This document shows positions 1 through 64,000 of a stretch of DNA of 64,000 bases, piece after piece. The notes under the pieces were generated by a model. It was not told the origin of the DNA and made no database searches. It saw only the letters and a list, made by a program, of their open reading frames with translations. Source of the stretch: Candidatus Caccoplasma merdavium. GTDB lineage: Bacteria; Bacteroidota; Bacteroidia; Bacteroidales; UBA11471. The stretch's first letter is position 1. Every line of letters starts with the position of its first letter. Made by a program: the position numbers and the translations under genes. Location of the stretch: the NCBI GenBank assembly GCA_018715595.1, contig DVLI01000017.1, positions 1 to 64,000 of the forward strand. The letters run 5' to 3'.

Positions 1-332
1 GAGGTGCGGTAGAATATGCCGTCGCTCGAAACGAAAGGTTCCCCGTTGAGGGTCGCCTCGGCCAGGACGAATCCGTTGTAGGGTTGCGGACGGAAGATGA
101 GATCCACCCCTTCCGGAACGGATTCGGAGAAATTGCCCGGCAGGAGGGTGGAGTCGCCCATGATGACGCGTCCGCCCCCGTCGTTAAAGGAGACGTTGAG
201 TCGGAAAGTTTGTTCCACAGCGGTGCTGTCGTCGGGAGCCGCGGATGAGCGAGAAGCTGCGGTCATGCTGCTTAGTGACAAAAGCAAAAACGTCACAATC
301 AACGGTAATGGTGTAATTGCAAATGTTTTCAT
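1..332 (-). CDS. Secreted repeat-domain protein, 5' part only
   Basis: The gene starts at an ATG whose complement lies at 330-332 and stays open to the window edge, so only the first 110 codons are visible. The protein opens with a clear signal peptide (MKTFAITPLPLIVTFLLLS). A low-complexity Ser/Ala/Asp linker follows, then a beta-rich stretch that reads FNDGGGRVIMGDS, later VPEGVDLIFRPQP and then ATLNGEPF. That pattern (Gly-rich strand, VPEG, 'xxPxxGF', 'xxxxNG') is what I expect of the divergent InlB B-repeat family found in secreted Bacteroidales proteins; this is family knowledge, not a search result. It is probably exported and may be surface attached, with the substrate unknown. GC content matches the host chromosome, unlike the island on its right. 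No promoter match was found upstream. Confidence 0.7.
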   Translation of the reverse strand, partial: MKTFAITPLPLIVTFLLLSLSSMTAASRSSAAPDDSTAVEQTFRLNVSFNDGGGRVIMGDSTLLPGNFSESVPEGVDLIFRPQPYNGFVLAEATLNGEPFVSSDGIFYRT

Positions 333-794
333 AATTGAATAATATTAGAGTGTTTAAATATTTGAAGACAACAATATTGAGGTTTGATGGCAGAACTTTT
401 CTATGACGGAAACACTCTTTGAGAGTAGAGAGGGACCATTGTAAAAACATTTTTTTTCTTTCCATCCGCATCGAACGGAAATGACGTATGGTGGCTAAGA
501 TATAAAATTTATTGATACAGTAAAAGAATATCTTAAAAATTTTTAGAAATATACAGTAAAAAATTCGTAATTGAAAAACAAAAAGGCATTGTTCGGGAAC
601 TTCCTTGTTCAGTCGGTAAAAAGCGGAGCATTGTCGACCGTCTTTTCGGAGTTTTTATAGAACCAGTGAGAAAGAAATTTTCCGATGTTTTATTTCTTAT
701 ACCGATACCGGAATTGTGGCAAGTGGCGTCAGTCCAAATTTTGCCATGATTATCTGAGTTACAAAAAAAGGGAAGACGAAAATCTTCCCTTTTC
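333..794. other. Intergenic stretch between the left-edge gene and the tRNA-Lys island
   Basis: AT-rich sequence with no credible gene. The short open frame covering 184-471 on the minus strand runs through the real signal-peptide gene in another frame and is not coding. The only structure seen is the terminator hairpin at 763-793. No consensus promoter for the left-edge gene was found. Confidence 0.6.
763..793 (-). terminator. Original terminator of the tRNA-Lys gene
   Basis: A 7-bp stem (770-776 with 783-789) around a 6-nt loop is flanked by A-runs and T-runs, so it can terminate on either strand. On the minus strand it lies directly behind the tRNA-Lys 3' end fragment. It is probably the native terminator of that tRNA, now separated from the tRNA 5' half by the 12.7-kb island. 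Confidence 0.7.
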
Positions 795-849
795 TGTGAC
801 CCCGGAGGGGCTCGAACCCTCGACCCAATGATTAAGAGTCATTTGCTCT
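795..849. repeat. Left attachment-site direct repeat (attL core)
   Basis: This 55-bp sequence is identical to 13498-13552. It comprises the anticodon arm, T arm, acceptor 3' strand and discriminator of tRNA-Lys plus three bases beyond. The identity breaks at 850, where the left copy continues into a hairpin insertion. Confidence 0.85.
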
Positions 850-910
850 TCTTCGGCATCTGAAAGCTCGCTAATGCTCACTTTTGGATGCAACCAGCTG
901 AGCCATGGTC
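797..910 (-). pseudogene. tRNA-Lys(CTT)-like copy with 43-nt insertion in the D arm
   Basis: Read on the minus strand, 910 down to 797 aligns with the intact tRNA at 13500-13572 over its whole length. It has an altered acceptor 5' strand (GACCATG instead of GACTCCG, giving one A-G mismatch and a G-U pair) and an extra 43 nt at 850-892 inside the D arm. The insertion folds as a hairpin: arms 856-866 and 881-891 pair over 11 positions, two of them G-U. The anticodon arm (CUU) and T arm are intact. A functional Lys tRNA is unlikely with this D arm unless it is processed. It may be an island-borne mimic or a scar of an earlier insertion. Confidence 0.7.
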
Positions 911-968
911 ACTTATGAATCAGTAGAGTTGCAAAAATCACTCGCGATCTTATTGTTAATGCACTTTA

Positions 969-988
969 GTTTACACCTCGGTTTACAC
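969..988 (+). other. Paired GTTTACAC motifs, putative recombinase arm sites (left)
   Basis: GTTTACAC occurs at 969-976 and 981-988, 12 bp apart. The same octamer pair with the same 12-bp period and orientation occurs at the other island end (13394-13413). Paired direct repeats beside att cores are typical arm-type binding sites of tyrosine recombinases. That assignment is inference. Confidence 0.55.
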
Positions 989-1210
989 AATCTGTAATTG
1001 TTAATAATTGTATTGCTTATCTCATCTAAATATCGTTGGATGGGATTTCTATTCTCGTGATGTGAAGTTAGCAAATTGGGTTGAGTTGTGCAAATAAACA
1101 CAAGGAAATCAAGCGTATATGCTCATATTATTCAAGCGTTTCTGAACACTTGAAAAGCGATAGTATTCTAATAATAGAAATTATAGAATAAAGCAGCTTA
1201 CTTGAAAGGT

Positions 1211-1263
1211 AGTACTTTTTCAGAATCCTCCCTATAAACAAACTTTCCTTGAACAAATTTCCT
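1211..1263 (-). repeat. Spacer repeat, copy 1
   Basis: Member of the roughly 55-bp repeat family whose core reads CTCCCTATAAA (1228-1238 here). It lies 90 nt behind the stop codon of the ADP-ribosylglycohydrolase gene and is the last copy before the island end, with no gene following it. Confidence 0.65.
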
Positions 1264-1352
1264 GTATGTTCAGGTGCAACTTATTTTAATATCTTCTCAT
1301 GTATAATATTATAAACAAGCAATTGTTTTTCTTTATTTAATTGACATTTTAA

Positions 1353-2141
1353 TTATTTACAGACATATTTTTCATGGAATTGTTTCATCATGTCGATAAA
1401 TTCATTAGGAAGTCTTTCCAGTACTTCTTTTTTTATGTATGCCGGTATCTCCTTGTAAAAAGCCTCTGCTATTCCACCTGTTATTGCTCCCATTGTATCA
1501 GCATCTCCATTTAATGATATTGCTAAACGTATGGCACTTTCATAATCTGTACTTTCCAAAAACGCAATAATTGATTCTGGTACAGTTCCCTGACATGTTT
1601 CAACAAACCGATAATTTTTTCTTATCTCATTACAAGTTCTTCTAAGGTTATAGCCAAAATTCTTTTCAATATATTGCTTTATTACTTGTTTGGACTTCCC
1701 TATACGTGCCATAAAAATTGAAGTGGCTACAGCTTGTGCTCCTTTTATTCCTTCCGGATGGTTGTGTGTAACCTCTGCACTTTGTTTAGCTGCGTTTAGT
1801 GTTTCTTCTAATGTGTCAAAAGCCCATCCTACTGGACTAACCCTCATTGCAGAACCATTTCCAAAGCTGTTGTATGGTTTTGGGTCATTCTCTCGAAGCC
1901 ATTCAAAAAAGGAACTTCCATATCCTACTCCAATATAGCGATTACCATAGTCCTGCATAATTCCTAATAAGCTGTCTCCTGTCAGTAGCCAATCAGCATT
2001 TGCAACGGTCATCACCGTGTCATCAGTAAAATGGGATGAATCACCGTTGAAGAGTTTGAAATCAATTGTTTTTACAGGGCAGAACTCATAATATGAACCT
2101 ATTACGTCACCAGCAATTGCACCTAATAAAATATCATTCAT
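1353..2141 (-). CDS. ADP-ribosylglycohydrolase family protein
   Basis: A 262-residue protein of the DraG/ARH fold, which removes ADP-ribose from proteins or small molecules using two Mg2+ ions. Visible family signatures are GAIAGDVIGS (residues 7-16), TDDTVMT (39-45, first metal-binding cluster), GNGSAMR (94-100), a His-rich NHPEG segment (127-131) and DADTMGAITGGIAEA (213-227, second metal-binding cluster). The full domain is present, so it should be active, and it has no signal peptide, so it is cytoplasmic. A spacer repeat lies 24 nt upstream of the ATG and another 90 nt behind the stop, so the gene is framed like a cassette. Hydrolases of this fold can serve as immunity proteins against ADP-ribosylating interbacterial toxins (Tri1 type). 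That role here is inference from family and context; a nucleotide-metabolism role is the alternative. Confidence 0.85.
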   Translation of the reverse strand: MNDILLGAIAGDVIGSYYEFCPVKTIDFKLFNGDSSHFTDDTVMTVANADWLLTGDSLLGIMQDYGNRYIGVGYGSSFFEWLRENDPKPYNSFGNGSAMRVSPVGWAFDTLEETLNAAKQSAEVTHNHPEGIKGAQAVATSIFMARIGKSKQVIKQYIEKNFGYNLRRTCNEIRKNYRFVETCQGTVPESIIAFLESTDYESAIRLAISLNGDADTMGAITGGIAEAFYKEIPAYIKKEVLERLPNEFIDMMKQFHEKYVCK

Positions 2142-2165
2142 AACTAATTCATTTTAAAATCAATA

Positions 2166-2224
2166 TAGAGAACCTTTTTCAAAATTCCCCTATAAAACAG
2201 ACTTCCTTCAAAAAATGTACTCCT
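2166..2224 (-). repeat. Spacer repeat, copy 2
   Basis: Core CCCCTATAAAACAG at 2187-2200, flanked by T-rich and A-rich arms. It ends 24 nt upstream of the ADP-ribosylglycohydrolase start codon. Confidence 0.75.
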
Positions 2225-2323
2225 TCTCAAATACTACAAGGTAAGCCTTATTTCCTCGAATACCATAAAAAGGCAACTCTATCCTATTCTCTAATTATTG
2301 TGAGAAGTAAAGAAATGAGAAAA

Positions 2324-2354
2324 GCGTAACGAAGGGATAAAATATTCGTTGCGT
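2324..2354 (+). terminator. Hairpin, possible terminator
   Basis: A 10-bp stem with one G-U pair (2324-2333 with 2345-2354) and an 11-nt loop, followed on the plus strand by a T-rich run. No plus-strand gene ends here, so its role is unclear; it may be left over from a lost gene. Confidence 0.35.
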
Positions 2355-2506
2355 TTTATTTTTCTATTAGGGTAGCTAAGAAGAACCATGTATGTCAAAC
2401 AGCACAAATGTTTAGTTTATCTTTTCATGTTGTAAGTGATAGGAATGATTTGTAGTTAGACCGTATATTACAGTGGCTTGCATTATGAATTGCGCCTATT
2501 TTATGG

Positions 2507-2914
2507 TTATAACTCTACAACACAATAACACCACATGACATTTAGAAACTCTACATATATCTCAAATTCTCCAGATTTTCTTTGTAATATCCTTAAGATA
2601 CCTGAGTCTTTGTCTTGGTCAATAAATTTAATAACTATATGATAATCTCCATCTGAATCATAGAATGAGGTAACAAATTCTTGCAGATGATATACTTGAG
2701 CAATAGGAGAATATATAGTTGCAATATCTGTATCAAAGTTTATCGTTAGCAACATATCTGACGATTCCCATTCACTCCATCCTGACCAAGAAGATGTATA
2801 AGTATTATATGAATTTGTAGAAAATGCTACAGTTCGATAATGTAGTGTTTGGGAATAAGATGATATTCCCATAAGAAGAAATATAGCAATAAACAGTCTG
2901 GTTTTCATTTTCAC
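2507..2914 (-). CDS. Small secreted protein of unknown function
   Basis: A 135-residue protein with an N-terminal signal peptide (cleavage probably after the SSYSQ segment, near residue 22). The mature part has many aromatic and beta-prone residues, with a SWSGWSEWESS stretch followed by alternating hydrophobic strands, so a small periplasmic or surface beta-sandwich is likely. I do not recognise the family. Spacer repeat copy 3 ends 21 nt upstream of the start codon, so the gene follows the cassette pattern. Base composition is AT-rich like the rest of the island. A periplasmic immunity protein is one possibility given the neighbours, but nothing in the sequence proves it. Confidence 0.65.
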   Translation of the reverse strand: MKMKTRLFIAIFLLMGISSYSQTLHYRTVAFSTNSYNTYTSSWSGWSEWESSDMLLTINFDTDIATIYSPIAQVYHLQEFVTSFYDSDGDYHIVIKFIDQDKDSGILRILQRKSGEFEIYVEFLNVMWCYCVVEL

Positions 2915-2935
2915 AATAGTTTATATCTAGGCGAT

Positions 2936-2988
2936 AGTACTTTTTTCAAATTCTCCCTATAAAACAGGATTCTTAGAAAAAAGTACCT
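2936..2988 (-). repeat. Spacer repeat, copy 3 (best-formed inverted repeat)
   Basis: The arms 2937-2947 and 2976-2986 are perfectly complementary over 11 bp (GTACTTTTTTC) around a 28-nt spacer carrying TTCTCCCTATAAAACAG. It begins 21 nt upstream of the 2507-2914 start and ends 15 nt behind the stop of the next gene, so it fills the whole junction. Confidence 0.8.
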
Positions 2989-3003
2989 TTATGCCCATAA
3001 TAT

Positions 3004-3615
3004 TTATTCAGGTCTGAATCCCTTTATCTCAATTCTTTCCTTTTGTTCTAGTTCTTTGCTCAACGTGCTAAATTCACCCTGTACTTTCTGCAGGGCAAGA
3101 AAGAAACCGTTTAACATAGATTTTAGATATACTTTATAATCAGGGATGTCATAAGCAAAATATATTGCTATTTTGCAAAATGCAATAATACTCCCTTCCT
3201 CTTTTCTTATAGTATATAAACTTGTAATGGCACAACACTCATTTGCCTTATTAATAGCATGTTTTAAACTATCTGCATTAGGATCATTTATCCCAATTTC
3301 TATCCATGGAGAACTATAAATCCAAATGAAAGGAGTGTCATTATTTGCGCTTATGGAAAAAGTTTCTCCTTGGTATGCGAAGACTATAAAATTCTCATCG
3401 TCTATCTCATATTGGCAACCTATGTCTGTTAATGTTTTCAACAAAAAATTCCTTGTCTGATACTCGTCTTTATTTTTGGCATTGTTAAAGACTTCATTTG
3501 TTTTTTCATAATCAGACTTTCCTTTCTTGCCTTTTTTGTCGGCAGCTCTCTTTTTTCTAACAATATACGTGATAGCCATTACGATAAGACATAATACTAC
3601 AAGTCCAGATTCCAT
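3004..3615 (-). CDS. Membrane-anchored protein of unknown function
   Basis: A 203-residue protein. Residues 4-19 form one transmembrane helix, followed at once by a strongly basic stretch (RKKRAADKKGKKGK), which by the positive-inside rule puts the rest in the cytoplasm. The soluble domain alternates strands and helices (NFLLKTLTDIGCQYEIDDENFIVFAYQGETFSI is not shown in full here; its start and end are near residues 56 and 88). It loosely resembles the small alpha/beta folds of secretion-chaperone or YbjN-like proteins, but I do not assign it. The gene lies between spacer repeat copies 3 and 4. A role as an inner-membrane-tethered immunity protein is speculative. Confidence 0.6.
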   Translation of the reverse strand: MESGLVVLCLIVMAITYIVRKKRAADKKGKKGKSDYEKTNEVFNNAKNKDEYQTRNFLLKTLTDIGCQYEIDDENFIVFAYQGETFSISANNDTPFIWIYSSPWIEIGINDPNADSLKHAINKANECCAITSLYTIRKEEGSIIAFCKIAIYFAYDIPDYKVYLKSMLNGFFLALQKVQGEFSTLSKELEQKERIEIKGFRPE

Positions 3616-3679
3616 ATCAATTGATATTTTTAGTTTGTTTTTAGTACTTAAAATTCTTCTATTTCTTCGTTATAAGTTC

Positions 3680-3734
3680 AGAGGACTTTTAAAATTCACT
3701 CTATAATACTGGTATTTCTTCTAAAAATGTTCCC
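3680..3734 (-). repeat. Spacer repeat, copy 4
   Basis: Diverged copy (core CACTCTATAATAC at 3697-3709). It starts 5 nt behind the stop codon of the small lipoprotein gene and ends 64 nt upstream of the 3004-3615 start. Confidence 0.6.
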
Positions 3735-3739
3735 TTGTT

Positions 3740-3961
3740 TTATATCCGATTTTCAATCTGTTCAAATGGAAAATCCATTTTGCCATTCTCATAAAACGAA
3801 ATGCTGTCAAGAGCATTTACATAGCCACTTCCATATTCTACCATTTCCCATTTGCCAACTATCAGGTTGTCAATGGAAACAGATTGTTGCTTGTTGTCAC
3901 AACTCCAAATAAGTAGCAAAGTAAGCATCGTAAAATAGAATGGTATTTGTTTCATCTGCAT
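3740..3961 (-). CDS. Short lipoprotein, probably a truncated lipocalin-like protein
   Basis: A 73-residue product with a lipoprotein signal (hydrophobic helix ending in LLLIWSC, Cys at residue 21). The start of a small beta-barrel follows: LIVGKWEMVEYGSG, then DSISFYENGKMDFPF. The 'xxGxWxxxxY ... F..NG.......' pattern is typical of lipocalin-like lipoproteins of Bacteroidota, which usually run to 120 residues or more. Here the frame stops shortly after the second strand, and a spacer repeat begins 5 nt later. The gene therefore looks cut off exactly at a repeat boundary, as if the 3' part had been replaced during a recombination event. A naturally short protein cannot be excluded. Confidence 0.55.
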   Translation of the reverse strand: MQMKQIPFYFTMLTLLLIWSCDNKQQSVSIDNLIVGKWEMVEYGSGYVNALDSISFYENGKMDFPFEQIENRI

Positions 3962-3994
3962 ATCTACTTTTGAATTTTATCTGTTCTTAATTAT

Positions 3995-4049
3995 AGTAAA
4001 ACTTTTTCTTGACTGTCTATATAAATAGAAATTTGTTCAAAAAGATTTC
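3995..4049 (-). repeat. Spacer repeat, copy 5 (weak)
   Basis: The most divergent copy. The position, the CTATATAAA core near 4016-4024 and the T-rich/A-rich arms are kept. It overlaps the stop codon of the zinc-ribbon gene and ends 33 nt upstream of the short lipoprotein gene. Confidence 0.45.
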
Positions 4050-4350
4050 AGCAAATATCATCCCATAGAACTGTCTGAATCATTTTCTTACCACACACAG
4101 GACAACCCTTATCCCATTTCTGCATCTTGGCTGTACAACATTTTGATAATGGAAATTCTCCGGTTTGTTCCTTTTCATAAGGGACATTAATGCTCTCCAC
4201 CTTTTTACACGCAGGGCATTGAAGTTGGATATAGTTGTATTCAGAGAACAACCTACCACCCTCTGACAACCTATCTATGGTATATCCACAATCGGGACAT
4301 TCGTATTTATAAAAGGTATGTGACATATTCGATATTTTGATTGATTGCAA
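4048..4350 (-). CDS. Small multi-zinc-ribbon protein
   Basis: A protein of up to 100 residues with four Cys pairs: CPDC (about residue 19), CPAC (about 46), a CC pair (about 71) and CPVC (about 84). Together they would form two zinc ribbons, the first enclosing a short GGRLFSEYNY hairpin. No other domain is visible. Such proteins are cytoplasmic and often bind nucleic acid or act as small adaptors; no specific role can be assigned. A second in-frame ATG at 4326 (MSHTFYK) begins just before the first Cys pair and may be the true start. The gene follows 33 nt behind the 4384-5238 gene and ends inside spacer repeat copy 5. Confidence 0.65.
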   Translation of the reverse strand: MQSIKISNMSHTFYKYECPDCGYTIDRLSEGGRLFSEYNYIQLQCPACKKVESINVPYEKEQTGEFPLSKCCTAKMQKWDKGCPVCGKKMIQTVLWDDIC

Positions 4351-4383
4351 ACTCTATTTATTGAGCGATTTAGGATTAATTGG

Positions 4384-5238
4384 TCATTGCTTCTCTAATT
4401 CTTCCTCTATGTATAACTCTGTGTTTTCATGAATAGAAATAACTTCCATTTTTTTAGCTTCAACTTTTATAGCATTTCCACAAGTGAAGGTCAGAGTGTC
4501 AGCGTGTTCTTGAATTTTGTTAGTAGGATAAAATCTTATTAAAGCAGTTTCACTACTTCTAATAGAAAAACATTCTAATTCGTGGAATCTAAAACGAACA
4601 TCTTTATTTATATATTCCATTTGTTTTGTTTTAGGTTCATATGTCTGACAATCACCCGTAATGGTAAGCTCTATTTCTTTATGAGTTTCTTCTTTAATTA
4701 CAACATTAGATATTCTATATGGGTTATAAGGCATATCGCATCCGTTAATAAGAATGTCTAATCCTTTTATTGTCTTTTCTTTATTCAGTAAATATGGATA
4801 TATTGAAGAGTCAATTTTGCAATTATTCCTTACTTCGTTGTGTAGATTGAGAATATATAGTTGTTTAACATAGTAATCTCTTATCTCTTCTGACTTTGTT
4901 GTTTTTATAACTTCTGTATATATATATTTCTGCTTCTCATAATCACCTGTTTGTGGCATTGCACAACATATCAAATCATAGAAATCAATTTTATCACGAA
5001 TAGGCTGTGCCATTTGAAAAGCAGCTATTATATTGGCACAGCAAAAATCTTCAAACATTTTATCTTTTAAACTTCTGAAATCATCATATCCCCAATATGC
5101 AATAGGTATTGGAACTGTAAAAGGACGTGCAAGCATAAAATCCTTTCTACACTTTTCTATTGTGTTTTGCACACCACTCTCGAAAAGTGCTTTAATGATT
5201 TCTATCCTATTGTTTTTTACTAATTCATTCCAAACCAT
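4384..5238 (-). CDS. Cytoplasmic protein of unknown function
   Basis: A 284-residue protein with no signal peptide or membrane segment. The first 150 residues look helical (WNELVKNNRIEIIKALFESG at the start). The last 130 look like a beta-sandwich with alternating polar and hydrophobic residues, ending in a charged EEELEKQ tail. I recognise no family. The two-part architecture and location in the cassette row fit an orphan immunity or defence-related protein, but this is context only. The 33-nt gap to the downstream zinc-ribbon gene suggests co-transcription. There is no spacer repeat on either side of this gene. Confidence 0.6.
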   Translation of the reverse strand: MVWNELVKNNRIEIIKALFESGVQNTIEKCRKDFMLARPFTVPIPIAYWGYDDFRSLKDKMFEDFCCANIIAAFQMAQPIRDKIDFYDLICCAMPQTGDYEKQKYIYTEVIKTTKSEEIRDYYVKQLYILNLHNEVRNNCKIDSSIYPYLLNKEKTIKGLDILINGCDMPYNPYRISNVVIKEETHKEIELTITGDCQTYEPKTKQMEYINKDVRFRFHELECFSIRSSETALIRFYPTNKIQEHADTLTFTCGNAIKVEAKKMEVISIHENTELYIEEELEKQ

Positions 5239-5310
5239 TGTAAAGTCTAAATGTTAATCATAATTATGGAAGTATTGATATATGGCACAATCAAAACAGA
5301 ATCTTCACAT

Positions 5311-5592
5311 TCACTTCAATGCACGAACTATCATCGAAAATATGATAAAAGCAATGACAACTGCAATTATGGATGCTAAACATCCTCTACCGTTGGTATC
5401 GTTATTATTCTTCTTGAACGCATTATAAGCACCATAACCAATAAAAGCCAAGATAATGAAAAACCATATCGGACTGAATGAAGAATCTCCATCACGGACA
5501 GAATAATCTCTTCCGTAATCGTCCCGACCAGCAAAAGCATTCACTATGGTTAAGAAGCAACCTAAGCAACTGACTAATAGTTTTTTAATCAT
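5311..5592 (-). CDS. Small membrane protein of unknown function
   Basis: A 93-residue protein with an N-terminal signal peptide (MIKKLLVSCLGCFLTIVNAFA), a short charged periplasmic loop rich in Asp, Arg and Tyr, and two hydrophobic helices (about residues 41-57 and 73-89) separated by a polar KKNNNDTNGRG turn. It could be a two-helix inner-membrane protein. Small membrane proteins of this layout occur among immunity proteins to membrane-targeting toxins, but no family assignment is possible. It lies 23 nt behind the 5616-6224 gene, suggesting that the two are transcribed together. Confidence 0.6.
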   Translation of the reverse strand: MIKKLLVSCLGCFLTIVNAFAGRDDYGRDYSVRDGDSSFSPIWFFIILAFIGYGAYNAFKKNNNDTNGRGCLASIIAVVIAFIIFSMIVRALK

Positions 5593-5615
5593 ATTTCAAA
5601 TAAACACATTCTAAT

Positions 5616-6224
5616 TCAACGAGAAGTATAGCAAACATTTTCTGCAAAATATCCATTCAAAATTCGTATTGTGCAAGGGATTTGTCCTGAATACCCCTCA
5701 CGGCATATTTTACCATGAACTCGTTCTTCTTCAAAATAAATATGTTTATTTCCTATAAACTGGACTAGTCCTTGTAAAACTTCTCTTAATGTAATATATG
5801 GAATAGCTTTTCTAATTAAGTCGAAAACATAAGTATTTATAGTCCCTTTGGGGCTATAAACCACACCATCATTAAATCGCCCTTTTGTAAGCAATCTTCG
5901 AACATCTAAACGTAATGTTTTGTGTGTGGATAGAGATATTAGATTAATCCCTGTAATGGGTGCACAATCCTGTTCTGAAAAAACAGGTTTGTCGTAACCA
6001 TATTCTGTACTGATTCCTCTACACCAAGCATAGGGTTGATTTGCAAGATAAAATCGTTCATTTATCGGTACATCTATAAAATAGTCTACATTAGCACCAT
6101 ATTTTTTTATGAACTCTCCCCAGGGGATATTTCCTCCTACCCCCATGAAATTAGTCAAACCTCTATTTATGTATTCATCTATCTGCGTTTGACTATAATA
6201 ATAAGCAGCTTGAAGCCTTGCCAT
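5616..6224 (-). CDS. Protein of unknown function, possibly the remnant of a larger protein
   Basis: A 202-residue product without signal peptide. An in-frame TGA lies four codons upstream of the ATG, so the coding region cannot extend further at the N-terminus. The sequence is rich in Tyr, Arg and Asn and contains WGEFIKKYGANVDYFID and VVYSPKGTINTYVFDLI segments with no family that I recognise. Upstream lies the large imperfect palindrome at 6279-6499. Its abrupt start next to that structure leaves open that it is the C-terminal piece of a longer toxin or effector. It is also compatible with an intact cytoplasmic immunity protein co-transcribed with the small membrane protein gene 23 nt downstream. 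Confidence 0.55.
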   Translation of the reverse strand: MARLQAAYYYSQTQIDEYINRGLTNFMGVGGNIPWGEFIKKYGANVDYFIDVPINERFYLANQPYAWCRGISTEYGYDKPVFSEQDCAPITGINLISLSTHKTLRLDVRRLLTKGRFNDGVVYSPKGTINTYVFDLIRKAIPYITLREVLQGLVQFIGNKHIYFEEERVHGKICREGYSGQIPCTIRILNGYFAENVCYTSR

Positions 6225-6606
6225 ACGGAGCTTTCATCGTCCCTCATCCTCCATTGGAACGGCTAAGTTATTATATGCGAAAAGCGTGAGGACTGTATCT
6301 TGCTTATCCTCTTATCGGGCTTCTCGCATTGCCTATGGAGTGGATAAGCAACAGCCACTCACGCCATGCGAGTATATAGTTCTCCCTTTCGGGATAGTAT
6401 ATATCCGTAGCGTGAGCGTTGTTGCTACCCATCCTACTCCATATCCAATTTTGCGAGAATTCGATAAGAAGGACGAGTTCAATAACGCTCTTCGTTCTCT
6501 TATGTCTGACAACCTTTCGGAAGTCAGCCACAAAGTTAGCAAAAAAGCGTTGAATATCTGTATCTAAATGAAATATATTTGCTGAATCCTGCTAAATAAC
6601 AGTATT
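6225..6606. other. Gene-free stretch dominated by a long palindrome
   Basis: Open frames exist on both strands here, but they mirror each other because the sequence is a long imperfect inverted repeat (6279-6499), so none is taken as a gene. The remainder is AT-rich linker on both sides. Confidence 0.55.
6279..6499. repeat. 221-bp imperfect palindrome
   Basis: The left arm, 6279-6366, and the right arm, 6409-6499, are complementary with small gaps: matching blocks include CTTATCG, TTCTCGCA, TATGGAGT, GGAT, AGCAACA and CTCACGC. The central 42 nt hold a further hairpin (CCC TTTC GGG flanked by TATA arms). A transcript would fold into one rod about 90 bp long. It could be a structured RNA, an inverted duplication of an older element, or a recombination or replication site. 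By-eye alignment only. Confidence 0.6.
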
Positions 6607-6879
6607 TTAGATGAAAGACAAATGTGTATCATCCAACAGACCACTTTCTACTATCCTTTTACAAAGCTCATGTGAAGCCCTGTTTCTAAGGTCTGTCCCA
6701 TAGTTCTCACTGCCCACCATTCTTATTATGGCAACAACTGTCCTTATTAAATTCTGCTGCAAAGTCCGGTGAAAGCACCTTGTACTTTCTGCAAATAGCG
6801 CAGGATTCCAGCCATAATCATTCAAGGCTCTTTCCAAGTCTTGTGCAGCCTTGTATTCACGTGTATTCTGTATGTCCAT
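6607..6879 (-). CDS. Small cytoplasmic protein of unknown function
   Basis: A 90-residue, mostly helical, charged protein without signal peptide or membrane segment (EYKAAQDLERALNDYGW near the start, ELCKRIVESGLLDDTHLSFI at the end). No family is recognised. It is the last gene of the backbone module on the minus strand, separated from the DUF3871-type gene by about 100 nt that contain a terminator-like hairpin (6920-6952). Similar short helical proteins are common beside DUF3871 genes on Bacteroidales mobile elements; that statement is from general familiarity, not a search. Confidence 0.6.
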   Translation of the reverse strand: MDIQNTREYKAAQDLERALNDYGWNPALFAESTRCFHRTLQQNLIRTVVAIIRMVGSENYGTDLRNRASHELCKRIVESGLLDDTHLSFI

Positions 6880-6919
6880 TTTTGTATTGTTTATTACTAT
6901 ATTTATAAGAGTGTCAGGA

Positions 6920-6952
6920 ATAAAAATCGAACACTCCCCATAATGAGGAATG
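6920..6952 (-). terminator. Terminator behind the DUF3871-type gene
   Basis: On the minus strand an 8-bp stem with two G-U pairs (6945-6952 with 6932-6939) and a 5-nt loop precedes a T-rich run. It lies about 30 nt behind the stop at 6983. Confidence 0.5.
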
Positions 6953-6982
6953 CCCGATTGTCAGAAGTGAATCAATAAGCAC

Positions 6983-8008
6983 TTAGCCCAAGAACCAAGC
7001 GTATTTCGTATCTCCATGCAGTGCATTGTTGATGCCTACCGCCACTTCCGTTGCATTCACAGCCCTTTGCAGATAGGTGTCAATATAGCTGCTCTTGTTG
7101 GCTTCTGTCAGCAAGTTGTGGAAGTCAAACATGGAGATAGTGTTGCCTTTCGCTCCAAAATTCGGATTGGTGAAGTAATCACGGCAGACATTGTTAATCT
7201 GACTGTCCGTAATCAACAAACGTGGAACTGACCTTTGGTAGCCATTAGGCAGAGCCTGATATAATCTCATCCTGCCCACTATCTGCGCAAACTGTGTTTC
7301 TGTGAGATAAGACTGTGATAAGTTCTGCATCAGGTGAATCTCCCTCGCAGGGTTGAAGTTGTAGAACAGTTCAAGAACAGCCCTGTAAAGGTCATTCAGA
7401 TTCATTACTTCAAGTTGAAGTTTCACTCCGTCCCCTGTAAGCACCTGATTGCTGCACACGTTTACTCTCCAACCGATAAAGACAGAGAACTTCTCCATGC
7501 CTTTGTTAGCCCTGTAAAGGTTCAGGTCAGAATAGTTCCGGACACCTCCAATGCAAAGCTCCAACTTCTGACCGTTCACCTTTTCATGAATGGTAGGAAT
7601 GGTGAATGCAAAAGCCAGTCTTTGGTAGAACTGTGTCTTTTCAGATTCCAACAACTCACTTGCTTTCTTGCCAAGTGCTGACGGAACCCTGCCACGTACT
7701 ATGTGCGACACACGTATTGCAGGCTCACAGATAGTTTCACCTGAAAACATGGTCTGTGCTGCTTCATGCACTGTGTGAATGAAGTCCTGATGAGAGATTG
7801 TCAACTCCTGATTCGCCCATGTAGGCACTACACATTGTGTTGTCAGTTCCTCAATGGAGATTTCAGAAGTGTTGGCTTCCAAGAAATTCACGCTGGGTCT
7901 GATGGATGGCTGTTCGCTTACTTCCTCAAAAGGAACGTACTCTGCATCCTGTGCAAACGAAGAATGATTGCTGCGTACCATTGGTACAAATGATAATGTT
8001 GCTTCCAT
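6983..8008 (-). CDS. DUF3871-type protein
   Basis: A 341-residue cytoplasmic protein. Length and conserved-looking segments (VRGRVPSALGKKASELL, FAFTIPTIHEKVNGQKLELCIGGVRNYS in part, FSVFIGWRVNVCSNQ, VGRMRLYQ, near the C-terminus MFDFHNLLTEANKSSYIDTYL) match my memory of the DUF3871 family. That family is widespread on Bacteroidales mobile elements and has no established function. The position between a helicase-like gene and a small unknown gene, far from the cargo row, suggests a maintenance, replication or antirestriction role; that is inference. A perfect inverted repeat (8043-8061) and two direct repeats (8086-8134) lie upstream of its ATG and could control it. Confidence 0.6.
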   Translation of the reverse strand: MEATLSFVPMVRSNHSSFAQDAEYVPFEEVSEQPSIRPSVNFLEANTSEISIEELTTQCVVPTWANQELTISHQDFIHTVHEAAQTMFSGETICEPAIRVSHIVRGRVPSALGKKASELLESEKTQFYQRLAFAFTIPTIHEKVNGQKLELCIGGVRNYSDLNLYRANKGMEKFSVFIGWRVNVCSNQVLTGDGVKLQLEVMNLNDLYRAVLELFYNFNPAREIHLMQNLSQSYLTETQFAQIVGRMRLYQALPNGYQRSVPRLLITDSQINNVCRDYFTNPNFGAKGNTISMFDFHNLLTEANKSSYIDTYLQRAVNATEVAVGINNALHGDTKYAWFLG

Positions 8009-8042
8009 AATTTAATTGGGATTAAGTGTTATTGATTACAAG

Positions 8043-8061
8043 GACAATGACTATCATTGTC
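8043..8061. promoter_or_regulatory. Perfect inverted repeat, putative operator
   Basis: GACAATGA and TCATTGTC are perfect 8-bp inverted arms with a 3-nt centre, about 35 nt upstream of the DUF3871-type start codon. The size and placement fit a dimeric repressor site; no cognate regulator is visible in the island. Confidence 0.45.
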
Positions 8062-8085
8062 ACATAGTTATAGAGGTTTATAGTA

Positions 8086-8134
8086 GGATAGGTTATATTT
8101 TTCTCCTGTACCTATCGGATAGGTTTTACTTTTC
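8086..8134 (+). repeat. 31-bp-spaced direct repeats
   Basis: The 18-mers at 8086-8103 and 8117-8134 (GGATAGGTT followed by T/A-rich sequence and TTTTC) match at 16 of 18 positions, start to start 31 bp apart, about three helical turns. The second overlaps a small palindrome CCTATCGGATAGG (8111-8123). Iteron-like or repressor-site-like; function unknown. Confidence 0.45.
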
Positions 8135-8398
8135 CATTCCACTTATGGGGAGGGGAGTTTTTGGGGGTGTAGTCGCTTGTATGTAACACTTCCCGTATTT
8201 TTTTGATTGGCACAAGTTCCTGTTTAGCGTTGTATGTCGCTTTTAAGTTGTAAAGGGGCTATTGCGAATTAGAATTGAGTGGTGCTATATATGTCAGAAT
8301 TTTAGCGGTCATTTATTGATAAGGTTAACTTGATAGAATCCGACTTCTGTTTAGTGAACTACCTTGATTGATATTAAAAAGAGAACAAGTATATAAAT

Positions 8399-8432
8399 TC
8401 AAAAATCCGCAATCGTAAGTGACTGCGGATTT
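8399..8432 (-). terminator. Terminator behind the helicase-like gene
   Basis: On the minus strand 8432-8424 pairs with 8411-8403 (AAATCCGCA with TGCGGATTT) around a 12-nt loop, followed by a T-rich run. It lies just beyond spacer repeat copy 6. Confidence 0.65.
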
Positions 8433-8476
8433 AAGAAATAGAGTAAAATTGAATGTCAGTAAGAGTTTCTTGTTGA

Positions 8477-8532
8477 GAGTACCTTTTTTTTGATTCTCCC
8501 TATAAAACAGACAATCAATGAAAAAAGTCCTT
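8477..8532 (-). repeat. Spacer repeat, copy 6
   Basis: Core TTCTCCCTATAAAACAG (8494-8510), nearly identical to copy 3, with arms carrying GTACC-T-run and A-run-GTCCTT. It starts 5 nt behind the helicase-like stop codon, showing that the repeat also occurs at the edge of the backbone module. Confidence 0.75.
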
Positions 8533-8537
8533 GTCTT

Positions 8538-10343
8538 TTATATGAGAGATTCAATTAGCCATAATGCCTTTTGTCCTTTGTGTTTGCATTCTTCGACTTG
8601 GAAGAACTCACGAATCGTCTGTGCTGTAACCGTATCTTTGGGCGATATGTCAAGCATCTTATAAAGTCTGACTAATTCAGCCTTTATATATTTCAATGTA
8701 TAGCATTTCCCTACTTGAAAGGAGTTCTTCAATAGTTGGACAAACTCAACACCTGTCGTCTTTTCCCGATAGCGTTTCAGTATCATGGCTTCTTTGATTT
8801 TCTTCGGTGAGTAATTGTTAATCTCTATCACTTCCTTTCCTACCGTTTCATAGGCTTCCACTATAAAAGGGTCAAGTCTGCGAAGTTCCCTTATGTGCGT
8901 TTGAACAATGGGAGAATCCATGTCGTTTTTCAAAGATTCAAGAATCTCCACCAACTTTTTACGGCTTTCCTTTATTGATGTATTCTTGTTCTCCAATGTC
9001 AACCGTTCCTTGTCGCCTAATGGATAAAATAGCGAATCGGATATTTCCGCTCTGAAATGGCTTGTCTTTCCATAGAGTGACATGAGCAAGTCAATGTTGT
9101 TGTATGAGGACTTAACCAATGCTTCATCCATATAGTTGTCAATGGCAAAATAATCAATCTTGCCGTTTTTCAGCATTCTGTTGAACGGTAGCACGTCCAA
9201 AGCTGCCTTGAAAGCGTTTCTTGTTTCCAAAGAGGTTGCACAATCATATATCCGTTTGACCGTCATATATGCTTCTCTACTTGCTTTGAGATATTCCACT
9301 ATGCCGGACTTTGTTCTAACAGGGTAACTTTCATTGGTGTTCACGATATGGTGTATGGTGGAAACTCCACCCCTAAACCGTCCGATTGCTTGTACCGCAT
9401 CCGTGCAAGGGTCTATCATCGTATATTCAGCAAAGTAAGGCTCTGTCACAAAGACAACATCGGGTTTCTCGTCAAGTTCTATATCCAATGCACTGTAAAA
9501 ACGGCTCGTAAAAAACATATAGAGCTTCTTGTGCTTGTTGTTCCAATTATCATAGGCACGGTTGAATCCGCTTCGTTTCAGTTTATCCACGCTCTTTGTG
9601 GAACAAAACACCACACTGTCTTCAATGATATTCAGCTTATTCATAAGTTGAAGAATCATGTCTGTGCTGTTGATGAAAAAGCAAATGCTTCTCGGTTCTT
9701 CCTGTACCTGTTGAATTTGGGGCAGGGTCACGTTCAACGCTTCAAGCACGTTGTTTGTATGGACTATGTTCATTGCTTTTGTGTAATCGTAATCAGGTCT
9801 TACTTCTACAAGTATGAAACCTTGTTTTTCAAAACGTGGGTCAGAGGGAATAATCGGGGTTGCTGACACCATAGCTTTCCCGTCAAAATGAAAGAAATCG
9901 TCTATTGGCAAAGTTATATCCTCCCGATAATCGCTGTCCTTGACAAGTTTGTGGCACTCATCCAACAACATGAAACACATCGTGTACATATCCAGTTCCA
10001 AATATTCAAAGGCTTGCTTGACCTTGTAGAAACTTTCGGGTGTACATAGTATCTTAATGAGCTTACCATTGGCAATGGTGTCTTCAAGATATGCAATCAC
10101 ATCATCTACCGTGACTTTCTGCATTACCCCGAAAAGGTTGTCTTTCTTGTGCTTCGGGTCTTTACATTTGCCCACAATGGGCGGTTGGTTTAATTCTATA
10201 ATAATAGAATGGCGTTTAGCCTTGATTTCTGAATAAGTAGCTCCCAGTCCTGTAAGCGTCTTACAGAGAATAGTATTTGTTTCAATCGTATAAATATCAG
10301 ACAAGCGTTGTCCTTGACTGATGGATAATATGCTTTTTCTCAT
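8538..10343 (-). CDS. SF2 helicase-like protein
   Basis: A 601-residue protein with the motif order of superfamily-2 DNA/RNA helicases. An unusual Walker A-like TGLGATYS lies at residues 31-38 (no lysine in the classical GKT position, although KT lies just before it at 28-29). DECH is the Walker B at 128-131, VSATP is motif III at 159-163, and QAIGRFRGG is the arginine-finger motif VI at 318-326. The region after about residue 380 is helical and unassigned. ATP-driven remodelling of nucleic acid is expected, but the atypical P-loop makes activity uncertain. A hairpin separates it from the upstream 166-residue gene, and a spacer repeat plus terminator follow its stop. Likely a maintenance or replication function of the island; a defence role is an alternative. 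Confidence 0.65.
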   Translation of the reverse strand: MRKSILSISQGQRLSDIYTIETNTILCKTLTGLGATYSEIKAKRHSIIIELNQPPIVGKCKDPKHKKDNLFGVMQKVTVDDVIAYLEDTIANGKLIKILCTPESFYKVKQAFEYLELDMYTMCFMLLDECHKLVKDSDYREDITLPIDDFFHFDGKAMVSATPIIPSDPRFEKQGFILVEVRPDYDYTKAMNIVHTNNVLEALNVTLPQIQQVQEEPRSICFFINSTDMILQLMNKLNIIEDSVVFCSTKSVDKLKRSGFNRAYDNWNNKHKKLYMFFTSRFYSALDIELDEKPDVVFVTEPYFAEYTMIDPCTDAVQAIGRFRGGVSTIHHIVNTNESYPVRTKSGIVEYLKASREAYMTVKRIYDCATSLETRNAFKAALDVLPFNRMLKNGKIDYFAIDNYMDEALVKSSYNNIDLLMSLYGKTSHFRAEISDSLFYPLGDKERLTLENKNTSIKESRKKLVEILESLKNDMDSPIVQTHIRELRRLDPFIVEAYETVGKEVIEINNYSPKKIKEAMILKRYREKTTGVEFVQLLKNSFQVGKCYTLKYIKAELVRLYKMLDISPKDTVTAQTIREFFQVEECKHKGQKALWLIESLI

Positions 10344-10360
10344 AATGCTGTTTAATTTAA

Positions 10361-10395
10361 GAGAGTGGAGAGCTGTTGATTGCTCCCCAACTCTC
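10361..10395 (-). terminator. Strong hairpin between two backbone genes
   Basis: A long stem with one bulge (10361-10373 with 10382-10395) lies between the stop at 10412 and the helicase-like start at 10343. It is followed on the minus strand only by a weak T/A run, so attenuation or RNA stabilisation is as likely as full termination. Confidence 0.4.
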
Positions 10396-10411
10396 GGTTA
10401 AGTAATAATGC

Positions 10412-10912
10412 TTATCTAATCAATCCTCTTTCTCGCAAATAGCTTGTGATTTCCTCGTCACGTTCCATAAAGAAAAGGACAGTTCCGTTACGGAAATTGG
10501 CTACTGCTGTGAGCTTGCCAGTCCTGTCCCGAAATTCAGGGGTAAACTGAATGTTACCTATTCCGTTTTCCACAAACAGCTTCAACATTTCTTTGCGGAA
10601 CTTGTTGGCATCCCTTTCTTCGGACTTGGCTACTGCATCGGGCTTCACGTTGAAGTCCTCGGTTTCACCTTTCATCAGATAGTTCATCACCCATGCAAAT
10701 GCTTCTTGGTCGATTTGATAGGCAAAGTTCTTGGTTGTCTTGCTTTCCACTCTAATTGCTTCATAGCCGTATCGGTCTATGGTGAAGTAGAGGGTCAATC
10801 TCTCATTGCGATTCATCATCGCTTTCAACTCTGTGTGAGCTGCCGTATTATCATACGACTGTTCTACTTGGGGATTTATCCCCTCAAAATTGTATTTCAT
10901 CATACCAATCAA
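10412..10912 (-). CDS. Conserved-looking protein of unknown function
   Basis: A protein of 162-166 residues without signal peptide. The second ATG (MMKYNFEG, or the next Met) may be the true start, because the first residues MIG add nothing to the fold. The middle reads RLTLYFTIDRYGYEAIRV, a beta-hairpin-like stretch, followed by helices and a C-terminal region FRNGTVLFFMERDEEITSYL. No family recognised. It is the gene immediately upstream of the helicase-like protein in the same direction and may form a functional pair with it. A possible -7 box with one mismatch (GACCTTTG, complement at 10989-10996) lies upstream. Confidence 0.6.
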   Translation of the reverse strand: MIGMMKYNFEGINPQVEQSYDNTAAHTELKAMMNRNERLTLYFTIDRYGYEAIRVESKTTKNFAYQIDQEAFAWVMNYLMKGETEDFNVKPDAVAKSEERDANKFRKEMLKLFVENGIGNIQFTPEFRDRTGKLTAVANFRNGTVLFFMERDEEITSYLRERGLIR

Positions 10913-11060
10913 TAGTATTAAATATTAAACATCGTAATCTACCCACACATTGCTATGCTGCATCTCGCTTTGTATTTCGATTACGTTGCAAAGGTCGGTA
11001 TTATTCTTGGGGAACTTTGGTAAGTTATTAAAACTGTTTTTAGAGAGTTTTTTACCAAAC

Positions 11061-11095
11061 AAAAAGGGTGTGTCAGAATAGACACACCCTCTAAA
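11061..11095 (-). terminator. Terminator behind the 11120-12115 gene
   Basis: A perfect 9-bp stem (11066-11074 with 11081-11089, GGGTGTGTC) with a 6-nt loop and A/T runs on both sides. It ends transcription of the minus-strand gene whose stop is at 11120. Confidence 0.8.
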
Positions 11096-11119
11096 AATCA
11101 TATCGAATGAAAAGGCTTG

Positions 11120-12115
11120 CTAATAATATCTTGATGAATCTGTATTATTGGGAGAGGTCTTATATTGCTTTGCTTTGATTATATCGTCAATCGAATCATA
11201 TTGCATGAGATAATTTTTTAACGACACGCGAATTCTCTCCCCATCCATATAATCCAAAAAGCTTTCTTTTTCCTTGTACTCAATTAAATTGAGCCTGTTC
11301 AACAAGTCTGCGATAATCCTGCCTTGTTTTTTGGTTACAGATTTTTCAGTCTTGGACTTGCAGTTAGGTATATCTTGCAGCAAGTGATAAGTTCCCCACA
11401 TAAATCTTATTGCGTTCACATTCATTTTAGCCCCAACAGTTTTTCCATAAATGGCATATAATTCCTGCTCGGCTTCTTTTACGCTTTTTACACCAAGATA
11501 TTTTTCAAGATAACGGTCAAGTGCTTCCTGAAACCACGGTGTCTGCTCGTCTATCTTTATAGGGCTTAAATCACCAAATGATATTCTGCATTGTTTGTGG
11601 TATTTCTTGACTTTATCATTCAGACTATCGTTGTGGTGCAAGCCTATGTATAGTTTCAACATATCAGGACGGATGGCATGGATGTATTCTTGATATTCGT
11701 AATTCATATCTTCCTGTGTGGATTCCGTTGTTTCCAATTTATTTCTCATTAATAGGGCACAGGCATAGAGCAAGACTTGGTAAACTTCGTCTTTCTCTGT
11801 AATTTCAAGTTGGTTTTTCTCGCAGAAATCCTCTATGGTAAGCAAATAGGTATCTGTTGATATTCTCATAGGCAATTCTTCTTTTGCTAACGCTTCAAAA
11901 TGCGCTTCTGCGTAAGCATTGACATCATAATGCCCTTTTTCATTCATGTATCTTTCTTTGTTGGAAGATTCATCTAACTTTATGCTTGCATAGTTACCAA
12001 AAAGTTCTTGTATGTACGGATTGTTTCTATCTATTCCAAACCATTTCTTTAATCGAGGTTCAAGACGTATGAATTCCTCCATTGTGAACAGTAGTCTTAA
12101 ATAATCTCTTTCCAT
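11120..12115 (-). CDS. Cytoplasmic protein of unknown function
   Basis: A 331-residue, highly charged and largely helical protein without signal peptide or membrane segments. It begins MERDYLRLLFTMEEF and ends in a Ser/Asn/Thr-rich tail (TSPNNTDSSRYY). No catalytic motif or known family is recognised. It sits directly downstream of the recombinase gene (75-nt gap) and has its own -7 box (12139-12146) and terminator (11061-11095), so it is probably an independent transcription unit. Its place next to the recombinase suggests a role in island maintenance, such as an excision or stability factor, though it is far longer than classical excisionases. Confidence 0.6.
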   Translation of the reverse strand: MERDYLRLLFTMEEFIRLEPRLKKWFGIDRNNPYIQELFGNYASIKLDESSNKERYMNEKGHYDVNAYAEAHFEALAKEELPMRISTDTYLLTIEDFCEKNQLEITEKDEVYQVLLYACALLMRNKLETTESTQEDMNYEYQEYIHAIRPDMLKLYIGLHHNDSLNDKVKKYHKQCRISFGDLSPIKIDEQTPWFQEALDRYLEKYLGVKSVKEAEQELYAIYGKTVGAKMNVNAIRFMWGTYHLLQDIPNCKSKTEKSVTKKQGRIIADLLNRLNLIEYKEKESFLDYMDGERIRVSLKNYLMQYDSIDDIIKAKQYKTSPNNTDSSRYY

Positions 12116-12138
12116 ATTTTATGTTATTCATTATAGGG

Positions 12139-12146
12139 CAAAGTTA
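12139..12146 (-). promoter_or_regulatory. -7 promoter box for the 11120-12115 gene
   Basis: TAACTTTG on the minus strand matches the Bacteroidota -7 consensus TAnnTTTG, 24 nt upstream of the ATG. No good -33 TTTG was found at the expected distance. Confidence 0.45.
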
Positions 12147-12189
12147 CAAATAATCCCGCCTATCGTTCTGATAAACAGGATTATTTTTA

Positions 12190-13392
12190 TTAAAGTAGTG
12201 ATTTCATCGCTTCATCAATCTGCTCATTGTCAAAGCTGTCAAGATAGATTTGCGTCACTCTTTCAGAACTATGCCCCATTATTTCACGAATTACTGCTGT
12301 GGGAACACCTGCTTTCTTCATCACTGTTGCTTGGCTGTGCCGGGCAACGTATGTCGTAAGTGGTATAGGCAGGTTCAGTTCTTCGCCAATCTCTTTCAGC
12401 CGTTTGTTTACTTTGGCAATAACCTTATGAATGCGGTTGGACTTTTGTATCTCTGTCTTGTGAAAGGATGAGAGAATGGGAAAAAGGTATGGGCTCTCTT
12501 TGCGATGGTATTTCTTTATGAGTTCCAGTGCTTGTGGTTGCAAGGGAATCTTTATCAACTTGCCTGTTTTGTGACGTTTGTAAACGAGCTTGTCCTCTAT
12601 GAGGTTTGCCGGAGTGAGGTGCGCAATATCTATAAAGTTTATCCCACCACAATAGTAGGTAAACGCAAAGATGTCTATCGGGAATCTCATATAACGGTTG
12701 GTCGACTTGTAGGCCAGAACGCGTTCCACGTCAGCTTTTGACAGAGACCGTTTCACTGTTTCTTCATGCAGTCGTGACACCTTGAATTTCTTGAATGGGT
12801 AACAATCCGGTGAAACTGCATCATCTTCCATTGCCACATTATAAATAGCTCGTAAGGTGCGAAAGCGTATGCCGATGGTGTTCTCTGCCAACCGCTTTTC
12901 CCGTAAAAACAACTCGTAACGTTTCAGCCAAGCCACATCCATTTCAGAAAAATAGAAGTCAAGACTGTGGCAAAACTCTTTGAGGGAGTTATGCAGTTGC
13001 TTGACGGATAAAGCGTAGTTCCTACGACCTGTCTTTATAAGGGAAGTGATGTGTCCATGAAAAATATCTTCCACCGTCTTACGGTTGGTACGCTTTACGC
13101 AGACTTTTTCTACAAGCGAAGTAGGGGTGAACTCTTGATAGGTTGCTTTGAGCTCAATAATTTTAGCGGAGTATTCCTTGATTTTATCCGCTATGAGCAT
13201 TTCGATGTACTCACGATTGGGACAATCTGCTTTTGGCTCATTCTTAAGAAAGTCCCAATGTGCAGGATTTACGGATATGCCAAGACTGACATATTTCCGT
13301 TTTCTGTCTTTTGTCACTCTCAACATTAGAGGTGATTCATTGTTACTAAGTACTTTGGACTTGTAACAAACGGCTTTTACTGTAATTCCCAC
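12190..13392 (-). CDS. Tyrosine recombinase (island integrase)
   Basis: A 400-residue integrase. The arm-binding beta domain is at about residues 3-50 (GITVKAVCYKS onward), the SAM-like core-binding domain at about 105-205, and the catalytic domain at about 215-395. Catalytic residues visible are Lys in the beta-hairpin YKRHKTGK (about 272-278), Arg351 in ARHSQAT, His374 in MGHSS and the nucleophile Tyr383 in QIYLDSF. At the first catalytic Arg position the protein has CGGINF (248-253), so that Arg appears replaced by Gly. IntDOT-type Bacteroides integrases also lack this Arg. The frame starts with GTG at 13392, placed so that the arm domain is complete. The gene lies 106 bp from the att core and two bases from the paired GTTTACAC sites. 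It most likely catalyses integration into tRNA-Lys, and possibly shuffling at the spacer repeats. Confidence 0.9.
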   Translation of the reverse strand: MGITVKAVCYKSKVLSNNESPLMLRVTKDRKRKYVSLGISVNPAHWDFLKNEPKADCPNREYIEMLIADKIKEYSAKIIELKATYQEFTPTSLVEKVCVKRTNRKTVEDIFHGHITSLIKTGRRNYALSVKQLHNSLKEFCHSLDFYFSEMDVAWLKRYELFLREKRLAENTIGIRFRTLRAIYNVAMEDDAVSPDCYPFKKFKVSRLHEETVKRSLSKADVERVLAYKSTNRYMRFPIDIFAFTYYCGGINFIDIAHLTPANLIEDKLVYKRHKTGKLIKIPLQPQALELIKKYHRKESPYLFPILSSFHKTEIQKSNRIHKVIAKVNKRLKEIGEELNLPIPLTTYVARHSQATVMKKAGVPTAVIREIMGHSSERVTQIYLDSFDNEQIDEAMKSLL

Positions 13393-13393
13393 G

Positions 13394-13413
13394 GTTTACA
13401 CGCTGGTTTACAC
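13394..13413 (+). other. Paired GTTTACAC motifs, putative recombinase arm sites (right)
   Basis: GTTTACAC at 13394-13401 and 13406-13413, same spacing and orientation as at 969-988. They abut the integrase start codon, so occupancy could also repress the integrase. Confidence 0.6.
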
Positions 13414-13452
13414 AAATTGCGTATATTGGGGCGAAACAGGGGGTGAAAACAA

Positions 13453-13485
13453 TAAAAAAAGAGTCGCACATTAATGTGCAACTCT
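13453..13485 (-). terminator. Terminator of the intact tRNA-Lys
   Basis: On the minus strand an 11-bp stem with one mismatch-type G-T pair (13485-13475 with 13470-13460) and a TTAA loop runs into seven T residues. It is island DNA and replaces the original tRNA terminator now found at 763-793. Confidence 0.8.
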
Positions 13486-13497
13486 CTGAAAATCAAA

Positions 13498-13552
13498 TGT
13501 GACCCCGGAGGGGCTCGAACCCTCGACCCAATGATTAAGAGTCATTTGCTCT
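13498..13552. repeat. Right attachment-site direct repeat (attR core)
   Basis: Identical over 55 bp to 795-849. It forms the 3' two-thirds of the intact tRNA-Lys gene. Confidence 0.85.
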
Positions 13553-13572
13553 ACCAGCTGAGCTACGGAGTC
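13500..13572 (-). tRNA. tRNA-Lys (anticodon CTT)
   Basis: A 73-nt cloverleaf on the minus strand. The 7-bp acceptor stem is GACTCCG with CGGGGTC, and the D arm contains AGCTCAGCTGGTAGAGC. The anticodon stem AATGA/TCATT encloses loop CTCTTAA with anticodon CTT (Lys, AAG codon), and the T arm has GGTTCGAGCC. The CCA end is not encoded. Its 3' part is the island attachment site, so the gene was restored by the integrating element. Confidence 0.95.
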
Positions 13573-13583
13573 ATTTGCGGGTA

Positions 13584-13614
13584 CAAAAGTAATGCTTTTT
13601 GCCGAACCGACAAA
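13584..13614 (-). promoter_or_regulatory. Promoter of tRNA-Lys
   Basis: TTTG (13614-13611) and TACTTTTG (13591-13584) are separated by 19 nt, an exact Bacteroidota sigma-ABfr promoter, with the tRNA 5' end 11 nt downstream. Confidence 0.8.
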
Positions 13615-13721
13615 AGTTTTTGCAGGTTTTTATTTGATGAAGTGAATTTCTTCTGTTTTGCAGGAGTGTTGCCAAGGTGGAAAATGGCTTTGGAGCTCCC
13701 TCAGCTTTCTTGTCAGGGGAT

Positions 13722-13871
13722 TTATTCCCGACATTGACCAGAATCTCTTTTGATGAGCATGACGTCATTATCCGCTTTGACGAAGAAGTCGACGGTATGA
13801 AATTTCGAGTGGAGGTATATACCAAAATATCCGTGATTGTGTTTGGTAGGTCCTGTCTCCTGTTTTGGCGC
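13722..13871 (-). pseudogene. Possible C-terminal gene remnant
   Basis: A 49-codon open frame without a start codon, ending at TAA (13722-13724) and bounded upstream by an in-frame stop. It uses host-like codons and reads as plausible protein (for example HNHGYFGIYLHSKF and VDFFVKADNDVMLIKRD). It may be the tail of a lost gene. It is too short to identify, and a chance open frame is quite possible. Confidence 0.2.
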
Positions 13872-14025
13872 TTATCCTTTATTCATTATACTTTATAAAA
13901 AGAGAATGTTGCACCGGCAGAAAAAATCGGGCAAGTTTTTTTTCTGAGCCCTCCTTTTATTATCTTTGAGGCGGGAAGATAGGATGCGGCTCGGCACAAC
14001 TAAACTCGAAAACTTCGTTTTCTTG

Positions 14026-14057
14026 TTTGTTTCTGCTCTCGCCTTTCGCTATCTTTG
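14026..14057 (+). promoter_or_regulatory. Promoter of the first pectin-locus operon
   Basis: TTTG (14026-14029), 20 nt, TATCTTTG (14050-14057): a full match to the Bacteroidota consensus. A transcript would begin about 20 nt before the GH95 start codon. Confidence 0.75.
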
Positions 14058-14085
14058 TTCTTGTTTCGTCATATAGTCGCCGACC

Positions 14086-16599
14086 ATGAACTACTGTTCC
14101 CCGTTTTTCCCTTCTGTCGGAAGAGGCATTTTATCCATTCCCCGATGCAGCTTTGCATGCATTGTGGCCGTCCTTGCCTGTGCCTTGCCTGCCCGGTCGC
14201 AGGAGCCGTTGAAGTTATGGTATGACAAGCCGGCCGAGGAGTGGGTCGAAGCCTTGCCGTTGGGAAATGGCCGACTTGGTGCGATGGTGTTTGGCGGGGT
14301 GAGCGATGAGCTGATTCAACTCAATGAGTCGTCGCTCTGGTCGGGACTTCCTCGCGAGACGGGCTCCCATGCCGATGCCCGTGCCTGTTTGCCGGCTGTG
14401 CGCGAGGCGGTTTTCTCGGGCGATTTGTCGAAAGCCGAGCAGTTGTGCCGCCAATTACAAGGTCCTTATAGCGAAAGCTATCTTCCTTTGGGCGATTTGC
14501 ATATTTCCTATCTGATGCCGCGTTCGGTACCGACCGACTATTATCGTGAGCTCGATATTTCGCGGGCGCTTGCCGCTACCCGTTTCACCGTGGCCGGTGT
14601 CACCTATGAACGGGAACTCTTTGTCTCGGCTCCCGATAGTGTTTTGGTGATTCGTCTTTCGGCATCGCGCAAGAATGCCCTTACGCTTCGTCTCTCGTTT
14701 TCCTCGCAGTTGCGTTGCCGGGTGGAGGCTCCGGCGGCAGATGAGTTGGTCATGTACGGTTGCGCCCCGGCGCGGCTCGACCCCAACTATTATCAGGTGG
14801 CCGGCCGTGAGCCGGTTGCCTATGAAGTGGAGGGGCATACCGGAATGCGTTTCCGCACCTGCATGAAGGTGCAGTCAGCCGATGGCACGGTATCGTCCGA
14901 CGCAGGGGGCATATCGGTCGACAGGGCGACCGAGGTGGTCGTTTTGCTCTCGGCCGCCACCAGCTTTAACGGCTATGACAAATACCCCGACAGCGAGGGT
15001 CGCGACGAAAAGGCTTTGGCCGAGCTCCCTTTGCGCGGAGCCTCGGCTCGCTCTTATAAATCGTTGAAAAGTCGTCATGTCGATGATTATCGCACCTATT
15101 TCGACCGCTTCTTCCTCTCTTTGGGCGAGACGGCCGATTCGTTGAAGGCTCTGCCTACCAACCGCCGACTGCTTGCCTATGCCGGGGGGACGACCGACCC
15201 CGAACTCGAAACCCTTTATTTCCAATATGGCCGCTACCTCTTGATTTCTTCTTCTCGCGAAGGAGGGCTTCCGGCCAACCTCCAAGGCATTTGGAATCCC
15301 CATCTGCAAGCCCCGTGGAGTTCGAACTACACCATCAACATCAATACCGAAATGAATTATTGGCCGGCCGAGGTCACCTCCCTCCCCGAGATGCACACCC
15401 CGCTTCTCGACTGGATTGTCTCCGACCTTTCCCGCTCGGGTGCTGTGACGGCGGCTGCATATTATGGTTGCGACGGTTGGGTGGCGCATCAGAATTCCGA
15501 CATTTGGGCGTTGAGCAACGCCGTGGGCGACAAGACGGGCGACCCCAAGTGGGCCAACTGGTATATGGGCGGCAACTGGCTGTGCCGTCATCTCTATGAG
15601 CATTATGCCTTTACGCGCGACGAAAAATTCTTGCGCGAAAAAGTTTATCCCACGATGAAGGGGGCGGCTCGTTTCTGTCTCGACTGGCTGGTCGAGAGAG
15701 ACGGATGTTTCCTCACGGTCCCCTCGACTTCGCCCGAGAACGATTACCGCCTGAACGGTGAAAAACATTCGGTGACAATGGGGTCGACGATGGACATGTC
15801 GATTATTTGGGACCTTTTTACCAACCTTATCGAAGTGTCGACCCGTTTGGACACTGATGCGGCGTTCCGCGACACCCTTGTGGCGGTTCGTGACCGGCTC
15901 TACCCCTTGCGCATCGGCAGCCGGGGGCAACTCCTGGAATGGCAGGAAGAGTATGAAGAGGTCGACCCGCATCACCGGCATGTCTCTCATCTCTACGGCC
16001 TTTATCCCGGACGGCAGATTTCTCCCCTGCACACGCCGCGTTATGCCGAGGCGTGCCGCCGCACGCTCGAATTGCGGGGCGATGGCGGTACCGGGTGGAG
16101 CAAGGCGTGGAAAATCAATTTCTGGGCCCGTCTGCTCGATGGCGACCATGCCTACAAGATGGTGCGCGACATCATGCGGGCGGTGGGGCCCGGCACGCCC
16201 AACAAGGGTGGTGGGACTTATCCCAACCTTTTCGATGCGCACCCGCCTTTCCAAATCGATGGGAACTTTGGCGCCACGGCCGGCCTGGCCGAGATGCTGT
16301 TGCAGAGCCACATGGGCGAAATACACCTCTTGCCGGCTTGCCCGGCCGCATGGCCGCAAGGCGAGGTGCGCGGCCTGAGAGCCCGGGGCGGATTCGATGT
16401 CTCGTTCTCCTGGCACGATGGCCGGGTGGTCAAGGGAACGCTCCGTTCGCTGGTGGGGGAGACCTGCACGTTGCGGTCGGCTCAACCCTTGTCGGTCAAA
16501 GGTGCAAAGGTCTCGGTGCGCCGCGACGGCGATTATTATCTCTATACGTTTGCCACCCGGGCCGGAGCCCGGTATGGAATTGTGCCCGAAAACAAATAA
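14086..16599 (+). CDS. GH95 family alpha-L-fucosidase / alpha-L-galactosidase
   Basis: An 837-residue exported enzyme with a signal peptide cleaved near ALPARSQ (about residue 39). The N-terminal beta-sandwich (WYDKPAEEWVEALPLGNGRLGAMVFGG begins it, from about residue 44) is followed by the (alpha/alpha)6 catalytic barrel and a small C-terminal beta domain; this is the usual GH95 length and order. By analogy with the Bifidobacterium AfcA enzyme, the water-activating pair is Asn418 and Asn420 in TININTEMNYW, the general acid is Glu551 in STSPEN, and Asp725 lies in QIDGNFG. All are present, so an inverting hydrolase is expected. In pectin loci this family often removes alpha-L-galactose or fucose caps from side chains. 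It is the first gene of a three-gene operon, with only 13 nt to the next gene. Confidence 0.9.
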   Translation: MNYCSPFFPSVGRGILSIPRCSFACIVAVLACALPARSQEPLKLWYDKPAEEWVEALPLGNGRLGAMVFGGVSDELIQLNESSLWSGLPRETGSHADARACLPAVREAVFSGDLSKAEQLCRQLQGPYSESYLPLGDLHISYLMPRSVPTDYYRELDISRALAATRFTVAGVTYERELFVSAPDSVLVIRLSASRKNALTLRLSFSSQLRCRVEAPAADELVMYGCAPARLDPNYYQVAGREPVAYEVEGHTGMRFRTCMKVQSADGTVSSDAGGISVDRATEVVVLLSAATSFNGYDKYPDSEGRDEKALAELPLRGASARSYKSLKSRHVDDYRTYFDRFFLSLGETADSLKALPTNRRLLAYAGGTTDPELETLYFQYGRYLLISSSREGGLPANLQGIWNPHLQAPWSSNYTININTEMNYWPAEVTSLPEMHTPLLDWIVSDLSRSGAVTAAAYYGCDGWVAHQNSDIWALSNAVGDKTGDPKWANWYMGGNWLCRHLYEHYAFTRDEKFLREKVYPTMKGAARFCLDWLVERDGCFLTVPSTSPENDYRLNGEKHSVTMGSTMDMSIIWDLFTNLIEVSTRLDTDAAFRDTLVAVRDRLYPLRIGSRGQLLEWQEEYEEVDPHHRHVSHLYGLYPGRQISPLHTPRYAEACRRTLELRGDGGTGWSKAWKINFWARLLDGDHAYKMVRDIMRAVGPGTPNKGGGTYPNLFDAHPPFQIDGNFGATAGLAEMLLQSHMGEIHLLPACPAAWPQGEVRGLRARGGFDVSFSWHDGRVVKGTLRSLVGETCTLRSAQPLSVKGAKVSVRRDGDYYLYTFATRAGARYGIVPENK

Positions 16600-16612
16600 A
16601 ACAACATAACCG

Positions 16613-19033
16613 ATGAAACGAACGCTTTTTTTACCTTTCCTTTTCTTGGCGTTGGCCGTGGTTGCCCAACCCCGACAGGAAATCTATTTAGAAAAAAACT
16701 GGCGCTTTACCCGAGGCGATGTGACGGGCGCGGCCGAACCGGCTTTCGACGACAGCCGGTGGGAGAGGGTCGAAGTTCCGCACGATTGGGCCATTTACGG
16801 GCCGTTCGATAAGAATATCGACAAGCAGGTCGTGGCCATCGAGCAGAACGGGGAGACTGTCCCCACCGAAAAGACCGGTCGCACGGGAGCTTTGCCCTAT
16901 ATCGGCGTGGGCTGGTACCGCACCACCTTTACCGTGCCGCAAGGGCGTCGGGCCCTTTTGCTTTTCGATGGGGCGATGAGCCGACCCTGCGTGTATGTCA
17001 ACGGGCAGGAGGCCGGACGGTGGGCCTATGGTTATACGCCATTCTATATCGATGTGACACCCTACCTTCGTGACGGGAATAATACCTTGGCCGTGCGGCT
17101 CGAAAATCGACCCGAGAGCTCGCGTTGGTATCCCGGAGCCGGCCTTTACCGTCCCGTAAGGTTGATTCTCACGGGCGACGTGGCTGTGCGCATGTGGGGC
17201 ACGCGCGTCACCACCCCTGTCGTTACGGCCGAGAATGCTTTGGTGCAGGTCGATGCCGAGATAGAAAATACCGAAGGGCATGACCTCGACATATCGACGG
17301 TCATTTACGACGCCACGGGCAACCCGGTGGCCCGGGCCGAGGCACAGGAACTCTTTTTCGACGGTACCACGACCGCCCGGCTGACCCTGCAAAATCCCCG
17401 GTTGTGGTCGCCCGAGTCGCCCGAGCTTTATACGGCGGTGGTGTCGGTCAAAGAATATGGGGAGCTGCTCGATGAATATACGACGCGCTTCGGCGTGCGT
17501 ACGATTGAATTTTCGCCCGAAAAGGGATTCCTCCTCAACGGCGTGCCACGCAAGTTCAAGGGCGTGTGCCTGCACCATGACCTCGGCCCGCTGGGGGCGG
17601 CGGTCAACAAGGCCGCGTTGCGCCGACAGTTGCTCATCATGAAGGAGATGGGTTGCGATGCCATTCGCACGGCTCATAACATACCGGCACCGTGGCAGAT
17701 GGAGTTGTGCGACGAGGTGGGCCTCATGGTCATGGCCGAGTCGTTCGACGAGTGGGCCATTGCCAAGTGCAAGAACGGTTACAATCTTTTCTTTGACGAG
17801 TGGGCCGAGAAAGATTTGGTCAATCTGATACGCTGCCACCGCAACCACCCTTCCATCGTGATGTGGAGCATCGGAAACGAGGTGAACGAGCAGAGCCGTG
17901 CCGGCGGGGGCAAGGTGGCCAAGTTCTTGCAGGACATCTGTCACCGCGAAGACCCCACCCGGCCTGTCACCGTGGGAATGGACCGTCCCGACCATGCCAT
18001 GAAAAATCAGTTTGCCGCCGTGCTCGACATTCCCGGCCTCAACTATCGCCTGCATCGCTATGTCGACAGTTACAAGCAGATGCCGCAGCGCATGATTTTG
18101 GGCTCGGAGACCGCCTCGACCATCAGTTCGCGCGGTGTTTACAAGTTCCCCGTCGAACCGACCAAGGGAGCCATGTATGACGATGCGCAATGCAGCTCGT
18201 ACGATTTGGGTGCCTGCTCCTGGTCGAACCTGCCCGACGACGATTGGGCTTTCCAGGACGACAAGCCTTGGGTCATCGGCGAGTTTGTCTGGACGGGATT
18301 CGATTACCTGGGTGAGCCTACTCCCTATGACGATGTGTGGCCTTCGCGCAGTTCCTATTTCGGCATTTGCGACCTGGCCGGTCTGCCCAAGGACCGTTAT
18401 TACCTCTACCGCAGCCGTTGGAACACCCTCTCGCCCACGCTGCATCTCCTCCCGCACTGGAACTGGGAGGGGCGCGAAGGCGAGGTTACTCCCGTATATT
18501 GCTATACCAGCTACCCGTCGGCCGAGCTGTTTGTCAATGGCAAGTCGCAGGGCCGTCGCACCAAAGACCCTTCGCAACCCTACGACCGTTACCGCTTGCG
18601 TTGGAACGAGGTGGTATATGAGCCGGGCGTGGTGAAGGTCGTCGCCTATGACGAGAAGGGAAATGCCGTGGCCGAGAAAGAGATGCGCACGGCGGGGCGT
18701 CCCCATCATTTGGTGTTGACTCCCGACCGCACCGAGTTGACGGCCAATGGCAAAGACCTGGCCTTCGTTACGGTGCAGGCCGTCGATGAGGCCGGTAATC
18801 CTTGTCCCTTGGCCGACAATGCCTTGAACTTTGAGGTTTCCGGAGCCGGGGAGTACCGTGCCGCCTGCAACGGCGATGCCACGTCGACCGAGTTGTTCCA
18901 TCTCCCGACCATGAAGCTGTTCAACGGCCAGTTGGTCGTTATCGTGCGCACGCACGAGCAGCCGGGCGAAATCACCCTGACGGTTTCGGGAAAGGGCTTG
19001 GAAACCGCCAATCTGCGATTGAAAAGCAAGTAA
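16613..19033 (+). CDS. GH2 beta-galactosidase-like enzyme
   Basis: An 806-residue secreted GH2 enzyme with a signal peptide ending VAQ near residue 19. Order of parts: jelly-roll sugar-binding domain (about 25-185), immunoglobulin-like domain (about 190-290), TIM barrel (about 295-590), a DUF4982-type module (about 620-690) and a C-terminal Ig-like domain (about 705-806, LTPDRTELTANGKD). Catalytic acid/base is Glu423 in MWSIGNEV, and the nucleophile is Glu499 in GSETAST. This architecture is typical of Bacteroidales beta-galactosidases acting on galactan or arabinogalactan side chains in the periplasm; other GH2 specificities such as beta-glucuronidase cannot be excluded. It is sandwiched between GH95 and an SGNH esterase in the same operon (gaps 13 and 25 nt). 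Confidence 0.9.
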   Translation: MKRTLFLPFLFLALAVVAQPRQEIYLEKNWRFTRGDVTGAAEPAFDDSRWERVEVPHDWAIYGPFDKNIDKQVVAIEQNGETVPTEKTGRTGALPYIGVGWYRTTFTVPQGRRALLLFDGAMSRPCVYVNGQEAGRWAYGYTPFYIDVTPYLRDGNNTLAVRLENRPESSRWYPGAGLYRPVRLILTGDVAVRMWGTRVTTPVVTAENALVQVDAEIENTEGHDLDISTVIYDATGNPVARAEAQELFFDGTTTARLTLQNPRLWSPESPELYTAVVSVKEYGELLDEYTTRFGVRTIEFSPEKGFLLNGVPRKFKGVCLHHDLGPLGAAVNKAALRRQLLIMKEMGCDAIRTAHNIPAPWQMELCDEVGLMVMAESFDEWAIAKCKNGYNLFFDEWAEKDLVNLIRCHRNHPSIVMWSIGNEVNEQSRAGGGKVAKFLQDICHREDPTRPVTVGMDRPDHAMKNQFAAVLDIPGLNYRLHRYVDSYKQMPQRMILGSETASTISSRGVYKFPVEPTKGAMYDDAQCSSYDLGACSWSNLPDDDWAFQDDKPWVIGEFVWTGFDYLGEPTPYDDVWPSRSSYFGICDLAGLPKDRYYLYRSRWNTLSPTLHLLPHWNWEGREGEVTPVYCYTSYPSAELFVNGKSQGRRTKDPSQPYDRYRLRWNEVVYEPGVVKVVAYDEKGNAVAEKEMRTAGRPHHLVLTPDRTELTANGKDLAFVTVQAVDEAGNPCPLADNALNFEVSGAGEYRAACNGDATSTELFHLPTMKLFNGQLVVIVRTHEQPGEITLTVSGKGLETANLRLKSK

Positions 19034-19058
19034 TGATCGAATTAAATCGAGATAAATC

Positions 19059-19826
19059 ATGAAAAAACGTATTTTGTTTCTAACCTGCCTTTGCCTGTCG
19101 ATGTGCTATGCCGGGGCGCAGGACCTGCATGTCGTCTTTATCGGGAACAGTATTACACAAGGTGTTCAACTCAAAGATGCCAAGACCGAGGCTCCCCCTG
19201 CACAGGCCGCCCTCTTCTTGCAAGAGCAGGTCAAGGGGACGGTTGAGTTCCGCAACTGTGGGCGAAGCGGCCGCACGACCCTCAATTTCCTGCCGGTGAC
19301 CGATACCGAATTTCCCAAAGTGCTGGCGGCGGCCGACGAGCTGGCGGCCAAGAAAGGCGTGCTGTTGTTCTCGATGATGTTGGGTACCAACGACAGCGCC
19401 GTGCGCGGCCCGCTCGGGGCGCCGGTGCACCCGGTCTCTTACTATACTAATATGCAGGCCATCATCGATGCTTTGCTCGCGCGTTATCCCAAGGCGTTGG
19501 TCGTATTGCAGCGTCCCACCTGGTACAGCCCCAATACCTACAACTCGTCGACCTACCTGGCCGAGGGGCTCAAACGCCTGCAATCTTATTCGCCCATGCT
19601 CGACAAGTTGGTCGAGAACTATGCCCAAAAATGCCCCGGGCAAGTTTTCCTCGGCGACACTTTGGCCTTTGACTATTTCAAGGAACATCATTTGACGCAC
19701 CTCATTCCCGAGTCGGGTCAGGCCGGGACGTTCTATCTACACCCCAACAAGACCGGAGCCAAGGAGCTGGGGCGTTTCTGGGCCGAAGCGATTTTGCGCT
19801 GCTTGCCCGACAAGATGAAGAAATAA
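19059..19826 (+). CDS. SGNH/GDSL-family esterase
   Basis: A 255-residue secreted protein (signal peptide ending GAQ near residue 21) with the four SGNH blocks: Ser31 in IGNSIT, Gly in GRSGRTT, GTND at 109-112, and His228 in FYLHPN. The catalytic Ser and His are both in place, with the usual Asp probably three residues before His replaced by a Tyr-rich segment (FYLH), which is seen in some members. A carbohydrate esterase (acetyl or similar) acting on side-chain decorations is likely. The final gene of the GH95-GH2-SGNH operon; the following 198-nt gap contains a new promoter. It is a different subfamily from the CE12 esterase at 33342. Confidence 0.8.
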   Translation: MKKRILFLTCLCLSMCYAGAQDLHVVFIGNSITQGVQLKDAKTEAPPAQAALFLQEQVKGTVEFRNCGRSGRTTLNFLPVTDTEFPKVLAAADELAAKKGVLLFSMMLGTNDSAVRGPLGAPVHPVSYYTNMQAIIDALLARYPKALVVLQRPTWYSPNTYNSSTYLAEGLKRLQSYSPMLDKLVENYAQKCPGQVFLGDTLAFDYFKEHHLTHLIPESGQAGTFYLHPNKTGAKELGRFWAEAILRCLPDKMKK

Positions 19827-19958
19827 CCGCGTTGTCATTGGCCTGAAATCAGCGGAGTGAGGTCCCGTCTCTTTTCCCGGCGGAGCCTTGAAAATCGACA
19901 GAGAATCTTTTCCCTGCCGATTTTTTTCTGCCGGTCGCGGAATATAGGCGGCGAATAA

Positions 19959-19990
19959 TTTGGATTATTACGCCTAAGTTCCTAAATTTG
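19959..19990 (+). promoter_or_regulatory. Promoter of the arabinofuranosidase operon
   Basis: TTTG (19959-19962), 20 nt, TAAATTTG (19983-19990). Transcription would begin near 19997, which rules out the upstream in-frame ATG at 19998 as a start and favours 20025. Confidence 0.75.
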
Positions 19991-20024
19991 TGTTGCGGTG
20001 TATAGATTACACTTAATAAGTACC

Positions 20025-21014
20025 ATGAAAAGACCCGTCATTCTTTGGAGTTTTATACTCTGTTTGTTTACCGTGAGCGGTTTTGCGCAGGCTCAGGAAG
20101 TAAGCCGGCAACCCGACTCGCTCTATCTCTTTTCCTATTTTACCAATAAAGATGCCAATCGTCACGGCATGCACTATGCGTGGAGTGCCGACGGTTATGT
20201 GTGGAACACCATAGGCGCCCCGCTGGGCTTTTTACAACCCGACACGGCGAGTGACGCCCCCCGCCTGCGTGACCCTTTCTTGTTGCAGGACAAAAAAGGT
20301 ATTTGGCATTGCGTGTGGACGACCAACTGGGAGGCGCCTCACATAGGATATGCCTCTTCGCCCGACCTCATACATTGGAGCGAACCCCGCCTGTTGTATG
20401 TCATGCAGAGTGCCGGTTATGAGCCCCGTAACTGCTGGGCGCCCGAGATGCTCTATGACGAAGAGAACGACCGCTACCTCATCTTTTGGGCCAGTACCAT
20501 AAAGGTCGACGGGCAGTGGCGCGTCGAGGAGGGAAAGAAATACGACAACCGCATGTATTATACCTCGACGCGCGACTTCGAGACGTTCGAGCCGGCCCGT
20601 CCGTTCCTCGACTACGGTTACAATGTCATCGACGCTACGGTGCAGCGCATCGGCGACACCTATTACATGATATACAAGGACGAACGCGAATTGCCCGAAC
20701 CTCACAAATACCTGCTTGTCGCTACATCGAAGCAGGCGGCCGGTCCGTATCTCCCGCTTACCGGCAAGCCCTTTACCCCGGCTTGGGTCGAAGGCCCGAC
20801 TTTTATCGAGTTGCCCGACGGCTCCTACATCTGTTACATGGACAATTACCGCAAACACTGGTATAGTGCCATGACGACCCGCGACTTCGTGCATTGGCAA
20901 GAGGCGCCGCAAAAGTTGCGCATGCCGTCGGGGGCAGCACACGGTGCCGTGCTGAAAGTGCCGACGTCGCTCGTCGATACGCTGCTCCGTTATGCGTCGC
21001 AGCAGGACAGATAG
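20025..21014 (+). CDS. GH43-like arabinosidase/xylosidase-type enzyme
   Basis: A 329-residue secreted enzyme. I take the ATG at 20025 (MKRPVILWSF), because it begins a good signal peptide and the nearby promoter would place the transcript start at the earlier ATG. The mature part reads as a five-bladed propeller: HGMHYAWSADGYVWN, Asp83 in RLRDPFLL as the probable base, GIWHCVWTTNWEAPHIGYASS in part, then NCWAPEM, and Glu256 in WVEGPTF as the probable acid. These are the hallmarks of GH43 and related propeller hydrolases. With two GH51 enzymes behind it in the same operon (gaps 48 and 13 nt), an arabinan or arabinogalactan target is likely. The exact subfamily is uncertain. Confidence 0.8.
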   Translation: MKRPVILWSFILCLFTVSGFAQAQEVSRQPDSLYLFSYFTNKDANRHGMHYAWSADGYVWNTIGAPLGFLQPDTASDAPRLRDPFLLQDKKGIWHCVWTTNWEAPHIGYASSPDLIHWSEPRLLYVMQSAGYEPRNCWAPEMLYDEENDRYLIFWASTIKVDGQWRVEEGKKYDNRMYYTSTRDFETFEPARPFLDYGYNVIDATVQRIGDTYYMIYKDERELPEPHKYLLVATSKQAAGPYLPLTGKPFTPAWVEGPTFIELPDGSYICYMDNYRKHWYSAMTTRDFVHWQEAPQKLRMPSGAAHGAVLKVPTSLVDTLLRYASQQDR

Positions 21015-21062
21015 GCTCATCTTTTTCCCCTTGAAACACACTTCCTACAATTTCATACCGCG

Positions 21063-23015
21063 ATGAAGATAAAAAAGACTTATGCCTTGCTGTTGGCGGC
21101 TGTGGCGTTCCCACTGTCGGCCCAGCGCACCCTTACGGTTTCGGTCAAGCCCGGAGCCGAGATAAATCCCGACATGTACGGCATCTTCTTTGAAGACATC
21201 AATTTCGGCGCCGATGGCGGCTTGTATGCCGAGCTGGTGAAGAACCGTTCTTTCGAGTTTGACTATCCGCTCATGGGCTGGACTCCCTTCGGCGAGGTCT
21301 CGGTAGAAACCGAAGCTCCCGCTTTTGACAGGAATCCGCATTATGTGCGACTTACCGAGAAAGGTTCCTATAAACGGGCCGGATTGCAGAATGAGGGCTT
21401 TGTCGATGGCATGAGCCTGGTGCGGGGCAAGGAGTACCGTCTCACCTTTTATGCCCGCCTGCAAAGCGAGAAACCGGTGCGGGTGAAAGTGGAGTTTGTG
21501 ACCTCGGCCAACAATCCCATGACCTCGGCCAGGGTGGAGGTCGCCTCGCCCGAGTGGCAGAAATATACGCTGGTGATGAAAGCCGGCAAGAGCGATGCCC
21601 ATGCCCGCCTGCGCTTGACGGTGGAAACGAAGGGTGTGCTCGACATCGACCATGTCTCGCTCTTCCCCGTCGATACCTGGAAGGGTCGCGAGAACGGCCT
21701 GCGTCGCGATTTGGTGCAGGCTCTTTATGATTTGAAGCCCGGCGTGTTCCGCTTCCCCGGCGGGTGCATTGTCGAGGGTTCCACACTCGAAAGCCGCTAT
21801 CAGTGGAAAAATTCGGTGGGCCCGGTCGAAAATCGCCCGTATAACGATAACCGTTGGAATTACACCTTCCGCCATCGTCTCTATCCCGACTATTACCAAA
21901 GTTACGGATTGGGATTCTATGAATACTTCCTGCTGTGCGAAGACATCGGTGCCGAGCCGTTGCCCGTCTTGAATTGCGGCATGGGTTGCCAATATCAGTC
22001 GGGCGAGCTGGTGCCGCTTGACGAGATGGATCCCTATGTGCAGGACGCCATCGACCTCGTGGAGTTTGCCAACGGCGATACCACCACGACGTGGGGCGCG
22101 TTGCGGGCCCGCATGGGACACCCTGCGCCTTTCGGCCTGAAATATCTCGGCATCGGAAACGAGCAGTGGGGGGAGGAGTTCGTGAAAAGAGAAGCCCTGT
22201 TTGTCGAGGCTCTTCGCAAGCATTGCCCCGGGATACTCATTGTCGGCTCTTCGGGTCCATCGGCCGACGGCGAGCAGTTTGAATATCTTTGGCCCGAGAT
22301 GAAACGGCTCAAAGTCGATTTTGTCGATGAGCACTATTACAAGCCGCCCGAGTGGTTCTATGCCAACGCCGGTCGCTATGATCGCTACGACCGCAAGGGG
22401 CCGAAGGTCTATGCCGGCGAGTATGCCTCGCACCACAAGTCGCGCGCCAACAATTTCGAAGCCGCCCTTTCCGAGGCGGCCTTCCTCACCGGCGTGGAGC
22501 GCAATGCCGATGTGGTGCGGCTGGCTACCTATGCCCCGTTGCTGGCCCATGTCGACGCTTGGCAGTGGCGCCCCGACATGATATGGTTCGACAACAGCCG
22601 GGTGCTGCTCACCCCCAATTATTATGTGCAGCAGCTCTATTCCCGTTATAAGGGCACGCACACGTTGCGTCTTACCGAGGAAGGGGAGGCGGTCAAGGGT
22701 GCCGACGGTCTCTATGCCAGCGCCGTGTACGATGCCGACTCTTCGCGCCTCATCGTGAAGGTGGCAAACACGGCTTCGCGTCGGCAAGAGGTCGTCCTGC
22801 AATTTGAGGGACTGAAACGGCGTCAGGCACTCTCGCCGGAGGCCCCGGTCGTCGTCATGCAGTCCGATGACAAAAATGCGGTCAATACCTTTGAAAATCC
22901 CGAAGCGGTCGTGCCGCAGCGCGCGACGGCCGTCGTCGAGGGGAATAGCTGTCGCTACACCCTCGCTCCGCAGTCGTTCCAGGTGATAATTATCCCGATA
23001 GTATCGAAACAATAG
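21063..23015 (+). CDS. GH51 alpha-L-arabinofuranosidase (long form)
   Basis: A 650-residue secreted enzyme (signal peptide ending SAQ near residue 21). The N-terminal TIM-barrel start ([19 protein letters not shown]) is followed by an inserted carbohydrate-binding beta-sandwich of about 150 residues (about 75-205). The remaining barrel and a C-terminal beta domain come next. Catalytic acid/base Glu lies in LGIGNEQWG (about residue 366) and the nucleophile Glu in YAGEYASH (about 452). The inserted module gives the CBM-containing GH51 layout common in Bacteroidales. It should release L-arabinofuranose from arabinan or arabinogalactan. Part of the GH43-GH51-GH51 operon. Confidence 0.92.
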
Positions 23016-23028
23016 ATTTGAAAATACG

Positions 23029-24561
23029 ATGAAAAAGCTTTTTTGTTCTCTGTTTTTGGCGGTCTGCGCCTGCGGGCTTGCGGCGCAAGACCCCGTGACG
23101 GTTACGGTGCACACGACGCAAGGTACCCAAAAAATCAGCCGGCACATCTACGGCCAGTTTGCCGAGCATCTGGGAACCTGCATCTATGGAGGCTTGTGGG
23201 TCGGTGAAGATTCGGAGATACCCAACACGCAGGGGTATCGCACCGACGTGCTCGAAGCCCTCAAACGCCTTCATATTCCCAACCTCCGTTGGCCGGGCGG
23301 TTGCTTTGCCGATGAATACCATTGGATGGACGGCATCGGCCCCCGCGCCGAGCGACCCAAGATGAGCAACAACAACTGGGGCGGATTGGTCGAAGACAAC
23401 AGTTTCGGTACCCATGAGTTCCTCAACCTCTGCGAAATACTGGGCTGCGAACCCTATGTGAGCCTCAATGTCGGTAGCGGCACGGTCGAGGAGATGGCCA
23501 AATGGGTCGAGTACATGACTTCCGACGGGGATACCCCCATGGCCAAGCTGCGCCGCGAGAACGGCCGGGACAAAGCCTGGAAGGTGCGTTTCATCGGCGT
23601 GGGCAACGAGAGTTGGGGTTGCGGCGGGAACATGCGTCCCGAGTATTATGCCGACCTCTATCGCCGCTACTCGACCTATTGCCGCAACTACGATGGAAAC
23701 CGGCTCTTCAAGATTGCCTGCGGGGCAGGGGAGTATGACTTGAAGTGGACCGAGACGATGATGCAGCGCGTGGGTACCCGCATGAACGGGCTCTCGCTCC
23801 ACTATTACACCGTGACCGGTTGGAGCGGAAAGAAAGGCTCGGCAACGGAATTTGATGAGGAGGATTATTACTGGACGATAGGTAAATGCCTCGACATCGA
23901 GAATGCCATCAAGGCGCACATCGCCATCATGGACAAATACGACCCCAAGAAGCGCGTCGGCCTCATGGTCGACGAGTGGGGCACTTGGTGGGAACCCGAG
24001 CCCGGCACGCAGCTTTACCAGCAGAACACGCTGCGCGACGCTTTTGTGGCCGCCCTTTCGCTCAACGTCTTCCATAAATATGTCGACCGCATTCGCATGA
24101 CAAACATCGCGCAGATTGTCAATGTCCTGCAATCGATGATACTCACCAAGGGCGACAAGATGGTGCTCACCCCCACCTATTATGTGTATGAGATGTATCA
24201 GCCCCACCAGGATGCCACCAGCCTTCCTTTGGACATCGAGGCGCCCACCCGCCAGGTGCGCGGCGACCGCACGATACCCTTGGTGAGCGCCACGGCTTCA
24301 CGCGATGAGGCGGGACGCATACACGTCTCGTTGGCCAATGTCGATGTCGACCGGGCGCGGAAAATACACATCGTCCTCGATGGAACACAAGCCGCAAAGG
24401 TCTCGGGCACGGTGCTTACGTCAAAGAAAATTACCGACCTCAACACCTTTGAAAAACCCGACAAAATCAAACTCAAACCCTTCAAGGGCGCCAAACTGTC
24501 GGGCGGCGTTGTCGAGGTGAACATGCCTGCGCATTCGATTGTCACGCTCGAAATCGAATAA
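23029..24561 (+). CDS. GH51 alpha-L-arabinofuranosidase (short form)
   Basis: A 510-residue secreted enzyme (signal peptide ending GLAAQ near residue 20). A plain TIM barrel plus C-terminal beta-sandwich, without the inserted binding module of its neighbour. Acid/base Glu194 is in GNESWG and nucleophile Glu316 in MVDEWGTWW. Other family signatures are [10 protein letters not shown] near residue 40 and [14 protein letters not shown] near 87. The two adjacent GH51 genes are not close duplicates and probably differ in linkage (alpha-1,2/1,3 against alpha-1,5). It is the last gene of the operon, 13 nt behind the first GH51, and is followed by a gap with a new promoter. Confidence 0.92.
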
Positions 24562-24609
24562 GCGACCGTCGATATATCGGCCTCGTCGTGAGAAAGTTCG
24601 CCGTGCGGG

Positions 24610-24641
24610 GTTGGATATTTACCGGGAAATGCCTACCTTTG
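24610..24641 (+). promoter_or_regulatory. Promoter of the esterase-GH105 operon
   Basis: GTTG (24610-24613), 20 nt, TACCTTTG (24634-24641): near-consensus -33 and exact -7. The leader to the ATG at 24711 would be about 60 nt. Confidence 0.6.
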
Positions 24642-24710
24642 CCCTGTATCAAGCAGGGAGGGGTAGGCGTTTTTTTCTCCTTCCGGCTTCGCTAAAATGG
24701 AAAAATACCG

Positions 24711-26243
24711 ATGAAAACACCTGCAATCACGTTGCTTTTCGCTGCATGCTTCGGCCTTCTTGCCTGTGTTGGGGCGCGGGCCGATGTGAAACTTCCCGCG
24801 ATATTCTCCGACAATATGGTGCTGCAACAGCATGCCCAAGTGCGCATTTGGGGAAAAGCAGCTCCCGGAGAGAAAGTCACCGTCGCTCCCTCGTGGAGCC
24901 GCAAGAAACAGAAAACCGTGGCGGCCGCCGACAGTACCTGGCTTGTCGAGATAGCCACACCGGCTGCCTCTTCACAAGCCGTTTCGCTCACGGTCAAGGG
25001 GCGCAATACGATAGAGATAAAGAATGTGCTCATCGGTGAGGTGTGGCTCTGTTCGGGACAGTCCAACATGGAGTTCCCCGTAGACCGCGACACGACCAGC
25101 CGTTGGAAAAACGCCATGTCGACGGTGAAGCAGGAACTGCAAAATGCCGATTATCCCGAAATGCGCTTTTTCAGGGTCGAGCACCAGCTGTCGCCCGATG
25201 CTCCCCTCGACGATTGTGTCGGCACTTGGGAGGTGTGTACGCCCGCAACGGCGGCACGTTTCTCGGCCGTAGGTTTCGTCTTTGGACGCAAAATCCATAA
25301 TGCCATACATCAGCCCGTCGGCCTCATACAGTCGACCTGGGGCGGTACCCATGCCGAGTCGTGGACCCGGAAAGAGGCCATGCAGGGCGACTATTACGAG
25401 CGTCTGCGTGCCGACCAACAGGCCATTATCGCTAATCTGCCGGCCGAGAAAGAACGGTATGCCCGCGAAATGTCGGCCTATAAGGCCGCCTTGGAGGCCA
25501 ACCCCGATACTGCCCTGAAAGTCCCCGCCAAGGTGAAGAAACTCAACGACAACCTGCGCATGTCGACCCTGTGGAATGCCATGATAAACCCCATATTGCC
25601 TTACACCATCAAGGGGGTGATTTGGTATCAAGGCGAGAGTAACGACAGCCGTCCGGCCGATTATGAGATGGTATTTGCCAATCTCATTCACAGTTGGCGG
25701 GCCGAGTGGAAGCAAGGCGATTTCCCCTTCTATTTCGTGCAGATTGCCCCCTATCGCAAGCAGTCGCCCACTCTGCGTGAAGGCCAGTTGCGGGTGTGGC
25801 AGAAGGTGCCCAATACCGGCATGGCCGTCATTACCGACGCCGGCGACTCGACCAACATACACCCCCGCAACAAGGTCATTCCCGGCGAGCGGCTTGCCTT
25901 TTGGGCGTTGTCGCACGACTACGGCTTTGATGTGCCCTACATGGGACCCGTCTATAAAAGCATGAAGGTGGACGGCCCGGTGGTCGAATTGACGTTCGAT
26001 TATGTCGGCTCGGGTCTCGATTCCAAAGGAGAACCCCTGCGCGGATTTGTCATTGCCGGCCGTGACGGCATCTTCTATCCCGCCCGGGCCGTCATCAAGG
26101 GCGACAAGGTCGAGGTCTCTTCGCCGCAGGTCGCCTCGCCCGTGGCCGTCCGATATGGTTGGGACAAGTTCTTCCGCGTCAACCTCTACAACCGCGAAGG
26201 CTTGCCCGCCACCCCTTTCCGCACCGATAACTGGAAATTGTAA
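24711..26243 (+). CDS. Sialate O-acetylesterase-like carbohydrate esterase
   Basis: A 510-residue secreted SGNH-type esterase. The signal peptide ends near CVGARA (residue 24). An N-terminal beta-sandwich (ADVKLPAIFSDNMVLQQ, then APGEKVTV) precedes the esterase domain with Ser118 in LCSGQSNMEF. Two later blocks, STWGGTHAESW (about residue 209) and IWYQGESND (about 305), are also family hallmarks, and the C-terminal beta region carries GSGLDSKGEPL. The annotation name reflects the family; in a pectin locus the substrate is more likely acetylated galacturonan or side-chain sugar than sialic acid. Forms an operon with the GH105 gene 21 nt downstream. Confidence 0.85.
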   Translation: MKTPAITLLFAACFGLLACVGARADVKLPAIFSDNMVLQQHAQVRIWGKAAPGEKVTVAPSWSRKKQKTVAAADSTWLVEIATPAASSQAVSLTVKGRNTIEIKNVLIGEVWLCSGQSNMEFPVDRDTTSRWKNAMSTVKQELQNADYPEMRFFRVEHQLSPDAPLDDCVGTWEVCTPATAARFSAVGFVFGRKIHNAIHQPVGLIQSTWGGTHAESWTRKEAMQGDYYERLRADQQAIIANLPAEKERYAREMSAYKAALEANPDTALKVPAKVKKLNDNLRMSTLWNAMINPILPYTIKGVIWYQGESNDSRPADYEMVFANLIHSWRAEWKQGDFPFYFVQIAPYRKQSPTLREGQLRVWQKVPNTGMAVITDAGDSTNIHPRNKVIPGERLAFWALSHDYGFDVPYMGPVYKSMKVDGPVVELTFDYVGSGLDSKGEPLRGFVIAGRDGIFYPARAVIKGDKVEVSSPQVASPVAVRYGWDKFFRVNLYNREGLPATPFRTDNWKL

Positions 26244-26264
26244 CATATCTAAAAACAGAAAACA

Positions 26265-27464
26265 ATGAATTGGAAAACCTCTTTGGCCGCCGCTGCCTGT
26301 TTTGCTTGTACCCTGAGCCTGTCGGCGCAAAAAATGTCGGTCGAGTTTGCTGAGTCCGAAATGACCCGCTTCCCCGAAGCCTGGCAACTCGACCATGGAA
26401 AACGTCTCTATTTCGGTTACTCCCAAGGCGTGGGTTGCTGTGCCATGCTCGACATGTGGCATTATACCGGCGACCGCAAATATTACGACTATGTGGAGGA
26501 GTGGGCCGACACCCTCATCAACGACAAGGGCGAAATCCATCTCTACGAGATGGCCGATTACAATCTCGACTTTATCAATTCGGGCAAAGTGCTCTTCGAC
26601 GTCTATGCCGAAACCGGTGACCCCAAATACAAAAAAGCCATGGACGTGCTGGTGCGTCAGTTGGCCCGCCAGCCCCGCACCCATGAAGGAGCTTTTTGGC
26701 ATAAACTCATCTATCCCTTCCAGATATGGCTCGACGGCCTCTATATGGCATCTCCCTTCCTGGCCCGTTACGGAGCCACCTTTGACAGGCCCGAGCTCAT
26801 CGATGACGCGGTGAAGCAGTTCCTCATCTGCGCCCGTCGCACCTTCGACAACCGCACGGGGCTCTATTTCCACGCCTACGACGAGAGCCGCAACCAGCGT
26901 TGGGCCGACCCCACGACCGGGCATTCGCCCAACTTCTGGGGCCGCAGCATGGGCTGGTGGTTTATGGCGCTGGTCGATGTGCTCGATTATGTTCCCGAGA
27001 ATCACCCCCGTCGTGCCGACCTCATCACGATGGTCAAGGGGCTTGCCGTCACATTGCCCGGGTATCAGGACAAGGACGGGCTTTGGTATCAGGTGCTCGA
27101 CCAAATCGAGCGTGAGGGCAACTTCCCCGAAGCCTCGGTGACGACACAATTCATGTATGCCTATGCCAAGGCGGTCAATAAAGGTTACATCGATGCTTCC
27201 TATATCGAAGTGGCCGAGAAAGCCTATGACGGACTGCGCAAGAAACTTCTCAAAAAGAATCCCGACAAAACATGGACCCTTACCCGATGTTGTGCCGTGG
27301 GCGGGCTTGGCGGCAGCAAGTATCGCGACGGCTCGTTCGACTACTATATCCATGAGCGTATGCGCGACAACGATGCCAAAGCCACCGGCCCGTTCATCAT
27401 GGGCTGCATTCAACTCGAAAAATATCGCGCCGCACACGACTCCGGCACTTCGAAGAAACGATAA
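26265..27464 (+). CDS. GH105 unsaturated rhamnogalacturonyl hydrolase
   Basis: A 399-residue secreted enzyme (signal peptide ending LSAQ near residue 22) with an (alpha/alpha)6 barrel. The catalytic Asp of the YteR type is Asp157 in IWLDGLYM. Other family blocks are PNFWGRSMGWW (about residues 223-233), the DGLWYQVLDQ block (about 271-280) and GGLGGSKYRDGSFDYYI in the C-terminal part (about 347). It hydrates and cleaves the 4,5-unsaturated galacturonate left at the non-reducing end by pectin lyases, so it fits with the PL1 lyase at 30387. Its signal peptide places it in the periplasm. A second, quite different GH105 lies at 44980; they may act on fragments of different size. Confidence 0.92.
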   Translation: MNWKTSLAAAACFACTLSLSAQKMSVEFAESEMTRFPEAWQLDHGKRLYFGYSQGVGCCAMLDMWHYTGDRKYYDYVEEWADTLINDKGEIHLYEMADYNLDFINSGKVLFDVYAETGDPKYKKAMDVLVRQLARQPRTHEGAFWHKLIYPFQIWLDGLYMASPFLARYGATFDRPELIDDAVKQFLICARRTFDNRTGLYFHAYDESRNQRWADPTTGHSPNFWGRSMGWWFMALVDVLDYVPENHPRRADLITMVKGLAVTLPGYQDKDGLWYQVLDQIEREGNFPEASVTTQFMYAYAKAVNKGYIDASYIEVAEKAYDGLRKKLLKKNPDKTWTLTRCCAVGGLGGSKYRDGSFDYYIHERMRDNDAKATGPFIMGCIQLEKYRAAHDSGTSKKR

Positions 27465-27638
27465 AAAAATCCTAAATTCGGGGTGATGGTGAGTGTGAAG
27501 TCAAAAGAAATAGTATTAATATCAAAATGATTATTCCGATATGGGGAAATAACTCTTTTCTTTGCTTGATAGAAAACTGTGTAGTTTTCCCAACCCTCGA
27601 TTTTGGAAGATAACTCAACTACTAATACCAAAAGTATC

Positions 27639-29930
27639 ATGAAAAAAATTACTCTTTTAGTGGCGGCAGTACTTGCTTCGGCAGGTATGTCCGCTCAGAC
27701 TGTTTTGAAATGGGCCGCATACAACGACACCGACGTTGATACGGCAGCTGTTTTCCCGTGGAGTTCGACGTTTATGACATGGGTAGAAGAGACAGGAAGT
27801 ATTGATGACCAGGCCAAAGGCTTTGCCGACGGAAGTGTCGCATTGTTCAATGATGAGGCGATCACTGCTTTGGAGTACTTGGAAGATTTGGCAACCACGT
27901 CGCCCAAGTTGACCGTGAGTCAACTCAGAGCAGCCATCGGTGGTATCCGTGCTGAGAACAGCGATGCCTTGACCATCAATCTGTTGCCTGCCGATGAGTC
28001 GGTAACATTTGAAGGAACCGAAGGTGCCACTTTGGTGAAAAGCAACGGCGGTGTCCTTTACACCGATGTTATCAACAATCTCCCCGGCGGAACGATTGTG
28101 AAAGAGAAGGGTCGCGTGGCTCGTTATTCCGATGCTTCGGCCGGGTCGAGACTTTTTGGACCGACGGTGACCGTCGAAGGTGAAGGTGCTATCGACTTGG
28201 GAACGAACAACAGCGATACGTATAAAAAACTGACCGCCGACCTCGTGATTCCCGAAGGTTCGACGATGAATGTCTACATGTCGCGCTATTCGATGTTTAC
28301 GGCCGATTCCAGCAAGACCGTCAGCGGCGCCGGTACGCTCAACTTCTATTCGCGCGGTGACCGTGCTTTCCTCGGCGGCGGTGGCAAGGGTGAGACCGAG
28401 CCGACCTATTTTTGGGATTTCAACGGCGACATCCATGTTTACCAGGATCCTGAGTTTGCCGATAACGGCGCCGGTTTCTATGGCATTATTTTGGCTACAC
28501 ACTCGGCCAAAGGCAAAGGTGCCACCTCTCAATACTACGACCGTACCAGCGGCGACTCGTTGCTTTACAATGTATGGAAACGTCAAGATCCCGTTTTGGA
28601 CAGTTTGGTTTATGACTGGTGCGATATCGACCTGACGATCCACGACAACGGAGGTCTTGCCGTAGGTTCTGCCGGAAACGATGCCGGTTCGAACATTACG
28701 ATTTTGAAAGTGAAGAGCCTCAACGTGGAAGAAAAAGGTACCATCTTTGGTTACTACAAGGATTCTAACCCCCAGTTGGCCATTATCTTCGGCGGTGACG
28801 ATGCCGACGGTCGCATCGACGGTGTTATCACCTCCATGCCCAAAGGTAAAGAAGCTCCCTATTATCCTTGGAAAGAGTGCGGTGTAGCTCTCTTCAAAGA
28901 AGGAACGGGAACCTATTACCTCACCTCCAACGAGAACCAAATCTTGCAAGGTGTAGAAGTGTGGGAAGGTAGAATGATGTTTAATAACTCGCTCGACACG
29001 GCTACCGCCACAGGTCAACACAAACTCTCGACCAACAATACGGTAACCTGCCGTCCTACCGGTACGATCGGTGGTTACGGAACCATCGGCGGCCACACCG
29101 CCCTTTACGGTACCTTGCAACCGGGTAGCGATGCCATCGGTACGCTGACTATTGATGGTACTTATGCCAAAGTGGGTTACGCCGAGAAGAAATCCGCCGC
29201 CGGTTCAGAGGTATATGAAAGAACCGCCGGTTCTGCCGCCAACCTCCTCCTTTACAACGGAGCTACGATGGAGTTCGAAATCATCAACAAAGACAAACAC
29301 GATGAAGTCTTGGTTCAAAACCAGGTACGTCTCTACTCCGATACCGAAGGTGGAACGGATGCCAAAATCAACATCAAACTCTCTCCGCGTGATGAATGGT
29401 CGTTGGCTGCCGGTGATACGATGGTTCTCCTACAGGCCGACTCGCTCGTCAGCTTCGTCGACGGTGTTGACCTCACCAATTACTTCAACCTCACGACCGA
29501 AGGTTTCGATGGCGCTACTTTTGCCCTGAGATCGGTACAAATCCCCGGTGAATATTCCAGCACTTTCAATCCTGAGACCGGAACGGTTGATGTAGAACAA
29601 ACAGCTGCTCCCCAATACATGCTGGTAGCCGAAGTGTTGACCGCCGGTTCGGGTAGCGCAGAGCCCGACGCCATCGAAAGCGTAGAAGCCGACAACAGCA
29701 ACCTGCAAGTATATCCCAACCCCGCTGTCGATGGTAATGTAACTGTAGCCGTTGCTGACGGAGAAATGGCTCAGGTAGCCGTTTACAACTCAGCCGCCCA
29801 ACTCGTGAAATCGGTAGCCGCCGCAGAATCGACCCTTACGCTCGACGTATCGGATCTCCAAGCCGGCATCTACTATGTACGCGTTACCACGGCCGACAAG
29901 GCTTACACCCAGAAACTGGTCGTAAAATAA
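27639..29930 (+). CDS. Large T9SS-secreted surface protein
   Basis: A 764-residue protein beginning at the ATG of MKKITLLVAAVLASAGMSAQ; an upstream in-frame ATG at 27603 lacks signal-peptide logic. After the signal peptide the sequence is repetitive beta-rich with many Asp, Gly, Thr and Asn residues. Segments such as VKEKGRVARYSDAS, VEGEGAIDLGTNNSD and SGAGTLNFYSRG suggest a right-handed beta-helix, as in autotransporter passenger domains and adhesins. The last 75 residues are a type A sorting domain (VYPNPAVDGNVTV, then LQAGIYYVRVTTADKAYTQKLVVK in part) that directs export by the type IX system and attachment to the cell surface. Function unknown; context suggests pectin binding. It stands alone, with a strong terminator behind it. 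Confidence 0.75.
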   Translation: MKKITLLVAAVLASAGMSAQTVLKWAAYNDTDVDTAAVFPWSSTFMTWVEETGSIDDQAKGFADGSVALFNDEAITALEYLEDLATTSPKLTVSQLRAAIGGIRAENSDALTINLLPADESVTFEGTEGATLVKSNGGVLYTDVINNLPGGTIVKEKGRVARYSDASAGSRLFGPTVTVEGEGAIDLGTNNSDTYKKLTADLVIPEGSTMNVYMSRYSMFTADSSKTVSGAGTLNFYSRGDRAFLGGGGKGETEPTYFWDFNGDIHVYQDPEFADNGAGFYGIILATHSAKGKGATSQYYDRTSGDSLLYNVWKRQDPVLDSLVYDWCDIDLTIHDNGGLAVGSAGNDAGSNITILKVKSLNVEEKGTIFGYYKDSNPQLAIIFGGDDADGRIDGVITSMPKGKEAPYYPWKECGVALFKEGTGTYYLTSNENQILQGVEVWEGRMMFNNSLDTATATGQHKLSTNNTVTCRPTGTIGGYGTIGGHTALYGTLQPGSDAIGTLTIDGTYAKVGYAEKKSAAGSEVYERTAGSAANLLLYNGATMEFEIINKDKHDEVLVQNQVRLYSDTEGGTDAKINIKLSPRDEWSLAAGDTMVLLQADSLVSFVDGVDLTNYFNLTTEGFDGATFALRSVQIPGEYSSTFNPETGTVDVEQTAAPQYMLVAEVLTAGSGSAEPDAIESVEADNSNLQVYPNPAVDGNVTVAVADGEMAQVAVYNSAAQLVKSVAAAESTLTLDVSDLQAGIYYVRVTTADKAYTQKLVVK

Positions 29931-30386
29931 TCCGATTCAGATTCATAATTGAAAAAGGGCACCCATTGCGGTGCCCTTTTTTCTGTATCCGCCTCCTTTG
30001 AGAGGAGCGAAAAAGACTCTTCTTAACGGGTGTCCGTAAAAATCTTTTGTTTCACTTTTCTGTTGGCTATTACCTTGAATGTCTTTTTGTTGTAACACTC
30101 CTTCCTTGCGGCGGCAACTCGGGTCAATCCCGGCTTTTGACCTCAAAGAGAGTCCGATAAAATCAATAGAAATAGTTTTACTGCCAATATATGCAGTTTT
30201 CGGACGCTCAATATTTTGTTTATTTGTAACAACTATTGCCTTATAATCTACGGTTGTGCCATGAAAAATATCGCTGAAACTTTCATATTTCCATTCCACG
30301 CACGATATTTTTTGCCATTGCAGGTTATGAACAGGGCTTAAAGTCCGCTTTTATAGGTCGAGAATGTTTAAGTCTTAAATATCTAT
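29931..30386. other. Intergenic region upstream of the pectate lyase gene
   Basis: Begins with the terminator of the T9SS surface protein (29952-29982). The rest is non-coding; a 118-codon minus frame across it has no family features or start context. No exact promoter consensus was found for the lyase gene; TATTTTTTG at 30305-30313 is one base too long to match. Confidence 0.5.
29952..29982 (+). terminator. Terminator of the T9SS surface protein gene
   Basis: A 7-bp stem (GGGCACC 29957-29963 with 29970-29976), 6-nt loop and six T residues, 20 nt behind the stop. Confidence 0.85.
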
Positions 30387-33275
30387 ATGCACATGAAAAG
30401 AGTTTTACTATCTATCTGCATGGCTTTTGCCTTGGCGGGCGGAGCGGCAGCCGACGGGCTGGTCGCTTTCCCCGGTGCAGAAGGCTACGGCCGTTTTGCG
30501 CGTGGTGCCCGTGCCGGGTCGAATCCGACGGTTTACCATGTAACCAACCTGAATGATTCCGGCCCCGGTTCATTCCGCGATGCCATCAGTCAGCCCGACC
30601 GTGTCATCGTTTTCGATGTGTCGGGTATCATAAGAATCGATGAACGTCTTGTCTTTTCCAAGAACCTCACCATCGCCGGCCAGACGGCTCCCGGTAACGG
30701 CGTGGTCATTTACGGAAACGGTGTTTCGTTTTCAGGCGCGAGTGATATCATTGTCCGCTATTTGCGTATCCGCATGGGCGCGAGTGGAGACGGCGGGAAA
30801 GATGCTGCTGGTATTTCCAATGGCCAAAACATGATTTTTGACCACTGCTCGGTTTCTTGGGGAAAAGACGAGACTTTCTCCATCAACTCCGATGGCAAGG
30901 GCGGCGGTGTGGGAAACATCACCATACAGAATACGATAATGAGCCAGGGCTTGCAACCCCACTCGGCCGGCGGTCTTTGCCAGCCTACCAATGAGGTGGG
31001 CGGCGTGACGCTTTACCGCAATTTTTATGCCGATAATGCCACCCGCAACCACAAGGTGAAAGGGCTGAACCAGTACATCAACAATGTGGTGTATAACTGG
31101 GGCAGCGGTGGCGGTTATAACCTCGGCGGCGATTCCGAAGGCCGCATCTGGGCCGACATACAGGCCAACTACTTTATCCAGGGTCCGAACGGCAGCGGCA
31201 CCGGCGTGGGTCGCGGCAATGACCTTACGGCCGTTTACCACAAGGCCAACAAAACCGATATGGACCGCAACGGTGTTGCCGACGGCCGTGATATGACCGA
31301 CGACGATTTCGGCGGCATTGCTTATGCTACGTTTGAAGAGTTCCGGCAGAGTGCCGAATATCCTACCGACGGCCGGGAGCACCCCGTCATAGCTTCGATG
31401 TTCCCGACTGCCGATGAAGCCCTCCAATGGGTCATCGATAGCGTGGGAGCCTCTTTGCCCGACCGTGATGAAGTCGATGCCTATGTCATCGATGAGTTGT
31501 GCTCATTTGGAACCAAAGGCGCAACGATAGGCAGTGAAGGTGCTTTGGCGTTGAAAAATAATGTAGGGCACTTCTACAATGCCGTGAAACCGCTGGATTC
31601 GGACAATGACGGTATGCCCGATGCTTGGGAAACGGCCAACGGACTCAATCCCAATGATGCTTCCGATGCCGTGGCTTATGCAGAAAACGGTTACCTCAAT
31701 ATCGAGAATTACATCAACAACATACCTGTTGCCGACCGCACGTTCTTGAAATATCCGGTCGACTTGGCATTGAGTGCACTCGACACGGCACAAGTCTCCA
31801 TCATCTTTGCCTGCCACGAGAAAGCCGACGGTGCCAAAATCCGCGTCGAACTGATGAAGGAGGGCGAATCGGCGTTCACGCCTGTCGATACCCTCGACGA
31901 TGTGACTGTGGGGTCTTTCCAAATCGATGGCCTCTCTTCGAAATCGACCTACACGGCTCGTTTTATCACCTTCACCTCCGAAATGGAATCTCTGCCCGCC
32001 GACATTGAATTTACCACCCCGAGTGCCCCCGGTGCTCCCGATATGTCGACCGACCCCTATCCCGCCGACGGCTCTACCATCGAAGAGTATATGACCGCGA
32101 CCTTGCGTTTCTCCAATGCGACATCGGGTCGTCCTTCTTATCACATTTATATCGGGACATCGCCCGATGATTTGGATTCCGTAACGACAACCAAGGCTAA
32201 GTCGTACACGATGGATTTGGAGCAGAACACCACCTATTATTGGCGTGTCGATGCCAGCAATAATTTGGGTCGCACCGAAGGCACGGTATGGAGTTTCACT
32301 TCGGGACGGGAGCCTGTCCGCACCAAGGTGGCCTACTTCGCTTTCGATGAGACCTCCGGCTCTACGGCGGTGAATGCTCCCTCCGATGAAGAAATTATTG
32401 CCAACGATGCCACCCCCTACGGCTCTTATGTCCCGGTGTGGGGTGAAGGCAAAATCGGCGGCGGTATTGCATTCTCGGCAGCCAACGCAACTGATGGCAT
32501 GATTGTGCCCTCTTATGAGGCCATAGAATTTGAAAGCGCACCGTTCTCGTATGAACTTTGGTTCAAGTCGACCGCGGGCAACAGCTCACAGAGCCGTTAT
32601 CTGCTCCACAAGGGCAGCCACTCGTCGGAAATCGCCGGTAACACCGGCTCATGGTTCGGCCTCGAATATAAGAACGGACGCCTCTATTTCGGCGTCGATG
32701 ACGACGTGACGAAATCTCTGGCCGAAGGCTCGGCAACCTCCTATTTCGATGGCAACTGGCACCATGTAGTGGCCGTGCGCGACGTGGAGAATGCACAACT
32801 CCGCCTCTATATCGACGGCGAACTCTTCGCTTCGGGCGAAGACAAGACCGGAGCCATCTCGGGCGAAGAAGCCTTGGTTATCGGCAATGTGAACATCAAT
32901 TTCGATGCGCCGTTTATCGGTTCTATCGATGAATTCACGCTTTACAACGACGCTCTCACCGAGATTGAAATCAAGGCCAAATATGAGCACGGCGTGACGG
33001 CTATCGAGGAAGTGGAACAAGAGGAGAACGCCGGGGAGTTGACCGTTTATCCCAACCCCTTCGAAGAAGCATTCTCGATTATCGTTCCTCAAAACACCAT
33101 GACGGTGAAAGTCGAGATTTACAACCTCTCGGGTACGCTTGTTTACAGCCGCGACGTGGCTGCGTCGAGTGGTATCGCCGAGATAAGAGGCCTCGACCAG
33201 TTGCCGGCCGGTGCATATAGTTGTATCGTTACAACCGGCAACCAGACACATGCCACCCGCATAATGAAATATTAA
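30387..33275 (+). CDS. PL1 pectate lyase with LamG-like and T9SS sorting domains
   Basis: A 962-residue multidomain enzyme; translation may begin at 30387 or at the second ATG at 30393 (MKRVLLSICMAF). Order: signal peptide, PL1 beta-helix (about residues 24-400; start AFPGAEGYGRFARGARAG, then TNLNDSGPGSFRDAIS, FDHCSVSWGKDE, and the RNHKVKGLNQYINNVVYNWG region). A short calcium-binding-like DSDNDGMPD segment (about 407) leads into an Fn3-like domain (about 545-645). A concanavalin/LamG-like domain (about 650-870) follows, and last is a T9SS type A sorting domain (about 885-962). It should cut homogalacturonan or unsubstituted galacturonan stretches at the cell surface and make the unsaturated ends that GH105 enzymes remove. 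Surface display by T9SS rather than as a SusE-type lipoprotein is notable. Confidence 0.9.
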   Translation: MHMKRVLLSICMAFALAGGAAADGLVAFPGAEGYGRFARGARAGSNPTVYHVTNLNDSGPGSFRDAISQPDRVIVFDVSGIIRIDERLVFSKNLTIAGQTAPGNGVVIYGNGVSFSGASDIIVRYLRIRMGASGDGGKDAAGISNGQNMIFDHCSVSWGKDETFSINSDGKGGGVGNITIQNTIMSQGLQPHSAGGLCQPTNEVGGVTLYRNFYADNATRNHKVKGLNQYINNVVYNWGSGGGYNLGGDSEGRIWADIQANYFIQGPNGSGTGVGRGNDLTAVYHKANKTDMDRNGVADGRDMTDDDFGGIAYATFEEFRQSAEYPTDGREHPVIASMFPTADEALQWVIDSVGASLPDRDEVDAYVIDELCSFGTKGATIGSEGALALKNNVGHFYNAVKPLDSDNDGMPDAWETANGLNPNDASDAVAYAENGYLNIENYINNIPVADRTFLKYPVDLALSALDTAQVSIIFACHEKADGAKIRVELMKEGESAFTPVDTLDDVTVGSFQIDGLSSKSTYTARFITFTSEMESLPADIEFTTPSAPGAPDMSTDPYPADGSTIEEYMTATLRFSNATSGRPSYHIYIGTSPDDLDSVTTTKAKSYTMDLEQNTTYYWRVDASNNLGRTEGTVWSFTSGREPVRTKVAYFAFDETSGSTAVNAPSDEEIIANDATPYGSYVPVWGEGKIGGGIAFSAANATDGMIVPSYEAIEFESAPFSYELWFKSTAGNSSQSRYLLHKGSHSSEIAGNTGSWFGLEYKNGRLYFGVDDDVTKSLAEGSATSYFDGNWHHVVAVRDVENAQLRLYIDGELFASGEDKTGAISGEEALVIGNVNINFDAPFIGSIDEFTLYNDALTEIEIKAKYEHGVTAIEEVEQEENAGELTVYPNPFEEAFSIIVPQNTMTVKVEIYNLSGTLVYSRDVAASSGIAEIRGLDQLPAGAYSCIVTTGNQTHATRIMKY

Positions 33276-33288
33276 AATGTCTACCGAT

Positions 33289-33321
33289 AAAAAGGATACC
33301 TGTCGCACAGGTATCCTTTTT
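33289..33321 (+). terminator. Terminator of the pectate lyase gene
   Basis: A perfect 9-bp GC-rich stem (33294-33302 with 33308-33316) flanked by A and T runs. It ends only 20 nt before the CE12 start codon, so that gene must rely on read-through or on a promoter inside this structure. Confidence 0.8.
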
Positions 33322-33341
33322 ATGTAATTATATCATGGCTT

Positions 33342-34139
33342 ATGAAGAAAATAGCATTCCTCTTGGGCGTTTTTGTCTTGTTGCAATCTTTTGGCGCAAC
33401 CGAAGCCTATGCCCGGAAAGAGAAGAAAAATAAAAAAACGCTCGTTTATGTGATTGGTGACTCGACCGTGAAGAACGGACAGGGGAGAGGCGACCGCGGC
33501 CAATGGGGCTGGGGTAGCTTCGTGGGCGAATATTTCGATGCCGACAAGGCCGAGGTGCGCAATCGTGCCATCGGCGGCCGCAGCAGCCGCACATTCATTA
33601 CCGAAGGCCGTTGGAGCGCAGTGACCGATTCGTTGGGCAAGGGCGATTACGTCCTCATACAGTTCGGGCACAACGATGGCGGCGACATCTTCACCGGGAA
33701 CCGTCCCCGCGCGTCGCTCAAAGGTGTGGGCGATGAAGACACCACCGGCATCGTCGAGGCCACCGGCGTAAAAGAGACGGTGGTAACCTATGGCGCCTAT
33801 TTGCGCCGTTATGTGCGTGAAGCCAAGGCCAAGGGAGCCAATCCCATTCTGTGCACGCTCATACCCCGCAATCGTTGGAAAGACGGGAAAGTGATGCGCG
33901 ACAACGCCCATGCCGAGTGGGCTCGTGAGGTTGCCCGTGAAGAGAACGTCCCTTGCATCGACCTCAATACCTTGATTTCGGATATCTATGATGAGATGGG
34001 GCAGGAGGCTGTCAAGTCCTGCTTTACCGATGCCGACTGGACCCATACCTCGGAAAAGGGCGCCCGCATCAATGCCGAGGTGGTGGCTCAACAAATCGAC
34101 CAGCTCAAAGGCTGCAAACTGAAAAAGTTCCTGAAATAG
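33342..34139 (+). CDS. CE12-type rhamnogalacturonan acetylesterase
   Basis: A 265-residue secreted SGNH esterase (hydrophobic signal followed by a Lys-rich mature N-terminus). The CE12 blocks are clear: Ser41 in IGDSTVKNG, GGRSSRTF with the oxyanion Gly, GHNDGGD with the oxyanion Asn, and the Asp232/His235 pair in DADWTHTSEKGA. This family removes acetyl groups from galacturonate residues of rhamnogalacturonan-I, which supports RG-I as the main target. Its start lies 20 nt behind a strong terminator, with no visible promoter of its own. It is followed by another terminator (34152-34188). Confidence 0.9.
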   Translation: MKKIAFLLGVFVLLQSFGATEAYARKEKKNKKTLVYVIGDSTVKNGQGRGDRGQWGWGSFVGEYFDADKAEVRNRAIGGRSSRTFITEGRWSAVTDSLGKGDYVLIQFGHNDGGDIFTGNRPRASLKGVGDEDTTGIVEATGVKETVVTYGAYLRRYVREAKAKGANPILCTLIPRNRWKDGKVMRDNAHAEWAREVAREENVPCIDLNTLISDIYDEMGQEAVKSCFTDADWTHTSEKGARINAEVVAQQIDQLKGCKLKKFLK

Positions 34140-34151
34140 TCCCTCTCCACT

Positions 34152-34188
34152 CTCCCTCCCCCAAAAAAGAGGGGGGGAGGGCTCTTTT
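34152..34188 (+). terminator. Terminator behind the CE12 gene
   Basis: A 9-bp stem CCCTCCCCC (34154-34162) with GGGGGAGGG (34173-34181) and a T-rich tail. Confidence 0.75.
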
Positions 34189-34246
34189 GCGGGAATCCGC
34201 CTCTTATCCTGCACAAGGAAGATAGGAGATTTGAGAGAAAAAAAAC

Positions 34247-34254
34247 TATCTTTG
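34247..34254 (+). promoter_or_regulatory. -7 box for the GH2-GH106 operon
   Basis: TATCTTTG, 57 nt upstream of the GH2 start codon. The -33 region lacks a clear TTTG at the usual distance, so the promoter may need an activator. Confidence 0.5.
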
Positions 34255-34311
34255 GCATTCGATGTGTTCTCTATGAGACGCCGCCGTGAAGATTAATGAA
34301 CGCTGTATATC

Positions 34312-37197
34312 ATGAAAAGAAAACTGTTTATCAACCTATTCATTGCATTCTGCATCGCCCTCCCCTCGTGGACGAGTGCGCAGGAAACCCGTAAGATTTA
34401 CCTCTCAGGTACCGGTTTCGGCCATACGGTGAAATGGGATTTCTATTGTACCGAAGGCCGCAACAGCGGGAAATGGAAAAAAATCGAAGTCCCTTCACAA
34501 TGGGAATTGCAGGGCTTCGGCGAATATACCTACGGTCGTTGGTACAAGGACAAGGACCGCAACAGCGGCTTGGTGAAACGGCTGAAAAATCCCAGCAAGG
34601 AGCAGGGCATCTATCGCCACACGTTCACCCTTCCCGCTTCTGCCCGCGGACAACAGGTCTCCATCGTTTTTGATGGCGTGATGACCGATACCGAAGTCTC
34701 GGTCAACGGTCAGGTGGTCGGCCCCAAACACCAGGGCGGATTCTACCGTTTCTCCTATGACATCACCGATTTTGTCTCCTTCGGGAAAAAAAATGTCCTT
34801 GAAGTGACGGTGTGGAAGCACTCCGAAAACAGGTCGGTCAACAATGCCGAGCGCAGGGCCGACTGGTGGCTTTTCGGCGGCATTTACCGTCCCGTCTATC
34901 TCGAAATCAAACCCCTTCAACACATCGACCGCTTGGCGGTCGATGCGCGAGCCGACGGCTCTATCGACGCGCAAGTCTTCCTCTCGGGCATCGACACGGC
35001 CTGCACGCTCGACGCCACCCTCTCGTCGGTAGCCACCGGTGAGGTGCTTTACGGCAAGTTGCAAGGGCGTGTGGCCGCCGGCGACAGCCTGGTTACGCTC
35101 TCGGGCGAATGGTCGGGCGTGCAACCCTGGAATCCCGAGCAACCCCACCTTTATCTCCTCTCGGTCAATTTGCGCGGCGCCGACGGGACGGTGTTGCATC
35201 GCTATGACCAGCGCATCGGTTTCCGCACGGTCGACTTCCGGGCCAAGGACGGCCTCTACGTCAATGGGGTGAAGGTCATGCTCAAAGGCATCAACCGGCA
35301 CTCTTTTTGGCCCGATGGCGGTCGCACGACCAACAAACAGATCAGCCTCGACGATGTGCGTCTCATCAAGGAGATGAACATGAACGCCATACGTTGCCAC
35401 TATCCGCCCGACGAGCATTTCCTCGATGTGTGCGATTCGCTGGGCGTTTTCTTCATCGATGAGTTGGCCGGTTGGCAAAATTCCTACGATACGCAGGTGG
35501 GTTCGCGCCTGCTCCCCGAGATGGTGACACGCGATGTCAACCACCCCTGTATCATCATTTGGAGCAATGGCAACGAGGGTGGTTGGAACAAGAATCTCGA
35601 CCCGCTCTTTGCCAAATATGACCCGCAGAAACGTCATGTCATTCACCCTTGGGCCGACTTCGATGAGCTCGATACCCACCACTATCCAGCTTACCTGACC
35701 GGCATCGCCCGCTTTACCTATGGCTACAAACTCTTCATGCCTACCGAGTTCATGCACGGACAGTATGACCAGGGTCACGGTGCCGGCCTCGAAGATTTCT
35801 GGAACAACTACAAGGCTCACCCCCTCTTTGTGGGCGGCTTCATGTGGGACTTCTGCGACAATGCGGTGAAACGTTCCGACATGGGGGGAATTCTCGATTC
35901 CGACGGATTCAATGCTCCCGACGGCATTCTTGGCCCTTACCGGGAGAAAGAGGGCAGCTATTATACCGTGCGCGATATTTGGGCGCCGATACAGGTCGAA
36001 CGTTTCTTTGTGACCCCTTCGTTCAACGGCCGTTTCTTTGTCACCAACGAATACCTCTATACGACACTCGACTCTTGTCGCATGACCTATAAGCTCTATA
36101 CCATCGCTCCGCCCTTGGCGGGAGGCAAAGGTGAGCAGACCCTTGTGGGCGAGGGAGAGGTGCAGTTGCCCTCCCTCTGTCCCGGTGAACGGGGTATCGC
36201 CACGATGACGTTGCCGGCAAACTTCTTCGATGCCGACTTGCTCGAAATCGTGGCATATCACCCCGATGGCAGCGAGATGGTGACCCGCACTTGGCCCATC
36301 GGTTATGCCGGCGATTACTGGACACGTCATCGCGACGAGGCTCCCGCTTCGGACAAGGCTGCTTGTGAGAAAAACGGCAATACGGTGAAGCTCGCTGCGG
36401 CGGGAGTGGAGGTGACCTTCGACACCACGACCGGATACATCACCCAGGTAGTGAGCAACGGTCGTCACATCTCGCTCTCCAACGGTCCTGCTCCCGTGGG
36501 CATGGTCGCTTCGGTGAAGAGTACGCAAGTCCGCCTCGATGGCGACACGGCCGTCTTTGCGGTGAAATACAACGGCAACATCGATTCGATTGTGTGGCGC
36601 ATGTCGCCCGACGGATTGCTCGACATGTCGCTTCTCATGCTCAACCGTTCGCGTTTGGGAGGAGGTCTCGACGATGCCGCCACCTATGACAACATTACCA
36701 ATCTGGGCATTACCTTCTCCTATCCCGAGAATGTCGTTACCGGCATGCGTTGGTTGGGCGGTGGTCCCTATCGCGTGTGGAAAAACCGTCTCCGTGGCGC
36801 CAACATGGGACTGTGGGAGAAAGCCTATAACAACACGATTACGGGCGAAAGCTACGAAAATCTCGTCTATCCCGAGTTCAAGGGCTATCATTCCAACCTC
36901 TATTGGGCGACGGTGCAGAACAAGGAAAGTGATTTCACGGTTTATGCCACCAGCGACGGGGTCTACCTGCGCATGCTTACGCCCGAGGAGCCTCACGAAC
37001 GCCAGGGTACGACGCTCACCATGCCCGCTTTCCCCGCCGGCGACCTCTCTTTCTTGCTCGAAATACCGGCCATTCGCAGTTTCAAGCCCATTTCGCAGCA
37101 CGGCCCGAAGAGCCAGCCCGGCTCCATTCGCATCAAATCGGGCGATGAAGGTATTTACATGGGCTTGGGCTTCGATTTCAGAAAAACCTCAAAATGA
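34312..37197 (+). CDS. GH2 beta-galactosidase-type enzyme (large)
   Basis: A 961-residue secreted enzyme with a signal peptide (ending SAQ near residue 24). The usual GH2 order follows: sugar-binding jelly roll (about 60-210), Ig-like domain (about 215-320), TIM barrel (about 325-610), and then a long C-terminal part of beta-sandwich type including a Bgal_small_N-like super-sandwich (about 700-960). Acid/base Glu422 is in WSNGNEGGWN and nucleophile Glu479 in MPTEFMHGQ. It differs clearly from the GH2 at 16613 and probably has another specificity, such as galactan backbone ends or a galacturonic/glucuronic sugar. It shares an operon with the GH106 rhamnosidase 9 nt downstream, which suggests successive action on one RG-I side chain. 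Confidence 0.88.
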   Translation: MKRKLFINLFIAFCIALPSWTSAQETRKIYLSGTGFGHTVKWDFYCTEGRNSGKWKKIEVPSQWELQGFGEYTYGRWYKDKDRNSGLVKRLKNPSKEQGIYRHTFTLPASARGQQVSIVFDGVMTDTEVSVNGQVVGPKHQGGFYRFSYDITDFVSFGKKNVLEVTVWKHSENRSVNNAERRADWWLFGGIYRPVYLEIKPLQHIDRLAVDARADGSIDAQVFLSGIDTACTLDATLSSVATGEVLYGKLQGRVAAGDSLVTLSGEWSGVQPWNPEQPHLYLLSVNLRGADGTVLHRYDQRIGFRTVDFRAKDGLYVNGVKVMLKGINRHSFWPDGGRTTNKQISLDDVRLIKEMNMNAIRCHYPPDEHFLDVCDSLGVFFIDELAGWQNSYDTQVGSRLLPEMVTRDVNHPCIIIWSNGNEGGWNKNLDPLFAKYDPQKRHVIHPWADFDELDTHHYPAYLTGIARFTYGYKLFMPTEFMHGQYDQGHGAGLEDFWNNYKAHPLFVGGFMWDFCDNAVKRSDMGGILDSDGFNAPDGILGPYREKEGSYYTVRDIWAPIQVERFFVTPSFNGRFFVTNEYLYTTLDSCRMTYKLYTIAPPLAGGKGEQTLVGEGEVQLPSLCPGERGIATMTLPANFFDADLLEIVAYHPDGSEMVTRTWPIGYAGDYWTRHRDEAPASDKAACEKNGNTVKLAAAGVEVTFDTTTGYITQVVSNGRHISLSNGPAPVGMVASVKSTQVRLDGDTAVFAVKYNGNIDSIVWRMSPDGLLDMSLLMLNRSRLGGGLDDAATYDNITNLGITFSYPENVVTGMRWLGGGPYRVWKNRLRGANMGLWEKAYNNTITGESYENLVYPEFKGYHSNLYWATVQNKESDFTVYATSDGVYLRMLTPEEPHERQGTTLTMPAFPAGDLSFLLEIPAIRSFKPISQHGPKSQPGSIRIKSGDEGIYMGLGFDFRKTSK

Positions 37198-37206
37198 TAT
37201 GATACG

Positions 37207-40020
37207 ATGAAAAAGATAAAATCATTCTCTTCCACGAAGCTCCGTTTGCTTTGCAGCGGATTGTTCTTCGGTGTCGCCGCCATGGCGGCCGCCCAGGCTC
37301 CCGCCTGGCCCGAGGTATCGACCGTGGCCAAACCCGGTGCCCGATGGTGGTGGCTGGGTAGCGCCGTCGACTCGGTCAATCTCTCAGAGAACATGGCCGA
37401 CTATGCCCGCACGGGACTCGGAACCCTCGAAATAACCCCTATCTACGGAGTGAAAGACAACGAGGCCAACGACATCGATTTCCTCTCGCCCCGTTGGATG
37501 CGCATGTATGATTTCGTGTGTGAAGAAGGCAAGCGCCTTGGGTTGAACATCGACATGAACACCGGTACGGGTTGGCCCTTTGGCGGCCCCGAGGTCTCCG
37601 TCGAGGACGCTGCCACGAAAGTCATTTTCCAGCGCTATGCGCTTGCCGGCGGAACCCGTTTGCAAGAACCTGTCACCGTCAACGACAAGAAGCAGAAACC
37701 GGTGGCTTACCTCTCTCGTCTCATGGCCTTCTCGCCGAGCGGGAAGGTCGTGAACCTCACTTCTCGGGTCGATAAGGAAACCGGTGCGCTCAACTGGACC
37801 GCCCCGAAAGGGGAGGAGTGGACCTTGGTGGCCGCTTTCGTGGGCAAAACCTTCCAGAAGGTGAAACGTGCGGCTCCCGGTGGTGCCGGTTATGTCATGG
37901 ACCATTTCTCGCACAAGGCCGTGGCTCACTATCTCTCTCGTTTCGACAAGGCTTTCAAGGCGGCCAAGGCTCCCGCGCCGGAGACTTTCTTCAATGACTC
38001 CTACGAGGTCTATGGCGCCGACTGGACGCCCGATTTCTTCGAGCAGTTTGCCCGCCGCCGCGGCTATAAACTCGAAAACCATCTGCTCGAATTTACCGGC
38101 GAGAACAACGACACCCGGGCTCGTCTCATAACCGATTACCGCGAGACCATCGCCGAGCTTCTCGAAGAGAACTTTACCCGGCAATGGACCGCATGGGCCC
38201 ACAAGCGGGGTAGTATCACCCGCAATCAGGCGCACGGTTCGCCCGGTAACCTCATCGACCTCTATGCCACGGTCGACATTCCCGAGTGCGAGGGCTTCGG
38301 TATCACCGACTTCAAGATCAAGGGGCTGCGCCGCGACTCGGTGACCAAAGAGAACGACTCAGACTTCTCGATGCTCAAATACGCCTCTTCGGGAGCCCAT
38401 ATCTCGGGCAAGCCCTATGTTTCGTCCGAGACCCTTACTTGGCTCACCGAGCATTTCCGCACGTCGCTCTCGCAATGCAAACCCGACATCGACCTCATGT
38501 TCGCGGCCGGCGTCAATCACATGTTCTTCCACGGCTTGCCCTACTCGCCCCGCGATGCCGAGTGGCCCGGTTGGCTTTTCTATGCCTCCATCAACATGTC
38601 GCCCACCAACACCATCTGGCGCGATGCTCCCGGGCTTTTCACCTACATCACCCGCTGCCAGTCGTTCTTGCAGATGGGGCAGCCCGACAATGACTTCCTG
38701 GTCTATCTGCCCGTGTATGACATGTGGTATGAGCAGCAAGGCTCGAAGTTGGGATTGGCGTTCGACATACACGGCATGGCCAAGCGTGCCCCGCACTTTA
38801 TCAGCGTCGTGACGCAGATTACCAATTCGGGCTATGATGTCGATTACATTTCCGACAATTTCGTCCGCACCACGGTTTGCCGCAACGGCTTGTTGCAGAC
38901 GACCGGCGGAGCCTCCTATAAGGCGATTATCCTTCCGGCGGTGAAGATGATACCCGACGATGTCCTCCGTCACCTCCTGTCGTTGGCGCGTCAGGGTGCC
39001 ACCCTTGTCTTTGTCGATAATTATCCGCAGGACGTTCCCGGGTACGCTTCGCTCGAAAAACGTCGCAAGTCTCTGCAATCGCTCCTGACGACCCTTCCCG
39101 ATGCCGGTGGTTTTGCCAGCGAGCAGGTGCGGGATTTCGGCAAGGGTAAAATCATCACCGGAAGCGATTATGCCGAGGTGCTCCAAATGTGCGGCGTCGA
39201 ACCCGAAAATATCAAGACCCTCTATGGCGCCCATTATATCCGTCGGGCGAATGACAAGGGCCATCACTACTTCATCGCTTCGCTGCAAGACCGCGACATC
39301 GAGGGTTGGGTGACACCCGCTGTTTCGGGGCGTTCGGTAGCCATCTACGACCCCGTTTCGGGACGTTCGGGCATGGCTCGCGTGCGTGAGGTCGATGGCC
39401 GCTTGCAGTATTATTTGCATCTGCGCTCGGGACAGTCGGCCATTGTCTGCGTCTATGACGACGAGACCGCCGGTGATGCCTGGTTCTATTATGACAAACA
39501 ACCCCTCAGCCTTTCGCTCGACAACGATTGGTCGCTCACCTTTACCGAGAGCCAACCGGCCATTTCCGGGACTTTTGACATCGACACGCTCGGCTCTTGG
39601 ACCGAATTGCCCGTGCCCGAAGCCTCAATCAACCGTGGTGCCGCGACCTATTCCATCACGTTCGACCTCCCCGAGATGCCTTGCGACGAATGGTTGCTCG
39701 AATTGGGTGATGTGCGCGAGAGTGCCCGTGTGACCATCAACGGCACGCCGGTCGACACCCTTTGGTCGGTACCGTTCTGCACTTATGTGAAGAAGTACCT
39801 CCGCCCCGGAGAGAACCGCATCGACATCGAGGTGACCAATCTCCCGGCCAACAGTATCGCCGATTACGACCGTCGCGGCATCGAGTGGCGTCGCTTCAAA
39901 GATGCCAACATCAACAATCTCGGCTACAAAAAGGGCAAGTATGGTCACTGGCAGACCATACCCAGCGGATTGCTCGGTCCCGTGCGTCTCATGCCCGTGA
40001 CAGCCAAAACACAGTTCTGA
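37207..40020 (+). CDS. GH106 alpha-L-rhamnosidase
   Basis: A 937-residue secreted enzyme with a signal peptide ending AAAQ near residue 30. It follows GH106 throughout: start of the barrel at PGARWWWLGSAVD, LEITPIYGVKDNE, NIDMNTGTGWPFGGPEV (about residues 117-133), the ETFFNDSYEVYGADWTP region (about 259), SSETLTW (about 408), and a C-terminal beta-sandwich with LELGDVRESARVTING (about 837) for sugar binding. Family enzymes are calcium-dependent inverting rhamnosidases. The released L-rhamnose would feed the rha operon that begins 216 nt downstream. It lies 9 nt behind GH2 and is ended by a strong terminator. Confidence 0.92.
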   Translation: MKKIKSFSSTKLRLLCSGLFFGVAAMAAAQAPAWPEVSTVAKPGARWWWLGSAVDSVNLSENMADYARTGLGTLEITPIYGVKDNEANDIDFLSPRWMRMYDFVCEEGKRLGLNIDMNTGTGWPFGGPEVSVEDAATKVIFQRYALAGGTRLQEPVTVNDKKQKPVAYLSRLMAFSPSGKVVNLTSRVDKETGALNWTAPKGEEWTLVAAFVGKTFQKVKRAAPGGAGYVMDHFSHKAVAHYLSRFDKAFKAAKAPAPETFFNDSYEVYGADWTPDFFEQFARRRGYKLENHLLEFTGENNDTRARLITDYRETIAELLEENFTRQWTAWAHKRGSITRNQAHGSPGNLIDLYATVDIPECEGFGITDFKIKGLRRDSVTKENDSDFSMLKYASSGAHISGKPYVSSETLTWLTEHFRTSLSQCKPDIDLMFAAGVNHMFFHGLPYSPRDAEWPGWLFYASINMSPTNTIWRDAPGLFTYITRCQSFLQMGQPDNDFLVYLPVYDMWYEQQGSKLGLAFDIHGMAKRAPHFISVVTQITNSGYDVDYISDNFVRTTVCRNGLLQTTGGASYKAIILPAVKMIPDDVLRHLLSLARQGATLVFVDNYPQDVPGYASLEKRRKSLQSLLTTLPDAGGFASEQVRDFGKGKIITGSDYAEVLQMCGVEPENIKTLYGAHYIRRANDKGHHYFIASLQDRDIEGWVTPAVSGRSVAIYDPVSGRSGMARVREVDGRLQYYLHLRSGQSAIVCVYDDETAGDAWFYYDKQPLSLSLDNDWSLTFTESQPAISGTFDIDTLGSWTELPVPEASINRGAATYSITFDLPEMPCDEWLLELGDVRESARVTINGTPVDTLWSVPFCTYVKKYLRPGENRIDIEVTNLPANSIADYDRRGIEWRRFKDANINNLGYKKGKYGHWQTIPSGLLGPVRLMPVTAKTQF

Positions 40021-40041
40021 TGTCATGATAACCTGCCGTCT

Positions 40042-40083
40042 AAAAAAATAATGGCCGTATAAAATAACGGCCATTATTTTTTT
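40042..40083 (+). terminator. Terminator of the GH2-GH106 operon
   Basis: A long A/T-extended stem with GGCCGT core (about 40048-40058 with 40067-40078), 8-nt loop and T-run. Its T-run overlaps the expected -33 region of the rha promoter. Confidence 0.85.
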
Positions 40084-40099
40084 AGTTCTATGATTTTTA

Positions 40100-40107
40100 T
40101 ATCTTTG
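40100..40107 (+). promoter_or_regulatory. -7 box for the rhamnose operon
   Basis: TATCTTTG, exact -7 consensus, with no TTTG at -33. A second candidate, TATTTTTG, lies at 40164-40171. Either start leaves a leader of about 60-125 nt before the kinase ATG. A weak -33 fits a promoter needing an activator such as RhaR of Bacteroides. Confidence 0.5.
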
Positions 40108-40236
40108 TCATTCGGAATAGTTTTTCTGCCAAAATGTCTATCCAAGACACTCAACGAAAAAACTATTTTTGTATCGCTAAAAAAACAGTATGTCGGAATT
40201 GTTCGGCATATTGAAACCTATTAGAGCAAAATATAC

Positions 40237-41718
40237 ATGAAAACACGCCACTTCTTTGCTGTGGATTTAGGGGCTACCAGCGGCCGCACGATTTTGGGTA
40301 CACTTTCCGATGGAAAGATGGAAATGAAAGAAGTTACCCGTTTTGCCAATCCTATTATCGAAACCGGAGGACATTGTTACTGGGATATTTACGCCCTCTA
40401 TCTCGAAATTGTCAAAGGCTTGAAAAAAATGGCCCAGGAGGGCGTCGCCATCGAATCGATAGGCATCGACACCTGGGGGGTAGACTTTGTCATGGTGGGA
40501 AAAGACGGCGCATTCCTGCGCAATCCCTATTGCTATCGTGACCCTCACACCGTGGGCGCCCCCGAAGAATACTTTACCCATATCCCCCGCGAAAGAGTGT
40601 ATGAGTTGACGGGAATTCAGTTTATGAACTTCAATTCCCTCTTCCAGCTCTCGACCCTGCATCGCAATCACTGCTCGGCACTTGAAGCCGCCGATAAAAT
40701 ACTCTTTGTCCCCGACGCACTCAGCTATATGCTCACCGGTGAGATGGTGACCGAATATACCATAGCATCGACCTCGCAGATACTCAATCCCCGCACCAAG
40801 GAGATGGAGAAGGAACTGCTCGATGTCGTAGGGGTGAAGAAAGAGCAATTCGCCCGCTTTGTTTTCCCCGGTGAGAAGATAGGAACTCTCACCCCTGAGG
40901 TGCAAAAACTCACCGGCCTGGGCGCTGTGCCCGTCATTGCCGTGGCCGGTCACGACACCGCATCGGCCGTGGCCGCTGTTCCCGCCCGCAACGAACGTTT
41001 TGCCTACCTCAGCTCGGGCACCTGGTCGTTGATGGGTATCGAAGTCAAAGATGCCATCATCAACAAGGATAGTTTCGAAAAGAATTTCACCAACGAAGGC
41101 GGTATCGAAGGAACCACCCGTTTCCTCAAAAACATTTGTGGCATGTGGTTGCTCGAACAGTGCCGTCGCGAGTGGTCGGCTGCCGGCAACGATTACAGCT
41201 ATCCCGAGTTGATTGCCGCTGCCGAAGCCGCTCCGGCTTTCCGCAGCATTATCAATCCCGACGCTCCCTGTTTTGCCAATCCCGCGTCGATGATCGAGGC
41301 CATACGCAACTATTGCCGTCTCACGGGGCAACCCGAGCCGCAGAGCCATGGTGAATTGACCCGTTGCATTTTCGAGAGTCTGCCGTTGCGTTATCGACAA
41401 GTGTTCGGCTATCTCCAAGAGATGGCCCCGTTCCCCATCGAATGCCTGCATGTCATCGGTGGCGGTTCGCGCAACAACCTGCTCAACCAGAATACCTGCA
41501 ACGCCGTGGGCGTTCCCGTATTGGCGGGCCCCTCCGAAGGTACGGCCATCGGCAATATCATGATTCAGGCCAAAGCCGCCGGCGACGTGAGCGACATTGC
41601 GGCCATGCGCGCCCTTATCGCCTCGTCGATAGAGCTGGGCTCGTTCACCCCCTGCGACAAAGAGGTGTGGGACGAAGCTTATGATCGTTATCTCTCGGTC
41701 TATCGCGAAGATATATAA
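40237..41718 (+). CDS. rhaK: L-rhamnulokinase
   Basis: A 493-residue cytoplasmic FGGY-family kinase that phosphorylates L-rhamnulose at O-1 with ATP. Visible features: the phosphate loop AVDLGATSGRTI (residues 8-19), GIDTWGVDFVMV (about 76), the LFVPDALSYMLTGE motif of the family's first signature (about 155), GHDTASAVAAVP (about 235), SSGTWSLMG (about 256) and the adenosine motif GGGSRNNLLNQ (about 408). Length is normal for RhaB/RhaK. It opens the rha operon, with 32 nt to the isomerase. The name rhaK follows Bacteroides usage for the same enzyme as Escherichia RhaB. Confidence 0.93.
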   Translation: MKTRHFFAVDLGATSGRTILGTLSDGKMEMKEVTRFANPIIETGGHCYWDIYALYLEIVKGLKKMAQEGVAIESIGIDTWGVDFVMVGKDGAFLRNPYCYRDPHTVGAPEEYFTHIPRERVYELTGIQFMNFNSLFQLSTLHRNHCSALEAADKILFVPDALSYMLTGEMVTEYTIASTSQILNPRTKEMEKELLDVVGVKKEQFARFVFPGEKIGTLTPEVQKLTGLGAVPVIAVAGHDTASAVAAVPARNERFAYLSSGTWSLMGIEVKDAIINKDSFEKNFTNEGGIEGTTRFLKNICGMWLLEQCRREWSAAGNDYSYPELIAAAEAAPAFRSIINPDAPCFANPASMIEAIRNYCRLTGQPEPQSHGELTRCIFESLPLRYRQVFGYLQEMAPFPIECLHVIGGGSRNNLLNQNTCNAVGVPVLAGPSEGTAIGNIMIQAKAAGDVSDIAAMRALIASSIELGSFTPCDKEVWDEAYDRYLSVYREDI

Positions 41719-41750
41719 ATCAAAAAAACTGAAACCTAAAAATAAAAGAC

Positions 41751-43001
41751 ATGAAAGAAAATCTTATCCTCAATGCGTATGAGATAGCCAAGGAGCGTTA
41801 CGCTGCCATGGGTATCAATACCGACGAAGTATTGGAGAAACTCCAAAAAGTACAAATCTCGCTGCACTGCTGGCAGACCGATGACGTAGTAGGCTTTGAG
41901 TCGGGTAGCGCCCTCTCCGGCGGTATCCAGACGACCGGTAACTATCCCGGTAAAGCCCGCAACATCGACGAAGTGCGTGCCGACCTCATCAAGGCCATGT
42001 CTTTGATTCCTTCGAAACACCGTGTCAACCTGCACGAGATTTATGGCGATTTCGGCGGTAAATTCGTAGACCGTGACCAATGCGAGCCCGCTCACTTCGA
42101 AAGCTGGATGCAATGGGCCGCAGAGTTGGGTATTAAGCTCGACTTCAACTCCTCTTCGTTCTCGCACCCCAAATCGGGCAACCTCACGCTCTCGAATCCC
42201 GACAAAGGTATCCGTGATTTCTGGATTGAACACACCAAACGTTGCCGTGCCATTGCCGAAGAGATGGGTAAACGCCAAGGCGACCCCTGTATCATGAATC
42301 TTTGGGTGCATGACGGCAGCAAGGACATCACGGTAAACCGTATGTACTATCGCAGCCTCTTCGAGCAGAGCCTCGACGAAATCTTCGCCGTAAAATACGA
42401 CCACATGAAGACCGGTCTCGAATCGAAAGTCTTCGGTATCGGTCTGGAATACTACACCGTAGGTTCGAACGAGTTCTGCGTAGGTTATGCCACCAAGAAC
42501 CAAACCCTGCTCACCATCGACACAGGACACTATCACCCCACCGAAGTGGCTGCCGACAAAGTATCGTCGATGCTGCTCTTCGTCCCCGAGCTGATTCTCC
42601 ATGTCAGCCGTCCTATCCGTTGGGACTCCGACCACGTTACCATCATGGACGACTCCACGGTCGAGCTCTTCCAGGAACTCGTTCGTTGCGATGCCATGAA
42701 CCGCGTGCACATCGCCCTCGACTACTTCGATGCTTCAATCAACCGCATCGGTGCTTATGTCATCGGTACCCGTGCCGCTCAGAAGTCAATTCTCCGCGCC
42801 TTGCTCGAACCGCTGGCTACGCTGCGTAAATACGAAGCCGAAGACAAAGGCTTCCAACGTCTGGCCCTCCTCGAAGAGGCCAAGGCCATGCCTTGGAACG
42901 CCGTATGGGATATGTTCTGCCTCAAAAACAACGTCCCCGTCGGCGACGAATTTATTCCCGAAGTGGAGAAATACGAAAGAGAAGTTACCTCGAAAAGATA
43001 A
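41751..43001 (+). CDS. rhaA: L-rhamnose isomerase
   Basis: A 416-residue cytoplasmic TIM-barrel isomerase that converts L-rhamnose to L-rhamnulose with Mn2+ or similar ions. The sequence has the RhaA pattern throughout: VQISLHCWQTDDV (about 34), GSALSGGIQTTGNYPG (about 51), NFNSSSFSHP-like DFNSSSFSHPK (about 134), and the metal-site region GLEYYTVGSNEF through DTGHYHPTE and WDSDHVTIMDD (about 226-305). It has the normal length for this enzyme. It follows the kinase by 32 nt. A hairpin (43017-43057) separates it from the permease gene. Confidence 0.95.
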   Translation: MKENLILNAYEIAKERYAAMGINTDEVLEKLQKVQISLHCWQTDDVVGFESGSALSGGIQTTGNYPGKARNIDEVRADLIKAMSLIPSKHRVNLHEIYGDFGGKFVDRDQCEPAHFESWMQWAAELGIKLDFNSSSFSHPKSGNLTLSNPDKGIRDFWIEHTKRCRAIAEEMGKRQGDPCIMNLWVHDGSKDITVNRMYYRSLFEQSLDEIFAVKYDHMKTGLESKVFGIGLEYYTVGSNEFCVGYATKNQTLLTIDTGHYHPTEVAADKVSSMLLFVPELILHVSRPIRWDSDHVTIMDDSTVELFQELVRCDAMNRVHIALDYFDASINRIGAYVIGTRAAQKSILRALLEPLATLRKYEAEDKGFQRLALLEEAKAMPWNAVWDMFCLKNNVPVGDEFIPEVEKYEREVTSKR

Positions 43002-43016
43002 AAAATCACTTCACCT

Positions 43017-43057
43017 AAAAAGGTTTATGACGGGCTTTGTCCCGTCACAAACCTTTT
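43017..43057 (+). terminator. Intercistronic hairpin between rhaA and rhaT
   Basis: A long stem with one bulge on each side (AAAAGGTTT and GACGGG pairing with CCCGTC and AAACCTTTT) around a 6-nt loop, without a T-run beyond the stem. It looks like an attenuator or RNA-processing hairpin that would lower expression of the permease relative to the enzymes. Confidence 0.5.
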
Positions 43058-43070
43058 AGTCGTATAAAAT

Positions 43071-44105
43071 ATGGAAATAGTATTTGGATTATTGATTATC
43101 GCCGTTGGCGCCTTCTGCCAGTCGAGTTGTTATGTGCCCATCAACCGCATCAAGGAGTGGAGTTGGGAATCGTATTGGATTGTGCAGGGTGTATTTGCCT
43201 GGTTGGTATTCCCTTTCTTGGGCGCCTTGCTGGCTGTTCCCGAAGGCCATTCGCTTTGTGAACTCTTCACGGCCGAAAATTCTGTCGACATTTGGATGAC
43301 CATTCTCTTTGGTGCCCTTTGGGGGGTCGGAGGTCTCACCTTCGGTCTTTCCATGCGTTATTTGGGCGTTGCCTTGGGACAGTCGATTTCGTTGGGAACC
43401 TGTGCCGGACTGGGTACCGTGCTCGGCCCCATCATGTTGCACGTTTTCTATCCCGAAGCCGGTCACTTGGCTAAACTCACCTGGGCGGTGATTATCGGTG
43501 TTATCGTCACGCTCATAGGTATCTCCATCATCGGTGTGGCCGGAAACATGAAAGCGGCGACCCTCTCCGAAGAGGAGAAAAAGGCAGCCGTCAAGGACTT
43601 CAACTTTCCCAAAGGAATCGCCATCGCTTTGCTGGCCGGTTTCATGAGTGCTTGCTTCAACGTAGGTCTCGAATTTGGTAGCGGTCTCCATTTCGAGGAG
43701 ACCGGCGATATGTTCAAGACCCTGCCGGCTACCTTGCTCGTTACGCTCGGCGGTTTCTTTACCAACGCTGTGTATTGCTTCTATCAGAACAGCAAAAACC
43801 ACACATGGGGCGATTATGGAAAGACCTCGCTCTATCTCAACAATTTGCTCTATTGTGCCTTGGCCGGTGCCTTGTGGTACAGTCAGTTCTTCGGCCTGAG
43901 TCTCGGAAAAGGTTTCCTCACCGATTCGCCCGCATTGACGACGTTTGCCTTCTGCATACTCATGGCACTCAATGTCGTCTTCTCCAATGTTTGGGGCATT
44001 ATCCTCAAAGAGTGGAAAGGTTGCTCGCGGAAGACCATCGCCGTTCTTGTCGTGGGTATTGTCGTGTTGATTATTTCTACCTTCATACCCGAATTGCTTA
44101 AATAA
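43071..44105 (+). CDS. rhaT: L-rhamnose-proton symporter
   Basis: A 344-residue inner-membrane protein with about ten hydrophobic helices and short polar loops, as expected of RhaT in the drug/metabolite transporter clan. Recognisable RhaT segments are GAFCQSSCYVPINRIKEWSWE (residues 12-32, shown here in part as CQSSCYVPINRIK), LFGALWGVGGLTFGLSMRYLG in part (about 82), and LAGFMSACFNVGLEFG (about 187). It imports L-rhamnose with protons from the periplasm, where GH106 releases it. The gene is inside the kinase-isomerase-permease-aldolase cluster, 31 nt before the aldolase. Confidence 0.93.
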   Translation: MEIVFGLLIIAVGAFCQSSCYVPINRIKEWSWESYWIVQGVFAWLVFPFLGALLAVPEGHSLCELFTAENSVDIWMTILFGALWGVGGLTFGLSMRYLGVALGQSISLGTCAGLGTVLGPIMLHVFYPEAGHLAKLTWAVIIGVIVTLIGISIIGVAGNMKAATLSEEEKKAAVKDFNFPKGIAIALLAGFMSACFNVGLEFGSGLHFEETGDMFKTLPATLLVTLGGFFTNAVYCFYQNSKNHTWGDYGKTSLYLNNLLYCALAGALWYSQFFGLSLGKGFLTDSPALTTFAFCILMALNVVFSNVWGIILKEWKGCSRKTIAVLVVGIVVLIISTFIPELLK

Positions 44106-44136
44106 TTATCTTACCGAATAAAATCAAAAACAAGCT

Positions 44137-44946
44137 ATGAAATCTATATTGGAGGGCCGTCCCGCACTGGCCCGTGAAGTAGAGAAAGTAGCCGAAGTAG
44201 CCGGTTATCTCTGGCAAAAAGGCTGGGCCGAACGCAATGGTGGCAACATTACCATCAACATTACCGATTTGGTCGATGATGAAATCCGTAAAATGCCGGC
44301 TATCGGTCCTGTAACGCCCATCGGAACCACGCTGCCCCATATCAAGGGTTGCTATTTCTTCTGCAAGGGAACCAACAAGCGCATGCGCGACTTGGCTCGC
44401 TGGCCGATGGAAAACGGCTCGGTAATCCGCATTCTCGACGATTGCGCCAGCTACGAAATCATCGCCGACAATTTGGTAAAACCCACTTCGGAGCTTCCCG
44501 CCCACCTGTCGATGCACAACCTGCTCATCGGTCGCGGTTCGAACTACAAAGCCTCGTTGCACACCCATCCCATCGAACTCGTAGCCATGAGCCACACCCC
44601 CAAATTCCTCGAAAAAGACGTGCTCACCAACCTCTTGTGGAGCATGATTCCCGAGACCAAGGCTTTCTGCCCGCGAGGTTTGGGAATTATCCCCTACAAG
44701 ATGCCGAGTTCGGTCGAGTTGGCCGAAGCCACCATCAAGGAACTCGACGACTATGATGTGGTCATGTGGGAGAAACACGGCGTGTGCGCGGTAGGCGAAG
44801 ACATCATGGACGCTTTCGACCAAGTCGACGTACTCAGCAAATCGGCTCAGATTTATATCAACGCCAAGTGCATGGGATTCGAACCCGACGGAATGACTCC
44901 CGAGCAGATGAAAGAGCTGAGCGTGACCTTCAACCTGCCCAAATAA
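44137..44946 (+). CDS. rhaD: L-rhamnulose-1-phosphate aldolase
   Basis: A 269-residue class II zinc aldolase that splits L-rhamnulose-1-phosphate into dihydroxyacetone phosphate and L-lactaldehyde. Zinc ligands His142 and His144 (LHTHP) and His214 (EKHG), and the catalytic Glu119 (SELPAHLSMH), match the positions known for Escherichia RhaD (141, 143, 212 and 117). NGGNITINI (about 29) is the phosphate-binding region. No lactaldehyde reductase or dehydrogenase is encoded next to it, unlike in several Bacteroides rha clusters. The next gene, a GH105, follows after 33 nt, so catabolic and hydrolytic genes share a transcript. Confidence 0.95.
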   Translation: MKSILEGRPALAREVEKVAEVAGYLWQKGWAERNGGNITINITDLVDDEIRKMPAIGPVTPIGTTLPHIKGCYFFCKGTNKRMRDLARWPMENGSVIRILDDCASYEIIADNLVKPTSELPAHLSMHNLLIGRGSNYKASLHTHPIELVAMSHTPKFLEKDVLTNLLWSMIPETKAFCPRGLGIIPYKMPSSVELAEATIKELDDYDVVMWEKHGVCAVGEDIMDAFDQVDVLSKSAQIYINAKCMGFEPDGMTPEQMKELSVTFNLPK

Positions 44947-44979
44947 ATCATTCAAAAAACAGAAAGACGATAGACATCT

Positions 44980-46293
44980 ATGAGAAAAATGACCATTTTG
45001 GCTTTCGCCCTCTTTGCCTCGTCGGCTCTCATGGCAGCTCCTGCCAAGAAGCTCTCGGCCAAAGATGCCGCCCTTGCCATGGCCGACCGTATTGTGGCCA
45101 GCACCACCTACCAGTTTAAAAATACCGAGACGGGCGAGACCTACACTACGGTAAAAAAACAAAATCCTGCCGCACCCATCAAGGTGGGCTGCAAATACAA
45201 CGATTGGCATTACACCAATGGCGTACTGCATATCGCAATGCTCGAACTCGCCGACAAACTCGGTGACAAGCGTTATGAAGAGTATGTGCTCAAAAACATG
45301 AATTTTGTCTTCAACGAAGGAAACCTCGGATTTTTCAGGAAAAAATTCGACAAGGCTCTTTCGGAGAAAGGCTGGATGGCCGTCCGCAAAATCAGTTGGC
45401 ACATGATTTTCAGAGGCAAGCGTCTCGACGATAACGGTCCGATGGGAGCTTCGCTCATCGATTTGCAGAAACATCTGCCACGTCCCGACAAGGCTTTCCA
45501 AGCCTATATCGACGAGACGGCCGACCACCTCAACTATGCCGAGCCCCGTCTTATCGACGGTACCATTGCACGTCTTTGGCCCCACGAAAACACCGTTTGG
45601 GCCGATGACCTCTTCATGGCCGTGTCGTTCCTTTGCCGCATGGGCGAAGCAACCGGCAACATGAAGTATTTCGATGATGCCGCCAATCAGGTATTGCAAT
45701 ATCACAAATACTTGTGGTGTCCCGAGAAGCAGATTTATTACCACTGCTATCACACCGATACCGACGAGCATGGCGTGGCCCACTGGTCGCGCGCCAATGG
45801 CTGGATGCTCATGGCCCAGGCCGATTTGCTGTCGCGACTCCCCGAGAATCACCCTCAGCGGGAGGCTCTCTTGGAGAACTTCCGCCGTCAGGTGAGTGGC
45901 GTATGTCGTTATCAGGGCGCCAACGGGTTGTGGCACCAACTGCTCGACAAGACCGATTCTTATGACGAAGTCACCGGTACGGCCATGTTCACCTTTGCCA
46001 TTGCCCGTGGCGTGAAGCAAGGCTGGATACACAAGGATTTCATCTATGTGGCCGAGCAGGGACTCAAAGGTATTCTCTCAAAGATGTCGGACGAGGGCGA
46101 CCTCGAAGCCATCTGCGTAGGTACCGGTATCATGCCCTCCCTTACCTATTATTACAATCGTCCCACTCAAAAGAACGATCCGATGGGAGAGGGACCGGTG
46201 TTGCGTGCGTTGGTCGAAATGATGGACGCCCCCAAATACACCGAGATAAAAGCCGAACAGCAGTACGACCGTATTGTAGTCGATAAAAACTAA
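44980..46293 (+). CDS. GH105 unsaturated rhamnogalacturonyl hydrolase, second copy
   Basis: A 437-residue secreted (alpha/alpha)6-barrel enzyme with a signal peptide (MRKMTILAFALFASSALMAA). The catalytic Asp is probably Asp209 in VWADDLFMAVSFL. HWSRANGWMLMAQ (about 268-280) and a GLWHQLLDKTDSYDEVTGTAMFTFAIARG stretch (start about residue 311) are family blocks. It is only distantly similar to the GH105 at 26265 and about 40 residues longer, so a different fragment size or linkage is likely. It sits between rhaD (33 nt) and a GH28 gene (79 nt), linking pectin depolymerisation with rhamnose use in one transcription unit. Confidence 0.9.
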   Translation: MRKMTILAFALFASSALMAAPAKKLSAKDAALAMADRIVASTTYQFKNTETGETYTTVKKQNPAAPIKVGCKYNDWHYTNGVLHIAMLELADKLGDKRYEEYVLKNMNFVFNEGNLGFFRKKFDKALSEKGWMAVRKISWHMIFRGKRLDDNGPMGASLIDLQKHLPRPDKAFQAYIDETADHLNYAEPRLIDGTIARLWPHENTVWADDLFMAVSFLCRMGEATGNMKYFDDAANQVLQYHKYLWCPEKQIYYHCYHTDTDEHGVAHWSRANGWMLMAQADLLSRLPENHPQREALLENFRRQVSGVCRYQGANGLWHQLLDKTDSYDEVTGTAMFTFAIARGVKQGWIHKDFIYVAEQGLKGILSKMSDEGDLEAICVGTGIMPSLTYYYNRPTQKNDPMGEGPVLRALVEMMDAPKYTEIKAEQQYDRIVVDKN

Positions 46294-46302
46294 GTCAACT
46301 CT

Positions 46303-46344
46303 GAGGCCGATTATTCTTTCCTTCCCGAGAGAATAACCGGCCTC
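46303..46344 (+). terminator. Hairpin between GH105 and GH28
   Basis: Stem GAGGCCG plus ATTATTCT (46303-46317) with AGAATAAC plus CGGCCTC (46330-46344), one mismatch, loop about 12 nt, no T-run. Probably a processing or partial termination signal within the operon. Confidence 0.4.
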
Positions 46345-46372
46345 GATATTATCAAACTCTAAATTTATTTAT

Positions 46373-47806
46373 ATGAAAAAAAACTTGTTCCTACTGTGCG
46401 CTCTCTTGGCTCCGGCTTTGATTTCGGCGCAGCTCTCTTCGAAAGACGCGTGGAAACAGGCTGCCAAACTCGAAAAGTCGATTGAGAAAACTTCCTTCCC
46501 CGACCGTACTTTCAACATCACCGATTTCGGTGCAAAACCCGATACTCCCGAGGCTCCATGCCACGACGCCATCAACCTGGCCATCATCACCTGTAACCAG
46601 GCCGGCGGTGGTACCGTGGTTGTTCCTGCCGGGACTTTCTACACCGGCCCCATTACGCTCAAAAGTAATGTCAACTTCCATCTCGAAGAAGGTGCCGTCC
46701 TGAAATTCGACACCAACCCCGAACTTTACATGCCTGCCGTCCTTACCCGCTGGGAAGGTGTCGATTGCTACAACATGCACCCCCTTATCTATGCTTACGG
46801 CGAGACCAACTTGGCCATTACCGGTAAAGGCGTCATCGACGGACAAGGTTCCATGGAGACTTGGTGGCCCATGTGCGGTGCCAAGAAATATGGCTGGAAA
46901 GAGGGCATGATAGGTCAGAATTGCGGCGGTCGTGCCAAATTGCTTGCTTGGGGTGAGTCGGGTGAACCCATCTACAAACGTCAGATGACCGTTCAGGACG
47001 GAATGCGTCCCCAACTCGTGAACCTCTACCGTTGCAACCGCGTGCTGGTCGAGGGCGTGACGATGCAAAACTCACCTTTCTGGACCCTGCACCCCCTCTT
47101 CTGCAACAACCTTATCGTTCGCGGCGTGCATTTTGTCAATCGCGGTCCCAACGGTGACGGTTGCGACCCCGAGTCTTGCAACGGCGTGATTATCGAAAAC
47201 TGCATCTTCGACACGGGCGACGACTGCATCGCTATCAAGAGCGGACGCAACCGTGACGGTCGTGCGTGGGGCGTTCCCAGCCAGAACATCATCGTGCGCA
47301 ACTGCAAGATGTATGACGGTCACGGTGGCGTTGTCATCGGTAGCGAAATTTCTGGCGGTTACAAGAACCTCTATGTAGAGAATTGTGAAATGGACAGCCC
47401 CAACCTCGACCGCGTTATCCGCATCAAGACCAGTAATTGCCGCGGTGGTGTCATCGAGAATGTCTTTGTTCGCAACATCAAGGTCGGCGTGTGCCGCGAA
47501 GCCGTCCTGCGCATCAATCTTCAATATGAGAACCGCGAGATTTGCGACCGCAGTTTCCCGCCCACGGTGCGCAACGTCCTCTGTGAGAACATCACCTGCG
47601 AAGGCAGTAACCTCGGTGTTTACTATGTGGGTCTTGAAGGCTCTGATAATGTCTACAACATTCAAGTCGACAACTGCGAGTTCAACAACGTGAAGAAAGG
47701 CGCCTCCAATCCCGAAGATGGAATCTACATAAAGGGAGGTGTGAAAGATGTGCGTTTCAACAATCTGAAAATTAATGGTCAGACGATAAAATCGCCGACC
47801 CTTTAA
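46373..47806 (+). CDS. GH28 polygalacturonase-type enzyme
   Basis: A 477-residue secreted right-handed beta-helix enzyme with a signal peptide ending ISAQ near residue 20. The four GH28 motifs are present: NGDGCDPES (Asp262, Asp265), DTGDDCIAIKSG (Asp283, Asp284), GHGGVVIGSE (His317), and RIKT (about 351). ITDFGAKPDTPEAPCHDAINLA in part (about 48) is the typical start of the helix. It hydrolyses alpha-1,4 or alpha-1,2 galacturonic linkages in homogalacturonan or RG-I; a rhamnogalacturonan hydrolase or exo-acting specificity would fit the context. It is the last gene of the rha-GH105-GH28 unit and is closed by a strong terminator. Confidence 0.92.
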   Translation: MKKNLFLLCALLAPALISAQLSSKDAWKQAAKLEKSIEKTSFPDRTFNITDFGAKPDTPEAPCHDAINLAIITCNQAGGGTVVVPAGTFYTGPITLKSNVNFHLEEGAVLKFDTNPELYMPAVLTRWEGVDCYNMHPLIYAYGETNLAITGKGVIDGQGSMETWWPMCGAKKYGWKEGMIGQNCGGRAKLLAWGESGEPIYKRQMTVQDGMRPQLVNLYRCNRVLVEGVTMQNSPFWTLHPLFCNNLIVRGVHFVNRGPNGDGCDPESCNGVIIENCIFDTGDDCIAIKSGRNRDGRAWGVPSQNIIVRNCKMYDGHGGVVIGSEISGGYKNLYVENCEMDSPNLDRVIRIKTSNCRGGVIENVFVRNIKVGVCREAVLRINLQYENREICDRSFPPTVRNVLCENITCEGSNLGVYYVGLEGSDNVYNIQVDNCEFNNVKKGASNPEDGIYIKGGVKDVRFNNLKINGQTIKSPTL

Positions 47807-47823
47807 TCCAGATTGCAAACCTT

Positions 47824-47864
47824 AATCCACCTCGGAAGAGGCAACGTCCGAGGTGGATTTTTTG
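47824..47864 (+). terminator. Terminator behind GH28
   Basis: A 13-bp perfect stem (47824-47836 with 47847-47859), 10-nt loop, six T residues. Confidence 0.9.
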
Positions 47865-48159
47865 TTCTTGCCTGCGACAGGCTTTTTGCGCTCTCCCTCT
47901 GATTCCGTCGTGAGATAATGAGAAACTGCATTTATGCGGGGCGCCCAAAAAGTCCACATCGAGACCTTTCCAACCCTTATTACCGACCCTCTAAAAACAA
48001 TTTTTGTATGAAAAAGGGCAAAACGTTGAGCTTAGAAGCGCTCTTTCCCCTCTACTTTTGCCCCGTTAAATGCGCTCTTTGGGCATTTTACATTATTTAA
48101 AAGACAAAATAATTATTAATAGGGTCATTTTGTGCAGTCTGCTCGCATGAAATAGCCCC

Positions 48160-48167
48160 TATCTTTG
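48160..48167 (+). promoter_or_regulatory. -7 box of the surface uptake operon
   Basis: TATCTTTG, 21 nt upstream of the ATG at 48189. A TTTG at 48129-48132 is 27 nt away, too far for the usual spacing. A transcript start near 48174 argues against the in-frame ATG at 48180 and for 48189. Confidence 0.55.
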
Positions 48168-48188
48168 TGAGATAAATAGATGTATACC

Positions 48189-50336
48189 ATGAAAAGAATG
48201 CTGTTTTTGTGCTTAGTCCTTTCGGTATGCCTCTCTTTCACTTCGTGCTCGGGCGGAAAGAACGAGCCGATCAATCGAAAGGAGGTCGTGCAGAGAAATC
48301 ACCCCAAAATCAAGGAATTCAATGAGTTATCTTCCCTTTCGGTGGGTAACGGAGAGTTTGCTTTTACGGTCGATGCAACAGGTTTGCAGACCTTCCCCGA
48401 GTTGTATAGTGCGGGAGTTCCCTTGGGTACACAATCCCAATGGGGGTGGCACTCGTTTGCCAATCCCGAGAAATATCGTTTCGAAGAAACGCTGAAAGAA
48501 TATGATTTCGGGCGGGGACACAAAGAGCTTTATGCCGTGCAGTTCAATGAGCCGGGCCGTCCTCGTGAAGCGGCCAACTGGTATCGGGTAAACCCCCATC
48601 GGTTGCACCTCGGTATCGTAGGTCTCGAACTTACCCATGAAGACGGGTCACTGGCAAAAGCCGATGAACTCTCGGAAATAAATCAGGAACTCGACCTTTG
48701 GAACGGTCAGATACGGAGCCAGTTCCAGCTCGACGGACAATCGGTTTCGGTAGTTACCGCGTGCGACAGTCTCCATGACGAGATTGGCGCACAAGTCGTT
48801 TCACCCCTGACCGCTTCGGGACGTGTGGGTGTGAAACTCAACTTCCCTTATCCTACCGGCAAACATGCCGATGATGCTTGTGACTGGACACAACCCGACA
48901 AGCACTCCACCACCATCGTCGCACAGGACGCCCACTCGGCAACCCTCAAACGCCAACTCGACGAGACGACCTACTATGTGCGTCTGGCTTGGGAAGGTGA
49001 TGCCAAACTCTCGGAGAAGGAGAAACACTATTTCGTGCTCACTCCGCAATCGGGCGATACCCTTTCGTTCACCTGTCTTTTCACCTCGGCCGAGCCGACC
49101 GGTGAAAATTTGTCGTTTGATACACTCCTTGCCTCCGCTTCCCGTTATTGGAACAACTACTGGTCGCACGGAGGTATTGTCGATTTCTCGCATTGCAAAG
49201 ACCCGAGAGCCAAAGAGTTGGAGCGTCGAGTCGTTCTCTCCCAGTATCTTATGGCAATTCAATGTGCCGGCTCGGTTCCTCCCCAGGAGTCGGGTCTTAC
49301 CTATAATACATGGTTCGGTAAATTCCACCTCGAAATGCACTGGTGGCACGGTGCCCACTTCGCATTGTGGGGACGTCCCGAATTGCTCGAACGCAGCCTC
49401 GCTTGGTATCGCGATTCGGCTTATGACAATGCACGTGCCATTGCCGAGCGTCAAGGCTTCAAGGGCATTCGTTGGATGAAGATGACCGACCCCTCTGCAA
49501 TCGAGGCTCCTTCGAAAGTGGGTTCCTTCCTCATCTGGCAACAGCCCCACTTCATCTACATGGCCGAGCTCATCTATCGTGCCAACCCTTCACAAGAAGT
49601 CATCGACCGCTATAAAGACCTCGTTGCCGAGACGGCCGAGTTCATGTATTCGTTTGCCACCTATGACGAGCTCGAAGGCCGTTTCGTGCTCAAAGGTGCC
49701 ATTCCCGCGCAAGAAACGCTGCGTGCAGCCGAGACGGTCAATCCTCCCTTCGAACTTTCTTATTGGCACTATGCCATCAGTGTAGCCCAGAAGTGGCGCG
49801 AGCGTCAAGGCTTGCAACGCAACCTGCAATGGGACGAGCTGCTCGACAAGCTTTCGCCCTTGGCTCATCAAGACGGGCTCTACCTGGCTGCCGAGACAGC
49901 AACCGATACCTACAAGGACATTCGCTTCACCTCAGACCACATGGCCGTGTTGGGAGCATTGGGCATTCTGCCCAAATGTCCTCTCGTGCGTGAAGACATC
50001 ATGCAGAATACCCTCGACTGGGTATGGGACAACTGGAACTGGGGCAAGACCTGGGGTTGGGACTTTGCTATGACGGCTATGGACGCCGCTCGCCTGGGCG
50101 ACACCGAGAAAGCTGTCGGTGCCCTCCTTATGGACAAACGCACCAACACCTATTTGCCCAACGGTCATAACTATCAAGACGGACGCTTGCGTGTCTACCT
50201 GCCCGGTAACGGTGGTCTCCTCACTACGGTGGCCATGATGTGTGCCGGTTGGGACGGTAGCGAAGGTGAGAATCCCGGTTTCCCGAAAGATGGAAATTGG
50301 GACGTTCGCTGGGAAGGTCTGCTGCCCATGCCTTGA
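48189..50336 (+). CDS. Lipoprotein resembling (alpha/alpha)6 glycoside hydrolases, family not assigned
   Basis: A 715-residue lipoprotein: signal helix ending in SFTSC (Cys about residue 20). An N-terminal beta-rich domain (about 25-320, LSVGNGEFAFTVDATGLQ at its start) precedes an all-helical domain (about 330-700). The helical part has HLEMHWWHGAHFALWGRPELLERSL in the middle (begins about residue 380; split here only for reference), IRWMKMTDPSAIEAPS, LSYWHYAISVAQKW and DFAMTAMDAARLG. This two-domain shape and the EMHWWH motif recall clan GH-L/GH65-GH95-type enzymes, with candidate carboxylates Glu in LEMHWW and Asp in WGWDFAM. I cannot place it in a numbered family. It leads the uptake operon, so a surface or periplasmic enzyme acting on incoming pectic oligosaccharides is likely. 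Confidence 0.65.
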   Translation: MKRMLFLCLVLSVCLSFTSCSGGKNEPINRKEVVQRNHPKIKEFNELSSLSVGNGEFAFTVDATGLQTFPELYSAGVPLGTQSQWGWHSFANPEKYRFEETLKEYDFGRGHKELYAVQFNEPGRPREAANWYRVNPHRLHLGIVGLELTHEDGSLAKADELSEINQELDLWNGQIRSQFQLDGQSVSVVTACDSLHDEIGAQVVSPLTASGRVGVKLNFPYPTGKHADDACDWTQPDKHSTTIVAQDAHSATLKRQLDETTYYVRLAWEGDAKLSEKEKHYFVLTPQSGDTLSFTCLFTSAEPTGENLSFDTLLASASRYWNNYWSHGGIVDFSHCKDPRAKELERRVVLSQYLMAIQCAGSVPPQESGLTYNTWFGKFHLEMHWWHGAHFALWGRPELLERSLAWYRDSAYDNARAIAERQGFKGIRWMKMTDPSAIEAPSKVGSFLIWQQPHFIYMAELIYRANPSQEVIDRYKDLVAETAEFMYSFATYDELEGRFVLKGAIPAQETLRAAETVNPPFELSYWHYAISVAQKWRERQGLQRNLQWDELLDKLSPLAHQDGLYLAAETATDTYKDIRFTSDHMAVLGALGILPKCPLVREDIMQNTLDWVWDNWNWGKTWGWDFAMTAMDAARLGDTEKAVGALLMDKRTNTYLPNGHNYQDGRLRVYLPGNGGLLTTVAMMCAGWDGSEGENPGFPKDGNWDVRWEGLLPMP

Positions 50337-50384
50337 TATTCAATCGTGTGAACAAGAGATAATTAAATTATATACGGAAAAAAC

Positions 50385-52805
50385 ATGCGAAGTATTATGA
50401 AAAAATGGACTAATCTATTAGCCTCAGCACTTCTGCTATTCTTCTTTTCCTGTAATGAAATGGACAAGTACTATGACAACGATCGTCATTCTACCTCTGT
50501 TTCAGTAGGAAATGCTTGGGATTATCTGGAAAGTAGAGGCAATTTTACCAATTTCTTGAGAGCTGCGCAACGAGCTGGCTATGAAGATTTGGTACGCGGA
50601 AAAGGTTTGGCTACGATTTTCGCCCCCGATGACGAAGCATTTGCCAAATATCTCAACCGCCACGGTTACTCTTCTGTCGAGGAGATACCTGTTGAAGAGT
50701 TGCAGAACATGGTGACTTACCACCTGCTCTATTACAGTTTCAAGTCTGATGACTTTATGGAGTATCGTCCCGAAGGTACGAATGTGGAAGACGACTGGAT
50801 CGGCCTTTACTATAAGTATCGTACCCGTAGCCGCGATGCGGCCGAGATGATTTCCGACCCCTCTCGCGACGGTGCTCTTGTGAAGGTGTTCCACCAGGAA
50901 AAATATATTCCGGTGTTCACACCCAACCTCTTCAACTATTACAACAACAATGGTTCGAGCGGTTCGAGCGGTACGGCCAATTATAACTATTTCTTCTCCG
51001 AATATGGCGACAATTTGTGGCAAGGCGACTCGTGGGCTCCCGGTGCCGAACCTTATTTCAGAGTGGCCAATGCCGGTGTGAAAGAGTATGAAATTATTAC
51101 CGACAACGGTTATCTCTATGTGGTAGATGATGTGGTGGAGCCCCTCAAAACCATGTACCAGACGCTTGCTGCCGATGACAAGTATTCTATTGTCACCCAC
51201 ATCTATGACCGTTTCAAATCGCTCAATTACGACGAAGTCCTCTCGATGAACTATAACAACCGCGACTCCGCATTTGTTTACAAGCACAATGGTCTCTCGT
51301 CCATTGCTTACGAACGTGTGGGCGTTTCGGTTATAGACGGTAATACCGAGGCCGAGTCTTATTATCTTGGTCCGTTGGCTTTGGGCTCTTATACGTTGTT
51401 TGCCCCCCAGAACGAAGCCATGCAGGCATTCTACGATAAATATTGGGCTCCCTATTACGGTGCCGATAATTGGGACTCGGTGCGTTTCACCCCGCTTTAT
51501 GTGCTCATGAGCGAGTTGGAAGCCCGCCACCGTCTCCTTGGCCAGGCCGGCCCGCTGCTCCCCAGCGAAATCACGGCAGGCAACGCCGTCACCAATGCCA
51601 GCAACACGCGTGTCACCATCAGTCCCAGCGATGTTCAGGACCGCTACCTTTGCTCCAACGGTATCGTTTATGGTGTGAGCGACTTGGTTTCTGTTCCCCA
51701 ATACTTCTATTATGTAACGGCTCCCGCTTTTGTGAATCCCAAGTACAACATGTTCATGTTGCTCATGGCCAAGTCGGGTGTAATCGACCTTTACACGGCA
51801 GCCAACCAGTTCCATGCATTCTATCCCACACAGGAGATGTTGGAAAACACGCAAGTCGGAGGCGAGAATCTTATCTATGAGAACACCAACCCCAACGTGT
51901 ATGGTGCCGAAGATGTGATTATCTCCGACGGTGAAGGCGGTACCGTTTCGTTGAGCATGGCTCATTCGGCAAACATCGTCCGCAACCAGATTGCCGACAA
52001 CATGATAGAGATACCCAATACCGACGACCGGATTTATTACCTCACCAGCGGTTCGTTCAATTACCTCTTCTCTCACGAAGACACCATCTATTCGACCACT
52101 ACTTACAACACCCGGTACGGTCTGCATGGCGATATTCAACGCTCGGCCGTTACCTTCACGGAAATGCCCGGACTCGACGTGCGCAACGGACATGTCTATG
52201 CCCTCGAAGGCGGAAGCCTCGCATCGGCGTTGCTCCCCGAATCGCGCACTTTCCAATCCCTTGCCGTGATCGAAGCCCAAGTGCCTTGGGAGTTCAAGGA
52301 AACCGCCCATGGCACACGTAACTTCTACCAGTCGGGTATCCTTTCGTCTTTGAGCGATTCGACTGAAAACGTCGAAGTATTCATTGCCATGGAGGCCGAA
52401 GGCAGTGGCGATGGCGACCTGCCCCGCTACATCGTGCTTGCTCCCAACAACCAAGCTGTGCAGAGCGCTTATGACGATGGTTTCATTTCGGCCCGCGGTA
52501 GCAAGAACTTCAAAGGTTATATGCCCAACCTCTTTATCTCGGTCGAAAGAAGCCGCTTGCTCGACTATCCCATGCCCGGTGACGGTCAAGGCACGCGCAC
52601 GCTCTACTCTTTCAACCCGAAAGGAGAGGGGGGCGAGTTCACCTCGGTCCAAATCTCGGATATGGGCTCGTATTTGCAAATTACCGACACCAAAGGCCGC
52701 ACGGCGCGGGTAGTCAACTCCTTCCCGTATATCTATAACGATTGCGCCGTGTATATTATCGACAATTACCTCGACTTCGGTGATGGAACTTACGTTGTGG
52801 AATAA
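50385..52805 (+). CDS. Fasciclin-domain surface lipoprotein upstream of SusC
   Basis: An 806-residue lipoprotein (lipobox FFFSC; translation may start at the second ATG, 50397, MKKWTNLLAS). It contains at least two fasciclin (FAS1) domains, recognised by GLATIFAPDDEAFAKYL (about residues 75-91) and GSYTLFAPQNEAMQAFY (about 331-347), and YLYVVDDVVEP-type strand ends. The C-terminal 250 residues are beta-rich and unassigned. FAS1 domains mediate carbohydrate or protein contacts. Its place immediately before SusC (6-nt gap) suggests a surface glycan-binding protein in the role usually filled by SusE/SusF-type proteins. Confidence 0.8.
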   Translation: MRSIMKKWTNLLASALLLFFFSCNEMDKYYDNDRHSTSVSVGNAWDYLESRGNFTNFLRAAQRAGYEDLVRGKGLATIFAPDDEAFAKYLNRHGYSSVEEIPVEELQNMVTYHLLYYSFKSDDFMEYRPEGTNVEDDWIGLYYKYRTRSRDAAEMISDPSRDGALVKVFHQEKYIPVFTPNLFNYYNNNGSSGSSGTANYNYFFSEYGDNLWQGDSWAPGAEPYFRVANAGVKEYEIITDNGYLYVVDDVVEPLKTMYQTLAADDKYSIVTHIYDRFKSLNYDEVLSMNYNNRDSAFVYKHNGLSSIAYERVGVSVIDGNTEAESYYLGPLALGSYTLFAPQNEAMQAFYDKYWAPYYGADNWDSVRFTPLYVLMSELEARHRLLGQAGPLLPSEITAGNAVTNASNTRVTISPSDVQDRYLCSNGIVYGVSDLVSVPQYFYYVTAPAFVNPKYNMFMLLMAKSGVIDLYTAANQFHAFYPTQEMLENTQVGGENLIYENTNPNVYGAEDVIISDGEGGTVSLSMAHSANIVRNQIADNMIEIPNTDDRIYYLTSGSFNYLFSHEDTIYSTTTYNTRYGLHGDIQRSAVTFTEMPGLDVRNGHVYALEGGSLASALLPESRTFQSLAVIEAQVPWEFKETAHGTRNFYQSGILSSLSDSTENVEVFIAMEAEGSGDGDLPRYIVLAPNNQAVQSAYDDGFISARGSKNFKGYMPNLFISVERSRLLDYPMPGDGQGTRTLYSFNPKGEGGEFTSVQISDMGSYLQITDTKGRTARVVNSFPYIYNDCAVYIIDNYLDFGDGTYVVE

Positions 52806-52811
52806 TAAAAT

Positions 52812-55800
52812 ATGATATACACTATGAAAATAACACGGAAAATATACCTTTTGCTGCTCGCGTTTGTGGTATCACAGGCTATGGCGGCGCAGACGGTTTT
52901 GACCGGTAAGGTATTGGAGAAAGCTTCGGGCGAACCTCTTGCCGGTGCCAGCGTTTTTGTCCAGAACAAGGACGAACGTACTTTGGCCAGCGTGCTTGTC
53001 GATGCCAATGGCGAGTACCGTATCAGAATTCCCGATGAGCAAGACCTTGTCATCAACTTCTCGTTCATCGGTATGCAGACCTACACGGTGAAGTACACCG
53101 GACAAAAAGTCCTGAATGCTTCCTTGACCGAAGAAAGCCGCACCCTCGACGAGGTGAGCGTTTCGGCACAGCGCGTGCAACGTAACCAGATGGGTCTTAC
53201 CCCGCGTGAAGAACTTGGTGCCGTGCAGCGCATGAGCATGGAAGGTCTTGAAACCGCTCCTGTGACCTCGGTGGCCGAGGCCCTGCAAGGTGCCCTCTCC
53301 AACGTCGACATCGTGACCGGTGCCGACCCCGGTTCCAACAGTACCATTCGCATTCGTGGTACCCAGACCCTCAACGGTAATGCCGACCCCCTCATCGTGG
53401 TCGACGGGGTGCCCTATCCCGTTGAAGTAGACGACGACTTCGATTTCGCTTCGGCTTCGACCGATGATTACTCCAACCTCCTCGATATCTCGCCTGCCGA
53501 CATCGAATCGATCGAAGTGTTGAAAGATGCCCAGGCTACCGCCATGTGGGGTACCAAAGGTGCCAACGGTGTGCTTGTCATCAATACCAAGAAAGGTGCC
53601 AAAGGCAAGATTACCTTCTCGTTCAATACCAGCGCCGAGGTGCGCAAAGAGGCCAGCACTTATCCGCTCCTCAATGCCGCACAATATGTCTCCATGGTGC
53701 AAGACGCCCTTTGGAACTCCATCAACGACGTGGGTTACACCGAAGGTATGAACGAGTATTTGCCTCTCATCAATTCCGATGAAATCAACTTCAACCCCGC
53801 TTCGCTTGTATTCAACGAATACAACGTCGATACCAACTGGCTCGACGAGGTTTCCCGCATCGGTTACAATACCGACAACACCTTCTCCATGTCGGGTGGT
53901 GGTGACAAAGCTACCTACCGCCTCTCGCTCGGTTACCTCAAAGAGACCGGTACCACCGTCGGAACCGACCTCCAGCGTTTCTCGACCCGTTTCAACATGC
54001 ACTATGCATTCTCCAAGAAGTTGGACATCACCTCCGATTTCTCTTTCACCTATAATATCCGTAATTCCAGCTGGTCTGAGAAAGTGAATAATAAAGAACC
54101 GTCTGCCCCCCGTAGCATCGCCATCACCAAGATGCCCCAAGAGAGCCCCTATGTGATGACCGAAGACGGTTCGGCTCGTACCGATACCTATTTCACTCCC
54201 TACGATGATTTCGGCATGACGTTCGAGGACAATCGCAATTACAACCCCGTAGCCATGGTGAATGAAGCGGTGAACCGCTTGGATTCTTACCAGACACGTC
54301 TCACCTTCCAGCTCCACTATGAGCTTCTCCCCGTGCTCCACTATTACGGTACCGTGGCTCTCACGGCCAATAACAAGCGCACCAAGAAATATATCCCCAA
54401 CGAGGTGACCGGTGTGCCTTGGGTGAGCACCACCGACTATGCCTTGGCCAACGACTGGTATAACCGCGCTTCTGACGTGACCAGCGACCAGCTCTACCTC
54501 TATACCGAGAACCGTCTCGTGTATATGCAGACTTTCAACGAGATACACCGTATCGTTGCTTCGGGTATCCTGCAAATCGAGCAGACTGCCGAGACCGGTT
54601 ATGGTGCACAGACGGCCGGTAACGCATCTTATTACCTTTCCGACCCCTCGACCGGAGGTTACATCGTCGGCCTCAGCAGCAGTGAAGCCACCCGTCGCAG
54701 CTTGTTGTCGAACTTCTCGGCACAGTATAACCTTTTCGACCGTTACATGTTCAACGCCACCTTCCAAGTCGAAGGTTCTTCGGCTCTTCCCAGCCACACC
54801 CGTTGGGGCATCTTCCCCACATTCGGTATCGGTTGGCAGTTGGGCGACGAGCCGTTCATGATGAATCAGGAGTTTATCTCTCTCTGCAAGTTGCGTCTCA
54901 GCTGGGGTCAGACCGGTAACGCCCCTTCGGGCACCTCTCCCTATGTCGGTACGTTCAGTGCCAACTCGTCGGGTTACCTCAACATGTCTTCCATCTATCC
55001 TTCGCGCGTGCAACTCGACAACATCGACTGGGAGGTTGTCGACAAGTGGAATGCCGGTATCGACCTCGGTATCCTCAACGACAAGATACTCTTCACGGTC
55101 GACCTCTATAAGAACGTCACCAACAACTTGTTGCAGAAAGGTATGAAGTTGCCTACCTCTACCGGTTTCAGCAAACTCGAATGGTTCAACTCCGGTAAGA
55201 TGACCAACCGCGGTTGGGAGTTCCGCGTCGACCTCAACGACATCGTGAAGACCAAGGACTGGCGTTTCACTTTCTCGTTCAACATCTCGCAAAACGAGAA
55301 CAAGGTCAACGAGTTCCCCTCGAACCTCGACATGGAAACCTACGAGTTCGACAACGGTAATTATGCCTACCTCATCATGGCCGGCAACCCCCTCGGTTCG
55401 TTCTACGGCTACCGATACAAAGGCGTTTACCAGAATGTGGAAGACACCTATGCCCGCGACCTCAATGGCAATACCATCTATGACATCGACGGCAAGCCCG
55501 TAATCATGTCCAACGGTACCCAGCAGGTTTACCCCGGCGATGCCAAGTATGAAGATATCAATGGTGACGGTGTCATTGACGTTAACGATGTCGTTTACCT
55601 CGGCAATTACAGCCCGAAACTCATCGGCGGTTTCAATTTCCGTCTCTCTTACAAGAACTGGCAACTCTCGGCCAACTTCCAGGGCCGTGTCGGTCAGAAG
55701 GTATTCAACCAGACACGCCTCAACTCCGAGCAGATGCGCGGAAACAACAACCAAAGTACCGCTACGCTGCGCCGTTGGCGTAACGAGGGTGATATTACCG

Positions 55801-56120
55801 ATATGCCCCGTGCACTCTACGGCCGTGGTTACAACTCGCTCGGTTCTGACCGCTACATCGAAGATGCTTCGTTCTTGCGTATGAAGACTCTCACGTTGAA
55901 ATATTCGTTCCCGAAAAACCTCACACGCAAAATGCACCTTTCGGCTTTTGACCTCTACGTAACCGCTTACGACCTCCTTACTTTCACCAAGTACTCCGGA
56001 CAAGATCCCGAGGTGGGTGAAAAGAAAATCGACGACAGCGGTATTATCCGCCTGGCTGTCGATGGTGCGTCGACGCCCAAACCTATCCGTGTGAAATTTG
56101 GTATTAACCTCCGATTCTAA
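52812..56120 (+). CDS. SusC-like TonB-dependent outer-membrane transporter
   Basis: A 1102-residue SusC-type transporter (an internal ATG at 52824, MKITRKIYLLLL, may be the true start). Signal peptide, then a CarboxypepD_reg-like domain (about 28-110, VLTGKVLEKASGEPLAGASV), TonB box region LDEVSVSAQ (about 113-121), plug domain with IRIRGTQTLNGNADPLIVVDG in part (about 178-198) and NIDWEVVDKWNAGIDLG-type strands in the 22-strand barrel. It ends RVKFGINLRF, the usual outer-membrane C-terminal signature with terminal Phe. With the SusD 12 nt downstream it forms the TonB-powered import pore for pectic oligosaccharides. Confidence 0.95.
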   Translation: MIYTMKITRKIYLLLLAFVVSQAMAAQTVLTGKVLEKASGEPLAGASVFVQNKDERTLASVLVDANGEYRIRIPDEQDLVINFSFIGMQTYTVKYTGQKVLNASLTEESRTLDEVSVSAQRVQRNQMGLTPREELGAVQRMSMEGLETAPVTSVAEALQGALSNVDIVTGADPGSNSTIRIRGTQTLNGNADPLIVVDGVPYPVEVDDDFDFASASTDDYSNLLDISPADIESIEVLKDAQATAMWGTKGANGVLVINTKKGAKGKITFSFNTSAEVRKEASTYPLLNAAQYVSMVQDALWNSINDVGYTEGMNEYLPLINSDEINFNPASLVFNEYNVDTNWLDEVSRIGYNTDNTFSMSGGGDKATYRLSLGYLKETGTTVGTDLQRFSTRFNMHYAFSKKLDITSDFSFTYNIRNSSWSEKVNNKEPSAPRSIAITKMPQESPYVMTEDGSARTDTYFTPYDDFGMTFEDNRNYNPVAMVNEAVNRLDSYQTRLTFQLHYELLPVLHYYGTVALTANNKRTKKYIPNEVTGVPWVSTTDYALANDWYNRASDVTSDQLYLYTENRLVYMQTFNEIHRIVASGILQIEQTAETGYGAQTAGNASYYLSDPSTGGYIVGLSSSEATRRSLLSNFSAQYNLFDRYMFNATFQVEGSSALPSHTRWGIFPTFGIGWQLGDEPFMMNQEFISLCKLRLSWGQTGNAPSGTSPYVGTFSANSSGYLNMSSIYPSRVQLDNIDWEVVDKWNAGIDLGILNDKILFTVDLYKNVTNNLLQKGMKLPTSTGFSKLEWFNSGKMTNRGWEFRVDLNDIVKTKDWRFTFSFNISQNENKVNEFPSNLDMETYEFDNGNYAYLIMAGNPLGSFYGYRYKGVYQNVEDTYARDLNGNTIYDIDGKPVIMSNGTQQVYPGDAKYEDINGDGVIDVNDVVYLGNYSPKLIGGFNFRLSYKNWQLSANFQGRVGQKVFNQTRLNSEQMRGNNNQSTATLRRWRNEGDITDMPRALYGRGYNSLGSDRYIEDASFLRMKTLTLKYSFPKNLTRKMHLSAFDLYVTAYDLLTFTKYSGQDPEVGEKKIDDSGIIRLAVDGASTPKPIRVKFGINLRF

Positions 56121-56132
56121 CAATTTACCGAT

Positions 56133-57689
56133 ATGAAGAAGACACACATATATTTACTTGCGTCCGTTCTTACTTTCTCGGCTGTGTCGTGCGAAGACTG
56201 GATGAATGTCGACCCTGCCGGCCAACAGAACGCGACCAATTACTGGGCTAACGCCGGTGAGGTGGAAGCCGTCCTCGGTACAGCCTACCGCAACATGCGT
56301 ACGGCTGTGACCAATCGCACCTATATCAATTGGGGCGAGATGCGCGGCAACGGTCTCGGCGTGCTCGAAACCAGTGCTTATGATATCCGTACGGGCGATA
56401 TTCTGCCCTCGAACTCCCTTTGCAAGTGGGCCGACCTTTATAACGTTATCGGCATGGCCAACTCCGTTATCGACTATGCCCCCACTGTTGTGGAGAAAGA
56501 CGCCTCTTTTACCGAAGGCGAGATGCGTTCCATTGTGGCCGAAGCACATTTCTTGCGTGCTCTCAGTTACTTGACTCTTGTGCGCACTTTCAAAGATGTG
56601 CCCTATGTCACCCACTCTTACGTGACCGATGATGCCGATTTCTGGCTTCCCAAGACCGACGGTGATTCCATTCTCCGTGCGGAGTTGGCTCTCATGCAGC
56701 CCTATCTCGAAAACGCCCGCGAATTTTTCCCCGACGAGACCGACAACAAGGGCCGTGCCACACGCTGGGCTCTCTATACCGTGATGGCCGACATGTATCT
56801 GTGGCTTAGTGCTTCGGACTATGATAGCGGCAATTCGGCCACCGACTTGCAGAATTGCATCGATTGTTGCGATGCCGTTATCAATTCGGGCCGCGTGGGT
56901 CTTATCGACGGTTCGCTCTGGTTTACCAATTTCTTCCCCGGTAACAGCAACGAGAGCATTTTCGAGCTGCAATTCTCCAATCCTCTTGCACAGACCAACT
57001 CGTTTATGTCGTGGTTTGGCGGTACCGATGAAGCCCTTACGGCCTCTTCGGGTCAGTATTACTACGTAAGCACCGTCAGTCTCTTCCGTTTTGTCTCATG
57101 GCTCACTCCCGGTGATGTGCGTGGCGATGGTGCCTCGTATGCCTCTACCACTTCGACCGTTCCCCAATCAACCGTATGGAAGTATTATGGTAGTGATACA
57201 CAGAATACGGCTCGTAACGATACAGAGAACGACCAGAACTGGATTATCTATCGTTTGGCCGAAGTATATCTCATGAAGGCCGAGGCTCTTGCTTTGCAAG
57301 GTGACCTTGACGGTGCACTTGCCGCTCTTAACGAAGTACGTGAGCGTGGCGGCAGCGAAGCCCTCGAAAGAGCACAATACGGTAGCAAATATGCCGTTAT
57401 CCAAGCCATCATCAACGAGCGCAGTATAGAGTTCCTTGGAGAAGCCAAGAACTGGTATGACCTCCTGCGCACCGGATTGCGTTATCAGGATCCCGAATTC
57501 GGTACGCTTTATCAGCAACTCTTCTTCGACGAGACTGTCAACGGACTCCCGTCGGTGTCGGCTGCCCTTGTTCGTTCCAAGTTGAGACGCAACATCCCTT
57601 ACTCGTGGTATCTGCCTATCCATACCGATGAATTGGCTGCCAACCCCAGTTTGGTACAAAATCCGGCTTATGCTAACTTAGGTGAATAA
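56133..57689 (+). CDS. SusD-like surface glycan-binding lipoprotein
   Basis: A 518-residue lipoprotein (lipobox SAVSC, Cys about residue 20) with the SusD/RagB fold. N-terminal TPR-containing part has NYWANAGEVEAVLGTAYRNM in part (about 37), the SusD region YNVIGMANSVIDYAP (about 103) and EAHFLRALSYLTLVRTFKDVPYVTH in part (about 137). The C-terminal RagB block is NWIIYRLAEVYLMKAEAL (about 370-387) and INERSIEFLGEAKNWYDLLRTG in part (about 428). It acts as the lid of the SusC channel and binds the glycan. The gene is 12 nt behind SusC and 8 nt before a fasciclin lipoprotein, indicating one operon. Confidence 0.95.
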   Translation: MKKTHIYLLASVLTFSAVSCEDWMNVDPAGQQNATNYWANAGEVEAVLGTAYRNMRTAVTNRTYINWGEMRGNGLGVLETSAYDIRTGDILPSNSLCKWADLYNVIGMANSVIDYAPTVVEKDASFTEGEMRSIVAEAHFLRALSYLTLVRTFKDVPYVTHSYVTDDADFWLPKTDGDSILRAELALMQPYLENAREFFPDETDNKGRATRWALYTVMADMYLWLSASDYDSGNSATDLQNCIDCCDAVINSGRVGLIDGSLWFTNFFPGNSNESIFELQFSNPLAQTNSFMSWFGGTDEALTASSGQYYYVSTVSLFRFVSWLTPGDVRGDGASYASTTSTVPQSTVWKYYGSDTQNTARNDTENDQNWIIYRLAEVYLMKAEALALQGDLDGALAALNEVRERGGSEALERAQYGSKYAVIQAIINERSIEFLGEAKNWYDLLRTGLRYQDPEFGTLYQQLFFDETVNGLPSVSAALVRSKLRRNIPYSWYLPIHTDELAANPSLVQNPAYANLGE

Positions 57690-57697
57690 TCATAGAA

Positions 57698-59359
57698 ATG
57701 CAATATCTTATGAAACATAAAATTTTATATTTGTGCGTAGCTGTGGCGGCGATGTTCTCGGCCTGCGGCGACGACCTCGAAGACTCGACGTTCTCGATTA
57801 CCGAGGAAGTTCCTGCCGCCACCTGGTTGCAAGAGAACGGATATACCCAGTGGGTGGCCCTTCTCAACCACACCAATATGTTCAGTACCATCAACCTCAA
57901 TGTGGGTGACTACACCTTGTTCGTGCCCGACAACGAGGCTGTAAACAAGTACCTCGCCGCCAACGGTTACGGTTCGGTGCAGGATATCGACCCCGCTTAC
58001 GGCCAGTATCTGGTGAAATACCACACCATAGCCGGTAACCAATACAGCCAGGTCGATTTCTCCAACGACGTTTTGCCCGACACCACGGCCACCGGCGACC
58101 GCCTCTCGGTGACTTTCAATGAGAATGGCGATTACTTCGTCAACGAAGAAGCCCAAATCACTTCGTTCGACATCGCGACGACCAATGCCACCGTGTTTAT
58201 CATGAACGGCGTGCTTACTCCCATTACCGAGTACATCTATGACCGTCTCGAAGACAATGCCGATTGGAGCCTCTTCAAGGAGTTGCTCGATGCTACCGGC
58301 CTCAGCCCGCTCGTGTCGTCGACTTCCGGCCGTGCTGCCTCCTACACCTGTCTCGTGGTTCCCAATAGCGTATTCGACGCTTCCGCCATCAGCAGCCTTG
58401 CGGCCTTGGCCGATACCCTCGATGCCGGGCAGAATACCGCAGCATGGAAAGAAACCGAAAACCCCATGTACCGTTATGCTGCTTATCATTTGATTTCGTC
58501 GTCACATGCTACCGGTAGCATCGTTGTTGCAGATACCGCTTCGTCGACCAGTGCCGCCACCGTGCTTGCCACCCTTGCCGAGGCTTCCTACATCGAATTC
58601 CAGGATATCGACGGCCAACTCTACATCAATTATGATACCCTCACTCAAACGGGTGCAACCTGGGGCGAAGTAACCGACCTTGTGTGCCGCAACGGTGTAA
58701 TTCACGAAGTCTCGACCCCGCTTTACATCAAGGCTCCTACCAACGTGCCCACGACTACTTTCGAAGTGACCGACTTCTCGATTCTTGAAACCGAAATCTC
58801 GGAATACCGTCTCGGTTCGCTTACCGCTGAGTATGTCGAAGACCTGTCGGATTTGCGTGAAAAGTACGGCTCCGGTTTCTGCTACGACTGGACCAGCTAC
58901 TTGTCGTCGAGCGGCTTCAGATGCGTCTCGTATTATGTGGGGACATCGACCGATACCGTGGGACTTTATTTCACCAACCATGATGCCCTGTTGCTCAATC
59001 TCGGACAATATGGTTACATCGATATGCAGACCCCGAGTCTTGTGGCCGACTCTACTACCTATTCGGTAGGTCTCAGCTTCTACAACACGGCAGCCTCTTC
59101 GGCTTCGGGACGTTTCACCGTTTACATCGACGATGTGGAAGTGGGCTCGCTGACCACCCAGGGCGGTACGGCTCCCGAACGTTTCAAAGATGTCTCTCCC
59201 AAACCCGAAGAATGGGTGGCCATTCCCGATGCCGATAATGGTGAGTATATTGTGGGCGAAGTGACCTTTGCCACCACCGGCCGCCATACCTTGCGCATTG
59301 AAGACAACGAAGGTTCTACGCTTTATCTCGATTATGTTCTGTTCACTCCTAAAAAATAA
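57698..59359 (+). CDS. Fasciclin-domain lipoprotein with C-terminal sugar-binding-like domain
   Basis: A 553-residue lipoprotein (lipobox MFSAC; MKHKILYLC at 57710 is an alternative start). The first FAS1 domain contains GDYTLFVPDNEAVNKYL (about residues 68-84), followed by NATVFIMNGVLTPI. A second FAS1 starts around residue 190 (YTCLVVPNSVFDASA near 221). The last 170 residues form a jelly-roll-like domain, with GFRCVSYYVGTSTDTVGLYF in part and GRHTLRIEDNEGSTLYLDYVLF near the end, a pattern shared by carbohydrate-binding modules. It is likely a surface glycan-binding protein working with the SusC/SusD pair, 8 nt behind SusD and 5 nt before the next fasciclin gene. Confidence 0.78.
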   Translation: MQYLMKHKILYLCVAVAAMFSACGDDLEDSTFSITEEVPAATWLQENGYTQWVALLNHTNMFSTINLNVGDYTLFVPDNEAVNKYLAANGYGSVQDIDPAYGQYLVKYHTIAGNQYSQVDFSNDVLPDTTATGDRLSVTFNENGDYFVNEEAQITSFDIATTNATVFIMNGVLTPITEYIYDRLEDNADWSLFKELLDATGLSPLVSSTSGRAASYTCLVVPNSVFDASAISSLAALADTLDAGQNTAAWKETENPMYRYAAYHLISSSHATGSIVVADTASSTSAATVLATLAEASYIEFQDIDGQLYINYDTLTQTGATWGEVTDLVCRNGVIHEVSTPLYIKAPTNVPTTTFEVTDFSILETEISEYRLGSLTAEYVEDLSDLREKYGSGFCYDWTSYLSSSGFRCVSYYVGTSTDTVGLYFTNHDALLLNLGQYGYIDMQTPSLVADSTTYSVGLSFYNTAASSASGRFTVYIDDVEVGSLTTQGGTAPERFKDVSPKPEEWVAIPDADNGEYIVGEVTFATTGRHTLRIEDNEGSTLYLDYVLFTPKK

Positions 59360-59364
59360 AAGCA

Positions 59365-61230
59365 ATGAGAATTATGAAAAAAGCTGCATTCATTCTTTCG
59401 CTTGCCGTCTGCGCCCTTTGGGCTTGCAACGACAATTGGGATGATTACTACAAAGGATCATCTTCCACTGGGAGTGTCGATACGGCTACCACGGTGCTTG
59501 ACTGCTCCCTCATAGAATTTTTCCAAACCCATGACGAGTATGCCGATTTCTATAAGCTCCTCCAAGACGTGGGAGCGATGTCATCGCTCGAAGCCGACCA
59601 GGAACTTACTGTCTGGGCTGTTGATAACCAAGGCGTGCAAACAGCCATGACCGACGGCTCGTCGCTGGTAGATTTGAACCTCGATACCACCCGTGTGTTG
59701 TATCATGTCAACTACCTCTCGTTCAACCGCAACCAGTTCAAAGACGGCGCCCGCCTCAAAACGCTCAACGGCATCTACATTCAGATTGCCGTCGACGAGC
59801 AGGGCGAGATATATGCCAACGACGCCAAAGTGGTGAAAACTTACCGCATGAACAACGGCGTGGTGCATGTCATCGACCACATGATGTCGGCCCGTATGAA
59901 CCTCTATGCCTACATCGAGCAACTCTCTGACGAGTATAGCATGTATCGCGACTCGATTATCCTCAAGGCCAGTGTCGAGCAATTCTCGCCCGAGAGCTCT
60001 ACGCCCATCGGTGTCGATATGACAGGTAATACCCTCTACGATTCAGTGTTCGTTGTCTACAACCCCTTGTTCGATACCGTACGGATCAATTCCGAGTTCC
60101 AGCAATTCACCTGCTTCGTCCCCAGTGATGAAGTGATCCGTGACTGCTATCGCAAGATGAACGAGACTTGTCAGGCTATCGGTCGCCAGTTGGCCGAAAA
60201 TCCGCCTTATCCCGATTATCCGTATTTGGGTTCGGCCGAACTTTCTCTGGCCAATGAGTGGATAAAGAGAGCTACCATTTACAACGGAACCCTCTCGGCC
60301 GAAGAAGCCTCGCAAGACGATATCTACTCGGCTTATAACAAGCAGTGGAAAAATACCGACCGTGACGGCAATGCCGTGCAGGTCATCGATACCGAAAATC
60401 CCGTGGAACTCTCCAACGGTCGTGTTTACATGGTACAAGACCTGAAAATCCCCAACAACGTCATCATTACCCGTCTGAAACAATTCCTCTACCACTACGG
60501 CAAGATTGCTTCGGCCGACACGACCAACCTCTACTTCTGCATCCGCGGCGAAGTGCCCGACGGTTTAGGTCCCTCTCGCCAAGATGAAATTCCTTCGCTT
60601 GTGGTACAAGCCGGTTATGATTCTCCCGCATGGGCCGAACACGGACCTTATTCGCACTTCGAGGAGAATGACAAAGGTAATCCCTGTTATGTCGTTCTGC
60701 ACATTGCCAAGGACGAAGAAAGCACCGAGCCTTTCACCCTTTCTTTCACCCCGATAGTTCCTACTGGAATGAGTTCTGTGGCCCAGTATTTGATTCCGGC
60801 CGGCGAATATAACCTCCACTTGGGTAACCAAGCCTCGGGTAGCGGTGTGGGTAATGTCTATTTCGCAACGGCCGAGCTCGGCGAAAACGGTTATCCCTAT
60901 TTCGACCCCAACGATCCCAACTTTGCTACTGCTCCGGCAAGCAACGATTGTGACGTTGCTCTTAAAGGCAAGGGTTATGTTCGTGTCGGATCCAACATTA
61001 ACTTCTCGCTCGCTTCGCCGTGGAACTACGACCGGCGCGGTGGCGGCGGTATGGCACAGTATTCGAGCGGCAACTCCCGCTGGAATGAGAATGGAGGTCT
61101 GGTAGGTCCTGTTACCGTCGAAGGAGAACCCGGTACCATGCAATCGGTCCGCATCAAGATAGAACTTACCAGCGGTACCCGCATGCGTTTCTTCCACTGG
61201 TGCCTCGTTCCTACCGAGAATAATTATTGA
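59365..61230 (+). CDS. Fasciclin/DUF5108-like surface lipoprotein
   Basis: A 621-residue lipoprotein (lipobox LWAC; ATG at 59374 is an alternative start). FAS1-like features are weaker than in its neighbours: LTVWAVDNQGVQTAM (about residue 82) in place of the typical TLFAP, and VVHVIDHMMSAR (about 169). A second FAS1-like block has FTCFVPSDEVIRDCY (about 250). The C-terminal region (about 400-621) is beta-rich with a Gly-rich RRGGGGMAQYSSGNSRW segment, and may bind glycan. The architecture reminds me of proteins annotated DUF5108 beside fasciclin genes in other Bacteroidales loci. It is 5 nt behind the preceding gene and 20 nt before a second SusC. Confidence 0.72.
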   Translation: MRIMKKAAFILSLAVCALWACNDNWDDYYKGSSSTGSVDTATTVLDCSLIEFFQTHDEYADFYKLLQDVGAMSSLEADQELTVWAVDNQGVQTAMTDGSSLVDLNLDTTRVLYHVNYLSFNRNQFKDGARLKTLNGIYIQIAVDEQGEIYANDAKVVKTYRMNNGVVHVIDHMMSARMNLYAYIEQLSDEYSMYRDSIILKASVEQFSPESSTPIGVDMTGNTLYDSVFVVYNPLFDTVRINSEFQQFTCFVPSDEVIRDCYRKMNETCQAIGRQLAENPPYPDYPYLGSAELSLANEWIKRATIYNGTLSAEEASQDDIYSAYNKQWKNTDRDGNAVQVIDTENPVELSNGRVYMVQDLKIPNNVIITRLKQFLYHYGKIASADTTNLYFCIRGEVPDGLGPSRQDEIPSLVVQAGYDSPAWAEHGPYSHFEENDKGNPCYVVLHIAKDEESTEPFTLSFTPIVPTGMSSVAQYLIPAGEYNLHLGNQASGSGVGNVYFATAELGENGYPYFDPNDPNFATAPASNDCDVALKGKGYVRVGSNINFSLASPWNYDRRGGGGMAQYSSGNSRWNENGGLVGPVTVEGEPGTMQSVRIKIELTSGTRMRFFHWCLVPTENNY

Positions 61231-61250
61231 TATCAAACACACAATACGAT

Positions 61251-64000
61251 ATGAAAAAACTTAGAAACATATTTCTGCTCCTGTTGATTGCCGCGGTGTC
61301 GCTGCCCGCAGTCGCTCAGCGCACTTACACAATCACAGGTACGGTGGTAGACCCCTATGACGGGTCTCCCATCGAAGGAGCCGTTGTTTCGGCTACTAAT
61401 TTGGGACAATCGGTCACGACCGATGCCAACGGTACGTTTAAGGCCGAGCTTTCAAGCCTTAAAGGAGAATTGAATGTTTGGTATCCCGGTTATTACACCA
61501 AGGTGATTCCCGTGAACGGGCGTACCTCTTTCTCGGTTATCCTCATTCCCGAGGACAAATACGGTTACACCGATTATGTGCTCACGCCCAATGCCGTAAC
61601 TCCCGGCCAGGACAAAAACACGAATACCTACTCGCGTCAAAGCAAGGACTTCACGGCTTCTACGGTCGACGTAGAGAAAACATTCGTCAATATCCCCGGT
61701 CTTTATGTCGCTGAAAAGAGCGGTATGCCCGGCGAAGGTTCTTATTTCCAAATCCGCGGTAACCGCACGGCAAATGCCACCGGCATGCCTCTTATCGTGC
61801 TCAACGGCCAGCCCTACTTCGGCAGCCTCGATGCCTCGGGTGTCGTGAACGGATATTCGACCAGTTTGTTCAGTGCGCTCAATGCGCAGGATATTGCCAG
61901 CGTTTCGGTTCTTAAAGGTGCTGATGCCGCCCAGTATGGCTCTTTGGCTGCCAACGGTGTCATCGCCATCGAGACCGAACGAGCCATCGACCTCGAGACC
62001 CAGGTGGAATTCATCGGCCAGTATGGCGTGGACCTCAACCAGTCGAAACTCCCCACACTCAATGTCAAGGACTATAAAAATTATGTATCGGCACTTGGCC
62101 TCACCGACGGGTCTTATGAAGACATGGACGATTTGCTCGTAGATTTCCCCTACCTCTCGCAAGACCCCTCGGTCTATGTCAATCCTCATCTTTATACCAA
62201 CGACACCGATTGGCAGGACGAGATTTATTCGCCGGGCTTCGTTACCGACAATACCTTGAAAATCAAAGGTGGTGACGCTATTGCCAAATATGACCTTTCG
62301 GTAGGTTACAAACGTAAGGAGGGTCAGGTGAAAAATACCGACTACAACCGTTATTACGCTCGTTTGAATTCCGATATCAACCTGAGCCGTAACCTTGTCT
62401 TCACCTCTTCGCTCTCGTTGGCCTATATCAACAGCAACTTGCAGGAGCAGGGTCTTTCGCGCGAAACCAATCCGCTCCTTGCCGCCCTGCGCAAAGCTCC
62501 CATGCTTTCGCCTTATCAAATCGATGACGACGGCAAGATGCTGCCCGAATACGCTCCCGTGCGCAACGATACCGGCCTTGTGGTTACCAACAATGCCGTC
62601 TCGAACCCCCTCTCGCTCGTCGACAACGTGCGTGCCAAAAACACCATCTATGACGTGCAGGCGCTCTTCGGCCTCAATGGCAAAATCAAAGACCATTGGA
62701 CTCTCGGTGTGACGGCCGGCCTTTACTATTACAAGAAAAACGAGTCGGTGTTTATCCCCGGTGTGACCGAGCAAAGCATCATGCCCTTGCAAAACGGTCT
62801 GGCCGAGAATACCTCTCGCGATGGTGAAACCGAGTTGCGTAACTTCTATTTCGCCGCCCGTGCCGGTTATGACCAGACATTCTCGGGCATGCACAACCTT
62901 AAGGGTTCGCTCGGTGTCCAGTCGGCCATCAACAGTTCCGAGTATGATTATGCACAAGGTATCAACTCGGCCAACGACTACTATTACCTGCTCGGTAATT
63001 CCAGTTCGAATGTGGGTCGTGTCGTATCGGGTTACATCGACAAGTTCAACTGGGTGAATATCAACGCCAACCTCAACTATACCTACAACCACTTGGTAGG
63101 TGTGGGTGTGACCTTGGCGTCGGACTATGCCTCGTCGTTCGGCAGCGATGCCCCGGCCATGGCGGTGTTCCCCTCGGTCAATGCCGCATTCTATGCCAAG
63201 AATGCTCCCGGCGTGCGTGACGTCGACTTCATCAACCAGTTGACCCTCCGTGCCGAGTATGTGACCACCGGTAACAGCCGTTTCTCGTCGAGCCTCAGCA
63301 AATATGCCTATTCGCAATCGTCTTTCCGTGCCCTCTCGGGTCTCGTGCGTGCCGGTATCGCCAATACCGACCTCAAATGGGAAACCGACCGTACGTTTGA
63401 CGTGGGAGTCGATTTCTCCATGTGGAACAACCGCATCGACGCTTCGATCGATTACTACAATGGCAAAACCAGCGACGTGATCATGTTGCGTGGCATCTCC
63501 TCTGTATTCGGAACCAGTTCGATGTATGACAACATCGGTACGCTGAAAAACGAAGGCGTTGAAGTAGGATTCCAGTTTGCTCCCGTTTATACCAAGAACT
63601 TCCAATGGTACATCGGCGCAACTCTTGCCCATAACAAGAACCGCCTTACCTCACTTGACGGCAATGCCAGCATCATCACCGAGATGAGCGACGGCTCCGC
63701 CATCATTTCCGAAGTAGGCCAGCCTTTGTACAGTTTCTACGGTTATGAGACCGCCGGCGTATTCGCCACCGATGAAGAAGCCGCTGCCGCCAACCTCACC
63801 ACTCCGGCAGGTGTTGCCTTCGGTGCCGGCGACATGCACTTTGTCGACCAGGACGGCAATGGTATCATCGACGAGAAAGACCGTGTGAACCTGGGTAGCG
63901 CCGATCCCAAAATTTTCGGTAACATCTACACCACGTTGCGGTACAAAAACTTTGAACTCTCGGTGAACTTCGGTTACAGCCAGGGCAACATGGCCTACAA
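61251..64000 (+). CDS. Second SusC-like TonB-dependent transporter, 3' end outside the window
   Basis: Starts at ATG 61251 (MKKLRNIFLLLLIAAV...) and stays open for 916 codons to the window edge. Signal peptide ending AVAQ near residue 23, then the CarboxypepD_reg-like domain (ITGTVVDPYDGSPIEGAVV, about 28-46), plug domain with FQIRGNRTANATGMPLIVLNG in part (about 165-185) and VLKGADAAQYGSLAANGV (about 223-240), and barrel strands up to NFELSVNFGYSQGN. Compared with the first SusC the usual TonB-box area is replaced by a Thr/Ser-rich segment. It probably has its own SusD partner beyond the window, or shares the upstream SusD. It is in the same operon as the fasciclin genes. Confidence 0.92.
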   Translation, partial: MKKLRNIFLLLLIAAVSLPAVAQRTYTITGTVVDPYDGSPIEGAVVSATNLGQSVTTDANGTFKAELSSLKGELNVWYPGYYTKVIPVNGRTSFSVILIPEDKYGYTDYVLTPNAVTPGQDKNTNTYSRQSKDFTASTVDVEKTFVNIPGLYVAEKSGMPGEGSYFQIRGNRTANATGMPLIVLNGQPYFGSLDASGVVNGYSTSLFSALNAQDIASVSVLKGADAAQYGSLAANGVIAIETERAIDLETQVEFIGQYGVDLNQSKLPTLNVKDYKNYVSALGLTDGSYEDMDDLLVDFPYLSQDPSVYVNPHLYTNDTDWQDEIYSPGFVTDNTLKIKGGDAIAKYDLSVGYKRKEGQVKNTDYNRYYARLNSDINLSRNLVFTSSLSLAYINSNLQEQGLSRETNPLLAALRKAPMLSPYQIDDDGKMLPEYAPVRNDTGLVVTNNAVSNPLSLVDNVRAKNTIYDVQALFGLNGKIKDHWTLGVTAGLYYYKKNESVFIPGVTEQSIMPLQNGLAENTSRDGETELRNFYFAARAGYDQTFSGMHNLKGSLGVQSAINSSEYDYAQGINSANDYYYLLGNSSSNVGRVVSGYIDKFNWVNINANLNYTYNHLVGVGVTLASDYASSFGSDAPAMAVFPSVNAAFYAKNAPGVRDVDFINQLTLRAEYVTTGNSRFSSSLSKYAYSQSSFRALSGLVRAGIANTDLKWETDRTFDVGVDFSMWNNRIDASIDYYNGKTSDVIMLRGISSVFGTSSMYDNIGTLKNEGVEVGFQFAPVYTKNFQWYIGATLAHNKNRLTSLDGNASIITEMSDGSAIISEVGQPLYSFYGYETAGVFATDEEAAAANLTTPAGVAFGAGDMHFVDQDGNGIIDEKDRVNLGSADPKIFGNIYTTLRYKNFELSVNFGYSQGNMAY

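Follow-up and report, generated by a model that had tools for sequence, protein, structure and literature searches.

What is the long palindrome that separates the backbone of a mobile element from its cargo genes in Candidatus Caccoplasma merdavium? The window analysed here is a stretch of 64,000 nt (assembly GCA_018715595.1, contig DVLI01000017.1, positions 1-64,000, forward strand). It contains a 12.7-kb element integrated in tRNA-Lys(CTT) and bounded by a 55-bp perfect direct repeat of the tRNA 3' end (795-849 and 13498-13552); these repeats are the attachment sites of an integrative element. The element consists of a tyrosine integrase (12190-13392), a backbone including DUF3871, the palindrome and a row of co-oriented cargo genes. 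The initial annotation described a 221-bp imperfect palindrome at 6279-6499 and offered four options for it: a primary recombination site, an integron-like attI, an RNA gene or the scar of an inverted duplication. We find that the palindrome is one copy of a structured RNA present throughout Bacteroidales and encoded here on the minus strand, in the same sense as the cargo genes that follow it. The RNA option is retained, as a leader and not as a free-standing RNA gene, and the other three are set aside.

The palindrome is found at the coordinates originally described, where a covariance model matches 6279-6488 on the minus strand, and folding reproduces the further hairpin proposed for its centre. 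It lies, as had been noted, between the backbone (DUF3871 and a 90-aa gene) and the cargo row. Both strands of 6270-6510 fold far outside the range of dinucleotide shuffles, with a minimum free energy of -98.4 kcal/mol on the plus strand (z -8.4) and -103.1 kcal/mol on the minus strand (z -9.4); none of 200 shuffles was as good in either case. Two overlapping open frames run through the palindrome on the minus strand and one on the plus strand. They had been regarded as by-products, and we agree, as the base pairing is conserved and the frames are not. The unit is larger than first thought, since it includes a promoter-like box, a 5' hairpin and, at about 6240-6260, a D motif that precedes the cargo start codon at 6224, Table 1.

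Table 1. Parts of the leader and its operon in the window, in the order of the minus strand.
Feature	Position	Strand	Basis
Promoter-like Bacteroidetes -7 box TAACTTTG (TAnnTTTG)	6531-6538	-	Putative promoter; motif in most copies
5' hairpin of the leader (CTGACTTCCGAAAGGTTGTCAG)	6503-6530	-	Read from the sequence
Segment A, 5' strand of the outer rod stem	6474-6491	-	A:A' duplex energy
V1, hypervariable helix strand 5' of box L	6462-6469	-	Pairs with V1'; mutual information
Box L (AATTCTCGCAAAATTG in the window), 5' half of the conserved core	6446-6461	-	Conservation; helix part covaries
V2, hypervariable helix strand 3' of box L	6436-6445	-	Comparison with L013
Segment B', rod partner of B	6410-6435	-	B':B duplex
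Segment B (GGCGTGAGTGGCTGTTGCTTATCC), in both exclusive folds	6342-6365	-	Pairs with B' or A', locus-specific
V2', partner of V2	6334-6341	-	Sequence and mutual information
Box R GGCAATGCGAGAAGCC, 3' half of the conserved core	6318-6333	-	Exact matches in at least 119 stretches
V1', partner of V1	6310-6317	-	Mutual information
Segment A', 3' arm of the terminator, pairs with B, A or D	6284-6309	-	Duplex energies
U-run (4 U) behind the terminator-like hairpin	6280-6283	-	Sequence; U-run in other copies
D motif, complementary to A', shortly upstream of the start codon	6240-6262	-	Sequence; duplex energy
First gene behind the leader (202 aa), without a known family	5616-6224	-	Start 109 nt after the start of box R
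Remaining co-oriented cargo row, seven ORFs, the last an ADP-ribosylglycohydrolase	1353-5592	-	ORF list; family search

Homologous palindromes, which the initial annotation proposed to look for in other genomes, are found in many copies across Bacteroidales. Searched at the DNA level, 198 relatives yielded a single copy at 88% (L002) and two more at 71-74%, together with several half matches, in which two short boxes are constant and the adjoining arms are different. The exact matches to box R come from genome contigs of a collection that represents each GTDB species by a single genome. With up to four mismatches allowed, box L (AATTCTCGCAAAATTT) lies 94-227 nt upstream of box R in 106 of 130 copies among the matches listed, and at least about 100 copies have exact core boxes. 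By record title nearly all two-box copies are from Bacteroidales; the few MAGs of other groups with both boxes, again among the matches listed (Pseudoflavonifractor, Pseudobutyrivibrio, Akkermansia), may be mis-binned. The covariance model, built from 35 copies, has 79 matches in 23 of the 198 genomes of the order, with a maximum of nine in one genome. About 290 genomes of other orders have none: in a sample of the phylum comprising 297 genomes, almost all of them outside the order, the sole match is the window itself. One diverged copy is located on a Phocaeicola plasmid. An origin in phages was rejected, as there is no match in the phage collection and box L is present in only two of 24 IMG/VR stretches with box R.

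A known RNA family is ruled out by Rfam 15 at both thresholds used: at gathering score only tRNAs are found in the window and 22 relative loci, and a lax scan of 6150-6700 gives matches at chance level. The box sequence is absent from the open-licence papers searched, although a description elsewhere is possible, and two recent papers on ncRNA discovery do not mention Bacteroides. Judged from its sequences, the family is strongly conserved, statistically very well supported and undescribed in Rfam 15 and in the open-licence literature searched.

To locate the pairing we calculated the mutual information of all 12,810 column pairs around both boxes in 97 distinct copies (among the matches listed). 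The arms covary, as the initial annotation had suggested examining: the six highest pairs join L-2 to L-7 with R+17 to R+22 in one antiparallel register, a result that is independent of any alignment to the model. In an independent set of 63 matches, mostly from the covariance-model search and with no boxes required, 97.4% of the cells are paired, and changes on both sides are seen in 16 of 18 pairs, with the qualification that this set, a few members of which overlap the box-based one, was aligned to the model and the model's pairs are therefore favoured. Here 159 cells changed on both sides, compared with 36.8 after shuffling (reached in 0 of 500 shuffles), and sliding the partners by one to three columns abolishes the signal.

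In the wider family all helices covary, including the central helix made by the boxes, with the alleles TTCTCGCA/TGCGAGAA, TCTGGCA/TGCCAGA, TCTAGCA/TGCTAGA, TCGAAC/GTTCGA and CCTGAGAA/TTCTCAGG. The constant part is an internal-loop frame, GA-AA-helix-AANTTTC / GGCAA-helix'-GCC-TC. Such a constant loop frame with variable paired helices is the signature of a structured RNA and not of a recombinase site of fixed sequence. Box L positions are 82-100% conserved in 102 copies among the matches listed, though box L was not used when the collection was searched. In a related element, L013, V2 and V2' differ from the window at most positions with the pairing kept, in flanking DNA that is 94% identical. 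A conserved core within covarying helices, as expected of a riboswitch, is thus present. The scarcity of G-U pairs in V1 (26 of 679 cells, compared with 16 A-C) counts against reading the element as an RNA leader. The idea that V1 and V2 are guides was dropped, as their matches to flanks or cargo are no more frequent than in permuted loci.

The same changes bear on the proposal of an inverted-duplication scar or a MITE-like transposable hairpin. The element is multi-copy and palindromic, and it is present after a flippase gene in three congeneric genomes with no match there in four others searched. However, the compensatory changes contradict such an origin, the loop nucleotides are conserved and the relation to genes is fixed; we find it barely credible. 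Nor do the arms look like two copies of a gene or insertion sequence that have lost their pairing, as the pairing is conserved.

The strand of the RNA is apparent from comparison of the copies. Of 97 copies among the matches listed, 94 have the better fold on the sense strand (mean -98.4 vs -84.3), as do 61 of 62 independent copies; this is expected if the RNA uses G-U pairs. TAnnTTTG is the Bacteroidetes -7 box known from the literature on Bacteroides promoters. It occurs at the corresponding place in 59 of 95 copies among the matches listed, against 9 of 95 in antisense, and upstream of 48 of 61 independent copies, against 7 of 61, which suggests that it serves as a promoter. Hairpins of other sequence occupy the place of the 5' hairpin in L014, L015, L079 and L081. 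At the other end, a run of at least five U is present in 51 of 62 independent copies, with the start codon usually 40 to 60 nt beyond it. A downstream start codon is found in 49 of 62 independent copies, compared with 42% at random positions, and among the matches listed the first ORF mostly starts 102-119 nt after the start of box R. A structured leader on the sense strand therefore stands directly upstream of a gene, which is also the arrangement of a riboswitch.

Segment B takes part in two folds, with B' in a long rod or with A' in a hairpin followed by the U-run. The duplex energy of B':B is -25.20, against -21.32 (sd 0.32) in permuted loci, and that of B:A' is -27.92, against -21.84 (sd 0.35), i.e. 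12 and 17 SD beyond the permuted values, though the permutation mixes subfamilies and part of the excess reflects subfamily differences and not covariation at single loci. Locus specificity is weaker for A:A' (-11.39 vs -9.96, sd 0.21) and A':D (-12.56 vs -11.27, sd 0.22), and the control pairings A-B, A-D and B'-A' show none relative to permuted loci. Both folds are thus conserved by comparison, and the putative expression platform would exclude the core fold in the manner of a riboswitch, as B can pair with either B' or A'. In the window the B:A' hairpin has -38.3 kcal/mol (z -5.7) and ends in GCGUUUU; a simple terminator scan did not call this hairpin with its run of four U. At equilibrium the rod is more stable, -99.8 compared with about -85.5 for the terminator domain plus the 5' part, so termination would have to be kinetic or assisted.

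We consider it likely that the palindrome encodes, on the minus strand, a 5' leader RNA with two states that attenuates transcription in the manner of a riboswitch. The transcript would begin near 6525, and the nascent RNA could form the long rod that assembles the conserved internal-loop core. Alternatively, B would leave B' and pair with A', giving the strong hairpin and U-run and a stop at about 6280. A recogniser of the rod core, be it a metabolite, a protein or an RNA, would hold the transcript in the rod state, so that transcription could continue into the cargo operon from 6224. D is transcribed after the U-run, and its role is not accounted for, which speaks against this explanation. 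As in intrinsic-terminator attenuators, a hairpin and U-run lie between promoter-like box and start codon, and one strand of the leader has alternative pairings; unlike them, the leader contains no leader peptide recognised by eye and has D as an extra downstream element competing for A'.

The promoter-like box, the compact structure and the U-run would also suit a transcript of about 245 nt, i.e. a free-standing small RNA that has a promoter and a terminator to itself, acts in trans and merely lies upstream of genes. We think this improbable, as the distance to the downstream start codon is near-constant, the complementarity of A' to D before the downstream gene is locus-specific and the many paralogues of a genome each precede another gene.

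The genes behind the leader are very different from each other. Among the matches listed, 86 first ORFs form 58 clusters, and no Pfam or PADLOC family dominates the downstream proteins, i.e. the functionally coherent gene set expected of a riboswitch is not seen. A signal-peptide-like N-terminus, called by a simple hydrophobicity rule, is found in 0.55 and 0.51 of the first genes, compared with 0.19 of the upstream genes. With its two competing folds the leader probably switches very different genes on or off, exported proteins being the commonest kind and the cargo of a mobile element the case in the window. A role as a marker of defence islands was rejected, since the PADLOC matches of downstream proteins are few and scattered. 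A small HTH-like protein (..LIKEELERQGRTVxWFAK..NCxRxNVYxIF..) recurs as the first gene in L045, L061, L101, L109, L225, L236 and L246; this family is a possible clue to the regulon.

Weinberg et al. 2010 (PMC2864571) list the orphan riboswitch candidates Bacteroidales-1, Bacteroides-1 and Bacteroid-trp. With riboswitches and such candidates the leader shares its position 5' of a gene, a conserved core in covarying helices and a core fold that excludes a terminator-like hairpin. It differs in having no match in Rfam 15, a rod of about 210-280 nt, unrelated downstream genes and no known ligand. A new Bacteroidales riboswitch class, with a very long rod-shaped aptamer domain and one common signal for up to nine operons per genome, portable before exported proteins and mobile-element cargo, is a tentative reading. 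Somewhat doubtful, too, is a leader that is not a metabolite sensor and instead is a processive-antitermination or RNA-binding-protein element, similar to put, EAR or the targets of NusG paralogues. Conserved internal-loop nucleotides in freely covarying helices would suit a protein site, and the unrelated downstream genes speak against a single metabolite. NusG is matched by two downstream proteins, but these are just 2 of 113 among the matches listed, and no partner gene was identified.

In the window the RNA is the leader of the element's cargo operon, and two comparisons suggest how cargo and leader are combined. Immediately behind the D motif the cargo of the window differs from that of L013, and sequence similarity between the two ends just past the motif. 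In L143 and L144 (G003:C7 and G005:C29), from a related genus, a near-identical leader is found at the same chromosomal site after the flippase gene, and the first small gene is wholly exchanged with both flanks kept. In both cases the leader stays and the cargo behind it is exchanged. L013 has a 195-aa tyrosine recombinase at the junction that the window lacks; there the homologous stretches on either side meet at 6603/6607. This protein, a catalytic domain only, is located directly 5' of the leader in L013 (7414-8001), L015 (12065-12652), L079, L081, L135 and L032.

The palindrome could accordingly be thought of as an attI/attC-like site that this recombinase uses to load cargo cassettes, as the protein is 87-100% identical over the matched part in these six independent loci and cargo differs directly behind the leader. 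A long imperfect palindrome beside a tyrosine recombinase and before variable cargo is indeed reminiscent of integrons in a few loci. Yet a recombinase is nearby in only 7 of 106 loci among the matches listed, and none adjoins the window copy. The aligned copies have no invariant boxes of the integron core (RYYYAAC / GTTRRRY), and the covarying central helix leaves no fixed sequence for a recombinase to bind. Cassette arrays of repeated palindromes are absent, many copies precede ordinary chromosomal genes, and the promoter-like box and strong RNA polarity tie the element to the gene downstream. We regard a recombination site as highly improbable. In layout, the island in the window resembles the rAID clusters of Bacteroidales (PMC12247911), as short genes in a co-oriented row accompany a tyrosine recombinase. 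It differs in that no immunity-type family was found in the cargo of the window and that the leader also precedes ordinary chromosomal genes.

Two further observations concern the element. A 59-nt intergenic motif on the minus strand, GGTACTTTTTTC...CTGTTTTATAGGGAGAATTTGAAAAAAGTACT, is found in the window at 1210-1268, 2168-2226, 2935-2993 and about 8472-8536, recurring in the gaps between cargo genes with one occurrence in the backbone, and in L013 at 10765-10823 and 13471-13529. It could be a cassette boundary or a bidirectional terminator. As a cassette repeat belonging to the leader it was rejected, being a different motif that lies in the neighbourhood of leader copies only in the window and L013. 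In L013, at 6020-6884, integrase residues 1-261 are followed at once by the C-terminal tail of DUF3871, which looks as though the two backbone genes had been fused by an internal deletion.

Bacteroidales are a dominant order among gut bacteria, and both states of the switch formed by their leader RNA can be read from covariation. With the covariance model and the core consensus, the family is open to direct tests. Its signal, once found, would explain how a scattered set of exported proteins is controlled in Bacteroidales, and also how mobile elements put new cargo under a switch that is compatible with the host.
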